A stretch of 48,106 nt of DNA from NCBI GenBank assembly GCA_028820655.1, contig JAPPIK010000019.1, forward strand, positions 53,348 through 101,453, in the 5' to 3' direction. Each line of letters starts with the position of its first letter. Position 1 is the first letter of the stretch. Positions 1 to 48,106 of the stretch are shown here, one piece after another. The notes beneath the pieces are model-generated. The model was not told the DNA's origin. It saw nothing but the letters and a program-made list of their open reading frames with translations, and ran no database searches. Made by a program: the position numbers and the translations under genes. Origin of the DNA: Candidatus Poribacteria bacterium (lineage in GTDB: Bacteria; Poribacteria; WGA-4E; JAJDTR01).

Positions 1-253
1 GGAGGGATCAACTGAGTGGATAGCGAAGGCGATAGAGATCCCCTCCGATTCCCGATGCTCTGGTTCCAGACAATGCGTCGCGATTCGGAGATCGCTCCTA
101 CCGTGATTCGTGGATATGCAAATTATCATTTGACAGACGCAACCGCCTGTAGGAGGGATCAACTGAGTGGATAGCGAAGGCGATAGAGATCCCCTCCGAT
201 TCCCGACTCTTCAATTTCCGCTAATTTGTCGCGATTCGGAGATCGCTCCTACC
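1..253. repeat. Two tandem copies of a dispersed palindromic intergenic repeat
   Basis: Bases 1-54 and 151-204 are almost identical (GGAGGGATCAACTGAGTGGA and on to GATAGAGATCCCCTCCGATT). Each is followed by the module CGATTCGGAGATCGCTCCTA (about 80-100 and 233-252). The ends GGAGGGATC and GATCCCCTCC are partly self-complementary, so each unit can fold. Related copies or pieces occur near 1979, 6655, 16851, 19745, 22648, 30801, 30911, 31145, 34055, 35365, 45550 and 47438. The second copy runs into the 3' end of the aldo/keto reductase gene. Confidence 0.85.
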
Positions 254-1166
254 GTGATTTGCGGAGCGCGGTGACGCCGAATTCCGCTTCGAAGTCGTGC
301 CAGACATCGTCCGGGATGTCTGCGGTGGCGGCTTCGTACCCCTCTTCGACCTGTTGTTTGTCCGCGGGACCGAACATGACAATCCCCTCAACCGGTGCGG
401 CGAGGCAGAACTGCACCGCCAAGTGTCTGATGTTCACGCCCCGTGCTTGACACCACCTCCACATGTCGTGCGCTTGCGGCTTGGCGTCCGGGTTCTCTAT
501 TCTTGCGCGGCGGAGTTCATCCTCCCGATTCGGCTCTGCGCCGGTGAGTGTGCCCATCCCCATTGGACTCGCGAGGATGATCCCGATGTCATGTTCCCGT
601 GCCAGCGGCAGCGTGGTTTGCGCCACCGATTGGTCCAGCAGGGTGTAGTCCAAGAACGTGAGTATGATGTCAATCTGCCCGGTCTCGATGGCGCGTCGAT
701 GAAACTCGTGTTGACGCTCGCCGAGACCGAGGTGCCGGATGGACCCCTCCTGCTTCATTTTAATCAGTTCGTCCAAAGCGTGGCCGGGGGCGAGTGGATC
801 CTCGATGTCAAACGGATCGTGAATCAGCACGGAATCCAGATAGTCCGTCTTGAGGGATTTGAGGCTATTCTCTAAGCTGCGTCGCGTCGCCGAGGCGGAG
901 AAGTCTTTCTTGCCTCCTTCGTCCGGCGGACTAACCTTGGCTTGCAGGAAAATCTCTTGGCGCAGGCCGCCCTCCAACGCTTTCCCCCAGCGCTCCTCCT
1001 GTCCTCTGGGGTAAGTGTCGATGTAATTAATCCCCAAGTCGATTGCGCGGTGGATCGCTTCGATCGTCTCGCGTTCCGAGCGTTGACCCAGCCATGCCGC
1101 CCCAAGTCCAAGTGATGCGGGCATCATTTCAGTTCGCCCCATCCGCCGCGTTTCTAATCCTGCCAT
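249..1166 (-). CDS. Aldo/keto reductase family oxidoreductase
   Basis: A 305-residue NAD(P)H-dependent (beta/alpha)8-barrel reductase of the aldo/keto reductase superfamily; the substrate cannot be told from sequence. The start MAGLETRRMGRTEM at 1166 is preferred over an upstream in-frame ATG at 1289 because GGAG lies about 8 bases before it and the family consensus begins here. Visible are the N-terminal strand MGRTEMMPASLGLGAAWLG, GINYIDT with the catalytic Asp (about D50), QAKVSP with the Lys (K77) and YLDSVLIHDP with the His (H116). The C-terminal half has the cofactor-binding region (AVQFCLAAP, EGIVMFGP). An oddity is that the loop normally carrying the catalytic Tyr (DTxPxYG) reads DTYPRGQEERWG, about two residues short, with Tyr displaced. 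It may be inactive or use Y52. It is a single gene on the minus strand with no operon partner. Confidence 0.85.
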   Translation of the reverse strand: MAGLETRRMGRTEMMPASLGLGAAWLGQRSERETIEAIHRAIDLGINYIDTYPRGQEERWGKALEGGLRQEIFLQAKVSPPDEGGKKDFSASATRRSLENSLKSLKTDYLDSVLIHDPFDIEDPLAPGHALDELIKMKQEGSIRHLGLGERQHEFHRRAIETGQIDIILTFLDYTLLDQSVAQTTLPLAREHDIGIILASPMGMGTLTGAEPNREDELRRARIENPDAKPQAHDMWRWCQARGVNIRHLAVQFCLAAPVEGIVMFGPADKQQVEEGYEAATADIPDDVWHDFEAEFGVTALRKSR

Positions 1167-1337
1167 ACTATCTCCTCTGTTTTTTCGCTGTCGTTCTAGA
1201 ATATCTCTGCGGTAGCGAATGTGCGGCTGTTCACAAGCCGAAACCGTTTGGGGGTGTTCGCAATCGACTGTTGTCTCTATCCGCTCCATTGACCTCGTTC
1301 GATCGCTCCTACTCCGCCGAATGGTAAATATTTTAGG

Positions 1338-1442
1338 AATTTTTAGATTGATAACTTAACATATGTATGGTATATTTTGGTAGAAATCAGGCGATTGTGT
1401 TAGAAGAATCAACGCTTCCGAGATTTCGACAGGAGAAAGAGG
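1338..1442 (+). repeat. Promoter-leader direct repeat, copy 1
   Basis: This segment resembles 2098-2216 over about 105-118 bases with scattered differences. Both begin with ATTTTTAGATTGATAACTTA, contain a consensus-like promoter, then GGTAGA, a Ser/Thr-poor leader with CTTC(T/C)GAGAT, and end in GGAGAAA. Copy 1 precedes the XhlA-like gene and copy 2 precedes the terminase remnant, so a regulatory module seems to have been duplicated inside the prophage island. Confidence 0.75.
1348..1376 (+). promoter_or_regulatory. Sigma70-type promoter, copy 1
   Basis: TTGATA (1348-1353), a 17-base spacer and TATATT (1371-1376). Spacer length is ideal and both boxes are near consensus. The same boxes are conserved in the repeat copy at 2121-2149. 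The likely target is the small leader ORF and XhlA-like gene at 1556-1875. Confidence 0.6.
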
Positions 1443-1555
1443 CTATAGACAATTTGGATAGTTTGCCACAACAGCCTACCAAAAGACAATATGTTTCTGT
1501 GTTGCCATCCCACAATGGGCTGGGCGGCACATGCACTCAAAGAAGGAGGCGCCCG

Positions 1556-1588
1556 ATGCAGGATAATATTGGAGTCATTAAACCATGA
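1556..1588 (+). CDS. Possible 10-residue leader peptide coupled to the next gene
   Basis: AAGGAGG sits 7 bases before ATG, and the ORF reads MQDNIGVIKP before TGA. Its stop overlaps the ATG of the XhlA-like gene as ATGA, the usual arrangement for translational coupling. The frame is also open upstream to 1367, so this could instead be the end of a longer ORF; however, that start lies inside the promoter. Function is unknown and expression is inferred only from the ribosome-binding site and overlap. Confidence 0.35.
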   Translation: MQDNIGVIKP

Positions 1589-1875
1589 CCGAGGCAAAAG
1601 ATGTTGGCGTAAAGCAATGGGTACTCGAGATAGATAAGAAGGTGGATAACATACTTGAATTCATGCACAAGATGGAGGTCCATCTCGACTACACCTCCAA
1701 GCGTATCGATACCCAGTGCGAGAAGTTAACAAATCAGGACAGTAGACTTAAGGCAGTCGAGGACGAAATCCAAAAGCACAAGGGGGAGCTCACGATGCTC
1801 AAGTGGATTTTGTCTGGGATTGGCGTAATTGCGGCGGTAGCGGTTCCGATTGTGATGATGGTAAAAGGTGGCTGA
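1585..1875 (+). CDS. XhlA-like small membrane protein with coiled coil (phage lysis type)
   Basis: A 96-residue protein with a long amphipathic, coiled-coil-prone N-terminal part (residues about 10-68, with heptad-like spacing in DKKVDNILEFMHKMEVHLDY) and one C-terminal transmembrane segment (about 72-92, LKWILSGIGVIAAVAVPIVM) with a short basic tail. This is the layout of haemolysin XhlA and related phage holin-associated proteins, which sit in the inner membrane and assist lysis. GGAG lies about 10 bases upstream of ATG, and the start overlaps the stop of a 10-codon ORF. It belongs with the terminase and portal remnants downstream, which supports a prophage origin. The family match is by architecture, not by conserved catalytic residues, so a host sensor-type membrane protein is an alternative. 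Confidence 0.55.
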   Translation: MTEAKDVGVKQWVLEIDKKVDNILEFMHKMEVHLDYTSKRIDTQCEKLTNQDSRLKAVEDEIQKHKGELTMLKWILSGIGVIAAVAVPIVMMVKGG

Positions 1876-1972
1876 TCAAAAGATAGGCATCTTTCACGAT
1901 GTCCCAGAGGCCGACGGCATTACAGGCAACTTCGTCGGTCACGGATGGGACTTGGCAATACAAGCCGATTAA
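1868..1972 (+). pseudogene. Short ORF overlapping the XhlA-like gene, possible remnant
   Basis: A GTG-started 34-codon frame overlaps the end of the XhlA-like gene by 8 bases. It reads VADQKIGIFHDVPEAD and continues to GHGWDLAIQAD before TAA. The composition looks protein-like rather than random and the overlap suggests coupling, but it is too short to assign. It may be the N-terminal stub of a lost phage gene, cut by the repeat that starts at about 1979. Confidence 0.25.
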
Positions 1973-1978
1973 CCGTCC

Positions 1979-2065
1979 AGATAGGGAGGATCAACTGAAC
2001 GAATAGGGAGTAAGATTTTCTATCGCCCTCCTTATCCAGTCGGTTGATCGATAGAGATCCTAAGG
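1979..2065. repeat. Dispersed palindromic intergenic repeat
   Basis: AGATAGGGAGGATCAACTGA through TCGATAGAGATCC is a diverged, longer-loop member of the family seen at 1-253. It carries the paired words GGAGGATCAACTGAACGAAT and GGTTGATCGATAGAGATCC. It separates the XhlA-like gene from the second promoter module. Confidence 0.6.
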
Positions 2066-2097
2066 CGATAGTAAATCATAGTCACGATGAGAGTTTT

Positions 2098-2216
2098 ATA
2101 TGTTTTTGATAATTTTTAGATTGATAACTTAACATATGTATAGTATAATTTAGGTAGAGATTAGGTGGCTGTGTCAGAAAAACTGACACTTCTGAGATCT
2201 CAATCGGAGAAATAGG
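2098..2216 (+). repeat. Promoter-leader direct repeat, copy 2
   Basis: Second copy of the module at 1338-1442. Inside it GTGTCAG (2171-2177), a five-A loop and CTGACAC (2183-2189) form a perfect 7-bp hairpin that copy 1 lacks in perfect form. It leads directly into the terminator-like hairpin at 2211-2240. Confidence 0.75.
2121..2149 (+). promoter_or_regulatory. Sigma70-type promoter, copy 2
   Basis: TTGATA (2121-2126), a 17-base spacer and TATAAT (2144-2149), a perfect -10 box. A hairpin and then a terminator-like structure follow within 90 bases, so transcripts may end early. Confidence 0.65.
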
Positions 2217-2244
2217 TTTCAAGATTGCCTGAAACCTATTTTTT
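2211..2244 (+). terminator. Intrinsic terminator or attenuator
   Basis: AATAGGTTTC (2211-2220), a 10-base loop and GAAACCTATT (2231-2240) form a perfect 10-bp stem followed by TTTT. It lies about 60 bases after the promoter at 2121-2149 and before the terminase remnant, so it could act as a leader attenuator or may mark the break point where the terminase gene was truncated. Confidence 0.65.
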
Positions 2245-2249
2245 GGATT

Positions 2250-2486
2250 AACACGGATGAACGTCTCAATGATGAGTTTTGGGATCAGGTGGAGGCGTTT
2301 CCGAATGGTAATTATGTTGATGGACCGAACGCGTTTGAGGGCTATCGGTCTGTCTCGGTGGTTGACAGTGTCGAGGCTCGCGGTTCTTACACTGAACGCG
2401 TGCCAGATCTGGCCCGTAAGTCTCAGGATGTCGGGCACTTGATAGGGGACGCACAGGGTTATTCGTCCTCTGATGATGAGTGGTAA
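2250..2486 (+). pseudogene. Terminase large subunit, C-terminal remnant
   Basis: About 78 codons remain of what appears to be a phage terminase large subunit, the ATP-driven DNA-packaging motor and nuclease. The readable frame has DERLNDEFWDQVEAFPNG followed by NYVDGPNAFEGYRS. This matches the typical C-terminal signature FPxGxxDDgpDAlEg of terminase nuclease domains, whose acidic residues bind metal. All of the ATPase domain and most of the nuclease domain are missing, and no start other than GTG 2289 is available. It is truncated at the terminator-like hairpin. The gene order terminase, small gene, portal is usual for tailed phages and supports the call. The assignment rests on one motif, so moderate confidence. 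Confidence 0.55.
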
Positions 2487-2506
2487 ATAAAAAGAAAGGA
2501 TACATT

Positions 2507-2959
2507 ATGGCAAGAACAAGAGCGACAGAACAGGCTTGGAGAGATAGCGAGGTAGAACCTGGGGTAGTGGGTGTGCCGGATTGTGATGTTAATGCTGCGG
2601 ACACTCATGTTGAAGCTTCCAGTACGCATCGTGTGACGATTCACAATCACACCAGCGATCCGCGCACGTTTCGTGTCAGCTATAGTCATCGGCTGCAGTA
2701 GCGGCACAATGATTTGGAGAATTGGGCGGGCGGGGTTAATGCCACCGTTTTCGACGACATTACCGTGAACGCAAACGAGACTTGGGACGCGCCGAAGATT
2801 AAGCTCGAGGAGGGGCTTGATCATATTCGGAACACAAGAGTGCCGAAATTAGATAACCACTTCTATCTCGTCAGTTGCTACACAAATGTTAACCCGCAGG
2901 AGGACGAGGACGGGTTCGATATTCAGTCGCATAATCATACGGCTGAGTGTGTGACGTAG
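2507..2959 (+). pseudogene. Hypothetical phage-island gene interrupted by an in-frame TAG
   Basis: AAAGGA precedes ATG 2507 (MARTRATEQAWRDSEVEPGV). The frame runs 64 codons to TAG at 2699-2701 and then stays open in the same frame for another 85 codons (RHNDLENWAGGVNATVFDD to the stop at 2957-2959). The two halves look like one small protein of about 150 residues: the part before the stop is rich in beta-prone residues (HRVTIHNHTSDPRTFRVSYS) and the part after continues that style. I do not recognise the family. Position between the terminase and portal remnants suggests a phage structural or accessory protein. A nonsense mutation is the simplest explanation; amber readthrough is possible but unsupported. 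Confidence 0.5.
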
Positions 2960-2969
2960 GACTGGTGGG

Positions 2970-3095
2970 CTAGGCGTCCAGCCAGCGCACAAACTTGACG
3001 AGGTATGCCACGCCGTGTACGGCGAAGGTCGCGATCGCAAAGAACGCGAAACCGACGGCGGCACCGTGGCATACGGTCGCGAGGGCATCGGGCAT
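2970..3095 (-). CDS. Putative 41-residue single-pass membrane protein
   Basis: A short minus-strand ORF, MPDALATVCHGAAVGFAFF and onward to YLVKFVRWLDA, has a GGGGAGGG Shine-Dalgarno about 10 bases upstream of ATG. It holds one hydrophobic stretch (about residues 11-33) with a basic, aromatic C-terminal end, so it should insert in the inner membrane. It is convergent with the 2507-2959 pseudogene (11 bases apart) and divergent from the portal remnant. Size and context fit a small phage membrane protein, but no family is recognised and the reverse orientation within a phage cassette is odd. Confidence 0.45.
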   Translation of the reverse strand: MPDALATVCHGAAVGFAFFAIATFAVHGVAYLVKFVRWLDA

Positions 3096-3130
3096 GCTGA
3101 CAACACCCTCCCCGGCGTGTTCGCTTCACC

Positions 3131-3194
3131 GCTCCTCGTGTTAGCGCACGAGGAGCCCTCGCTTCCGACCTTGTGGATGCTACATTGTAGCATA
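3131..3194. promoter_or_regulatory. Two adjacent hairpins between divergent ORFs
   Basis: GCTCCTCGTG (3131-3140), loop TTAGCG and CACGAGGAGC (3147-3156) form a perfect 10-bp stem. ATGCTAC (3178-3184), loop ATT and GTAGCAT (3188-3194) form a perfect 7-bp stem. They lie between the minus-strand 41-residue ORF and the portal start at 3202. No T tract follows either, so an operator or RNA-stability role is more likely than termination. Confidence 0.45.
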
Positions 3195-3201
3195 GGTGCT
3201 A

Positions 3202-4439
3202 ATGCCGGTCTACCAGAATATCCATCCATTGGTGGATCTGCGAGACGCTGCGTTCGAGGCGTCGCACCATGACCACGAGCGGATGAAACACGAGATGATG
3301 CTCTACCACAACGACGAGGTTGCGTCGTGATGGCAGCGGCATTTGCCGTTCGTGGCTAAGCGGTCGGTTGATCTTCGGATTCATAAGGCAATCGACAAGA
3401 TGGTGCCGGCGTTGGTGTCGGAGCTGACTAAGGTCGAGATCCAATCTGAAAAATCCAACCAAACCGAGCGCGACGAGCTCTACATTGAAGACCTGCGGCG
3501 GTATGTCGAGGCGCATGAGCAGGCGGACGACGAACACGAACGTCTCGAGACCCTCATCTATGACAACCGCATCATGGGCAATCGCATTTCGAAGCTCCGC
3601 TGGGACCGGCGACGTGCATCGTGCAGGGACTGCCCATTTATCCGCTGTCGTTCGCTCCTGATCCCTCCTGTTACTCCATGTCCTTCGCGGACTCCTGCGA
3701 GTACGTAGTCCACACCAACTATCATAACGAATTTCAAGTCGGCCGGCGCTATAAGGGCGCTAAGATCCGCGATCATGACACTCGCATGCGGTCGCAGTCC
3801 ACGCTCCAGCACTTGATGGGCGCTAACGCCCGCATCGATGAAATGTGGATCATGCCGGAGCTGGCGGGGTACTGCGGCATCAAGACGAAAGAGCACACGT
3901 ACATGGTCACGGTGTGGCTCGTGGACGACGAGCCGTTCCAAGCGGTGTCTAATCTGTTATGGTACCCGTCGTTCCCGTTTGCCGGGGGCGGTGCTTCACG
4001 CGGCTCGCGGTGGACAAGGTCACGAGGTTCTGGGGAGACGGTCACGCTTCGAAGATGGAGGGCGAGCAGAAGCTCTACGATCATCTACTCGGTCAGTTTC
4101 TTAACATCACTCAGAATCTACCGGTCGGGCGCGTCGTCACGACGCAGGGGACACTGAATTCCGATCAGATCTTGAACGTTCATGGTGCGAATATCAAGCT
4201 CAACAAAGGCTAGAAGATCAATGAGGACTTCCCGTTCATACCGCCGGGCGAGGCGCCCGTTTCGCTGTTTCAGGCGGTGGCTCTAGTCGGTGATATGCTT
4301 GATTCGGGTGTTCCGTCGCAGTCTCCGGTGTTCTCGGGCGAAGAGCCTACGGGTAATTTCGAGCGGTCGGGCGACGATCGCGAAGCAGCAGGCTTCGTTC
4401 AACCAGCTATTAGCTCAGATTCAGGGGCTCAACCGGTGA
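3202..4439 (+). pseudogene. Phage portal-like protein, multiply frameshifted
   Basis: Roughly 410 codons of one protein can be followed through three frame changes. Segment 1 (from ATG 3202, MPVYQNIHPLVDLRDAAFEA) crosses an in-frame TGA at 3328-3330 and runs to about 3610. Segment 2 in another frame reads CIVQGLPIYPLSFAPDP to LLWYPSFPF (about 3618-3985). Segment 3 reads FWGDGHASKMEGEQKLYDHL, crosses TAG at 4211-4213 and continues to about 4370. The tail ATIAKQQASFNQLLAQIQGL ends at TGA 4439 in a further frame. The helical N-terminus, the mid-protein WGDG-HA-KMEGEQ-LYDHLL helix and the Gln-rich C-terminus resemble P22/PBSX-type portal proteins, the ring through which phage DNA enters the capsid. 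Position after a terminase remnant supports this. It cannot encode a working protein unless the assembly has errors. Confidence 0.55.
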
Positions 4440-4462
4440 TGGTGATTAGGGTTCGGATTTGA

Positions 4463-4957
4463 TTACTCTTCTTCGGGGCATTTGAAAATGAAATCGGCTT
4501 GTCCCTGGAGCTCTCCCTGGCCCCAGCCGTATCGGTAGGCGATGAGGCCGGTGTGATCGGGCTCGCTGCAGTCCGTGTAAATGTACAGGTAATGGTCGTC
4601 GTTCCGCCCTAAGTAACCAGAATGGCGAACCGGGGTGGTGTCGAGATCCCGGTACTCTATGTTCTCGAACGACTGCCAGCTACTGGCGGCGCTAAGCCTC
4701 ATAATAACGACTTCACGACCGTCCTCGCGTTTTGTTAGATAGCCGAAGGGCCTGGCGAGGGGTGGATCCCAGGACGAATCCACGATGATGAAATCGGTGA
4801 GCGGCGGATCGACGCTGACGATGTAAGGCGTAAGCACTCCCAGGGTATACAGGTCGTTATGGTTGTGCATGGGCAGTGTGTGTTCGTGGTCGTGATCGTA
4901 GCTGCAACCGGAGAGGGAGACTAGGAAGCAGGCGCAGACAGTGAGATAGGTGTTCAT
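4463..4957 (-). CDS. Small lipoprotein with His/Asp-rich N-terminus
   Basis: A 164-residue protein with a lipoprotein signal peptide: hydrophobic MNTYLTVCACFLVSLSGC with lipobox LSGC and Cys18 as the lipidation site. Directly after comes a His/Asp cluster (YDHDHEHTLPMHNHND) that could bind divalent metal. The remainder is a compact beta-rich domain (YIVSVDPPLTDFIIVDSSW, DHYLYIYTDC) with two or three cysteines; no family recognised. AAGGAGA lies about 11 bases before ATG. The start overlaps the stop of the upstream lipoprotein pseudogene (ATGA), so the two were probably co-translated. It lies just after the prophage remnants and may be a phage cargo gene, though a host origin is equally possible. 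Confidence 0.7.
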   Translation of the reverse strand: MNTYLTVCACFLVSLSGCSYDHDHEHTLPMHNHNDLYTLGVLTPYIVSVDPPLTDFIIVDSSWDPPLARPFGYLTKREDGREVVIMRLSAASSWQSFENIEYRDLDTTPVRHSGYLGRNDDHYLYIYTDCSEPDHTGLIAYRYGWGQGELQGQADFIFKCPEEE

Positions 4958-5287
4958 GTGTTAAGGTCTCCTTGTTCGAAAGTGACGCCAATCTCATACC
5001 ACACTTTGCGGATTTTGCCGGCATCGTATACGTGGGCCAGCATATTTATGCGCAGTGCTATCGGTTCGGGAAGCGGCTCGCTGGCGGTGATGTCGAAGCT
5101 TCAGTAGGGTGAGATGCGGTTCGTGTCCCGCCATTTAAGATCAAGTGTTGGTATGCCCGGTTGCGGTGTATCCTCGGGCAGGATGTCCTCCTGCTCCTCG
5201 CGGCAGCCGACGAGCCAGATCACGAGCAGGCCGCAGGCGAAAAGCTTGATGAAGTGCGAGAGAAGTAAGTCTACGCGTTTGCTGCAT
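4954..5287 (-). pseudogene. Broken lipoprotein gene upstream of 4957
   Basis: AGGAGG precedes ATG 5287 (MQQTRRL), after which a one-base frame change is needed to reach a clear lipoprotein signal, HFIKLFACGLLVIWLVGC, with lipobox LVGC. The mature part reads REEQEDILPEDTPQPGIPTL and on to RDTNRISPY, then an in-frame TGA, then SFDITASEPLPEPIALRINM to the end (FEQGDLNT). The stop overlaps the next start as ATGA. The reading frame is otherwise coherent for about 105 residues, so the gene is recently broken or the sequence contains errors. The product would be a short periplasmic or outer-membrane lipoprotein; no family is recognised. Confidence 0.6.
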
Positions 5288-5307
5288 GGTACGCCTCCTA
5301 ATCGGTT

Positions 5308-5451
5308 TCAAGTGCGTTCACGCCCCATGGGCTGCGCGACAGTCAGTTGAGTACACTCGACGCGGATATTCGCATCCGATTCGTTTGCTAACATCGTCAT
5401 CGTTACTACGAAAATGAAAGCGGATCGCATAAAACGTCGAGTCCATACCAT
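5308..5451 (-). CDS. Putative 47-residue secreted peptide
   Basis: ATG at 5451 follows GGGAGGAAATCC, a good ribosome-binding site. The product has a basic start and a hydrophobic stretch typical of a signal peptide (MVWTRRFMRSAFIFVVTMTM, then LANESDA), leaving about 20 mature residues with one cysteine. It ends 20 bases before the ATG of the lipoprotein pseudogene, so 5451-4463 looks like one small minus-strand operon. Longer in-frame starts exist to 5601 but lack a signal-like N-terminus. Function is unknown. Confidence 0.45.
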   Translation of the reverse strand: MVWTRRFMRSAFIFVVTMTMLANESDANIRVECTQLTVAQPMGRERT

Positions 5452-5730
5452 TGGATTTCCTCCCTGAGAATCGATGGCTGTCGGGTTGATTGCGTTAGTA
5501 GAGCGGAAGCAAGTTTTATGCCACGCCCATAAGTGGCCCCGACTTAGCGCTACCTCACGAATTTCATCGGCACTGTTCTCCGATGTGTTACGGAAACACA
5601 ATGATGTTTCGTGCTTTCGTATCTAACATGTGAACGGGGATGTCCATTTTTTGTGCAAGAGGGCAATGGGCGATAGACGATTGCCCTGATGTCAAACGGC
5701 AGAAGACCTCTGCCGCGTGGTATTGGCACG

Positions 5731-6336
5731 TTACAATAGAACTCCCTCGGCTAACCTAGCCAGTTCGCCGCTGAACAGCCGCTCTGAACCCAATCTCAAC
5801 CAAGTGGGCAGCTTGCCGCCGGGGTCTGCCTCCAGCTTGAGATACGGCAGCCAAAGCGTGTAGAACTGCCGGCAGAACTCCGCATAAGGCATGACGGACA
5901 CGAAACGGTCGACATCAACTTCTCGTGCGTAGTCGAGATAGACGCTCAGGATCCGTTCTCTGTCGACATCGCGATCTGTCCAAAAGTTCTGCAAGTCAAA
6001 ATGGGGGAAACCTATCCCGGCAAGTTCCCAATCAAACAGAATAGCGAATTCCTGCCCCAACTTCGGCAAAGCAACGTTGCTTGGGTGAAAGTCATTATAG
6101 ACGAGTACCCGTGACTCCCCTTTCCACCGCTCACGACCTTCAAAGAGAACGGAACACGCATCCCGGAAGTCCTGCCGCCCCTTTACCACGGCAGAAAAGC
6201 GTCGGCGATTTACGCTTCCGGAAATCCGAGTTTTGAATAAGCCGCTGTTGCCGCGGGGCAGAGTCTCCAAATTGAACTTTTCTACCGTTTCCCCGTATGC
6301 TTGCCTGAGTAGATGAGTCAGTTCTAGATTACGCAT
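5731..6336 (-). CDS. APH-family phosphotransferase, shortened
   Basis: A 201-residue protein with the C-terminal lobe of an aminoglycoside-phosphotransferase/choline-kinase type enzyme, which transfers ATP phosphate to a small molecule. The catalytic loop reads VYNDFHPSN (D82 as base, N87 for metal; the usual first His is Tyr) and the metal-binding Asp is in LFDWELAGIG (D102). The helical C-terminus (EFCRQFYTLWLPYLKLEADP) is present. The N-terminal lobe is cut to about 70 residues: RGNSGLFKTRISG resembles the nucleotide loop, and AVVKG may hold the ATP-binding Lys, but the linker and helix C are missing. Family members are usually 280-330 residues. No clear Shine-Dalgarno precedes ATG 6336. 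It is probably an internally deleted, non-functional kinase, isolated from its neighbours. Confidence 0.6.
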   Translation of the reverse strand: MRNLELTHLLRQAYGETVEKFNLETLPRGNSGLFKTRISGSVNRRRFSAVVKGRQDFRDACSVLFEGRERWKGESRVLVYNDFHPSNVALPKLGQEFAILFDWELAGIGFPHFDLQNFWTDRDVDRERILSVYLDYAREVDVDRFVSVMPYAEFCRQFYTLWLPYLKLEADPGGKLPTWLRLGSERLFSGELARLAEGVLL

Positions 6337-6779
6337 GTAGAAGTATTAAACCATTTCTACATATTCTGTAGTGGTCAAGTTGAATATAGACCACTCGACA
6401 GTCTTGGCTCATACGCTTCGGAGGAGCGCGATATTGATAGCCTGCGGTAAATCTCTATACTCCGGCTCCAGAGTAGCGGAATGCGAAATTGGAGAGGCAA
6501 GTTCGTGGTAGCCAACGGACAACCCAGATCCGTCATGAAACTAATTCTTTATTGATAGGCACGGTCAATCTGCAGTACCTGCACAATGTGCCAACCATCT
6601 CCTTGACCAATATACATTTCTATATATTTTCAGTGCCTTGATAACGTCAATTGAGCCTCTCCGCTGCGGGCAGGGCATCTCTATCGCGCTCGCTATTCAC
6701 TCGCCTGATTCCCGCCGACACCTGTTGTCTGAATTCATCTGATGGTTACTATAATGCATATTCTGAAATGAGATCGCCC

Positions 6780-6804
6780 AAAAAAAGCCGCACGCCGATG
6801 CGGC
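6780..6804 (-). terminator. Intrinsic terminator on the minus strand
   Basis: On the minus strand GCCGCA, loop TCGGCG and TGCGGC are followed by seven T. No minus-strand gene ends here, so it may guard against antisense transcription or be left from a lost gene. Confidence 0.5.
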
Positions 6805-6832
6805 ACGAATGCGGTAATTGGAGAGTTTGTCC

Positions 6833-6861
6833 TTGACCGAACAGCGACCCCTGCGTAAAAT
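6833..6861 (+). promoter_or_regulatory. Sigma70-type promoter of the 2-oxoacid dehydrogenase operon
   Basis: TTGACC (6833-6838), 17-base spacer and TAAAAT (6856-6861), about 97 bases ahead of the E1alpha start. No other promoter of this quality was seen in the operon. Confidence 0.6.
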
Positions 6862-6957
6862 GGTACGGGCAATTTACAAAGAAATTGGATTCTTCCAAGC
6901 GGCTTTCAAAACGATATTTCACGACGTATTCAACTAACAATTCCAAGGAGATTACTT

Positions 6958-7938
6958 ATGGCACTGTCACCTGAGTTGTGCAAGAAGATGTACAAGGATA
7001 TGTGGCGCATTCGCCTCTTCGAGGAGGAGGCGCATCGCCAAACGAGTCTCGGCAGCGTGGTGGGAGCGCTCCACATGTATTGCGGGGAGGAGGCGGTCGC
7101 TGTCGGCGTATGCGGCAATCTGCGCGATGACGATTATGTGTTGGGCACGCACCGCAGCCACGGACACTGCATCGCCAAGGGCGCCAAGCCGAGCGAAATG
7201 ATGGCGGAATTGTTCGGCAAATCCACGGGCACCTGCGCCGGAAAGGGCGGGTCGATGCATATCGCCGATTTTTCGCTCAACATGCTGGGCGCCAACGGCA
7301 TCGTGGGCGCGGGTATCGGGCCCGCCACCGGCGCGGCACTCGCCAGCAAGATGCGCGGAACCGATCAGGTGTCGGTCTGTTTCTTCGGCGACGGCGCCGC
7401 CGCGCGGGGCACCTTCCACGAGGGAATCGGGTTCGGCGCGCTATGGAAGCTGCCGGTAATTTACGTCTGCGAGAACAATCAATACCAGCAGTGGGTGCCG
7501 CGGTCGAACGTCGCTGTCCTCGATTCGGTCGCCGACATGGCGGGGTCGTATGCCATTCCCGGCATATCCATTGACGGACAGGACATCGTCGAGGTGTACG
7601 AGGTGGTTGGTCAGGCGGTCGAACGCGCCCGCAACGGCGGCGGTCCCACCTTGGTCGAAGCAAAGACCTACCGCTTTCACGGGCATAGCTTGGGCGACGA
7701 GGAGCAGTACCGTTCCAGCGATGAAGTGGATTCGTGGAAGAACGACCGCGACCCGATTACGCTTTTCCATACGGTGATGGCACACAAGGCGTGGTTGACC
7801 GAGGAAGAGGACGCGGCGATTCAGGATGAGGCAAAAACCGAAATCACGGACGCGGTGAAGTTTGCCGAGGAAAGCCCGTACCCGACGGCTGTGGACGTTA
7901 CCACGGACGTGCTCGCTCCCGAGCAGGAGGTGGCATAA
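6958..7938 (+). CDS. 2-oxoacid (pyruvate/acetoin type) dehydrogenase E1 alpha subunit
   Basis: A 326-residue thiamine diphosphate-dependent E1 alpha subunit. With E1 beta it decarboxylates a 2-oxoacid such as pyruvate (or cleaves acetoin) and transfers the acyl group to lipoyl-E2. The TPP/Mg motif starts at GDGAAARGTFHEG (144-156) and ends at ENNQYQQW (172-179). The HRSHGH stretch (65-70) and active-site loop YRFHGHS (239-244, H241 conserved) are present. Length is normal for bacterial heterotetrameric E1. CCAAGGAGA lies 8 bases before ATG, and the promoter is at 6833-6861. Its TAA overlaps the next ATG by one base (TAATG). The loop after HGHS reads LGDEEQYR, between PDH-type (SDPxxYR) and acetoin-type versions, so the substrate is left open; branched-chain 2-oxoacids are less likely. 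Confidence 0.9.
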   Translation: MALSPELCKKMYKDMWRIRLFEEEAHRQTSLGSVVGALHMYCGEEAVAVGVCGNLRDDDYVLGTHRSHGHCIAKGAKPSEMMAELFGKSTGTCAGKGGSMHIADFSLNMLGANGIVGAGIGPATGAALASKMRGTDQVSVCFFGDGAAARGTFHEGIGFGALWKLPVIYVCENNQYQQWVPRSNVAVLDSVADMAGSYAIPGISIDGQDIVEVYEVVGQAVERARNGGGPTLVEAKTYRFHGHSLGDEEQYRSSDEVDSWKNDRDPITLFHTVMAHKAWLTEEEDAAIQDEAKTEITDAVKFAEESPYPTAVDVTTDVLAPEQEVA

Positions 7939-8909
7939 TGAAGACATTGACCTTCAGCGGGGCGCTGTGTGAGGCGCTGCACGAGGAGATGGAACGTGAC
8001 GAGTCCGTATTCGTCATGGGAGAAGATGTCATCACGCACGGCGGACCTTACAAGGTGACCGATGGCATCGCGGAACGTTTCCCGGAACGGATCTTCGAAA
8101 CGCCGATCGCCGAGGCGGGTATCGTAGGATTGGGCGTCGGCGCCGCCATGGCTGGCATGAGTCCGGTCGTCGAGATTATGTACATGGACTTTGTGACGTG
8201 CGCCATGGACGAAGTGGTCAATCAAGCCGCGAAGATGCGTTACATGACCGGAGGCCAAGCCAGCGTTCCGATGGTTATCCGACTTCCGTGCGGCGTCGGT
8301 CGATTGCTCGCGGCGCAGCACTCGCAGATTATGGAATCGTGGTTTATGCACGTGCCGGGCTTGCAGGTGGTTGTGCCTTCAACACCGAGCGACGCCAAGG
8401 GATTGCTCAAGTCCGCGGTGCGCAGCCCGGATCCGGTGCTGTTTTTCGAGTACAAGCGCATCTATACCTCTAAGGGCGAGGTGCCGGACGGGGAGCACAT
8501 CGTGCCCATCGGCAAAGCGGATATCAGTAGAGAAGGCGAAGACGCGACGGTTGTCGCTATCGGACCCATGGTGCAGAAGTCGCTGGAAGCGGCGGTGCTG
8601 CTGGAGGATGACGGCTACGACGTTGAGGTAGTCGATGTGAGGTCGCTGTCGCCGTTGGATACCGAGACCATCTGCGAATCGGTGAACCGCACGGGTCATG
8701 CGGTGGTGTGCGGAGAGGACTCCAGTTTTGCGGGGGCGGTTTCCGAGATCGCGGCGATGATTGGCGAGAACTGCTTTGACTCCCTCAAGGCGCCGGTCAC
8801 TCGAATCGGCAGTCCGCACGTGCCGATGCCGTTCAGTGCGGAACTCGCAAAGCACGTTGTGCCGGAGGTTGCCAACGTCACCGAGGCCGTCAATCGCGTA
8901 ATGGCATAG
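7938..8909 (+). CDS. 2-oxoacid (pyruvate/acetoin type) dehydrogenase E1 beta subunit
   Basis: A 323-residue transketolase-like beta subunit, partner of the preceding gene in the alpha2beta2 E1 enzyme. It shows the N-terminal VFVMGEDV (25-31), ETPIAE with the TPP-activating Glu (E59), AAQHSQ with the conserved His (H128) in the active-site entry, and the C-terminal transketolase domain with VVDVRSLSPLD. Length is standard. AGGAGG lies just upstream within the end of E1 alpha, and start and stop overlap (TAATG), so the two subunits are translationally coupled at 1:1. A stem-loop follows the stop before the E2 gene. Confidence 0.92.
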   Translation: MKTLTFSGALCEALHEEMERDESVFVMGEDVITHGGPYKVTDGIAERFPERIFETPIAEAGIVGLGVGAAMAGMSPVVEIMYMDFVTCAMDEVVNQAAKMRYMTGGQASVPMVIRLPCGVGRLLAAQHSQIMESWFMHVPGLQVVVPSTPSDAKGLLKSAVRSPDPVLFFEYKRIYTSKGEVPDGEHIVPIGKADISREGEDATVVAIGPMVQKSLEAAVLLEDDGYDVEVVDVRSLSPLDTETICESVNRTGHAVVCGEDSSFAGAVSEIAAMIGENCFDSLKAPVTRIGSPHVPMPFSAELAKHVVPEVANVTEAVNRVMA

Positions 8910-8910
8910 C

Positions 8911-8930
8911 GGGATTCGTTCTAGAATCCC
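8911..8930 (+). promoter_or_regulatory. Intergenic stem-loop between E1 beta and E2
   Basis: GGGATTC, loop GTTCTA, GAATCCC: a perfect 7-bp stem right after the E1 beta stop. No T tract follows, so it is more likely an mRNA processing or stability element than a terminator. Confidence 0.45.
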
Positions 8931-8960
8931 ACTCGTGCGTATCGCAGGAAAGGAGATCAC

Positions 8961-10337
8961 ATGGCAGTACAGTTCCGTCTAGCGGCGTTTGGTCACACCA
9001 TGGAAACGGGGCGTGTCGTCGAGTGGCACATCGCCGAAGGGAGCAGAATTGAAGAGGGGCAACCCCTGGTTTCGATCGAGACCGACAAAACGGTCGTCGA
9101 GGTGGAGTCGCCAATCAGCGGCGTCGTGCTGCGCATTGTCGGCGAACCCGATGGCGAGTACGATGTCGGCGACACCTTGGCGTGGATCGGCGAGGAGGGC
9201 GAGGCGGTGCCGGACGTCCCCGCCGCCGCACCCAAAACCCCTGCCGCCGCTCAGCCCGCGGAGTCGCGTGCGACTCCGGTGGCGCTGCGGTTGGCCCAAC
9301 GGCACGGTATAGACGCTGAATCGCTCCCCGGCACGGGACCGGGCGGGCGCATAACCAAGGAGGATGTGCAGAAGGCTATTGACGAGGGCGGGGGGACGCC
9401 GGAGAAGGCTGCAGACGAGAAACCCGCCGCTACTACCGCCGAGCAACCCAAGGTGTCGGTAGCGGATCGACCTTCAGGGTCGCGCGTGACGCCGGTGGCA
9501 CAGAGGCTTGCGGAGCGGCACAACATAGACGCTGCATCGCTCGCCGGCACGGGCCCCGGCGGACGGGTGACGAAGGAGGATGTGCAGCGAGCTATCGACA
9601 CGGGAGCAGCGAGTCCCACGAACCCGGTGGAGGAGAAACCTACGTCCGAGGTTGAAGTCGTTCCGCTTAGCGGTATCCGCCGCACGACCGCCGCGCGTCT
9701 CGGTGAAATCTGGTCGCAGGCGCCGCATGTGACCGAGGGCATCGAAGTCGATTTCAGCGCCATTCTAAACCTGCGGTCAGTGAACGAGGAGGCGTGGCGC
9801 CAGTCTCACGGCGTGGCACCGTCAATCAACGATTTCGTGCTGAAAGCGACGGCGGATGCGCTGAAATCGCATCCCCGGCTCAACGCGACTCTCGTCGACG
9901 GGGCGGTACACCAGTACCGCGAGGTCAACTTGGGGGTCGCGGTCGACATCCCGGACGGATTGGTAGTGCCGGTGGTTCGACGCGCCGAAACGCTCGGCAT
10001 CGTGGAGATTGCGACTCAGGTCAGAGCGCTTGCCGAGCGTGCGAGGGAGGGTAAACTGCGAATTGACGATTATGTGGACGGCACGTTCACGGTTACCAAC
10101 CTCGGCGGGCTTGGAGTAGACTGGTTCACGCCGATTCTCAATCCGCCGCAGTGCGCGATTCTCGGTGTGGGGCGTGTGCGTCGGGTTGCGGTGTTTGCCG
10201 GTGAATCGATCGTGGCGCGGGATATCGGGACGCTGGTGCTCACTTTTGACCATCGTGCGATAGACGGCGCGCCGTGTGCACGTTTCCTCGGGGAGTTGAA
10301 GGGGCTGATCGAGGCGCCGGAGGGGATGATAGCTTGA
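8961..10337 (+). CDS. 2-oxoacid dehydrogenase E2 (lipoyl acyltransferase) with two E3-binding domains
   Basis: A 458-residue dihydrolipoamide acyltransferase that accepts the acyl group from E1 and passes it to CoA; it forms the core of the complex. Domains in order: lipoyl domain (1-80, lipoylated K43 in IETDKT), Ala/Pro linker, peripheral subunit-binding domain 1 (about 102-141, ATPVALRLAQRHGID to GGRITKEDVQKAI), linker, subunit-binding domain 2 (about 174-213, VTPVAQRLAERHNID to GGRVTKEDVQRAI) and the catalytic acetyltransferase domain (about 236-458) ending with FDHRAIDGA (H431, D435). Two binding domains are unusual; most E2 chains have one. They are similar enough to be a recent internal duplication. 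AAAGGAGA lies 6 bases before ATG. No E3 gene is adjacent, so E3 must come from elsewhere. Confidence 0.92.
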   Translation: MAVQFRLAAFGHTMETGRVVEWHIAEGSRIEEGQPLVSIETDKTVVEVESPISGVVLRIVGEPDGEYDVGDTLAWIGEEGEAVPDVPAAAPKTPAAAQPAESRATPVALRLAQRHGIDAESLPGTGPGGRITKEDVQKAIDEGGGTPEKAADEKPAATTAEQPKVSVADRPSGSRVTPVAQRLAERHNIDAASLAGTGPGGRVTKEDVQRAIDTGAASPTNPVEEKPTSEVEVVPLSGIRRTTAARLGEIWSQAPHVTEGIEVDFSAILNLRSVNEEAWRQSHGVAPSINDFVLKATADALKSHPRLNATLVDGAVHQYREVNLGVAVDIPDGLVVPVVRRAETLGIVEIATQVRALAERAREGKLRIDDYVDGTFTVTNLGGLGVDWFTPILNPPQCAILGVGRVRRVAVFAGESIVARDIGTLVLTFDHRAIDGAPCARFLGELKGLIEAPEGMIA

Positions 10338-10461
10338 GGGACGGTTTGAGAGGGTAGGTGGCAACAACATTTGCAGGGAACGCTGATCTGCATTCCCTAC
10401 GGACATTAAAAATGCCCGTTGCACTCGCTATCCTATCGTTTGATCCTATCTGGTAGCTTGA

Positions 10462-10488
10462 TGGTTTGGATTTGGCGATCCAGACCGA
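10462..10488. repeat. Dispersed palindrome (GGTYTGGATT type)
   Basis: GGTTTGGATTTGGCGATCCA followed by GACC folds into a stem with one G-T pair. A second copy, GGTCTGGATTTGCCAATCCG then GACC, lies at 31353-31376; both are followed by GAG. It sits between the convergent E2 and outer-membrane barrel genes. Confidence 0.5.
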
Positions 10489-10571
10489 GAAGGTTGGAGT
10501 TGGGTATCGCTATGATTTCTATCGTAGGTGAGGTTAGGATCGGGGTTCGGAAACCCCTCCTACCAAAGGAA

Positions 10572-11621
10572 TTAGAGTTGGTAGGATACGGTCATTGATA
10601 ACAGGGGCCCGACTTCGAATGCGTCGCCTTTGTCGGACAGGGTCCGGCTTTGGATTGGGATCGTCACGTTAAGTCGAATGGGCACGCCGAACCGTGGATC
10701 GGGCGAGACGCCGAACTGTAGGGCGTTGAAAATCAGACCGGAGTTGACGTCCCGGAATCCGTCCCAGTGGGCGTAGGATTGGAACAATCCCAGATGGCTC
10801 GCGTGCAGCGCCAACCACTCCCCGAATTGATACCGCATTCCTACAGTCTCGGTTATCTCCACGGGCCCGCGATAGGTCTTCCCGTTTTCGTAAAACGGGA
10901 AGTAACCGTGTACCGAGGCGTGTAGCGAGAGCGCCTCGGACAACGGTGTTTCGTAGTGCAGCGCCGCCAACGGATCGAACGTGCCGGTGCCGAACTGGAT
11001 GTGAAGGTGCTTTTGACCGGCGTCGCCCAGCTTGAACGGATCCTCTTCCGTCGCTCCGATCGGTATACTGCTTCCGACCGACACCATCAAGCGATCCGTT
11101 TCGCGCATCAGGTTTGCAAGGTTGTGCGAAACCAATAGTTGGGCATCCGCAAATCCCCAGTACACCTCGTCACGGTGGTGTATGTCTTGATTTCGCAGGA
11201 TTGCACCCCGTTCCTCCAACGTTACGGGATAAAGCTCATCAACAAAAGCGTTTTGATTCTTGATGTCGTAAGGAAGACTCAACGCGATGTCCCAATCATT
11301 CGCGACGCGATAGGCGATATCGAGTTGAAAGCGAGAGTAATCCAAGGAGACGTTGTGGCGATGAAGCGGCACTTGAACCACGTCCCCTGTTGGCGAAAGC
11401 CCTCTTGTCTCCAGATGTCCGCCGTCGGCACCGAATCCGCGCAGTAGGTTGAGGGAGACTCGAAGTTTGCTATCATCGGAAGTCGAACCGACTTCACCAA
11501 TCCCGCTTCGCGGAATCACGGGATTACTTCACGCGCCTCAGGATTCTTGAGCGAATGAGATCGGTGAGAAGAGCAGGGAACTTGCCAAGAGTATGATTAG
11601 GAACGGGCTATTTCTTCGCAT
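10572..11621 (-). pseudogene. Outer-membrane beta-barrel protein interrupted by two TGA codons
   Basis: A signal peptide begins at ATG 11621 (MRRNSPFLIILLASSLLFSP, then ISFAQES), then TGA at 11538-11540 and a second TGA at 11529-11531. The same frame then runs open for 315 codons. That part is rich in alternating amphipathic strands (NVSLDYSRFQLDIAYRVAND, DRLMVSVGSSIPIG, LLSMTVSYQL at the C-terminus), as in transporter-type barrels of about 12-14 strands. The ORF from GTG 11519 alone would lack export. If both TGA codons read as Trp the junction would be ESWGAWSNPVIPRSG, which looks natural, so TGG-to-TGA mutations are likely. TGA is a true stop elsewhere here (for example the two dioxygenase genes). 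It may be a recent pseudogene. Confidence 0.65.
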
Positions 11622-11945
11622 GATTTCTCTCGAATGGTCTGCCAGGCTGTTTTTTTGAATTACCCCTTTCTTTTGGGATTGTTTCAATGAAATGGGAGGC
11701 GGAGCGGGTGCGGGGGCTCGGGGAGGATTCATGGTTGCATCTTGCGTGCTGATTATAGGATGTCCCTTGTTGGCTTAAATGGCGAGTGCTGGTCATGACG
11801 AAATTCGGCGATTTGCTGATATCAATTGCATGCTGAAAGGAAGTGGATTTACAACCCCCGTTGTAAGAAACGGCGCATACCGCTCAATGTAGCTGATCCT
11901 GATGGAAATTCTACTATTAAGAGACGAGTGGAATTGTTGGCGCGT
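11622..11945. other. Intergenic region, no gene seen
   Basis: A stretch of about 320 bases between the barrel gene and hicA. Short ORFs here lack ribosome-binding sites and protein-like composition. No palindrome or promoter stands out. Confidence 0.4.
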
Positions 11946-12176
11946 TTATTGGTGGGTGTTTCGGAAGATGTCCATGAAATCTCTCCAATTAATTCCCAGA
12001 TTTCGAATAGCGGCACGGACGGTTCCAATTTTTAAGTCAGCAGCCCCGTGATCGGGAATAACCACAGTTCTGTTAGCGGAAGGATTGTACCATTTGCGGT
12101 GGGATCCACGCCTTCGAGCGTGTCTGTTTTCGCAACCAAGCGCCTTCAGTCTTCGAGCTACCTCTCGGTATTTCAC
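11946..12176 (-). CDS. hicA: HicA-type mRNA interferase toxin
   Basis: A 76-residue toxin of the HicA/YcfA family with a double-stranded-RNA-binding-like fold that cleaves mRNA when free of its antitoxin. The diagnostic motif is RRRGSHRKWYNP, with H26 as the catalytic histidine, followed by the strand TVVIPDHG and the helix LKIGTVRAAIRNLGI. The start overlaps the stop of the hicB-like gene (ATGA), so antitoxin and toxin are translationally coupled with the antitoxin first. Length is normal for the family (about 60-80). No lesion is visible, so it is likely functional. Confidence 0.88.
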   Translation of the reverse strand: MKYREVARRLKALGCENRHARRRGSHRKWYNPSANRTVVIPDHGAADLKIGTVRAAIRNLGINWRDFMDIFRNTHQ

Positions 12177-12508
12177 AGGACTGTAGCCTTTGGTTCTAAT
12201 TCAGAAACTATAGCTTGAAAGAAGAAGGGTGAGGCATCGCCGTCAACTGGTGATGTAGGTGTCATTGTTTCGAACCATACAGGCTGCTTTTTTGGTGGAG
12301 TTGCCTTTGGCGTCACTTGAATCGTGTCAGGTAAAGCACGGCTAAAATCTTCGTATAGTTCCAACACTGTAGCGAAGGCATCTATTGCATTGTTTAGCGC
12401 CTCTTCGATTGAATTACCTTCGGTTATCAGTTCGGGCAGTTCTTTGCATGTGACCGTATAGCCACCCTCTGTTTGAGGTGTTAGTATAACGGTTATTATA
12501 TAACTCAC
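12173..12508 (-). CDS. hicB: HicB-type antitoxin
   Basis: A 111-residue antitoxin that binds and inhibits HicA and usually represses its own operon. The N-terminal half has the HicB partial RNase H-like fold: YIITVILTPQTEGGYTVTCK, PELITEGNSIEEALNNAIDA, with the typical G-Y-x-V and T-G-S-x-E-EA pattern. The C-terminal part (PPKKQPVWFETMTPTSP onward) shows no obvious ribbon-helix-helix or HTH, so direct DNA binding is uncertain. The start is GTG 12508, with GAGG about 7 bases upstream; there is no suitable ATG. The pair stands alone between two unlabelled intergenic stretches, as expected for a mobile toxin-antitoxin module. Confidence 0.85.
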   Translation of the reverse strand: MSYIITVILTPQTEGGYTVTCKELPELITEGNSIEEALNNAIDAFATVLELYEDFSRALPDTIQVTPKATPPKKQPVWFETMTPTSPVDGDASPFFFQAIVSELEPKATVL

Positions 12509-13293
12509 TGTAATGCCTCGCTTCGTAATTGGTAAAATCCCTTATACTCTGGGATACATCCTTTACTTCGACTCGGTAAATCACCGTAATCCTCTCAAGA
12601 TTTACAAAACCGGAGTCGAATCGAGGATTCAATTCTGTTTTGGTGGCGACATGCTCTGAATCCTATTTTGTCGGTTTTTTCACCAAACTAAGGCCGCTCT
12701 ATACCCAGCATCGTGACAATTGTATTCTGTATACTACCGCCTTTGCCCTCAAATTGCAGCTGCTCCGTGGATTAAGGTAGTATCGCACTTTGCCGGCACA
12801 TTATATCATGAAGTTGGAGTTACTATCAACGAGAACTCAAAATGGCTCAGGGGAATGCAGATGAGCCTTCCTTGGGACTGCTTTCTCACGCTGCCGCGAG
12901 GATTTTGTGCCTGGAGAGGAGGGAATTGGGATTCGCAATGTAATTTTCTATAAACGGATCATCGGAAACCAGAATCCCTCGTGGGAATTTCATGGAACGA
13001 GGTTATTGGCCGCTCAACCTAACCTACGGACTGCTGCTCAACTTGGTTGGTGCAGCATCTCAATCGCAGTCATTAGCCATTTCCCTGATCAGTGCGCAGC
13101 CTGCGCCGTGAAACGCTTAACTTGATTCCTATCGGGCGGGGGAACCCCGCCCGATAGGAATCGGTCGCGATGGAACGTCTTATTAGGTCCGGCTCATAGA
13201 CGGCGGGGCTGAAGGTTTCAAAGGCTGGTGCGCCGTGCGCACCCTACGATATTTTACTCAGGCAGTTGATGGGTTTCAGCGTGAATGGTTTGG
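12509..13293. other. Intergenic region with a long hairpin, no confident gene
   Basis: About 785 bases between hicB and the VWA gene. Short open frames (12720-12953, 12907-13125) lack clear starts. The notable element is the 18-bp perfect palindrome at 13124-13162. A fragment of the CTAACCTACGG-type repeat is at about 13018. Confidence 0.5.
13124..13162. repeat. Perfect 18-bp inverted repeat with 3-base loop
   Basis: GATTCCTATCGGGCGGGG, loop GAA and its exact complement. It is very stable and GC-rich. No T tract follows on either side, so it is a REP-like palindrome or an mRNA 3'-end stabiliser about 130 bases beyond the end of the VWA gene. Confidence 0.7.
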
Positions 13294-15237
13294 TTATGAA
13301 TCGAGTTGAGATTTGTGGTCGATGGCTTTGTCGACCAAATAAATCAACTCCACAACCCCCTCGTTGTCGAGTTCGGGAAAAACGCTCTTGACCACCCGGC
13401 GAACCTCTTCCAAACTTCCGTTCTTAGCCCAGTAGCTTTCCCGAAGGATCTCGGCGAACTCCGCCACGGCTGCCGTGAGGCGAAACGGCGCGGAAGCCGT
13501 CTCGAACGACTCATGCAGATCCGATGAGAAGATGTCTTCTCCAATTTCGGTGACCTGCTGGCTGTCAGGATTGGCGTAGCGGATCGAGGCGGTCGCGATT
13601 TTGCCGGATGCGCCCTCGTGCAACTTGATTTCATACAGCGCGGTGACACTGTGCCCCGAGCCAACCTCCCCGGCGTCAACGGTATCATCGCGGAATTGAT
13701 GGTTTTCGAGGTGCCGGTTCTCGTAACCGAGCAACCGGAATCGGCTAACCACCTCCGGATTGAAGTCGACCTGAATCTTCGCGTCTTTGGCGATGACCTG
13801 CAATGTTCCCGTCAGATCTTCGACAAAGATGCGCCGCGCCTCGCCGAGGGTGTCAACATAGGCGTAGTTTCCGTTCCCCGCGTTCGCGAGTTTTTCCATG
13901 AGGATATCGTTGTAATTCCCCATACCGAATCCGACGGTCGACAAAGTGATTCCGCGTTTAACGTGCGAGCGAATCTCCTTCAGTATCTCTTCCGGCCCCG
14001 TTTGTCCGACATTCGCGACACCGTCCGAGCAGAGAATCACGCGGTTGATGCGATCGATCTCGGCGTTGCGCCAGGCGAGGTCGTATCCGATGCGCAGCCC
14101 CTCTTCGGCATTGGTCGATCCGACCGGATACAGGGAATCGATGGCAGTCAGGATCTCGGCGCGCCGGTTCACTCCCGTATGCGGCAACACGAGTCGTCCC
14201 CGCGAGCCGTAGACGACGATCCCCACTCTGTCGGTGGGGCGAAGTTGATCGACAAGCAGCCTCAACGATCTCTTCACCAACCCCAACCGGTTTTCCCTCT
14301 CCATTGAGCCGGAAACGTCAACCACAAAGGTAAGCGTCGCGTCTTTTCGATCTTCGTCAGGGATTACACGCCCTTTCAATCCGATTCTCAGTAGATGGGT
14401 GCGCTTGCTATCGGCAAATTTTGACGGCGCGCCCTCAAGGTGGACGGCGAATGCGCCTTCGGTCGGGGCGGTATAGTCGTACTTGAAGGCGTTGACGAAC
14501 TCCTCGACGCGCACAGCCTCCGACGGGGGTAGATGTCCCTCCGTCAAGTAGCTGCGCGTAACCGAGTACGAGGCGGTGTCGACATCCATCGCGAACGTCG
14601 AGAGGTGTTCGTCCTCCGTATCAAGGAAGGGATTGACACCGCTGCTCTTGAAGTACATATCGGGGTAGGCGGCAGCGTTCGGCGGTTTGAGTCGAGGAGC
14701 TATTTGATGCGCGGTTTGCCCCGTCCCAGATGAGACATCCGGCAAAGAGGCTTTAACAATGGGTGTTATACCAAGCAGCGGTTTACGATTGGAAGGTGTA
14801 TTATTATGCGACCTTGGTGCGCCAGGCTTTGGTGTCGGTGAACCCGTCAGGGAATCCACACGCATCGGTATCGGGGAATCTACGCGTGCCACCTTTGAGG
14901 AAAACTCCAACACTGAAGTTGGCTGGTAATTGGAGCTCGCCCGACTCTCAAGCATGGGGCGGCGGGCGACGGGCGGCGATGGCTGTGCGCCTTTCGTCTC
15001 AATCATAGCCAGTCCTCTGCGAGGCGCGGATACCCTCACTTGGACGATTTTTTGCCGGGTGGAATAGGCTCGCATTATGGCTCTCCGTTGCGGCGAGAAT
15101 GGCGATAGCAGATCTATATTCATCGAATCGTTCGGCTGTGGGGTTTTCGTCACCCAATAGGCGCCAAAAAGTAGCACGACAGCGGTGTGTATCATCAAAG
15201 AAGCCATTAACGCACAGGAAAGTTTCTTGATTCTCAT
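13294..15237 (-). CDS. YfbK-like von Willebrand factor A protein with TonB-like membrane anchor
   Basis: A 647-residue membrane-anchored VWA protein. Residues 1-40 form a TonB/TolA-like N-terminus: basic start, one transmembrane helix (ALMASLMIHTAVVLLFGAYW) and NDSMNIDLLSP. A Pro/Ser-rich linker follows (about 70-200). The YfbK-type N-domain holds NPFLDTEDEHLSTFAMDVDT. The VWA domain (about 300-480) has the MIDAS motif DVSGSM (D307, S309, S311), with later Thr/Asp in GSTNAEEGL and CSDGVANVG, so it should bind a metal and a protein ligand. The C-terminal DUF3520-like part reads YEIKLHEG and SFETASAPFRLTAAVAEFAE. Such proteins are often linked to MoxR ATPases or stress, but none is adjacent. 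GGAGG lies 9 bases before ATG. The TonB-like N-terminus suggests an envelope-spanning or energy-coupled role (inference). Confidence 0.85.
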   Translation of the reverse strand: MRIKKLSCALMASLMIHTAVVLLFGAYWVTKTPQPNDSMNIDLLSPFSPQRRAIMRAYSTRQKIVQVRVSAPRRGLAMIETKGAQPSPPVARRPMLESRASSNYQPTSVLEFSSKVARVDSPIPMRVDSLTGSPTPKPGAPRSHNNTPSNRKPLLGITPIVKASLPDVSSGTGQTAHQIAPRLKPPNAAAYPDMYFKSSGVNPFLDTEDEHLSTFAMDVDTASYSVTRSYLTEGHLPPSEAVRVEEFVNAFKYDYTAPTEGAFAVHLEGAPSKFADSKRTHLLRIGLKGRVIPDEDRKDATLTFVVDVSGSMERENRLGLVKRSLRLLVDQLRPTDRVGIVVYGSRGRLVLPHTGVNRRAEILTAIDSLYPVGSTNAEEGLRIGYDLAWRNAEIDRINRVILCSDGVANVGQTGPEEILKEIRSHVKRGITLSTVGFGMGNYNDILMEKLANAGNGNYAYVDTLGEARRIFVEDLTGTLQVIAKDAKIQVDFNPEVVSRFRLLGYENRHLENHQFRDDTVDAGEVGSGHSVTALYEIKLHEGASGKIATASIRYANPDSQQVTEIGEDIFSSDLHESFETASAPFRLTAAVAEFAEILRESYWAKNGSLEEVRRVVKSVFPELDNEGVVELIYLVDKAIDHKSQLDS

Positions 15238-15727
15238 GATGTGTCCTCCGATACTTGGATAGGAAGGATGGAAGTGTGGAACGTGGGAAGATCCCTTTCC
15301 ACGCCATCCGTGATTTGATGACTGCCCGTTGAATTCGTCAAACAGGTAGGCAAGGAACGTGCCATGAGTAAGGGGCGCATTTCGCCGTGTTTTCGCGCGT
15401 TAAGAGCACACAATTGGGCAAGGTTAGTGCGCTTGTTGCACTGCATCGTGCATCAGCAACGGGTAATTAGTGTCCACATCTGATTCAATCAAGCACAGTT
15501 GTTGGGCTTCACGGCGATTACCCCAAAATGTGCTATCGACTAGCCAGACGCGCGGGAGAGGCATTTTGCCCCGCCGGTCGGGCTCGCTGATTCGTAGGAG
15601 ATTTCATATATTCTCGTTGGAATCGGTTTCAATATGTGATACGATGGTTTCGTGCAATGCCAAGTGCGCATGAAGGTTACGGCACGCCGGCTGTTCGGCG
15701 GATTCGAAGACATGGAGGACGACTACA
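15238..15727. other. Divergent intergenic region between VWA and dioxygenase genes
   Basis: No gene is supported in these 490 bases; small ORFs lack starts and ribosome-binding sites. It holds the promoter at 15617-15645 for the plus-strand dioxygenase. Confidence 0.5.
15617..15645 (+). promoter_or_regulatory. Candidate promoter of dioxygenase paralogue A
   Basis: TTGGAA (15617-15622), 17-base spacer, TACGAT (15640-15645). The segment TTCAATATGTGATACGATGG resembles TTCATAAGTATGGTACGATG upstream of the paralogous operon at 29424-29453, so the -10 region is conserved between copies. Confidence 0.45.
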
Positions 15728-16450
15728 TTGAGTGAACATCTGATCTCGTCAAAGGAAATGGCGCAGTTTGTGGCATCCGGTTACCTGAAATTCGAGGAGA
15801 CGTGGCCAAAGGGCACGGCGTTGGGCGATGTGTTCCGTTTGCCGCAGGTCAAAGGGCTTATCCATTCGTTGGTCGGTCCGAATCCGGTCTATGACCATCA
15901 CGCGGTGCATCTGTTACGCGCGAACAGTATGATCGGACCGGATATGCACCAGGACTCGGTCATCGACTTTCGCGAGAACTATTTCGACATCCAGTTGTCG
16001 TTCTTCGCACACGATACGCCCGACGAGATGGGTGGTACGTTCCTAGTTCCCGGCTCGCATTTCCGAAATGTTCGGACGGGCGAGATTCGCTATTACCAGC
16101 AGATCCCCGGCAAAATCTGGGCGACATGCCCGGCGGGGACGATGTATGTCTGGAACACGCGGGTATGGCACGGGGCGCGGAGCAACTTTACCGATCAGGA
16201 TCGGTACATGTACAAACTGCGGCTCAACCCGTCGCAACCCCAAGTTCGCAATTTCGACACGTCGGATATCGACGACCCGAAGATTGGAAGCATCCTGTCG
16301 AAAGGGCACGGCTGGGAAGGCAACGACATGCGGTATGAACTGATGAAGCGCGTCCAGTTGTGGCGGTATGTGTCTGACCAGCCTGAGTACGATATCGGAG
16401 AGCGTTTCATGCGCCGGATTGAGTACCAACCGCAGCGGATGTCGGCGTGA
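15728..16450 (+). CDS. Phytanoyl-CoA dioxygenase-like protein A, with N-terminal in-frame deletion
   Basis: A 240-residue Fe(II)/2-oxoglutarate-dependent oxygenase of the PhyH family; it would hydroxylate an unknown small substrate. Metal ligands are visible as H74 and D76 in MHQDSVIDF and H148 in RVWHGARSN; Arg in the C-terminal strand region (DRYMYKLRLNP) probably binds 2-oxoglutarate. The start is TTG 15728 with GGAGG about 9 bases upstream. Compared with paralogue B (29859-30668) it lacks exactly 29 residues after LKFE; both deletion ends in B carry TTCGA, pointing to a slip between short repeats. The rest is about 95% identical, so the lesion may be recent and may impair substrate binding. 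It lies at the left edge of the WD40 gene array. Confidence 0.85.
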   Translation: MSEHLISSKEMAQFVASGYLKFEETWPKGTALGDVFRLPQVKGLIHSLVGPNPVYDHHAVHLLRANSMIGPDMHQDSVIDFRENYFDIQLSFFAHDTPDEMGGTFLVPGSHFRNVRTGEIRYYQQIPGKIWATCPAGTMYVWNTRVWHGARSNFTDQDRYMYKLRLNPSQPQVRNFDTSDIDDPKIGSILSKGHGWEGNDMRYELMKRVQLWRYVSDQPEYDIGERFMRRIEYQPQRMSA

Positions 16451-16943
16451 AACAGTGATTAGTTGTAGGGTGCGCACTGCAATCAAGCGACTGAATAGGG
16501 AGCGCGATAGGAGTCCCCCAGCCTTTTCTGTTTCACACCTCGTCCGCCGCCAGCGTGAATGGGCTGCAACTACCGCGCTGGGAACGCTGATCTGCATTCC
16601 GCAAACCTAAAATGCCTCTACTTGTCCACTCGTTAAATACGTAGGTTGGGTTGAACGGAATTTCAAGAATAATCCGCTTAGAAAGAAGACTTCCGCGGGT
16701 TCAATCTACCCGAAAAGTCGGAAAATTAGAGTGAAACCCAACTCCTGTAGGAACTATCAAGCCAATGAATAATGACCGATCAACCGATCGAATAATTCAG
16801 GGAACATTAAAGGGCGTGGGTTTTGGGTACGAGGAATCAAGGGAGCGAGCAGCGAATGCGATAGAGATCCCTTCCAATTCTCGACTCATCGCGATTCGGG
16901 GATCGCTCCTACCGTGGGTTCAGCCGAGTGAAATCAAGAAATC
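16451..16943. repeat. Intergenic mosaic of dispersed repeats
   Basis: About 490 bases made of repeat pieces. GTTGTAGGGTGCGCACTGCA to CTAAAATGCC (about 16463-16615) matches 25371-25490. ACTTGTCCACTCGTTAAATA (16620-16639) with CGTAGGTTGGGTTGAAC matches 25316-25353. A copy of the GGAATCAAGGGAGCGAGCAG / GATAGAGATCCCTTCC palindrome with CGATCGCTCCTAC lies at about 16832-16913. No gene. Confidence 0.65.
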
Positions 16944-19463
16944 TTATTTGTTGACTAGCATCCGTCGAGTGGCGGAGAATGCGCCGGCGGTGAGGGTGCA
17001 GAAATAGACGCCCGTTGCAACAACCTCGCCGCGTTCATTCCGGCCGTCCCAATACGCGGCGCGGTTTCGGTTCTGATACACCCCCGCCGGCTGGTAGCCC
17101 ACCTCCAGCGTCCGAATCACCAGCCCGGTCACGTCATGAATCGTCAACTTGACACCCGCCGCTTGCTTCAATTGATACGGAATCCACGTCTCCGGATTGA
17201 ACGGATTGGGGTAATTCGGCAACAGAGCCGTCTCGTTCGGAATGTTTGACTCCCGTGTCAAGGTCGTCAACAACCGTTCAAGCGCGATAATCCCTCTCTG
17301 TACGGCTGGATCGGTCATCTCTAGCTCCGCCGCATGCGCCAACCACTTCCGCACATCCTCCGCCATGAGCGTCTCACGTTCGCCCGTGGGGTTGGGAGGA
17401 GAGGCTGCGGCATTACCGAACACATCCGCAACCAGTTCCAAATCTTGAAGGTTCACCATTCCATCCCCGTTGATATCGGCACCGTCTGCTCCCAACTGAC
17501 CGATCTCGGCAGCGACCAATACCAAGTCCAAGATACTCACGGTTCCATCGCCGTTGACATCTGCCGCCCTAGTCAGTATGAGGTTTGTGTAAGGGGATAT
17601 GTCCCAGAGTAGGATGGATCCGCCCCAACTTCCACTGGCAAGTGTAGACCGATCGGACGAGAATGTAACATCCCCGCCTACAAGTGTGTGCAAAACTTCC
17701 CCGGTGCGAATATCCCACAAGCGAATCATGCCGCCTCCGCTGGCAAGCATGAAGTCGTCTAGGAAGAAGGCTACGGATGAAACGCTCCTCGAATAATCTA
17801 GAGTTTGGAGGAGATCTCCGGTACGGATGTCCCACAGACGAATTGTGTGGTCTTCACTTCCACTGGCAAGCGTCCCTCCATCGGGCGAGAACGCCAAACT
17901 CCAGATGTCGTGCGTATGTCCCTCAAGAGTATGTTTATGTTCGCCGGTGCGGGCATCCCACAATCGAATCGTCTTGTCACGACTGCCACTGGCGATGGTG
18001 AGACCATCGGGGGATACCGCAACCCTCAAAACTGCATTTGTGTGTCCTTCGAGGATCCGCAGCAGTTCTCCATCCCGGGCGTCCCACAGACGAACCGTGT
18101 TGTCCTCCCAGTACCCTCCACTGGCAATCATGCCGCCGACGGGTGAGAAGGCGACAGACGAGACCGAACGCGTGTGCCCCTCCAGTGTGTGCACCAGTTC
18201 TCCGGTACGGGTGTCCCACAAGGCAACGGTTCCGTTACCGATTCCACTGGCAATGATCGCGCCGTCGGGAGAAAACGCGACGGAATTGAAACTAGACGTA
18301 CAGAGTCCGTGAGCGGCATCTCGTGCAAGTTTCCGTTGGAGTTCACCCGTGCGGACATCCCACAATCGAATTACGCTGTCCCCGCATGCGCCACCACTGG
18401 CAAGCGTACCGCCGTCGGGGGAGAAGACCAAAGATGAAAACGTGGAAATGTGCCCATCCACGGTCTTCTTCAGCGCTCCGGTGTGTGTATCCCAAAACCG
18501 GAGCGTGTTGTCGTCCAAGTCTCCGCCGCTGGCGAGTGTCTCCCCATCCGCCGAGAAGGCTACGGTCCACACCCAATCCGTGTGGCCCTCTAACGACCGC
18601 TTGAGTTCTCCGGTGGCGACGTCCCACAGTCGAATCGGTCCATGGTTTGCACTGGCAAGCGTCCCCCCATCGGTCGAAAAGACCAAGGTATTTATAGGAC
18701 CTGAATGTCCTTTTACGGCTAGGGTCCGCTCGTGCTCCCATGTGTGCGCATCCCATAAACGAATCATCCCGTCCCGACCTCCGCTGGCAAGCGTGCGCCC
18801 ATCCGGCGAGAACGCGACGGAGCGTACGTCACGTTGGTGGCCTTCGAGCGTCCGAAATTCTTGACCGGTGCGCACATCCCACAATCGAATCACTCCCCAT
18901 CCACCACTGGCAAGGGTGCTTCCATCCCGAGAGAATGCCGCGCAGTGGACTTGGTCTTTATTTTCTACAAGGGTGTGCTTCAGTTGCCCGGTACCCACAT
19001 CCCACAAACGCAGGTCCTGCCATGCGCGGCCGGCGATTGTGCCGCCATCTGGCGAGATTGCCAACACAGAGGGGCCATTGCGATAGTCGCCTATAGTTTT
19101 CTTGAGTTCGCCGGTTCGGGCGTCCCACAATCGGATCTTGCCTCCGCCTCCGCTGACGAGTGTGTTACCATCTTGCGAGTACGCCACGGAACCAATCAAG
19201 GGCGAATGCGCCGCAAACAGGTCGAGTTCGGTGCCGTCGCGCCCATCGTAGATCCATATCCCGACGCTGCTCGCGACTGCCAACCGGCTGCCATCCGGCG
19301 AATAAGCAATTTGGTAAATCTCACTTTTGCCCAACCGCATGAGCGCGCCCTCTGGCAGACCCCATCGTTGGACATCTTGGCCGAAGCCGTTGAGCGATAG
19401 CAGGATGGAAAGCAACAAAAGGCTAGATGTGATTAACCGCGCTGTTTTGATTGTCATCGTCAT
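16944..19463 (-). CDS. Secreted WD40-dockerin protein 1 (14 WD repeats)
   Basis: An 839-residue exported protein. Signal peptide at residues 1-29 (ITSSLLLLSILLSLNGFGQ). About residues 30-630 hold 14 WD40 blades, each ending in an LWD-type motif (KIRLWDART, MIRLWDAHT, TVALWDTRT, SILLWDISP and others), enough for two seven-bladed propellers, which are protein-binding platforms. Next comes a type I-like dockerin with two calcium loops (ADVNGDGTVSILDLVLV and ADINGDGMVNLQDLELV). A helical linker and the common C-terminal domain follow: NYPNPFNPETWIPYQL, IRTLEVGYQPAGVY, AYWDGRNERGE, ATRRMLVNK. That domain is FlgD-Ig-like and resembles export or surface-sorting tails. AAGGAGC directly precedes ATG. 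It is the most downstream of four tandem paralogues on the minus strand. Confidence 0.93.
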   Translation of the reverse strand: MTMTIKTARLITSSLLLLSILLSLNGFGQDVQRWGLPEGALMRLGKSEIYQIAYSPDGSRLAVASSVGIWIYDGRDGTELDLFAAHSPLIGSVAYSQDGNTLVSGGGGKIRLWDARTGELKKTIGDYRNGPSVLAISPDGGTIAGRAWQDLRLWDVGTGQLKHTLVENKDQVHCAAFSRDGSTLASGGWGVIRLWDVRTGQEFRTLEGHQRDVRSVAFSPDGRTLASGGRDGMIRLWDAHTWEHERTLAVKGHSGPINTLVFSTDGGTLASANHGPIRLWDVATGELKRSLEGHTDWVWTVAFSADGETLASGGDLDDNTLRFWDTHTGALKKTVDGHISTFSSLVFSPDGGTLASGGACGDSVIRLWDVRTGELQRKLARDAAHGLCTSSFNSVAFSPDGAIIASGIGNGTVALWDTRTGELVHTLEGHTRSVSSVAFSPVGGMIASGGYWEDNTVRLWDARDGELLRILEGHTNAVLRVAVSPDGLTIASGSRDKTIRLWDARTGEHKHTLEGHTHDIWSLAFSPDGGTLASGSEDHTIRLWDIRTGDLLQTLDYSRSVSSVAFFLDDFMLASGGGMIRLWDIRTGEVLHTLVGGDVTFSSDRSTLASGSWGGSILLWDISPYTNLILTRAADVNGDGTVSILDLVLVAAEIGQLGADGADINGDGMVNLQDLELVADVFGNAAASPPNPTGERETLMAEDVRKWLAHAAELEMTDPAVQRGIIALERLLTTLTRESNIPNETALLPNYPNPFNPETWIPYQLKQAAGVKLTIHDVTGLVIRTLEVGYQPAGVYQNRNRAAYWDGRNERGEVVATGVYFCTLTAGAFSATRRMLVNK

Positions 19464-19814
19464 GCTCCTTACGGCTTGTTTGAATAATGGACGGTAAAGT
19501 CGTGTTAGGTCGTCCCCCGTCAGATACCTGTCGCGCCTCCGGCGCTTTCGATGGCTGGTGGGCAGTGCCTTCCCAAAGGATTGGAGATTCCACCAGTGTC
19601 ATGTCAAAGTTGCGTGTTGGGTTTCGCTTGGATTTCGGGGTTTTGGCGCGGAACGTATCATCGTAAGTCTTCCTCCCGTGCGTGAATTCTTATTGGATTG
19701 TCGCTCTACCCAACCTACGGAATTTGTCGCTTTCGAAGGAGGTCGCGATTCGGAGATCGCTCCTACAGCAGTGACCTGTCACGATTCACGAAATTCGTGC
19801 AGGGCAGGGAGATT
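19464..19814. repeat. Duplicated intergenic spacer, copy 1
   Basis: Bases from about 19498 to 19860 are nearly identical to about 22397-22759 (offset 2899), including GCGCCTCCGGCGCTTTCGAT and the module CGATTCGGAGATCGCTCCTA. The repeat unit therefore includes a whole WD40 gene plus its spacer. No gene is present; the plus ORFs here are repeat artefacts. Confidence 0.85.
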
Positions 19815-22362
19815 TTATTTGCCGACCAACATCCGGCGGGTGGCGGTGAAATCCCCTGCCGCAAGCGTGCAAAAATAGACGCCGGAGGCGACGGGTTCGC
19901 CACGCTCGTTCCGCCCGTCCCAATGGGCGGCACGGTCTCGGCTTTGATATTCCCCTGCGGGTTGATAACCAAGTTCCAGCGTTCGAATCATTCCCCCGTG
20001 CAGGTCATGAATCGTCAGGGAGACATCCCCCGCCTCCTTCAATCGATACGGGATCCATGTTTCCGGATTGAACGGATTGGGATAGTTGGGCAACAGAGCC
20101 GTCTCGTTCGGAATGTTTGACTCCCGTGTCAAGGTCGTCAACAACCGTTCAAGCGCGATAATCCCTCTCTGTACAGTTGGATCGGTCGTCTCCAGCTCTG
20201 CCGCATCCGCCAACCACACCCGTATGTCCTCTGCCCTGAGAGTTTCACGTCTACCCTCGCGACCGGGAGGAGAGGCTGCGGCTTTACCGAACACATCCGC
20301 TACCAGTTCCAAATCTTGAAGGTTCACCATTCCATCCCCGTTGATATCGGCACGGTCACCCCCCCCCCAATTGGCCGAATTTGGCGGCGACCAGCACCAG
20401 ATCGAAGATATCCACTGCCCCATCGTCGTTGACATCCGCCGCGCGTGTTTGAAGGAGGTTGGTGTAAGGCGTTACATCCCATAGTAGGATGGTGCCATCC
20501 CAACTCCCGCTGGCAAGCATCGACCCATCGGGCGAGAACTCAACCGCCCAAAGCGTGCCCGTATGCCCTTCAAGGGTGCGCAGAACCGCGCCCGCGCGAA
20601 GATCCCACAGACGGATTGCGCTGTCACGCCAGTCTCCGCCGCTGGCAAGCATGTGTCCGTTGGGGGAAAACGCTACGCATCCGACACCATCTGTATGATC
20701 CGCAAGAGTTTGCACGAGTGCCCCGGTACGTGCATCCCACAACCGAATCGTGCCGTCTTCACTTGCACTGGCAAGCGTCCGTGCATCGGGTGAGAACGCC
20801 ACGTTCCAGATGTCTCCGGTATGCCCCTCAAGAGTATGTTTATGTTCGCCGGTGCGGGCATCCCACAATCGAATCGTCTTGTCACGACTGCCACTGGCAA
20901 TGATGAGACCATCGTGGGAAACTGCCACCGTCAAGACTGCATTCGAATGTCCTTCGAGGATCCGCAGCAGTTCTCCATCCCGGGTGTCCCAGAGACGAAC
21001 CGTGTTGTCCTCCCAATACCCTCCGCTCACGAGCGTGCTATCGACAGGAGAGAAGGCAACTGAAAAGACGGAGTGCGTGTGCCCCTCAAGCGTTTGCGTG
21101 AGTTCTCCGGTATTGGTGTCCCACAAGGAAATGGTTTCGTGACTACTTGCCGCGGCGATCGTTGACCCGTCGGGAGAATATGCCACCGAATTGACGTCGC
21201 CGGCATGAAATCTGTCCCAGGTATCCGATTCAAGCTTTCGTAGAAGATTGCCGGTACGGATATCCCACAATCGAACCGCGTTGTCACCCCAGGAATCTCC
21301 AGCGGCAACCGCACTTCCGTCGGGCGAGAACGCCAAAGATCGAATCTCGCCCACGTGCTCTTCAACCGTCCTCTTGAGTGTGCCCGTGCGTACATCCCAA
21401 AACCGGAGGGTGTTGTCGAACCAACCTCCGCCGCTGGCAATTGTGCGCCCATCAGCCGATAAGTCTACCGACCACACCCACGCCCTGTGCCCCTCAAGCT
21501 TCCGCTGAAGTTCGCCGGTGTCGGCATCCCAAAGTCGAATTGCTCCCCAACTCGCGCTGGCGAGCGTGCGACCGTCGGGAGAGAACGCGACAGAATTGAC
21601 ATTTGCCGAATCGACCTCTATGGTCCGCTCGTGTTCCCATGTGTGCGCATCCCAGAGCCGAATCGTGCCGTCCTGACCCCCACTGGCAAGTGTGCGCCCA
21701 TCCGGCGAAAACTCCACGGAGTTCACCGTACTCTTGTGGCCTTCCAGTGTCTGCAAAGCCGCGCCGGTGCGCACATCCCATAATCGAATCACTCCCTCGC
21801 CGCCGCTGACGAGTGTGGTTCCATCCCGAGAGAACACTACGGAATCGACCTGGTGTTTATGACCTTCAAGCGCGTGCAGGAGTTGCCCGGTGCGCACGTC
21901 CCACATGCGCAGGTCTTGCCAACCCCCGCCGGCAATTGTTCCTCCACCCGGGGAAAATGCCAGTGAGGTAGGTCCGCTGGAGATCCCGTCAAGGATTCTC
22001 TTGAGTTCCCCGGTGTGGGCGTCCCACAATCGAATCTCTCCCCCGCCGCCGCTTGCAAGCGAATCGCCGGTCGGTGAGAACGCTATTGAATAGTGCTTAT
22101 GCGAATGCGCCGTAATCAGGTCGAGTTCCGTGCCGTCGCTCCCGTCGTAAAGCCATATCCCGATACTGGTTGCGACCGCCAATCGGTTCCCCTCCGGCGA
22201 ATAGGCTAATTCGGAAATCTCGCCTTTGCCCAATCGCATGATTGCGCCCTCGGGCAGCGTCCATCGTTGGACGTCTTGTGCGAAGGCGTTGAGCGACAGA
22301 AGGATGGAAAGCAACACAAGGCTAGATGTGATTGACCGCGCTGTTTGGATTGTCATCATCAT
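19815..22362 (-). CDS. Secreted WD40-dockerin protein 2, split by a G10 tract
   Basis: A paralogue of about 848 codons read in two frames. Part 1 (22362 to 20356) has the signal peptide (ITSSLVLLSILLSLNAFAQ), 14 WD40 blades (EIRLWDAHT, TLRFWDVRT, AIRLWDLRA, TILLWDVTP and others) and the first dockerin loop (ADVNDDGAVDIFDLVLV), then ends at FGQLGGG and TGA. Part 2 (open from 20435 to 19815) has the second dockerin loop ADINGDGMVNLQDLELV and the common tail NYPNPFNPETWIPYRL to ATRRMLVGK. They join at a run of ten G on the coding strand (C10 at 20359-20368); nine G would restore the frame. As read, the product lacks half the dockerin and the sorting tail. This is either a phase-variable switch or an assembly error. 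AAGGAGC precedes ATG. Confidence 0.85.
20359..20368. repeat. Ten-base C homopolymer (G10 on the coding strand)
   Basis: C10 inside the dockerin of WD40 protein 2; it shifts the frame. The paralogues have mixed sequence at this position (GQLGADGADI, GQRGLNRADI), so the tract is specific to this copy. Confidence 0.85.
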
Positions 22363-22713
22363 GCTCCTTACGGCTTGTTTGAATAATAGGCGGCAATGTC
22401 GTGTTAGGTTGTTACCCGTCAGATACCTGTCGTGCCTCCGGCGCTTTCGATGGCTGGTGGGCAGTGCCTTCCCAAAGGATTGGAGATTCCACCAGTGTCA
22501 TGTCAAAGTTGCGTGTTGGGTTTCGCTTGGATTTCGGGGTTTTGGCGCGGAACGTATCATCGTAAGTCTTCCTCCCGTGCGTGAATTCTTATTGGATTGT
22601 CGCTCTACCCAACCTACGGAATTTGTCGCTTTCGAAGGAGGTCGCGATTCGGAGATCGCTCCTACAGCAGTGACCTGTCACGATTCACGAAATTCGTGCA
22701 GGGCAGGGAGATT
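22363..22713. repeat. Duplicated intergenic spacer, copy 2
   Basis: Near-identical partner of 19464-19814; see the 2899-base offset there. It separates WD40 genes 2 and 3 and has no gene of its own. Confidence 0.85.
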
Positions 22714-25263
22714 TTATTTGCCGACCAACATCCGGCGGGTGGCGGTGTAATCGTCTGCAGTGAGCGTGCAGAAATAGACACCGGAGGCGACGGGTTCGCC
22801 GTATCGGTTGCGGCCGTCCCAATAGGCGGCACGCTCCCGGCTCTGATATTGTCCTTCCGGTTGATAGCCAAGTTCCAGCGTTCGAATCATTCCCCCGTGC
22901 AGGTCATGAATCGTCAAGGAGATATCTCCCGGCTCCTTCAATCGATAGGGGATCCATGTTTCGGGATTGAACGGATTGGGGTAGTTTGGCAACAGCGCCG
23001 TGTGGGTCGGAATGCTTGATTCCCCCGTCAGCGCCGTTAATAGTCGTTCAAGCGAGATTATGCCTCTGTGTAAGGTGGGATCCGTCGTTTCTATCTCCTT
23101 AGCAACGGTTAGCCACGTCCGTACAGTCTCCGCGGTGAACGCCTCACGTCCATGCGCGAGGCTGGGAGGCGAGGCGGCGTTTCCGAACACGCCTGCAACC
23201 AGTTGCAAATCTTGGAGGTTCACGACGCCATCTCCATTGATATCCGCGCCATCTCTGCCCATCCCCCCGAAATGGGCAGAGACCAACACTAAATCCAAGA
23301 TATTCACTGTCCCATCGTCGTTGACGTCCGCCGCCCTTGTTTTGACGAGTCGGGTGTATGGGGATAGGTCCCAGATTAGGACGGTTCCGTCCATGCTGCC
23401 GCTGGCGAGCGCCGAGCCATCGAGACTGAAGGCTACGCTCGTAACATCAAGCGAGTGTCCAGTGAACGTACCCAGCAGATCGCCCGTCACTGCATCCCAC
23501 AAACGGACGGTGTTATCCAGACCCCCGCCCCCACTTGCCAGCGTCAAGCCATCCGGGGAAAACTCGAGGCTATCGACCCTGGACGCGTATCCTATTGCCG
23601 TTCGCACCTCAAGCACTCGTAGTTGCGTTCCCGTATTCACGTCCCATAGGCGGATTTCACCCGGACTTCCGCCAGCGAGCGTTAATCCGTCCGGACTGAA
23701 GCTAAGGCTATGCACTTCGGAGGAACGCCCCCTGCTACTCTGCACGTCAAGCGCCCGAAGATGCGCACCGGTTTCGACATCCCAGAGACGGACTTTGCCT
23801 CTACCCCCGCCGGCGAGCGTCAATCCATCCGGGCTGAACGCCACGCTATTTACATTCCAACTATGCTTATGCTCGTCAAGAGTGCGTTCATGTGCGCCCG
23901 TTACCGCATTCCACAGACGGATGCTGCCGCCCTTGTCCCCACTGGCAAGCGTAACACCGTCCGAGCTAAACGCCACGCTGGTAACGTCCACCGTGTGCCC
24001 CTCGAGCACCCGAACCCCCGCGCCCGCAGCGGCGTCCCACAGCCTGACAGTGTAGTCTTTGCTTCCGCTCGCGAGGGTCAAGCCACCGGGACTGTATGCA
24101 ACGCCGGTTACACTCTTCGTATGACCTCGGAGCGTCCGAAGTTGAGCACCCGTGACCGCATCCCATACATGGATAGCGCCATCCTCGTTTCCGACGGCGA
24201 GAGCCAAACCATCCGGGCTGTACGCAGCGCTACCGATCCCGGCAGTGTACCCCCTAGATGTCCACACCCGCACACCGGTGTTAGCGTTCCATAGACGAAT
24301 TCCATCCTCCATGCCGGCGCTGGCGAGCGTCAAGCCATCCGGATTGAATGCCACGCTCGTCATCCAAGACGTATGTCCTATGAGGGGCCGTATCTGCTTC
24401 CCTGTATTGGCATTCCAAATTATAACCGTACCTTCCGAATCCGCGCTGGCGAGCGTCCCACCGTCGTGGCTGAAGGCAACGCTGTTGACCAAAGCGGTAT
24501 GCCCTTCGAGCGTCCGCAGGTGCGCGCCGGTCGTGGCGTCCCACAGCCGTACGGTGCGGTCCCAACTCCCGCTCGCGAGTGTCTTGCCATCCGGGCTAAA
24601 TGCGACACTGACGACCTCCCACCCGTGCCCCTCAAGCGTGCGCGCCAGCGCCCCTGTATCTGCATCCCACACACGAACATCGTGCCAACTCGCACTCGCA
24701 AGGGTACGTCCATCCGGGCTATACCCCACGCTATTGATGAAGGACGGATCCGCCTCAAACGTCAGTACCTGCACCCCCGCAGCCACATCCCACAGACGGA
24801 TTTTGCCGAGCGAATACGTACTGGCAAGCGTTTCACCATCCGGGCTAAATGCAACACTGTCCACGATTCCGGTCCCGTTAATCTCGCGAATTTGGGCGCC
24901 CAAAGCCGCGTCCCACAGATAGATCATCTCGTCCCTAGTGCCGCCGGCGATTGTCGCCCCATCCGGGCTAAAAGCGACACACGTGAAAATAGAAGCATGC
25001 TCGGTGAACAGTGCAACTTCCCGATTCGTCGACGTATCGTAAAGCCAAATGCCGATGGTACTCGCGACCGCAAGCTGGCCGCCATCCGGGGAATAGGTAA
25101 TCTGAGACACCCGACCTTTACCCAACCGCATAGCGGCGCCGTCCGGTAACTCCCACCGCGATGCGTCTTGTGCGACGGCGTCAAGTGAAATTAAGACAGA
25201 AATCACAAAAAGACACAATTTGGGCAGCCCTGTCTTTTTCATCCGCATCGACATTTTCCTCAT
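22714..25263 (-). CDS. Secreted WD40-dockerin protein 3 (14 WD repeats)
   Basis: An 849-residue paralogue. Signal peptide at the N-terminus (KLCLFVISVLISLDAVAQ), then 14 blades (MIYLWDAAL, DVRVWDADT, TVIIWNANT, SIRLWNAVT, EIRLWDVNT, TVLIWDLSP and others), a dockerin (ADVNDDGTVNILDLVLV, ADINGDGVVNLQDLQLV) and the common C-terminal domain ending ATRRMLVGK. The blades are more divergent from proteins 1 and 2 than those two are from each other, while the last about 50 codons and the spacer match protein 2 closely, as expected after tandem duplication or gene conversion. The start is ATG 25263 or the in-frame ATG at 25254, which has AGGAAA just before it. Probably cell-surface or extracellular, binding a partner through its propellers and a cohesin through its dockerin. 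Confidence 0.93.
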   Translation of the reverse strand: MRKMSMRMKKTGLPKLCLFVISVLISLDAVAQDASRWELPDGAAMRLGKGRVSQITYSPDGGQLAVASTIGIWLYDTSTNREVALFTEHASIFTCVAFSPDGATIAGGTRDEMIYLWDAALGAQIREINGTGIVDSVAFSPDGETLASTYSLGKIRLWDVAAGVQVLTFEADPSFINSVGYSPDGRTLASASWHDVRVWDADTGALARTLEGHGWEVVSVAFSPDGKTLASGSWDRTVRLWDATTGAHLRTLEGHTALVNSVAFSHDGGTLASADSEGTVIIWNANTGKQIRPLIGHTSWMTSVAFNPDGLTLASAGMEDGIRLWNANTGVRVWTSRGYTAGIGSAAYSPDGLALAVGNEDGAIHVWDAVTGAQLRTLRGHTKSVTGVAYSPGGLTLASGSKDYTVRLWDAAAGAGVRVLEGHTVDVTSVAFSSDGVTLASGDKGGSIRLWNAVTGAHERTLDEHKHSWNVNSVAFSPDGLTLAGGGRGKVRLWDVETGAHLRALDVQSSRGRSSEVHSLSFSPDGLTLAGGSPGEIRLWDVNTGTQLRVLEVRTAIGYASRVDSLEFSPDGLTLASGGGGLDNTVRLWDAVTGDLLGTFTGHSLDVTSVAFSLDGSALASGSMDGTVLIWDLSPYTRLVKTRAADVNDDGTVNILDLVLVSAHFGGMGRDGADINGDGVVNLQDLQLVAGVFGNAASPPSLAHGREAFTAETVRTWLTVAKEIETTDPTLHRGIISLERLLTALTGESSIPTHTALLPNYPNPFNPETWIPYRLKEPGDISLTIHDLHGGMIRTLELGYQPEGQYQSRERAAYWDGRNRYGEPVASGVYFCTLTADDYTATRRMLVGK

Positions 25264-25491
25264 TGTCCCTGTGTAGTGGAACGCTGATCTGCCTGCCGCA
25301 ATCCTAAAATGCCACTACTTGTCCACTCGTTAAATACGTAGGTTGGGTTGAACCGAAATCCAAAAGCGTAGTTGTAGGGTGGGCACTGCCCACCAGCCTT
25401 TTCTGTTTCACACCGCGTCCGTCGCCAGCGTGAATCGATCGCAACTACCGCGCCGGGAACGCTGATTTGCCTGTCGCAATCCTAAAATGCC
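25264..25491. repeat. Repeat mosaic between WD40 genes 3 and 4
   Basis: GGAACGCTGATCTGCCTGCC plus GCAATCCTAAAATGCC occurs at about 25278 and again at about 25457, flanking ACTTGTCCACTCGTTAAATA and GTAGGTTGGGTTGAACC. The same pieces occur in 16463-16660 and partly at 10378. No gene. Confidence 0.65.
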
Positions 25492-28017
25492 CTACTTGCC
25501 GACCAACATCCTGCGACTCGCTCTAAAATCCCCCGCCGCAAGCGTACAAAAATAAACCCCCGTGGCAACCGGCTCGCCGCGTTCATTCCGTCCGTCCCAA
25601 TACGCCGCGCGGTCTCGGCTCCGATACACCCCCGCCGACTGGTAACCGACCGCCAGCGTCCGAACCGCCCGCCCGGTCACATCATGAATCGTCAAGGTGA
25701 TATCCGCCGCTTCCTTCAATTGATACGGTACCCACGTCTCCGGGTTGAACGGATTCGGGTAGTTCGGCAGCAGCGCCGTCTCGGCGGGAATGCTCGACTC
25801 CCGTGTCAACGCCGCCAACAGTCGTTCAAGCGCGATTATTCCTCTTTTCACAGTTGGATCTGTCGTATCTAGCTTCTTGGCGTCGGTCAACCACGTCCGT
25901 ACATCCTCCGTGGTATACCCCGCAAGTCCATTGGTGTGAATGGGAGGCGAAGCGGCAGCATTTCCAAACTCTTCTGCCACCAACTCCAGATCGTGGCGGT
26001 TGACAACCCCATCTCCGTTGATGTCGGCGCGATTCAATCCCCGCTGTCCGAAATGCGCGGCAACCAACACCAAGTCGAGGATATCCACGATCCCATCGTC
26101 GTTGACATCCGCCGCCCTTGAACGAATGAGGTTTGTGTATGGGGTTATGTCCCACTGTAAGATGGTTCCGTCCAGACTTCCGCTGGCAAGTCCCGTCCCA
26201 TCCGGGTGAAACGCCACGCTCTTAACCTCAGAGACATGACCATTGAAAGTGGCCAGCATATCGCCGCTCGCCGAATCCCACAGACGGACGGTATCGTCGG
26301 TTGAACCGCTGGCGAGCATCGCACCATCCGGACTGAAGGCGACGCTCTCGACGTAACCCGCATGTGCTTTCAGTGTACGCAGCAGCCTACCCCGGCGCAT
26401 ATCCCACAGACGTACGTTTTGATCACGATTCCCGCTGGCAAGCGTCAATCCATCGGGGCTGAATGCCAGGCAAATCACGTTGGAGGAGTGCCCTTGAAGC
26501 GCCCGCTTGCGGGCACCGGTGGCGGCATCCCAGAGATGTATGATACCGTGGAAACTCCCGCTGGCAAGCGTCTGACCGTCGGGCGAATAGGCGACGGACA
26601 GGACATAGTCCGTGTCGTCGTCGATTAGGCGCAGTTGTTCGCCACTGACCGCATCCCAAAGACGTACGGTTCTGTCCCAACCGCCGCTGGCAAGGATCAA
26701 ACCGTTCGGACTATACGCCACGCCGGTAACCCAATTCGAATGCCCGCCAAGCGTGCGGCGCGCCCCGGTGACGGCATCCCAGAGATGGACGCCCCCGTCC
26801 CTGCTCCCACTGGCGAACGTCGAGCCATCGGGACTGAACGCCACGCAAATGACCTCCTTCTCGCCGGCTTGAAGCGTTCGCATCTGCGAAGCAGCGACCG
26901 CATCCCAAAGACGGATGGCGCCGTCCTCACTCCCGCTGACCAGCGTACTCCCATCCGGACTGTACGCGATGCTGGTGATCCAGGAGGAATAATCGCCGAT
27001 TGTCTGAGCCAACTCGCCCGTAGTTGTATCCCAAAGGCTGACGGTGTGCTCCCAACTCATACTGACCAGCGTTTTCCCGTCCGGGCTGAACGCAACCTTC
27101 GGGTTGAACGAGCGGCCGCTCCTGCTGGTAGTGGCAGCTTTCTCAAACGTGAGTTTCTCGTCTCCGGTGACCGGGTCCCACAGGCTGACGGTGCCGAAAA
27201 GCGCCCCGCTTGCAAGCGTCTTCCCGTCCGGGCTAAATTCCAAGCTATTCACCCAATCGCCGGCCACTTCAATCGTGCGGATGTGTTCGCCGGTAACGGC
27301 GTCCCACAAGCGGATGCCCTCACCCCAGTCCCCACTGGCAAGGGTTTTGCCGTCCGGGCTGTACGCCACGCTATGAACCTCCCACGGTAACCCCTCCTCC
27401 AGCGCCCCCTTTTGAGCACCTGTTTCCACGTTCCACAGACGAACCACGCTCGAACTCCCGCTGGCAAGCGTTTTTCCGTCCCGGCTGAACGCCACGGCAG
27501 GTACCTGCCAGTCGTGCCCTTCAAGCGCATGCAGATGCTCGCCTGTTGCCGCATCCCATAGATGGACGGCGCCGTCAAAACTTCCTGACGCAACCGTTTC
27601 GCCATCAGGACTGAACGCCAAGCTTAGAAAGCCGTATTTTGTCCCCTCAAGCGTCTGTTTGTGCGCGCCCGTGACCGCATCCCGGAGGTAGATCCCATCC
27701 CACATCACAGTCGCCAGCGTCGATCCATCCGGACTGAATGCCATATTCTCGACCCAAGCGGTGTTTTCATTGAACAGGACACTCACTTGAAGAGTCGTTG
27801 TGTCGTAAAGCCAGACCCCGAGGCTACTCCCGACCGCGAGGCGCGCACCATCAGGGGAATAAGCGACGGCGCCGGTCAGTGAGCCTTTGCCCAACCGCAT
27901 TTCGGCGCCTTCCGGCAATCTCCATCGTGATACGTCATGGGCGGAGGCGTCGAGTGTAGACAGGATGCCAAGGAGTGAGAGGCAGGACGTGAAAAATCGG
28001 GCTTTATTCATCAGCAT
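25492..28017 (-). CDS. Secreted WD40-dockerin protein 4 (14 WD repeats)
   Basis: An 841-residue paralogue, probably the first gene of the array in transcription order. The start MLMNKARFFTSCLSLLGILS at 28017 is chosen because AGAGGACGACA precedes it and a signal peptide begins there; an in-frame ATG 210 bases upstream would bury the signal. It has 14 blades (GVWLYDTT, AVHLWDAAT, VVRLWNVET, TVSLWDPVT, NVRLWDMRR, TILQWDITP and others), a dockerin (ADVNDDGIVDILDLVLV, ADINGDGVVNRHDLELV) and the common tail NYPNPFNPETWVPYQL, AYWDGRNERGE, ASRRMLVGK. The second dockerin loop has RHD in place of LQD, a small change in a predicted contact helix. It shares blade number with all three sister genes. Confidence 0.93.
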   Translation of the reverse strand: MLMNKARFFTSCLSLLGILSTLDASAHDVSRWRLPEGAEMRLGKGSLTGAVAYSPDGARLAVGSSLGVWLYDTTTLQVSVLFNENTAWVENMAFSPDGSTLATVMWDGIYLRDAVTGAHKQTLEGTKYGFLSLAFSPDGETVASGSFDGAVHLWDAATGEHLHALEGHDWQVPAVAFSRDGKTLASGSSSVVRLWNVETGAQKGALEEGLPWEVHSVAYSPDGKTLASGDWGEGIRLWDAVTGEHIRTIEVAGDWVNSLEFSPDGKTLASGALFGTVSLWDPVTGDEKLTFEKAATTSRSGRSFNPKVAFSPDGKTLVSMSWEHTVSLWDTTTGELAQTIGDYSSWITSIAYSPDGSTLVSGSEDGAIRLWDAVAASQMRTLQAGEKEVICVAFSPDGSTFASGSRDGGVHLWDAVTGARRTLGGHSNWVTGVAYSPNGLILASGGWDRTVRLWDAVSGEQLRLIDDDTDYVLSVAYSPDGQTLASGSFHGIIHLWDAATGARKRALQGHSSNVICLAFSPDGLTLASGNRDQNVRLWDMRRGRLLRTLKAHAGYVESVAFSPDGAMLASGSTDDTVRLWDSASGDMLATFNGHVSEVKSVAFHPDGTGLASGSLDGTILQWDITPYTNLIRSRAADVNDDGIVDILDLVLVAAHFGQRGLNRADINGDGVVNRHDLELVAEEFGNAAASPPIHTNGLAGYTTEDVRTWLTDAKKLDTTDPTVKRGIIALERLLAALTRESSIPAETALLPNYPNPFNPETWVPYQLKEAADITLTIHDVTGRAVRTLAVGYQSAGVYRSRDRAAYWDGRNERGEPVATGVYFCTLAAGDFRASRRMLVGK

Positions 28018-28283
28018 TGTCGTCCTCTTTTTGGAAACGGCAAATCTCCGTAAGAATTCGCTTATGTTAATTTTGGAAAGAATAGTATTCAACGATTTCA
28101 ATCGCCGCTCTGCCGACTTATGGTTGAAGGCGTGTAGTGCGTTAAAGGGCAACATCCATGCCAATAGAAAGCCCGTTATAGGCTCCCGGAGACGGGTTCC
28201 GTTATTCAAGTGCACGGAATGGGTCAAGGTATCGGGTTCTAATTGCCCTGCGCGGTGCAGAGGCGGAAGGGGTTTTTCGGGAT

Positions 28284-29371
28284 TCCTGCGCCATCCGTGA
28301 TTCAGACAAATGGCGTAGGTTGGGTAGAGCGGCTATTTGTAGTTCTCATGCCATGCACTGAAAAACCTTGGATGCTCGACCCTTCCCCATAACGCCAATG
28401 AATTAGAGCGAAACCCAACACTTCAATCCAACACACGCGTTAATTATCACGTAGACCAATCACTTTCGTCCGCCTTTATCCGTGTAATCCGCGTAACCCG
28501 TTCAATCCGTGATTCAGACAAGTGGCGTAGGTTGGGTAGAGCGGCTATTTGAAGATCTCATGCCATGCACTGAAAAAACTCCGATGCTCGACTCTTCCCG
28601 ATAACACCAAAAAATCCGAGCGAAACCCAACACTTCAATCCAACGCACGTGCTGATTATCACGTAGACCAATCACTTGCGACCGCCTTTATCCGTGTAAT
28701 CCGCGTAATCCGTGATTCAGACAAGTGGCGTAGGTTGGGTAGAGCGGCTATCTTAAAGATACCATGCACCGAAAAACCTCCGATGCTCGACCCTTCCCGA
28801 TAACGCCAATGAATTAGAGCGAAACCCAACACTTCAATCCAATGCGCCCGATGATTATCACGTAGACCAATCACTTGTGACCGCCTTTATCCGTGTAATC
28901 CGCGTAATCCGTTTAATCCGTGATTCAGACAAGTGGCGTAGGTTGGGTAGAGCGGCTATCTTGAAGATACCTTGCACCGAAAAACCTCCGATGCTCGACC
29001 CTTCCCGATAACGCCAATGAATTAGAGCGAAACCCAACACTTCAATTCAACGCACGTGCTGATTATCACGTAGACCAATCACTTCCGACCGCCTTTATCC
29101 GTGTAATCCGCGTAATCCGTGTAATCCGTGTAATCCGTGATTCAGACAAGTGGCGTAGGTTGGGTAGAGCGGCTATCTAAAAATATCATGCCATGCACTG
29201 AAGAACCTCCGATGCTCGACTCTTCCCGATAACGCCAATAAATTCGAGCGAAACCCAACACTTCAATCCAACACACGCGTTAATTATCACGTAGACCAAT
29301 CACTTCCGACCGCCTTTTTCCGTGTAATCCGCGTAATCCGTTTAATCCGTGATTCAGACAATTTCCTCTCA
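28284..29371. repeat. Tandem array of five ~210-bp repeats
   Basis: The marker GGCGTAGGTTGGGTAGAGCG starts near 28312, 28524, 28727, 28935 and 29152, giving units of 203-217 bases. Each unit has TAGAGCGGCTAT, GATGCTCGACYCTTCCCGAT, GAGCGAAACCCAACACTTCA, ATTATCACGTAGACCAATCA and a variable run of AATCCGYG words before GATTCAGACAA. Unit length changes mainly with the number of the 10-base TAATCCGTGT-like words. Short minus ORFs in it repeat with the array and are not genes. Confidence 0.9.
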
Positions 29372-29423
29372 TCTCACGTCCAATATTCCGGCGCGAGGGC
29401 ACTGCCAATACTCGTGATTCGCG

Positions 29424-29453
29424 TTGACATAAAATTCATAAGTATGGTACGAT
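29424..29453 (+). promoter_or_regulatory. Promoter of the 98-residue protein/dioxygenase B operon
   Basis: TTGACA (perfect -35, 29424-29429), 18-base spacer, TACGAT (29448-29453), about 110 bases before the first gene. The -10 region is shared with dioxygenase A. Confidence 0.5.
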
Positions 29454-29562
29454 GATTTTGCGGTATGACGAGGGTGTATCATAGATTCGATGCCGTATTC
29501 ATTGCCGGCTTTGGAGCTCTCGAGACAGCCCGCAACGTCCAGACGATTTGCAGGAGAAAACT

Positions 29563-29859
29563 ATGCCGAAGGTTCAGGATATCTTGGTGTTTTTCCAAAC
29601 AAGCCCCGGTCTCGACATCACCCCCTCCGCGTGGTCGCGGTATGAGGCGTCCAAGGGGACGGGAATCAAAAATCTAGTCGAGGAAACGGAACCCCCCTAC
29701 AAACACGCGTTGGCGGCGATGCGCGAAGGATGGCAGGTCATCCAGATGAGCGAGATGAAACATCGCAGTGCCGACGACGGCTACGAACTTGGACCGCTGC
29801 CGTATCAGACGGTGTTGTCGCGGTTCAATGAACTACAAGACGAGGAGGATGGTTCATAA
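29563..29859 (+). CDS. Hypothetical 98-residue protein co-transcribed with dioxygenase B
   Basis: ATG 29563 follows AGGAGA by 6 bases; the longer in-frame start at 29548 lacks such a site. The protein (MPKVQDILVFFQTSPGLDIT to SRFNELQDEEDGS) is soluble, with several aromatic and charged patches (GWQVIQMSEMKHRSADDGYE) and an acidic C-terminus, and has no signal or membrane segment. I do not recognise the family. Its TAA overlaps the dioxygenase ATG by one base (TAATG), so the two are coupled; this argues for a role with the dioxygenase, for example as a small partner subunit or regulator (inference). Paralogue A at 15728 has no such gene upstream. Confidence 0.75.
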   Translation: MPKVQDILVFFQTSPGLDITPSAWSRYEASKGTGIKNLVEETEPPYKHALAAMREGWQVIQMSEMKHRSADDGYELGPLPYQTVLSRFNELQDEEDGS

Positions 29860-30668
29860 TGAACGAGCATCTGATCTCATCAAAGGAAATGGCGCAGTTT
29901 GTGGCTTCCGGCTACCTGAAATTCGAAAACATGGTGCCGAAAGATATGTCCGACGCATGTCTTGAGGACATGAAAAACCACCGCGGCTATCTTGAGGTGG
30001 GCACACCGTTCGAGGAGACGTGGCCCAAGGGGACACCGCTCGGCGATGTGTTCCGTTTGCCGCAGGTCAAGGGGCTAATCCATTCGTTGGTCGGCCCGAA
30101 TCCGGTCTATGACCATCACGCGGTGCACCTGCTGCGGGCGAACAGCATGGCGGGTCCGAACATGCACCAGGACTCGGTCATCGACTTTCGCGAGAACTAT
30201 TTCGACATCCAGTTGTCGTTCTTCGCGCACGACACGCCCGACGAGATGGGCGGCACCTTCCTGATTCCCGGCTCGCATTTTCGAAACGTGCGCACGTTCG
30301 AGGTAAAACTCTACCAACAAGTCGCCGGCAAAATTTGGGCGACGTGCCCTGCGGGGACGATGTATGTCTGGAACACGCGGGTATGGCACGGGGCACGCAG
30401 CAATCATACGGATCAGGACCGGTATATGTACAAACTGCGGCTCAACCCGTCGCAACCTCAGGTTCGCAACTTCGACACGTCGGACATTGATGATCCGAAG
30501 ATAGGAAGTATTCTCTCGAAGGGCCACGGCTGGGAAGGCAACGACATGAGGTATGAACTAATGAAGCGCGTCCAGATGTGGCGGTACGTCTCCGATCAAC
30601 CCGACTACGACATCGGCGAGCGTTTCATGCGCAGGATTGAGTACCAGCCGCAGCGGATGTCGGCGTGA
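29859..30668 (+). CDS. Phytanoyl-CoA dioxygenase-like protein B (full length)
   Basis: A 269-residue Fe(II)/2-oxoglutarate oxygenase of the PhyH family. The facial triad is visible as H103 and D105 (MHQDSVIDF) and H177 (RVWHGARSN), with a likely 2-oxoglutarate Arg in DRYMYKLRLNP. The N-terminal part missing from paralogue A (NMVPKDMSDACLEDMKNHRG to VGTPFE) is present. GAGGAGGA lies about 9 bases before ATG, inside the end of the upstream gene. It forms a direct-repeat pair with paralogue A that brackets the WD40 array. The substrate is unknown; PhyH paralogues are numerous in Poribacteria genomes (known trend) and need not act on phytanoyl-CoA. Confidence 0.92.
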   Translation: MNEHLISSKEMAQFVASGYLKFENMVPKDMSDACLEDMKNHRGYLEVGTPFEETWPKGTPLGDVFRLPQVKGLIHSLVGPNPVYDHHAVHLLRANSMAGPNMHQDSVIDFRENYFDIQLSFFAHDTPDEMGGTFLIPGSHFRNVRTFEVKLYQQVAGKIWATCPAGTMYVWNTRVWHGARSNHTDQDRYMYKLRLNPSQPQVRNFDTSDIDDPKIGSILSKGHGWEGNDMRYELMKRVQMWRYVSDQPDYDIGERFMRRIEYQPQRMSA

Positions 30669-31648
30669 GACAGTGGCCAGTGGTCCGTGAGAATCGTTCG
30701 GCGGATTGGGAAGCGATTCGAATTATATGATGCGGTGAATTTGTCAATCCACCGCGAGCAGTGATAGAACCTGTTTGAAAGGTGCAGTTTGTAGGGTGCA
30801 ATCAAGCGAGTGGATAGCGAGTGCGATAGAGATCTTGAAGGTGTGTAGAAAAGCCGGAATCCCGGCACCCAAGCCCCAGCGGGGATCAAACGAGTGAATA
30901 ACGAGTGATCAAGTGAGTGGATAGCGAACGCGATAGAAATCCCATAGAGATCCCACAGGTTAATGGCAGGCAATTACAAAAACATGCATAAAACCTGTCT
31001 TTAAATCCTGAAAACAGTTTTGCTACCGATTATTCAAGCAGGCTCTTAAAGTGACTTGAGAGAGCGCCACTATCCCTGTCGGAATAATCCCTTCAGCAAG
31101 TAACACGCTTGTACCGCAAACTGTTAGTTTGCGATCACAATCTAACAGATCAAGCGAATGAGTAATGAGTGATCAAATGAGTGAATAACGAATGCGATAG
31201 AAAATCCTGATAGAGCTCCCTTGCGGTACAGCGTGCGCCATTATGCTTAACGATACGATTCCTTCATTTCGTAACTCGTTTTTCGCTCTATGACTGGCTT
31301 TCCGAGAATGTTACGTGGTAGTAATACGTAATTGGTAACTGTTTAGTCTATCGGTCTGGATTTGCCAATCCGGACCGAGCAGTCAGGGAATGCGCCAATC
31401 AGAAAAGCACAATGCCGGTAAATCGGCGGCATAAAAGATTGTTGGCGCAATCACTATTCGATCCTTTATTCCCTACAACTGGCGTTTTTTCGGTACCGGT
31501 GTGGTTGGAAACCGCACCTGCCTTCCAACTAAACAGTTACCGCAATTGTATAATGCGTAAGAAAAATCAATAACGCATAATGAATTGCCATCTCTTGAGG
31601 TTACAAGGCTTTCGATTGCGATAGATAATATACCACTGCGTAAGGACG
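30669..31648. other. 980-base intergenic region made of repeats
   Basis: No gene is supported. It holds several copies or fragments of the AGTGGATAGCGA/GATAGAGATC family (about 30800-30840, 30885-30955, 31145-31220) and the inverted-repeat element at 31331-31546. TTTTGCTACCGATTATTCAA at about 31018 is also seen, inverted, at about 45468-45490 (TTGAATAGTCGGTAGCAAAG). Confidence 0.6.
31331..31546. mobile_element. Inverted-repeat-bounded element, MITE-like
   Basis: Perfect 14-base ends GGTAACTGTTTAGT (31334-31347) and ACTAAACAGTTACC (31528-31541) bound a 180-base interior. The interior has nested palindromes: the GGTCTGGATT type (31353-31376), GCGCCAA (31392-31398) with TTGGCGC (31442-31448), and TGCCG with CGGCGGCA between them. 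There is no ORF. It could be a non-autonomous transposable element or a structured RNA; no clear target-site duplication was found. Confidence 0.5.
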
Positions 31649-33211
31649 GTGATACATATCTCTAATTCAGAACTGCATCCCGGAAAACAGACCTTTATCG
31701 ATGATTTTTTCATCGAATCGATGGAGGGCGCGCACCGCGTGCTCAACCCGGCGGAGAAGCTGACCGTCGACGAGCCTTTGAACATCATTGCCCGGGACCA
31801 ACCGTGGGAAAGCGATGACGCCGAGAGCAGCGGCAATTTCGTGTACGATGAAGTCAATCAAATGTTTCGGATGTACTACCACGGCGCGGATTCGCAGGTA
31901 TGCGTTATCGAGTCGAAGGACGGCATCCACTGGGAACGTCCGAATTTGGGCTTGGTCGAGTTTAACGGTTCCAAAGCCAACAACATCACGAACTGCCCAT
32001 CCCACATAGGCGCCATTCTGTGCGATCCGCACGAAACCGACGAGGCGTATCGCTGGAAACGGATCGAATTTCAACCTCAAGGAGTTGGTCCCGACGGCGA
32101 ACGGGTGTGGTGCGCCTATTACTCCCGCGACGGATACGATTGGAAACCTTATCCGCTTGGAACGCACAGCAGTCAGACGCAACTCTTTGCGTTCGGTTCA
32201 CGGCGAGAGACCTTCGGCGGCCCAATCGATCCCGACGCGCCTTTTGTGTGGTATTCGCAGCGTGGGTCGAGCCGGCGCACACGCGTTCTGGGGCGGCGAG
32301 ACAGCCAGGATTTTCTCAACTGGTCGGGGCTGCGCACCGTGATCGAACAGGATCTGGACGACCCCACCGGCACGGAGTTCTACAGCGCCGGTTTCGACGC
32401 GGCGAACCGCACGGATGGCGGCTTGCATATCATGATGCTGAACACCTACTTGACCGACATCACCGAACCTTACGCTATCGAGGATCCGGAGAATTACTGG
32501 GGGGCGGAAAAGGGGCCCGACGTGATACCCGCACGGATTGACGGGTTCGTCGACACGCAGTTGGCGGTAAGTCGCGACACCGTAAACTGGAAACGCTACC
32601 GCGAACCGTTTATCCCGCGCGGCAAACCCGGCGCCTGGGATTGGGGGATGCTTTACGGAGGCGGCCCCATATCGCACGACGGAAAAACCGTATTCTTCTA
32701 CGACGGTTATTGCGAATCCCACAACGGCCGCTCTCCGCGACCCTACCTAAAGCGCTATTCGGCGGGAAGGGAAAAAGGAAAGGGGCTGGCTTCCTTGCGT
32801 CTTGACGGGTATGTCAGCGTGGAAGCGGTCTCCTACGCGCCCGGCGTACTGACCACACACCGCTTCCGGCAGGAATCGGGCGGCACCATCGGAGTCAATG
32901 TCGACGCTTCGGCGGGCGAGTTGCGGTACGAAGTTTTGGAGGACACGGGCGAGCCCATCCCCGGATATACCGCCGCCGAGTGCGACCCCATCCGTACGGA
33001 CACCGTGAACGGCGAATTGTCGTGGAACGGCGTTCCCGGTTGGCCCGGCTTGAGCGAGGAACGGCAGGCGAGGCACCCCAAATTGCAGAGGCAGGAGTTC
33101 TATATCAAGCTGCGATTCCACATCTCCCCGGGCGCCAAGCTCTACTCGCTGACGCTAGACCCGCCCGAGGTCACCGCTTGGGGCGTCAAGGTCAAGGGGA
33201 GGATTGATTAA
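31649..33211 (+). CDS. Glycosidase-like five-bladed beta-propeller protein
   Basis: A 520-residue cytosolic or unprocessed protein (no signal peptide) of a family seen in Planctomycetes and Poribacteria that resembles the N-terminal propeller of GH32/43/68 glycosidases. Visible traits are QTFIDDFFIE near the start, an early PWESDDAESSG, VYDEVNQMFRMYYHG, SKDGIHWERPNLGLVEF and the later GMLYGGGPISHDGKTVFFYD. Such Asp/Glu placements recall the acid-base and nucleophile residues of retaining fructosidases, but I cannot confirm activity. The C-terminal about 120 residues form a beta-sandwich-like domain. The start is GTG 31649, with AAGGA about 6 bases upstream. The stop is 2 bases before the dioxygenase ATG, so the two are co-transcribed. 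Confidence 0.7.
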   Translation: MIHISNSELHPGKQTFIDDFFIESMEGAHRVLNPAEKLTVDEPLNIIARDQPWESDDAESSGNFVYDEVNQMFRMYYHGADSQVCVIESKDGIHWERPNLGLVEFNGSKANNITNCPSHIGAILCDPHETDEAYRWKRIEFQPQGVGPDGERVWCAYYSRDGYDWKPYPLGTHSSQTQLFAFGSRRETFGGPIDPDAPFVWYSQRGSSRRTRVLGRRDSQDFLNWSGLRTVIEQDLDDPTGTEFYSAGFDAANRTDGGLHIMMLNTYLTDITEPYAIEDPENYWGAEKGPDVIPARIDGFVDTQLAVSRDTVNWKRYREPFIPRGKPGAWDWGMLYGGGPISHDGKTVFFYDGYCESHNGRSPRPYLKRYSAGREKGKGLASLRLDGYVSVEAVSYAPGVLTTHRFRQESGGTIGVNVDASAGELRYEVLEDTGEPIPGYTAAECDPIRTDTVNGELSWNGVPGWPGLSEERQARHPKLQRQEFYIKLRFHISPGAKLYSLTLDPPEVTAWGVKVKGRID

Positions 33212-33213
33212 TC

Positions 33214-34008
33214 ATGGAGGAGCAAGCCGAATTGGTTTCTGAAGAGGTGAAAGCGGAGGTTGAACCGCACCTGATACAGCTCAGGCAGGAGGGGTGGTGC
33301 GTACTGGAGGGTGTCATCCCCGACTCCGAAATCGACTCCGTGCGCGAATACGTCTCGGCGTCGAGTGAAAAGGCGCTTGAGGCGTACACAAACGACTGGA
33401 TAAGCATTATTGCGGGCGTACCGGATTTCGCGCCCTACCTTGGCGACGAGCGGGTGTTGGGGATTGTCAAGACGATGTTCAATCACCCGCATGTCCGAAT
33501 CGCTCAAACCGAGTTGAAGACTATCGCGCCGCACAACGGCGACGCACTTCTCCGCACCTACCATTCCGACTGGCCTCACGATCTCCGGGATTTATCGAAA
33601 TCGGGGCATATCCACCAACCCTTCCCCGACATCACCATGGCGGTTATCACGCTGTGGATGCTCTCGCCGTTTACGAAGGAGAATGGCGGCACGTGGATTG
33701 TGCCGCGCAGCCACCGTGACACGCGAAACCCGCGGGGAAACGACGGCATCGACACGGACAAACCGATTCCGAACGAGATGCAGGTGACGGGCAGCGCCGG
33801 CAGCGTGTTGATGACGGACAGCCGTATTTGGCATACCGCCACGGCGAATCTTAGCGATGAGCCGCGGATTGCGCTGTTGGCGCGTTATATCCCGTGGTGG
33901 GTCAGTGTGGAGATGGGGAAGCGAAATCGGGTGACGATACCGGCGGAGGTGTTCGCCGCGTTTCCGGAGAATGTGAAGCCGTTGTACCAGCACCGGGTGA
34001 CGGAGTAG
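33214..34008 (+). CDS. Phytanoyl-CoA dioxygenase-like protein C
   Basis: A 264-residue PhyH-type Fe(II)/2-oxoglutarate oxygenase, clearly distant from A and B. Ligands: H117 and D119 in YHSDWPHD and H207 in DSRIWHTATAN; NGGTWIVPRSH is the conserved strand between them and ALLARYIPWW carries the probable 2-oxoglutarate Arg. It starts 2 bases after the glycosidase-like gene (GGGGAGGA lies inside that gene's end), so they form an operon; a joint role in processing a carbohydrate or sugar-like compound is plausible (inference). A 66-base copy of its 3' end occurs at 35211-35276. Confidence 0.9.
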   Translation: MEEQAELVSEEVKAEVEPHLIQLRQEGWCVLEGVIPDSEIDSVREYVSASSEKALEAYTNDWISIIAGVPDFAPYLGDERVLGIVKTMFNHPHVRIAQTELKTIAPHNGDALLRTYHSDWPHDLRDLSKSGHIHQPFPDITMAVITLWMLSPFTKENGGTWIVPRSHRDTRNPRGNDGIDTDKPIPNEMQVTGSAGSVLMTDSRIWHTATANLSDEPRIALLARYIPWWVSVEMGKRNRVTIPAEVFAAFPENVKPLYQHRVTE

Positions 34009-34437
34009 CGTGAAAACCAGTGACTAGTGGTTAGTGGTCAGTGATTAGTTGATTGAAGAGATCTCTATCGCACTCCTTGTCCAGTCGCTTGATCTATTCA
34101 ATCGCTTGATGGAGTGTTTTCGCAGTCGATATGGGATCTAATATCGCACTCACTAGATGAACTCAATCGCCTTCGCTATGCACTCAATTGATCGTTCGTT
34201 GGTCTCCCCTGAATCCAACCTACGACTACGTCCTGAAGGATACATTCAACCATGAGCCCGGTAAAAGGTTTTAACATTCGGCTTGATAAAAGTCCATAGA
34301 GTAAAGCAGTTATTTCGTTAGGACTTTCACGTTTGTGCAGTATAGCACGCGATGGGAGCGATCTATGAATCGGGACTTCAATTCACCCCGTTTTCCAGTC
34401 ATTCATCGTCCTTTAGGAGAAATGATGTTAACAGCAT
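34009..34437. other. Intergenic region with repeats
   Basis: Four 7-bp repeats AGTGACT-AGTGGTT-AGTGGTC-AGTGATT lie at 34019-34046, directly after the dioxygenase C stop. Members of the GATCTCTATCGCACTCC family lie at about 34058-34200. No gene is seen up to 34437. Confidence 0.55.
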
Positions 34438-34650
34438 TTGGCTGACATTCACATGAAAGTTTGCCCTGTTTGCGAGAAGCAGTTTGAACCCCAACATGAC
34501 GAACAGCATCATTGCTCAACAGAATGTGCAAAATCAGCCTATGCAGCGGGCTGGCGAGCGCCTGCGGTGTCTGACGGTAAATACTGCGCCGGCTGCGCCC
34601 TCCTATTCCTCGTGATCATTATTGCTTTTTTGTTGTTAACACTACTCTAA
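34438..34650 (+). CDS. Small zinc-ribbon membrane protein
   Basis: A 70-residue protein (or 65 if it starts at ATG 34453, MKVCPVCEKQFEPQ). The N-terminus holds a four-cysteine zinc-ribbon-like motif (CPVC and CSTEC spaced by a His-rich stretch, EPQHDEQHHC). A second CAGC pair precedes a C-terminal transmembrane helix (LLFLVIIIAFLLLTLL). The product should sit in the inner membrane with the metal site in the cytoplasm. There is no strong Shine-Dalgarno for either start, so the start is uncertain. The family is not recognised and no operon partner is visible. Confidence 0.55.
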   Translation: MADIHMKVCPVCEKQFEPQHDEQHHCSTECAKSAYAAGWRAPAVSDGKYCAGCALLFLVIIIAFLLLTLL

Positions 34651-34889
34651 CCTGCACACGGAAGGGCATGAATCGGCACACCGTGCCCGCGGTCAGTGGG
34701 TTATTTTCCTGTATTCTGAGGACGAAAGAGTTTGTAGGGACGTGAAAGATATCGGTAGGTCAGTGAGGTCGGACGGTACAGTGCGGTGTTGGCATTCACT
34801 TCACTTTCGGCGGCACCAAGCGATAAGGGAGTTGCGCATTTAATAATATGTACTTCCTGCTTTTGCGGCAAAGGTCCGCTCAACCCAAC

Positions 34890-35096
34890 CTACCCACTTT
34901 GCATAGAATGAACGTCGTAATTGGTGAGATGCTCGCTCAATTTGACATCAATAGCATCTACTTTCTTGGTAAGGTTATCGTGTTCTCGACTCATTTGCGT
35001 ACGCAGGTCGTCGATACGTTTGTTGGTTAAATTGCTAGTGAAGAGAATAACAGCAATAATGACTGCCGGAGGTAACCACGCAGTCAGTATTTCCAT
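34890..35096 (-). CDS. Small membrane protein with coiled coil
   Basis: A 68-residue protein with an N-terminal transmembrane segment (MEILTAWLPPAVIIAVILFT) followed by a charged heptad-like helix (RIDDLRTQMSREHDNLTKKV, DAIDVKLSEHL). AAAGGAGGT about 8 bases before ATG is a very strong ribosome-binding site. The membrane-then-coil layout mirrors, in reverse order, that of the XhlA-like protein at 1585, but no phage genes are nearby. The function is unknown; a small oligomeric membrane sensor or accessory is possible. Confidence 0.65.
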   Translation of the reverse strand: MEILTAWLPPAVIIAVILFTSNLTNKRIDDLRTQMSREHDNLTKKVDAIDVKLSEHLTNYDVHSMQSG

Positions 35097-35210
35097 TGTT
35101 CGAACCTCCTTTGGGTGTCAACTCCTCAATTGTGAACGAGTTAACAATGTTAAATATACTCAATAATCAACGATGTTTCAATACAAAGTGAACTTATCCC
35201 CATCCTTTCG

Positions 35211-35276
35211 ACAGAGGTGTTTGCCGCGTTTCCGAAGAGTGTGAAGCCGTTGTACCAGCATCGGGTGACGGAGTAG
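35211..35276 (+). pseudogene. 3' fragment of a dioxygenase C-like gene
   Basis: The translated end TEVFAAFPKSVKPLYQHRVT plus E-stop matches the last 21 residues of dioxygenase C (33946-34008), with a few base changes. Upstream sequence is unrelated, so this is a fossil of a second copy or a copied fragment. Confidence 0.8.
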
Positions 35277-35493
35277 GTTCTGTCTGAATCACGGATTAAA
35301 CGGATTTCGGGGATTAAAATCACGCAATCGTCAGGTTTAGGCAGTTTGAAGATTCTATCCTCAATTGAATGATTGAATAGGGAAGGGGATAGAGGATCTG
35401 ATCCTTGTTCCGTCACTTGATTGAATTCTATCGCGCTCGGCGTTCAGTCGCCTAATCCTTTCAACCTTGAAAACGCATCAGGAGGCATGCTCT

Positions 35494-38400
35494 ATGTCTA
35501 GACATCCGTTCGCTGTCTCTTTGATTTGCCTTTTGACGTTCATCGTCGGGGCTCAACACGTGTCCGCTCAATCGCAATTGGCTCAAGATGCCTACGCCAT
35601 CTTTGAAGCGAGGTGCCTCAACTGCCACGGTCCCGACGGCGCCTTCCGTGAGACACTCCTTATCGAACACGGCGAACTTATTGATGGAGGTACCGTTGTT
35701 CCGGGAAATCCCAATGCCTCCGAGTTGTACAAGCGCCTGCTCGGTCCCACCGAAAACGGCGCACAGATGCCGTTGGCACAGCAGCCGTTAACCGTCGCGG
35801 ACGTTGACACGATTCGACAATGGATTCTCGCCGGCGCTCCCGATTGGACAATTACCCCGACAACCCTCCGCCGTTTCATCGCTCCCCGCGACGTGCTCAC
35901 GAGCATCGAGTCGCATCTCAACTCGCTCTCGTCGTTCGACCGTTCCTTCGCACGATACTTTACGATGACGCATCTCTATAATGCCGGGGAAACTCCCGAG
36001 ATACTTGCCGAATACCGCGCAGCGCTCTATAAACTGGTCAACAGCCTCTCATGGGGAAGCGAGATTATCAACCCGCAACCTATTGACCTCCAAGCGACCA
36101 TCTTCTATATCGACCTGCGGCATTACGAGTGGGACCGGAACGACGGTTGGACGACGTTGGAAGAGGCGTATCCTTATCACATTTCGTTCGAGGCACCCGC
36201 CCATCTCGCCCTGCGGAATCAACTGGCGAGGTTGCAGACACAGATGAAGACCGATGTGCCGTCGCTGCATGTGGACTGGTTTATTGCAACAGCTTCTACG
36301 CCGCCGTTGTATCACGAACTGCTTTCGCTGCCGTTGACCGACAGCGAGTTGGAAACCCGATTGGAGGTCGATGTCGCAGCCAATCTGGTGAATGCACCCG
36401 GGGTTCGCGTCTGGCGCGCCGGTTTCAAAGATTCGGGTGTGTCAAACCACAACCGGGTAGTGGAACGCCATATCTCTCGTTATGGAGCCTATTGGAAGAG
36501 TTACGACTTTGCCGGCAGCGCCGGTAGACAGAACATCTTAACGCACCCGCTTAATTTCACGCATGACGGGGGAGAAGTTATCTTCAATCTCCCAAACGGG
36601 CTGCAAGGATACTACCTTTCCAATGCCTCCGGTCTCCGATTGGACGAAGCCCCGATCAACATTGTGTCCAATCCTGCGGCAAGCGACCCGACGGTACGCA
36701 ACGGAATCTCCTGTATAGGCTGCCATACCGAAGGCATGAAGACGTTTGAAGACGAGGTGCGTTCGGTGATCGAGAGCAACCCCAATCCTCCCTACGATAA
36801 AGCGCAGGCGCTGCGGTTGTACGTCGAGCAATCGGAGATGGACGCTCACGTAGAAAAAGACATGGACAAATACAGAGACGCGCTTGAAGCCACGGGGGGC
36901 GAGTTTGGCGGCATCGAACCGGTTTCGCGTTTCCACGAGGCGTTTCAGGGACCGGTGGACGCGGCATACGCCGCTGCCGTGGTCGGATTGCAGACCGAGA
37001 CCTTCCTTGAGAGGGTTCGTGAGAACACGGGACTTCAGAACGTTGGATTGCTGGCGCTAGACAACCCAAACGGGAGTGTGAAGCGAGACACCTGGACATC
37101 AAGTTTCCGAGACATAATTTCCGCGCTGGACTACCCGGACCGGGTTGGAGCGCCTCCGGACATAACGCAGCCCGATGTGCTGCCGGGTTCACATGTCCAT
37201 ATCCCGGATCCGAACCTTCGCACCTTCATCGCCGCTGAACTTGGCAAACGCCCGAATACTCCGATAACAGCGGAGGAGATGAAACGATTAACAAACCTAG
37301 ATTTGTGCAAGGGTGGGTGCGAGAAGGGTATCCAAGATTTGACAGGGGTGCAGTTTGCGACAAATCTAAGACGAATAAATATATCACACAATCAAGTGTC
37401 CGACATATCACCCGTAGCAGGTTTAATCGAACTGCGCGAGCTCTGGCTTACCGACAACCCTGTATCCGATATATCCGCCGTGAGGGGCTTAACAAATCTC
37501 ACTCACCTAGGATTTGAGCGCTGTCAGGTGTCCGATATATCTCCCGTGAGGGGTCTAATCAGCCTCACTCACCTTTACGTTTTGAGAAATACCATAACTG
37601 ACCTGTCGCCGGTAGAGGGTTTAATTGAATTGCGCGAATTATTGACGCTTGATAACCTTTTCTCCGATATATCTCCCGTAAGAAACCTGACAAAACTCGT
37701 TCACTTAAATTTCGATCACACTGTGGTATCCGATATATCCGCTCTTGCGCGACTCATCAATTTGGAGCTTTTGGGTTTTACCCATGCCCAAGTCTCCGAT
37801 CTATCGCCGCTCGCGGGATTGATAAATCTGAGAATTCTAAATATTAGTGGCAACTCCATATCCGACCTGTCCGCTCTTACTGAATTAGTCGAATTGACGC
37901 ATGTAAATTCTAGAGACAACCTAATTTCGGACGTAACTCCATGTTCGGGCTTAACCAAATTGGTTGAATTAGACCTCGATGGTAACAGAATATCGGACAC
38001 ATCGCCCCTAGCAGGACTAGCTGGGTTAAATCGTCTGGACCTTGCAGCCAATTCCATAACAGATATATCGCCCCTTGCACGGCTAACCAACTTAAAATGG
38101 TTAAGGGTTTCAGACAACGACATCTCGGACGTGACGCCGCTCGCGAGTTTAACCAACCTGAGGTGGCTGGGGGTCTATAACAACAAAATCACTGACCTGT
38201 CGCCTTTGAAAGGGTTACGCGAAAATACAACACTGCTTTGGCACGGCAATCCGGTGTTTCCCACCGACGCGCCGAAAATCGACGCATCTTGGTTATGGGT
38301 CGTGCTACCTTACGTCCAGCCGAGTGGAAGGGAAGATTTACTATCAAAAGCAAGTGGAGGCACCGTGACAGAGTTGGAGATTGCTACACACGGCGCAACT

Positions 38401-39798
38401 GCGGGGGAGCCAGTCGGCGAGGACGTATGGACCTACCGCAGACTCCCAACGACGGGATGGAACAACGTTGACCTGATGCTCGGAAACCGCGAGGACGCTT
38501 TCCGTTTTTCCCACATGCTTTACGGCACTATATCTCTATATTCACCGCGGGAGCAGGAAACCACCATGTATGTCGGCAGCCATAACGATTTCAAGGTCTG
38601 GCTCAACGGGTCTTTGATTTACCAATCTCTTCGTTACCATGCGAGTGCCGATTATACAGATTTTTTCCCAGTCACGCTGAAGCAGGGAAGAAATGTTTTG
38701 TTAGTAGCGGTTGAGGCCAACTATAATTCCTTTTTCGGATTTGAAACAGGCACCGAATATACGGTAGGCACCGGAATCGGCTATGCCTTTTCCGTGACGC
38801 CGATCCACATCGGCGACACCTTTACCTTCGACGTGCGTGCAGACAGCGTTTCCGATCTCGCGGGTTGGCAGTTTGATCTCGCCTTTGATCCTACCGTCCT
38901 TGAAGCGAAGCAAGTGAGCGAAGGCGACTTCCTGAAGTCGGATGGCGGGGCCACTTTCTTCCAGAGCGGGCGTATTGACAACGCGGCAGGAAAAATCACG
39001 GGGCTGATTGCGGGGCGGATTAGCGAAGGCGGCGCGAGCGGCAACGGCTCCCTGCTTCAGGCGGAGTTCACGGCAATATCCGAAGGTGAAACGGAATTGG
39101 CTCTCGACAATTTTGAGTTCGGCTCAATCACGGGAGAAAATATCTCTGCAAGCCCGCTTGAGGTACGCATCACCGTGGAGGAAAGACTGCTGACCGGGGA
39201 CGTAAACCGAGATGGACGGGTGAGTATTTTGGATTTGATTCTCGTGGCGCAACAGTTGGGGAAAAGGGTAGCCGCTGACTCGCCCGTGGATATCAACGCG
39301 GATGGAATCGTGAACATCTTCGACCTGACGCTGGTGGCGCAGGGGATTGTGGGCGCCGCCGCGCCCGCGGTTGGGACGGGAAGTGTAGACGCCGCAACGA
39401 TAGAAGCATGGATTGCAGAGGCGCGCTTGGCAGACGATGGTTCGATTGTTTTTCAACAGGGAATTGCAAATCTTCAAAGCCTGTTAACCGCACTGATTAT
39501 TCCTGATGAAACTGCACTAGACGCCAACTACCCGAATCCGTTTAATCCAGAGACGTGGATACCGTATCAGTTGGCGGTGCCGAGTGACGTCACGTTGACG
39601 CTTTACGATATGAGCGGGGGAGTGGTTCGGCGTTTGGAAGTGGGGCATCAAACGGCGGGGTTGTACCGGAGCCGCAACCGCGCGTTGTATTGGGACGGCA
39701 GGAATCGGGATGGGGAGCCTGTTGCGAGCGGATTGTACTTTTACACGTTGAGCGCGGGCGAATTCACGGCGACGCGGAGGATGCTGATTAGGAAGTAA
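35494..39798 (+). CDS. Cytochrome-LRR-cohesin-dockerin surface protein 1
   Basis: A 1434-residue exported multidomain protein. The start is ATG 35494 (AGGAGG 8 bases upstream); the signal peptide ends near HVSAQS. Domains in order: a c-type haem module with C41LNCH45 and likely Met ligand in GAQMP; a large domain with a second haem motif C407IGCH411; 14 leucine-rich repeats of 22 residues (about 611-913, pattern DISPLAGLTNLxxLxLxxNxI, internalin-like); a PA14/sugar-binding-like domain (TTMYVGSHNDFKVWLNG); a cohesin (about 1105-1229, GWQFDLAFDPTVLEAKQVSE); a dockerin (about 1235-1287, GDVNRDGRVSILDLILV, VDINADGIVNIFDLTLV); and the common tail (NYPNPFNPETWIPYQL to ATRRMLIRK). Cohesin plus dockerin in one chain allows chain-like assembly. 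Haem suggests electron transfer or peroxidase-like chemistry outside the cytoplasm. Confidence 0.92.
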   Translation: MSRHPFAVSLICLLTFIVGAQHVSAQSQLAQDAYAIFEARCLNCHGPDGAFRETLLIEHGELIDGGTVVPGNPNASELYKRLLGPTENGAQMPLAQQPLTVADVDTIRQWILAGAPDWTITPTTLRRFIAPRDVLTSIESHLNSLSSFDRSFARYFTMTHLYNAGETPEILAEYRAALYKLVNSLSWGSEIINPQPIDLQATIFYIDLRHYEWDRNDGWTTLEEAYPYHISFEAPAHLALRNQLARLQTQMKTDVPSLHVDWFIATASTPPLYHELLSLPLTDSELETRLEVDVAANLVNAPGVRVWRAGFKDSGVSNHNRVVERHISRYGAYWKSYDFAGSAGRQNILTHPLNFTHDGGEVIFNLPNGLQGYYLSNASGLRLDEAPINIVSNPAASDPTVRNGISCIGCHTEGMKTFEDEVRSVIESNPNPPYDKAQALRLYVEQSEMDAHVEKDMDKYRDALEATGGEFGGIEPVSRFHEAFQGPVDAAYAAAVVGLQTETFLERVRENTGLQNVGLLALDNPNGSVKRDTWTSSFRDIISALDYPDRVGAPPDITQPDVLPGSHVHIPDPNLRTFIAAELGKRPNTPITAEEMKRLTNLDLCKGGCEKGIQDLTGVQFATNLRRINISHNQVSDISPVAGLIELRELWLTDNPVSDISAVRGLTNLTHLGFERCQVSDISPVRGLISLTHLYVLRNTITDLSPVEGLIELRELLTLDNLFSDISPVRNLTKLVHLNFDHTVVSDISALARLINLELLGFTHAQVSDLSPLAGLINLRILNISGNSISDLSALTELVELTHVNSRDNLISDVTPCSGLTKLVELDLDGNRISDTSPLAGLAGLNRLDLAANSITDISPLARLTNLKWLRVSDNDISDVTPLASLTNLRWLGVYNNKITDLSPLKGLRENTTLLWHGNPVFPTDAPKIDASWLWVVLPYVQPSGREDLLSKASGGTVTELEIATHGATAGEPVGEDVWTYRRLPTTGWNNVDLMLGNREDAFRFSHMLYGTISLYSPREQETTMYVGSHNDFKVWLNGSLIYQSLRYHASADYTDFFPVTLKQGRNVLLVAVEANYNSFFGFETGTEYTVGTGIGYAFSVTPIHIGDTFTFDVRADSVSDLAGWQFDLAFDPTVLEAKQVSEGDFLKSDGGATFFQSGRIDNAAGKITGLIAGRISEGGASGNGSLLQAEFTAISEGETELALDNFEFGSITGENISASPLEVRITVEERLLTGDVNRDGRVSILDLILVAQQLGKRVAADSPVDINADGIVNIFDLTLVAQGIVGAAAPAVGTGSVDAATIEAWIAEARLADDGSIVFQQGIANLQSLLTALIIPDETALDANYPNPFNPETWIPYQLAVPSDVTLTLYDMSGGVVRRLEVGHQTAGLYRSRNRALYWDGRNRDGEPVASGLYFYTLSAGEFTATRRMLIRK

Positions 39799-39911
39799 GT
39801 TTTTCGCAGACTGAAGTGCAAACGACAATGTAGGCCACAGCTTAAATGGCTTTTAAACTTCAACCTTAATTTTCGTTCAAAACCGTCTAAACATTGGGGG
39901 TAAGGGTAAAA

Positions 39912-40442
39912 ATGAGGAAATCACTGGCAATTTTAGTATTTTGGCTAGCTGTAGTATTTGTTTTATTGGTAATTATTAAAATTCTTTCATCCTCACACCA
40001 AGACGGATTGATTGAAGTCAAGATTAACGACACTGAAGTACCAAAAGAAACTTCAGTAATTGAGAACCTTGAGGCTACAGACACGGCTCTAGGTAAAGTC
40101 GATAGTCCTGCAGATGATTTTAAAATCCCGATAACGGTGGCGGCAAGGAGTATAGTCAATGAGTATGAAAAGAACGAAATAAAAGCAGACCTTACATATA
40201 AGGGTGAGGTAATATTCGTAACAGGTTATGTATTCGATATAGAGAAAAGATTTGGGAAAGTAGTTGTGTTGATTGAGGGTGAAGATTGGGCTCACGTTCA
40301 GTGCGAATTGCAGGAGAGCGAAACTTTGAAGGCAGCTAATCTCATTAAGGGATATCCAGTAACAGCACTGGGAGTCGTCAGCGGGAAAGGTATTTTAGGT
40401 TATGTAAATATGGAGTCCTGTATATTGTATCCTACAAAATGA
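39912..40442 (+). CDS. Membrane-anchored tRNA_anti-like OB-fold protein
   Basis: A 176-residue protein with an N-terminal transmembrane anchor (MRKSLAILVFWLAVVFVLLV), a polar linker and a C-terminal OB-fold domain of the tRNA_anti-like type: SIVNEYEKNEIKADLTYKGE, VTGYVFDIEKR, VQCELQESE, LIKGYPVTALGVVSGKG and a final ESCILYP. Despite the name, these domains are found in many envelope proteins and their ligand is unknown. The start is ATG 39912 with an AAGGG stretch upstream; an earlier TTG at 39894 is less likely. It lies between the two large cytochrome-LRR genes on the same strand. Its AT-rich codon use differs from those neighbours, hinting at a separate origin. Confidence 0.7.
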   Translation: MRKSLAILVFWLAVVFVLLVIIKILSSSHQDGLIEVKINDTEVPKETSVIENLEATDTALGKVDSPADDFKIPITVAARSIVNEYEKNEIKADLTYKGEVIFVTGYVFDIEKRFGKVVVLIEGEDWAHVQCELQESETLKAANLIKGYPVTALGVVSGKGILGYVNMESCILYPTK

Positions 40443-40833
40443 TTAACTGCTGCAAATGAAACATTCGCGAGTTAGCAGGCGTAGTTTAACAAGACTAATC
40501 CTGTTTGAAATTTCGACAAATTCGGACAATGCATCTAAGTTACGACCGACTTGTCGTCCAGATGGGGTATGGTAATGACGGCACAATAGATTCTCTCAGG
40601 TGACACTCAACATAGCGCTCCGCTGGAGTACGGGAATTTGGACACATCGCATGCTATCAATATCCCGAACCTCTGGATCGAAAGTATAGAATCTTCAAGT
40701 GGTACTTTTTCGGAGCAGCCGTAACACGAGAGTGGAGTGTCACTTGAATCGGGAATTATTCCACCAAGGATGATATATGCTAGAGACGAAACTTTGGGGC
40801 AAGATACCCTTCCCACATAGAAATTTGAGGTAG
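40443..40833. other. Intergenic region, no gene seen
   Basis: About 390 bases. A 100-codon minus ORF at 40607-40909 runs through it but has no ribosome-binding site and no protein-like pattern. It is probably decayed coding sequence of the fossil copy that ends at 41106. Confidence 0.4.
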
Positions 40834-41106
40834 TTGCTTGCCGAAAAAAGTATGGCGATTGGAATAACGCCACGCTCAAAAGGTGTACTCGCAGAGGTGG
40901 TGCTGACAATTTATGGCATGAATGGGGGAGTGGTCCGGCGTTTGGAGATAGGACATCAAGTAGCGGGGAGGTACCGGAGCCATAATCGCGCTGCCTGTTG
41001 GGACGGCCGTGATCGACGCTGTGAATCCGTGGCCAGTGAGCTTAATTTTTATACACTGAGAGCGGGCGAGTTTACGGCAACTCGCAAGATGTTAATGAGC
41101 AAGTAG
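40834..41106 (+). pseudogene. Fossil C-terminal domain of a third cytochrome-LRR-type gene
   Basis: The frame reads VVLTIYGMNGGVVRRLEIGH, QVAGRYRSHNRAACWDGRDR and FTATRKMLMSK, a decayed form of the common C-terminal domain (compare DVTLTLYDMSGGVVRRLEVG and ATRRMLIRK in the flanking paralogues). Key residues are altered: CWDGRD for YWDGRN, and SELNFYTL for SGLYFYTL. No upstream domains remain; NPFNPETW is gone. It shows that the locus once held at least one more copy. Confidence 0.85.
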
Positions 41107-41269
41107 TAGGGGACCGTCTCCGTGACGTCCTACGATTAAAGAGGTCGGGGCGCGTCATATTTTATTCTTTGCATTATGCATTATTTTACACTACCACTGC
41201 GTTCCATGAATTGGATGCATTTGCGTACCTACCGGGCACAAGAGATCGGTTATCTACAGGAGATATTTC

Positions 41270-44200
41270 ATGTTTAAACGCCATTTCACTTCCGCATTGA
41301 TTTGCCTATTTCTCTTTATTGCAGGTGATTACTATGTATCCGCTCAATCACAATTGGCACAGGATGCCTACGCCATATTTGAGGCGAGTTGCCTCAACTG
41401 CCACGGTCCCGACGGCGCTTTTCGAGAAACGCTCCTCATCGAACACAGCGAACTCATTGACAGGGGAACCGTTGTTCCGGGAAATCCCAATGCCTCCGAG
41501 TTGTACAAGCGCCTGCTCGGTCCCACCGAAAACGGCGCACAGATGCCGTCCGGACAGGAACCGTTGCCCGCTCAGTCCATTGAGACGGTTCGACGTTGGA
41601 TTCTAGCCGGAGCACCCGATTGGACGATTACGCCGACAACCCTCCGCCGTTTCATCACGCCCCGCGAAGTGCTCACGAGCATTGAGTCGCATCTCAACTC
41701 TCTCTCGTCGTTCGACCGTTCCTTCGCGCGCTACTTCACGATGACGCATCTCTATAATGCCGGAGAAACTCCCGAGATACTTGCCGAATACCGCGCAGCG
41801 CTGTATAAATTGGTCAACAGCCTTTCATGGGGAAACGGGATTATCAACCCGCAACCCATCGACCCCCAAGCGACCATCTTCTACATTGACCTACGTCACT
41901 ACGAGTGGGATCGAAATGACGGTTGGACGAAGCTGGAAGAAGCCTATCCCTATCACATTTCGTTCGACGCGCCCGCCCATCTCGCAACCCGGAATCAACT
42001 GGGGCGGTTGCAGACACAGATGAAGACCGATGTGCCGTCGCTGCATGTGGACTGGTTTATTGCAACAGCTTCTACGCCGCCGTTGTATCACGAACTGCTT
42101 TCGCTGCCGTTGACCGACAGCGAGTTGGAAACCCGATTGGAGGTCGATGTCGCAGCCAATCTGGTGAATGCACCCGGGGTTCGCGTCTGGCGCGCCGGTT
42201 TCAAAGATTCGGGTGTGTCAAACCACAACCGGGTAGTGGAACGCCATATCTCTCGTTATGGAGCCTATTGGAAGAGTTACGACTTTGCCGGCAGCGCCGG
42301 TAGACAGAACATCTTAACGCACCCGCTTAATTTCACGCATGACGGGGGAGAAGTTATCTTCAATCTCCCAAACGGGCTGCAAGGATACTACCTTTCCAAT
42401 GCCTCCGGTCTCCGATTGGACGAAGCCCCGATCAACATTGTGTCCAATCCTGCGGCAAGCGACCCGACGGTACGCAACGGAATCTCCTGTATAGGCTGCC
42501 ATACCGAAGGCATGAAGACGTTTGAAGACGAGGTGCGTTCGGTGATCGAGAGCAACCCCAATCCTCCCTACGATAAAGCGCAGGCGCTGCGGTTGTACGT
42601 CGAGCAATCGGAGATGGACGCTCACGTAGAAAAAGACATGGACAAATACAGAGACGCGCTTGAAGCCACGGGGGGCGAGTTTGGCGGCATCGAACCGGTT
42701 TCGCGTTTCCACGAGGCGTTTCAGGGACCGGTGGACGCGGCATACGCCGCTGCCGTGGTCGGATTGCAGACCGAGACCTTCCTTGAGAGGGTTCGCGAGA
42801 ACACGGGGCTTCAGAACGTTGGATTGCTGGCGCTCGATAATGCAAACGGGAGTGTGAAGCGAGACACCTGGGCATCTAGTTTTAGAGACATAATTTCTGC
42901 GCTGGACTATCCGGACCGGGTTGGAGAGCCCCCAGTCATAACGCAGCCGGAGGTGTTGCCGGGAGGGCAGGTTCATTTTCCCGATTCCAACCTGCGTGCT
43001 GCCGTTGCAGAAGCGCTTGGCAAAAACGCCAATGCTCCCATTACCGCGGAGGAGATGAAAGGATTGAGAGGACTTAATGCGAGCAACAGAGGAATTCGTG
43101 ATCTAACAGGCATTCAGTTTGCAACCAATCTAGACGAGTTGCTGATCGACGAAAATAACATATCGGACCTGTCCCCGCTTGAGCGATTGGCCAATCTAAG
43201 GAGGTTACGTTTTAAGGGGAACAACGTGACTGATCTATCGCCGGTGTCTAGCATAATTAATCTGGAAATCCTTACATTTCACCGTAACAACGTGTCTGAC
43301 TTCCCAGCGCTGGCGCAATTAACGAAACTCGAAGAACTGGGATTCAACGAAAATAAAATTACAGACATCGGGCCGCTTGCGGGATTAATTAATTTGACAC
43401 ACATCTCCACGTGGGGCAATCGTTTTTCTGATCTATCACCCCTGGCGAGATTAAAAAAGTTGGAGAAAGTCGACATTTGCGGCGCAGACTTAAGCCAGGC
43501 GAGCCTCGCCCCACTGACAAACCTGCCCAATCTGAGAGAGCTTTATCTTGCCGGAAACGGAATAACGGACATATCACTCATCGCGAGATTAACAGAGCTA
43601 GACAGGCTGGGACTTGACCATAACCGAATTTCAAATTTATCGCCTCTTGCTGGATTAACCAATTTGAAGTGGTTAAGCCTGCACCGGAACCGAATTTCTG
43701 ACCTATCTCCGCTTACAGGATTGAATAATTTGACATGGCTGAAGATATCCAATAACGAAATCACCGACCTGTCTATTCTGGATGGAATACGGGACAATCT
43801 AAACACCTTGATAGCCTACGGAAATCTGGAACTCTTGAGAGGCGCGGGCCCGAAAATAGAGGGTCCCTGGTTGTGGGTGTTTCTCCCAACCACACGACAC
43901 AAACTCAACGAGAACGTGGATTTACTAGCGGAAGCCAGCGAAGGGGAGGTGACCGAGCAGAAGATCGGCACTGCAGGCGCGACAGAGGGTAACGCCGTCG
44001 GCGATGCGGTATGGACACTCGACAGACTACCGCCTACGGGCAGGAACAACCTTATTGATATGGTGGGTCGCAGGCTCCCCGACGGCGTTATGTACGGCGC
44101 ACTCTTTCTCCATTCGCCGATCAAGCAGGACACGACCATGTTTCTCGGTGCTGATCAGGAAGTAAGGGTCTGGCTCAACGGCGAGGTGATGTACCAGCGT

Positions 44201-45382
44201 GAGCGTTCTGGGCACGCCGAAGATTATATCGAGGTGTTTGATGTCACGCTCCAGCGGGGGAAAAACGTCTTGTTGGTGGCCGTTGCCACTCGTCCCGATG
44301 ATGCCTCCAACCTATTCGTCGGGTTGCACGAGGACACGGAATACTCCGCCGGAGTCATTATCGATTACGTCTTTTCCGAGTCGTCAATTCATACCGCCGA
44401 CACTTTTACCCTTGATGTTCGATTAGAAAACGTCATCGACTTGGCAGGTTGGCAGTTTGATCTCGCCTTTGATCCTTCCGTCCTTGAAGCGAAGGGAGTG
44501 AGCGAAGGCGGCTTCCTGAAGTCGGATGGCGGAGCCACTTTCTTCCAGAGTGGGCGGATTGACAACTTAGCAGGTAAAATCACAGGGCTGATTGCGGGAC
44601 GACTCAGCGAAGGCGGCGCGAGCGGCAGCGGCTCCCTGCTTCAGGTGGAGTTCACGGCAAAATCCGAAGGTGAAACGGAATTGGCGCTCGGCAATTTCGA
44701 GTTCGGCTCAATCACAGGCGCAAAAATTCCTGCAAGCCCCCTTGAGGTACGCCTCACCGTGGAGGAACGACTGGTGACCGGGGATGTCAATCGAGATGGA
44801 CGGGTGAGTATTTTGGATTTGATTCTGGTGGCGCAACAGTTGGGGAAACGGGTAGCCGCCGGCTCTCCGGTGGATATCAACGCCGATGGAATCGTGAACA
44901 TCTTCGACCTGACGCTGGTGGCGCAGGGGATTGTGGGCGCCGCCGCGCCCGCGGTTGGGACGGGAAGTGTAGACGCCGCAACGATAGAAGCATGGATTGC
45001 AGAGGCGCGCTTGGCAGACGATGGTTCGATTGTTTTTCAACAGGGAATTGCAAATCTTCAAAGCCTGTTAACCGCACTGATTATTCCCGAGGAAACCGCG
45101 CTGCACGCCAACTACCCGAATCCGTTTAACCCTGAAACTTGGATACCGTATCAGTTGGCGGTGCCGAGTGACGTCACGTTGACGCTTTACGACATGAGCG
45201 GGGGAGTGGTGCGGCGCTTGGAAGTGGGGCATCAAGCGGCGGGGTTGTACCGGAGCCGCAACCGCGCGTTGTATTGGGACGGTCGGAATCGGGATGGGGA
45301 ACCCGTTGCGAGCGGATTATACTTTTACACGTTGAGCGCGGGCGAGTACACGGCGACGCGGAGGATGCTGGTTAGGAAGTAG
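41270..45382 (+). CDS. Cytochrome-LRR-cohesin-dockerin surface protein 2
   Basis: A 1370-residue paralogue of the 35494 gene with the same order: signal peptide (HFTSALICLFLFIAGDYYVS), haem motif C41LNCH45, second haem motif C407IGCH411, leucine-rich repeats (11 units, about 608-854), sugar-binding-like domain (TTMFLGADQEVRVWLNG), cohesin (GWQFDLAFDPSVLEAKGVSE), dockerin (GDVNRDGRVSILDLILV, VDINADGIVNIFDLTLV) and common tail ending ATRRMLVRK. AGGAGA lies about 9 bases before ATG. The haem domain around 42007-42794 is base-for-base identical to 36232-37019 over long stretches, while the LRR region differs in sequence and has three repeats fewer. This points to recent gene conversion of the core with divergence of the recognition region. 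Confidence 0.92.
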   Translation: MFKRHFTSALICLFLFIAGDYYVSAQSQLAQDAYAIFEASCLNCHGPDGAFRETLLIEHSELIDRGTVVPGNPNASELYKRLLGPTENGAQMPSGQEPLPAQSIETVRRWILAGAPDWTITPTTLRRFITPREVLTSIESHLNSLSSFDRSFARYFTMTHLYNAGETPEILAEYRAALYKLVNSLSWGNGIINPQPIDPQATIFYIDLRHYEWDRNDGWTKLEEAYPYHISFDAPAHLATRNQLGRLQTQMKTDVPSLHVDWFIATASTPPLYHELLSLPLTDSELETRLEVDVAANLVNAPGVRVWRAGFKDSGVSNHNRVVERHISRYGAYWKSYDFAGSAGRQNILTHPLNFTHDGGEVIFNLPNGLQGYYLSNASGLRLDEAPINIVSNPAASDPTVRNGISCIGCHTEGMKTFEDEVRSVIESNPNPPYDKAQALRLYVEQSEMDAHVEKDMDKYRDALEATGGEFGGIEPVSRFHEAFQGPVDAAYAAAVVGLQTETFLERVRENTGLQNVGLLALDNANGSVKRDTWASSFRDIISALDYPDRVGEPPVITQPEVLPGGQVHFPDSNLRAAVAEALGKNANAPITAEEMKGLRGLNASNRGIRDLTGIQFATNLDELLIDENNISDLSPLERLANLRRLRFKGNNVTDLSPVSSIINLEILTFHRNNVSDFPALAQLTKLEELGFNENKITDIGPLAGLINLTHISTWGNRFSDLSPLARLKKLEKVDICGADLSQASLAPLTNLPNLRELYLAGNGITDISLIARLTELDRLGLDHNRISNLSPLAGLTNLKWLSLHRNRISDLSPLTGLNNLTWLKISNNEITDLSILDGIRDNLNTLIAYGNLELLRGAGPKIEGPWLWVFLPTTRHKLNENVDLLAEASEGEVTEQKIGTAGATEGNAVGDAVWTLDRLPPTGRNNLIDMVGRRLPDGVMYGALFLHSPIKQDTTMFLGADQEVRVWLNGEVMYQRERSGHAEDYIEVFDVTLQRGKNVLLVAVATRPDDASNLFVGLHEDTEYSAGVIIDYVFSESSIHTADTFTLDVRLENVIDLAGWQFDLAFDPSVLEAKGVSEGGFLKSDGGATFFQSGRIDNLAGKITGLIAGRLSEGGASGSGSLLQVEFTAKSEGETELALGNFEFGSITGAKIPASPLEVRLTVEERLVTGDVNRDGRVSILDLILVAQQLGKRVAAGSPVDINADGIVNIFDLTLVAQGIVGAAAPAVGTGSVDAATIEAWIAEARLADDGSIVFQQGIANLQSLLTALIIPEETALHANYPNPFNPETWIPYQLAVPSDVTLTLYDMSGGVVRRLEVGHQAAGLYRSRNRALYWDGRNRDGEPVASGLYFYTLSAGEYTATRRMLVRK

Positions 45383-45987
45383 AATCAAGCTATTACCCAC
45401 TTCCGTAGGCCGAACTTCCTAGCTTTAACTGTAGGGTGCAGAACGCGCACAGCCTTAGAGCCTGATTGAATAGTCGGTAGCAAAGTCATTTCGGTCGTTT
45501 GTAGAAGGCTCCTTCATGTATTTATTGTCGCCCGCAACATACGTGTGGAATCTCTATGGGAGTTCTATCGCGTGCGCTATTCGCTTACTTGATCATTCGC
45601 TATCCGCAGATTTGATCGCTCCTACGGCGAAAGGCTCGTGGGCAGAAGATTGGCTATAGGATCTCTATCGTGGTCGTTAACCACTCCCTTGATCACTCGT
45701 TGTCCAATTGCTTTGATCTATTCCCTCGCTTGATTCCACCCTACAACTGCACTGGGATTTAGGGGAGAAACAGAGTTTGGCAGATCAAATTCGTTTTCTT
45801 ACGCTATTGTGGGGTTTCACGCGGAATTCGGGGACATCACGTAAAAAGAGGGTTCCACATTAAATCAGAATTCTCGACTTTTTTGGTGGGAGACTGTTCA
45901 ACCCAACCTACGAACTATTGGAGCCATCTATTTTGCTTTAACTGCTGTAGGGAAGTATTATAACATGCGTGATAGATAGATGGAAAG

Positions 45988-46046
45988 AGAGCCATAGTGT
46001 CAACCTTGTGACAGGCAGATGTGGAAAACATCAACACTATGGCTCT
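45988..46046. promoter_or_regulatory. 13-bp inverted repeat upstream of a promoter
   Basis: AGAGCCATAGTGT (45988-46000) and its exact complement ACACTATGGCTCT (46034-46046), with a 33-base spacer. It ends 27 bases before the -35 box at 46073, so it may be an operator or a barrier hairpin for upstream transcription. Confidence 0.5.
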
Positions 46047-46072
46047 ATGTTTGTATACTTCCAACATTATTG

Positions 46073-46101
46073 TTGACAAGTGGAAACTGGCTTGATAGAA
46101 T
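46073..46101 (+). promoter_or_regulatory. Sigma70-type promoter
   Basis: TTGACA (46073-46078), 17-base spacer, TAGAAT (46096-46101). Consensus -35 and ideal spacing; about 50 bases before the ATG at 46152. Confidence 0.7.
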
Positions 46102-46151
46102 TAGAGAATCGGGAAAGCACAACGTTTCCCACAACTCGGAGGAACAGATCA

Positions 46152-46820
46152 ATGAAACGGAAATTGGTTGGCTTGGTAATCGTGGTTGTGCTTATGCTCG
46201 GAATTTCTATAGGTTATCAAGAATACAGGGGAAATGAGTTACGAAAAGAGTTTTCACACACAGTGGAGCCTCCCGTGAATCAGGTTGCCCTTAGCCCTTA
46301 TACAGTGAGACAGTATGAGATTCCAAAATCCGTTGAACCGATAGATGAATCGACCTCAAGGGATGCCAACTCCGAGTATGCTTTGACTGAAACCGAGGAA
46401 TTGGATTTGACAATGGACGATTATATTGATCTGTATTTGGCTCAGGTGCAAGAGGAAATAGAGGTTATTAAGGGAACCCCGACTGTCAAGAATGAAACAG
46501 ATCAAACCTTGCAGGATTTATGGCAATCGGCTGGATTATCAATTAATGCTATCAGTAAGGTTATGGAGTTAATACCTATTGACCCGACCATTAACCTGAA
46601 GGATTTTGAGAGCATGTTGGAGAGTTCCCAGGTTGCTTCGAGGGCGATTGATAACCACTTGAAATCTGATGCTGCCACTTTGACGCTTGAGGAAGCACGG
46701 GGAATAGTTAAAATCCTAAAAGATGATCCAACCACAACGGCTGAAGAATTTCAGTATATCACGAAGGAATTGTTCCCTACTGAGATTCAAGCAACTTTGG
46801 TTGAGGAGGGAGTGCTATAA
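46152..46820 (+). CDS. Membrane-anchored hypothetical protein
   Basis: A 222-residue protein; ATG 46152 is chosen over an in-frame upstream start at 46080 because GGAGG lies about 8 bases before it and a membrane segment begins at once (MKRKLVGLVIVVVLMLGISI). The rest is an acidic, mostly helical periplasmic domain (YIDLYLAQVQEEIEVIKGTP, LTLEEARGIVKILKDDPTTT) with a Tyr/Pro-rich spacer after the anchor. The family is not recognised. Its TAA overlaps the ATG of the next small secreted ORF (TAATG). The last about 28 codons lie in the 186-bp tandem duplication, so a second, orphaned copy of its C-terminus (TAEEFQYITKELIPTEIQAV) follows at 46923-47006. Confidence 0.7.
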   Translation: MKRKLVGLVIVVVLMLGISIGYQEYRGNELRKEFSHTVEPPVNQVALSPYTVRQYEIPKSVEPIDESTSRDANSEYALTETEELDLTMDDYIDLYLAQVQEEIEVIKGTPTVKNETDQTLQDLWQSAGLSINAISKVMELIPIDPTINLKDFESMLESSQVASRAIDNHLKSDAATLTLEEARGIVKILKDDPTTTAEEFQYITKELFPTEIQATLVEEGVL

Positions 46821-47107
46821 TGAGATACGCAATCGTAGCAACTTGCTTGCTAGTAGCATTCTCACTTGGTGTGTTCACTCCAAATTTGGCACGTCAAGCA
46901 AGCGGATCAGACTGCGACGCTAACGGCTGAAGAATTTCAGTATATCACGAAGGAACTGATCCCTACTGAGATTCAAGCAGTTTTGGCTGAAGAGGGAGTG
47001 CCATAAAGAGATACGCAATCGTAGCAACTTGCTTGCTAGTAGCATTCTCACTTGGTGTGTTCACTCCAATCTTGGCACATCAAACAAGCGGATCAGACTG
47101 CGACGCT
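46736..47107 (+). repeat. Tandem duplication of a 186-bp unit
   Basis: Unit 1 (46736-46921) and unit 2 (46922-47107) share most bases, beginning AACGGCTGAAGAATTTCAGT and ending CAGACTGCGACGCT. Differences include ATG at 46820 versus AAG at 47006 and a few substitutions. The unit spans the end of one gene and the start of the next. Confidence 0.9.
46820..46930 (+). pseudogene. Truncated 5' copy of the small secreted protein
   Basis: MRYAIVATCLLVAFSLGVFT begins a good signal peptide from ATG 46820, coupled to the gene before it (TAATG). After SGSDCDA the frame runs into duplication unit 2 and stops (NG, TGA 46930). The remaining 36 residues are little more than the export signal. It keeps the start codon that the full-length copy has lost. 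Confidence 0.7.
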
Positions 47108-47314
47108 TTGTATGAAACTTACCTCCGTGCTTTTGCTGAGGCTGTTCTAAAGTCTTGGGAAGCATACAAAGCATGGAAGGAATGGCAAGACGCCGAGGGC
47201 ACGTGGGACAGATTGAAGAAGCGAGCAAACTTCTACAGGAAGGGACACGCTGCCCAGCAGGCTTGGAAGCGAGTAGAGAAAGCCATTACACACCACAATG
47301 AGCATTGTAACTAA
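47033..47314 (+). CDS. Small secreted helical protein whose start codon was lost
   Basis: The body (SGSDCDALYETYLRAFAEAV, WEAYKAWKEWQDAEGTWDRL, AWKRVEKAITHHNEHCN) is about 70 helical residues with two cysteines, after a signal peptide. In the duplicated unit the expected ATG (aligned with 46820) is AAG at 47006-47008, so the natural start is gone. The first alternative is TTG 47033, which yields MLVAFSLGVFTPILAHQ, still signal-like but without a basic N-terminus or a clear ribosome-binding site. Expression is therefore doubtful, although the rest of the frame is intact. A strong terminator follows 23 bases after the stop. Family not recognised. Confidence 0.55.
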   Translation: MLVAFSLGVFTPILAHQTSGSDCDALYETYLRAFAEAVLKSWEAYKAWKEWQDAEGTWDRLKKRANFYRKGHAAQQAWKRVEKAITHHNEHCN

Positions 47315-47336
47315 CTGATACTAAAATAGGAATGAC

Positions 47337-47370
47337 AAAGGCTGGGTTGTGTAAACGCCCAGCCTTTTCT
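47337..47370 (+). terminator. Intrinsic terminator
   Basis: AAAGGCTGGG (47337-47346), 11-base loop, CCCAGCCTTT (47358-47367), continuing into TTTTCT. A perfect 10-bp stem, 22 bases after the small secreted gene; it ends the operon begun at 46073. Confidence 0.9.
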
Positions 47371-47432
47371 ATTATAAACTCCTAGTTTCAGTTCTAACTG
47401 GTGCTCTCGGTAAGTGTTTATGCAAGTGAGGA

Positions 47433-47460
47433 TGTCGCGATTCGGAGATCGCTCCTACAG
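47433..47460. repeat. Fragment of the dispersed repeat
   Basis: TCGCGATTCGGAGATCGCTC CTACAG matches the module at 80-100, 233-252, 19744 and 22647. Confidence 0.8.
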
Positions 47461-47656
47461 TCAGTCGGGTGATGTAAGGCGGTGTACGGCACACGGAGTG
47501 TGCCTACTACTTTGAAACGATTCCATATACTCTTGGCGAGTAAACCACTAACTGACCAGTATTAGAATCCTCATCCATTTTCTCAATTGGTGTTTCTCTG
47601 GTTCTGCTTCTCTCTCTCTATAGGTTACTCTGGTTTCCATAATTCTTAAAATCTCA

Positions 47657-47860
47657 TTAACTCGCTTTCCAATAGCTTGTATCGCATATTTCTTTACGAT
47701 GTGCCAAAATATTGCGTTCTGCTGCATTTCTATCTTTAGTTCCGACAGGCAATCTGCTAACTTGCTTCATCCTTTGTCGTAGTTTGCCTTCTCTATTATA
47801 ATTGTTACAACAAGCCGTAATAACACCCAATCCTGTTAACACTTCATCTTTACTCTGCAT
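47657..47860 (-). CDS. Hypothetical 67-residue protein
   Basis: ATG 47860 starts MQSKDEVLTGLGVITACCNN and runs to KEICDTSYWKAS, TAA. It is basic and helical with several cysteines and no signal or membrane segment. The ATG overlaps the stop of the upstream decayed frame (47850-48014), a sign of former translational coupling. It lies in an AT-rich tail of the window unlike the GC-richer neighbours. The family is not recognised; a phage or plasmid-derived small gene is possible. Confidence 0.4.
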   Translation of the reverse strand: MQSKDEVLTGLGVITACCNNYNREGKLRQRMKQVSRLPVGTKDRNAAERNILAHRKEICDTSYWKAS

Positions 47861-48014
47861 TATCAATAATCTCTTGTGTGGCATTCTCTACTTCATCAAT
47901 TCTATCACTCAATTCAAACTGCGTCTCAAATAATTAATTTTCAAAATCTCATTTCAAATCTGCTATGTCTGCTTGAACCTTCTTGAAATTATCATCAAAT
48001 TCCTGTCTGGTCAT
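47850..48014 (-). pseudogene. Small coiled-coil protein with two in-frame stops
   Basis: From ATG 48014 the frame reads MTRQEFDDNFKKVQADIADL K, TGA, DFEN, TAA, LFETQFELSDRIDEVENATQ EIIDNAE, TAA. Heptad-like charge pattern continues across both stops, so the pieces are likely one former coiled-coil protein of about 54 residues. It resembles the small coiled-coil proteins at 1585 and 34890 in style only. Confidence 0.4.
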
Positions 48015-48106
48015 TATTCGTCAGCCCCAAGTTAATATGGCAGATGACTTGCCCCCATCCTTTAGACAGTAAATGACAAGATTTAAGTAATGAAATCCGA
48101 CTCAAC

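Follow-up and report, generated by a model that had tools for sequence, protein, structure and literature searches.

A partial tandem duplication across a two-gene junction in a Candidatus Poribacteria genome, probably an old and diverged remnant

In the DNA analysed here (48,106 nucleotides, hereafter the window), the end of one gene, A, and the start of the next, B, are joined in a 186-bp unit that is present twice, head to tail, at 46736-46921 and 46922-47107 of the forward strand; the two copies agree at 174 of 186 positions, with no indels. We read this arrangement as the probable remnant, diverged and by now frozen, of a partial tandem duplication that took place long ago where the two genes of an operon, A and then B, meet. 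It has the look of ordinary genetic wear, not of a switch that can be turned on and off. The full-length B frame most likely yields very little protein or none, since copy 2 has lost the ATG and carries AAGAGG in place of the AGGAGG of copy 1. The features referred to below are:

46073-46101, + strand, promoter-like TTGACA-17-TAGAAT upstream of A, 11 of 12 consensus positions (a consensus match only)
46152-46820, + strand, gene A, 222 aa, with an N-terminal signal/anchor-like segment; family without assigned function
46736-46921, + strand, repeat copy 1: 28 A codons with the stop, AGGAGG and GGAG, ATG, first 34 B codons
46820-46930, + strand, truncated B, 36 codons and a stop; 1-nt overlap between its ATG and the stop of A
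46922-47107, + strand, repeat copy 2: probable relic of the A 3' end, AAG replacing ATG, B codons 2-34
47006-47314, + strand, B frame lacking a standard start codon; its head resembles a signal peptide and its body is predicted to form a two-helix hairpin
47334-47369, + strand, terminator-like hairpin behind B, with a GGCTGGG/CCCAGCC stem followed by TTTT

The duplicated unit and its operon context

Each unit begins with the final 28 codons of A (stop included) and ends at codon 34 of B. A chance origin of the pair has a probability of about 1e-80 over the window, with bases taken as independent, and is excluded. No bases adjoining the unit borders are shared, so that the breakpoint shows no microhomology; the longest run identical in both copies is found right of the ATG, at 46822-46883 (62 bp), and nine of the 12 differences are transitions. 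A preliminary description of this DNA had reported a 186-bp tandem duplication at 46736-47107, joining the end of one gene to the start of the next, with an upstream copy that keeps ATG and stops after 36 codons and a downstream copy that keeps the gene body with AAG for ATG. All of this was recovered (the same coordinates, the A 3' end and B head in one unit, the open reading frame at 46820-46930 and AAG at 47006-47008). The wording that the duplication displaced a start codon did not survive: a fresh duplication would copy the ATG, so that the loss of one of the two is most simply a later point substitution, an order of events that we infer. The 12 differences in 186 bp show that the copies have coexisted for long without being collapsed or homogenised.

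By the duplication, A would have gained a truncated B as its immediate neighbour, and the full B would have come to lie farther from the A end; a larger duplication of A and B followed by a deletion is an alternative route that would leave the identical structure. The parts made redundant, in copy 2 the A tail and in copy 1 the B head, would then have drifted, and copy 2 would have lost its ATG by a T-to-A substitution, with AGGAGG changing to AAGAGG.

Together, the promoter-like site before A and the terminator-like hairpin behind B make the two genes look like one operon, as far as sequence elements can indicate. The promoter-like site is the best of the 10 sites listed, with 4.9 expected in shuffles. 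The hairpin folds at -20.3 kcal/mol, which none of 200 shuffles equalled; it was read by eye and not listed by the pattern scan, and the fold pairs its TTTT with the A run before the stem. In overlapping gene pairs with termination-reinitiation, the coupling of translation in E. coli and Haloferax declines over a distance of about 20-40 nt (PMC10666635). Copy 1 resembles such a pair, the A stop and the B start overlapping by one nucleotide, whereas the full B lies 186 nt further from the A stop. Given that range, the duplication may have lowered the expression of B by itself.

Two other elements were noted near the pair. Just upstream of A, a 112-bp hairpin (45951-46062) has perfect 13-bp arms (45988-46000/46034-46046) inside outer arms; the segment 45945-46068 folds at -40 kcal/mol, a value that none of 200 shuffles equalled, and the hairpin is single-copy in the genome except for a 34-bp match at 85%. 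A 22-bp motif at 47437-47458 occurs 175 times in the genome with at most two mismatches (89 forward, 86 reverse; reversed control, 0), in small clusters in places, with longer repeats around it in stretch L007.

Start and coding frame of B

In copy 1, the TAA of A (46818-46820) overlaps the ATG of B (46820-46822) by 1 nt, with AGGAGG and GGAG just upstream, and the truncated frame runs on into the second unit before it stops. At the counterpart of this ATG in copy 2, 47006-47008, the codon is AAG; AGGAGG has become AAGAGG and GAGGGAG is retained. Between the in-frame TGA at 46988-46990 and the AAG, the B frame holds no ATG, GTG or TTG. An ATA (47003-47005) stands in frame directly before the AAG, with GGAG 4 nt upstream of it. 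The 93-aa open reading frame from TTG 47033 simply reflects the first mechanical start; the frame common to copy 1 reaches back to 47006, and a start at 47033 would remove the first part of the signal-like helix. Readthrough from the truncated to the full B is ruled out, because that frame contains, besides the stop at 46928-46930, at least one more, the TGA at 46988.

The differences between the copies are compatible with mutation alone and show no sign of coding constraint: in the A tail, two of seven are synonymous (26% expected) and in the B head after the start, none of four (28% expected). Those in the B head cannot be given a direction, as no relative of B was found for comparison. Copy 2 carries Ile, not Asn, at what is presumably the -3 position of the cleavage site, a point that we count against the frozen-remnant explanation.

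The B body, 68 codons without a stop, is open to an extent found in 2.1% of base shuffles, and the other five frames contain one to four stops. If B had drifted for as long as the copies and its body had taken up 7 to 13 substitutions (the 6.5% divergence, by half or in full), the probability of no stop would still be 0.59 to 0.38. Thus, although visible decay of the downstream frame was not seen, at the age of the copies the body could well have stayed open by chance, and its openness is no proof of use. Codon usage was no guide: B, like A, scores below zero, and of 2117 stop-free shuffles 322 score at least as high as B. Predicted from the single sequence, B forms a helical hairpin (block-mean pLDDT 87-98 over residues 31-100; two of five models confident); its cysteines are residues 8, 31 and 100, numbered from 47009, the latter two near the two ends of the hairpin. 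That the body is open and predicted to fold in this way suggests that B may still be used and, like the GAGGGAG retained in copy 2, speaks against a frozen remnant.

B was found in one of 84 genomes of the phylum and, among 58 relative genomes, in the window's own only (both counts include it). A scan of genome contigs with six short peptide patterns, which detect close relatives only, matched 38 stretches, none of which was confirmed; tblastn against phages and plasmids gave no B, and the DNA from 46150 to 47400 matched no plasmid. The single match to B among viral contigs, 28 residues in L009, proved by eye to be another protein around a common YKAWKEWQ and was judged to be chance. Family libraries including PHROGs gave nothing for B at E < 0.001, the PDB searched by sequence nothing below E 0.4, and Foldseek with the B model no PDB match at E <= 0.001; most of the weaker Foldseek matches listed are helical hairpins and coiled coils of a generic kind, including Skp.

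Gene A and the polarity of the copies

The A family is present in three of the 84 phylum genomes (the window's own, G001 and G004; 30-33% identity), with a second, distant copy in the window's own genome on another contig (C61). Gene A has no Pfam, NCBIfam or PHROGs match at E < 0.001, and its predicted model is poor (mean pLDDT 54.7). In the duplicated tail, the columns where three relatives agree, counted on these relatives alone and without copy 1 in the reference, are matched by copy 1 at eight of 10 and by copy 2 at six of 10, which are small numbers. Four A-tail residues differ between the copies: at F208 and L222 copy 1 alone equals all relatives, at residue 217 copy 1 matches one relative and at residue 215 neither copy matches; copy 2 alone equals all relatives at none. 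Copy 1 is also joined to the body of A, so that the A tail in copy 2 is most likely the relic, a polarity that rests on two residues of the sequence. The three other A-family loci contain no direct repeat over A (at least 25 nt, spacing up to 600), which says little because no B was found at these loci. The neighbour of A differs between genomes, since a protease-like gene lies behind the A relative of G004: a 349-aa protein (422-1471 of L005), read by eye as a trypsin-like serine protease, is encoded 14 nt downstream.

Readings of the duplication

Decayed partial gene duplications are an ordinary phenomenon. The A/B junction resembles them in that A and the full B are separated by a truncated B and by what is most likely a relic of the A tail, and differs in that the B body is without visible decay. 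If it is of this ordinary kind, as we think probable, it is one more example of a partial duplication at an operon junction that can uncouple and then silence the second gene.

The preliminary description had also proposed that a single recombination could restore the gene, and this holds: a crossover to the right of 46821 would rejoin the ATG with the B body and give a protein of 102 aa, and by computation only, 101 of 187 crossover points have this outcome. The proposal of a reversible on/off state is not supported, given the 12 differences, the additional substitution that is needed and an assembly in which the two-unit form is found and the one-unit form is not. Spontaneous sequence duplication in the phase variation of pneumococcal capsule genes (Waite et al. 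2001, 2003) is mentioned in PMC4022640. Its analogue here would be phase variation made reversible by duplicating the unit and excising it precisely. The likeness lies in a short tandem duplication in a gene that recombination between the copies could in principle undo; direct repeats of 186 bp that include, right of the ATG, a stretch of 62 bp without any difference, and the many crossover points that restore ATG and body, fit such a mechanism. In the capsule genes, the duplication itself is said to break the open frame and the copies are reportedly fresh, whereas here 12 of 186 sites have diverged and the loss is most simply a separate start-codon substitution. With 174 of 186 positions identical, the copies fall short of the near-identity expected of a recent or recurring duplication. 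Because the off state most simply rests on a point substitution and not on the duplication itself, there would be no simple return path to it; from one unit it would take a new duplication and again a substitution of the ATG. The reversible-state reading has nothing in its favour beyond the repeats themselves, and we consider it very improbable; if true, it would mean a duplication-based on/off state in an uncultured phylum. In a frozen remnant, collapse to one unit could still restore B, as a rare chance event rather than by an evolved switch.

Alternatively, B could still be produced in small amounts from a non-standard start, either the ATA at 47003-47005 (giving M-K-R-Y...) or the AAG at 47006, behind GAGGGAG. 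This is a live rival, since weak AUA and AUU starts behind long ribosome-binding sites exist: in S. aureus such starts work behind extended Shine-Dalgarno sequences at about 10% of AUG, and in one case up to 30% (PMC13009471). The position of the ATA, in frame directly before the AAG and with GGAG 4 nt upstream, and an open and foldable body are in keeping with it. However, the 4-nt spacing is short, the AGGAGG of copy 1 is absent from copy 2, an ATT start in E. coli gave about 0.3% of ATG (as quoted in PMC10666635), and the identical ATA precedes the ATG in copy 1 and was therefore not newly made. On balance, we hold this reading to be unlikely. An extended form of it, in which B is a low-expression, lineage-specific secreted helical-hairpin protein that the junction duplication put behind a weak AUA start, and rare collapse to one unit would give high expression in some cells, is in our view very improbable.

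The source assembly is a draft of 5.88 Mb in 61 contigs, with the window at the end of one of them (C36), and a single base decides the start of copy 2. Near-identical tandem copies are hard for short reads. Base 47007 could thus be a consensus or assembly error, in which case copy 2 would truly have ATG, B would be intact and the truncated copy merely a spare. Against this, the copies stand separate in the assembly with 12 differences, nine of them transitions as in ordinary mutation, and we find an error of this kind rather improbable, if less so than a reversible switch.

How usual such a repeat is here was assessed with TRF in 396 kb (19 stretches and the window; unit of at least 60 bp, score of at least 100), which gave 10 rows and, with overlapping rows merged, tandem repeats at eight places, including the A/B junction. 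The other seven are in L022, L023 (two), L025, L026, L035 and the window at 28293-29361. Tandem repeats of such size are therefore not rare in this genome. Both repeats of L023 lie inside open reading frames of at least 120 aa and that of L026 overlaps two that resemble repeat DNA read as protein; the remainder overlap none, or by eight bases. The L026 repeat (170 bp x 2, 93%) is the sole other one of like length and identity. None of the other seven spans the end of one open reading frame and the start of another (at least 120 aa), and the A/B duplication, the only one in the sample to do so, is in this respect unique among the eight places; we count this against the frozen-remnant explanation, and the presence of the other seven in its favour. 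The window repeat at 28293-29361 is a five-copy array of units of about 208-212 bp with 86-87% matches, and its overlap with an open reading frame of at least 120 aa is only eight bases. Elsewhere in the window, 41270-45382 encodes a protein of 1370 aa with PSCyt1 cytochrome, leucine-rich-repeat, cohesin and dockerin matches and a FlgD-like C-terminal domain.
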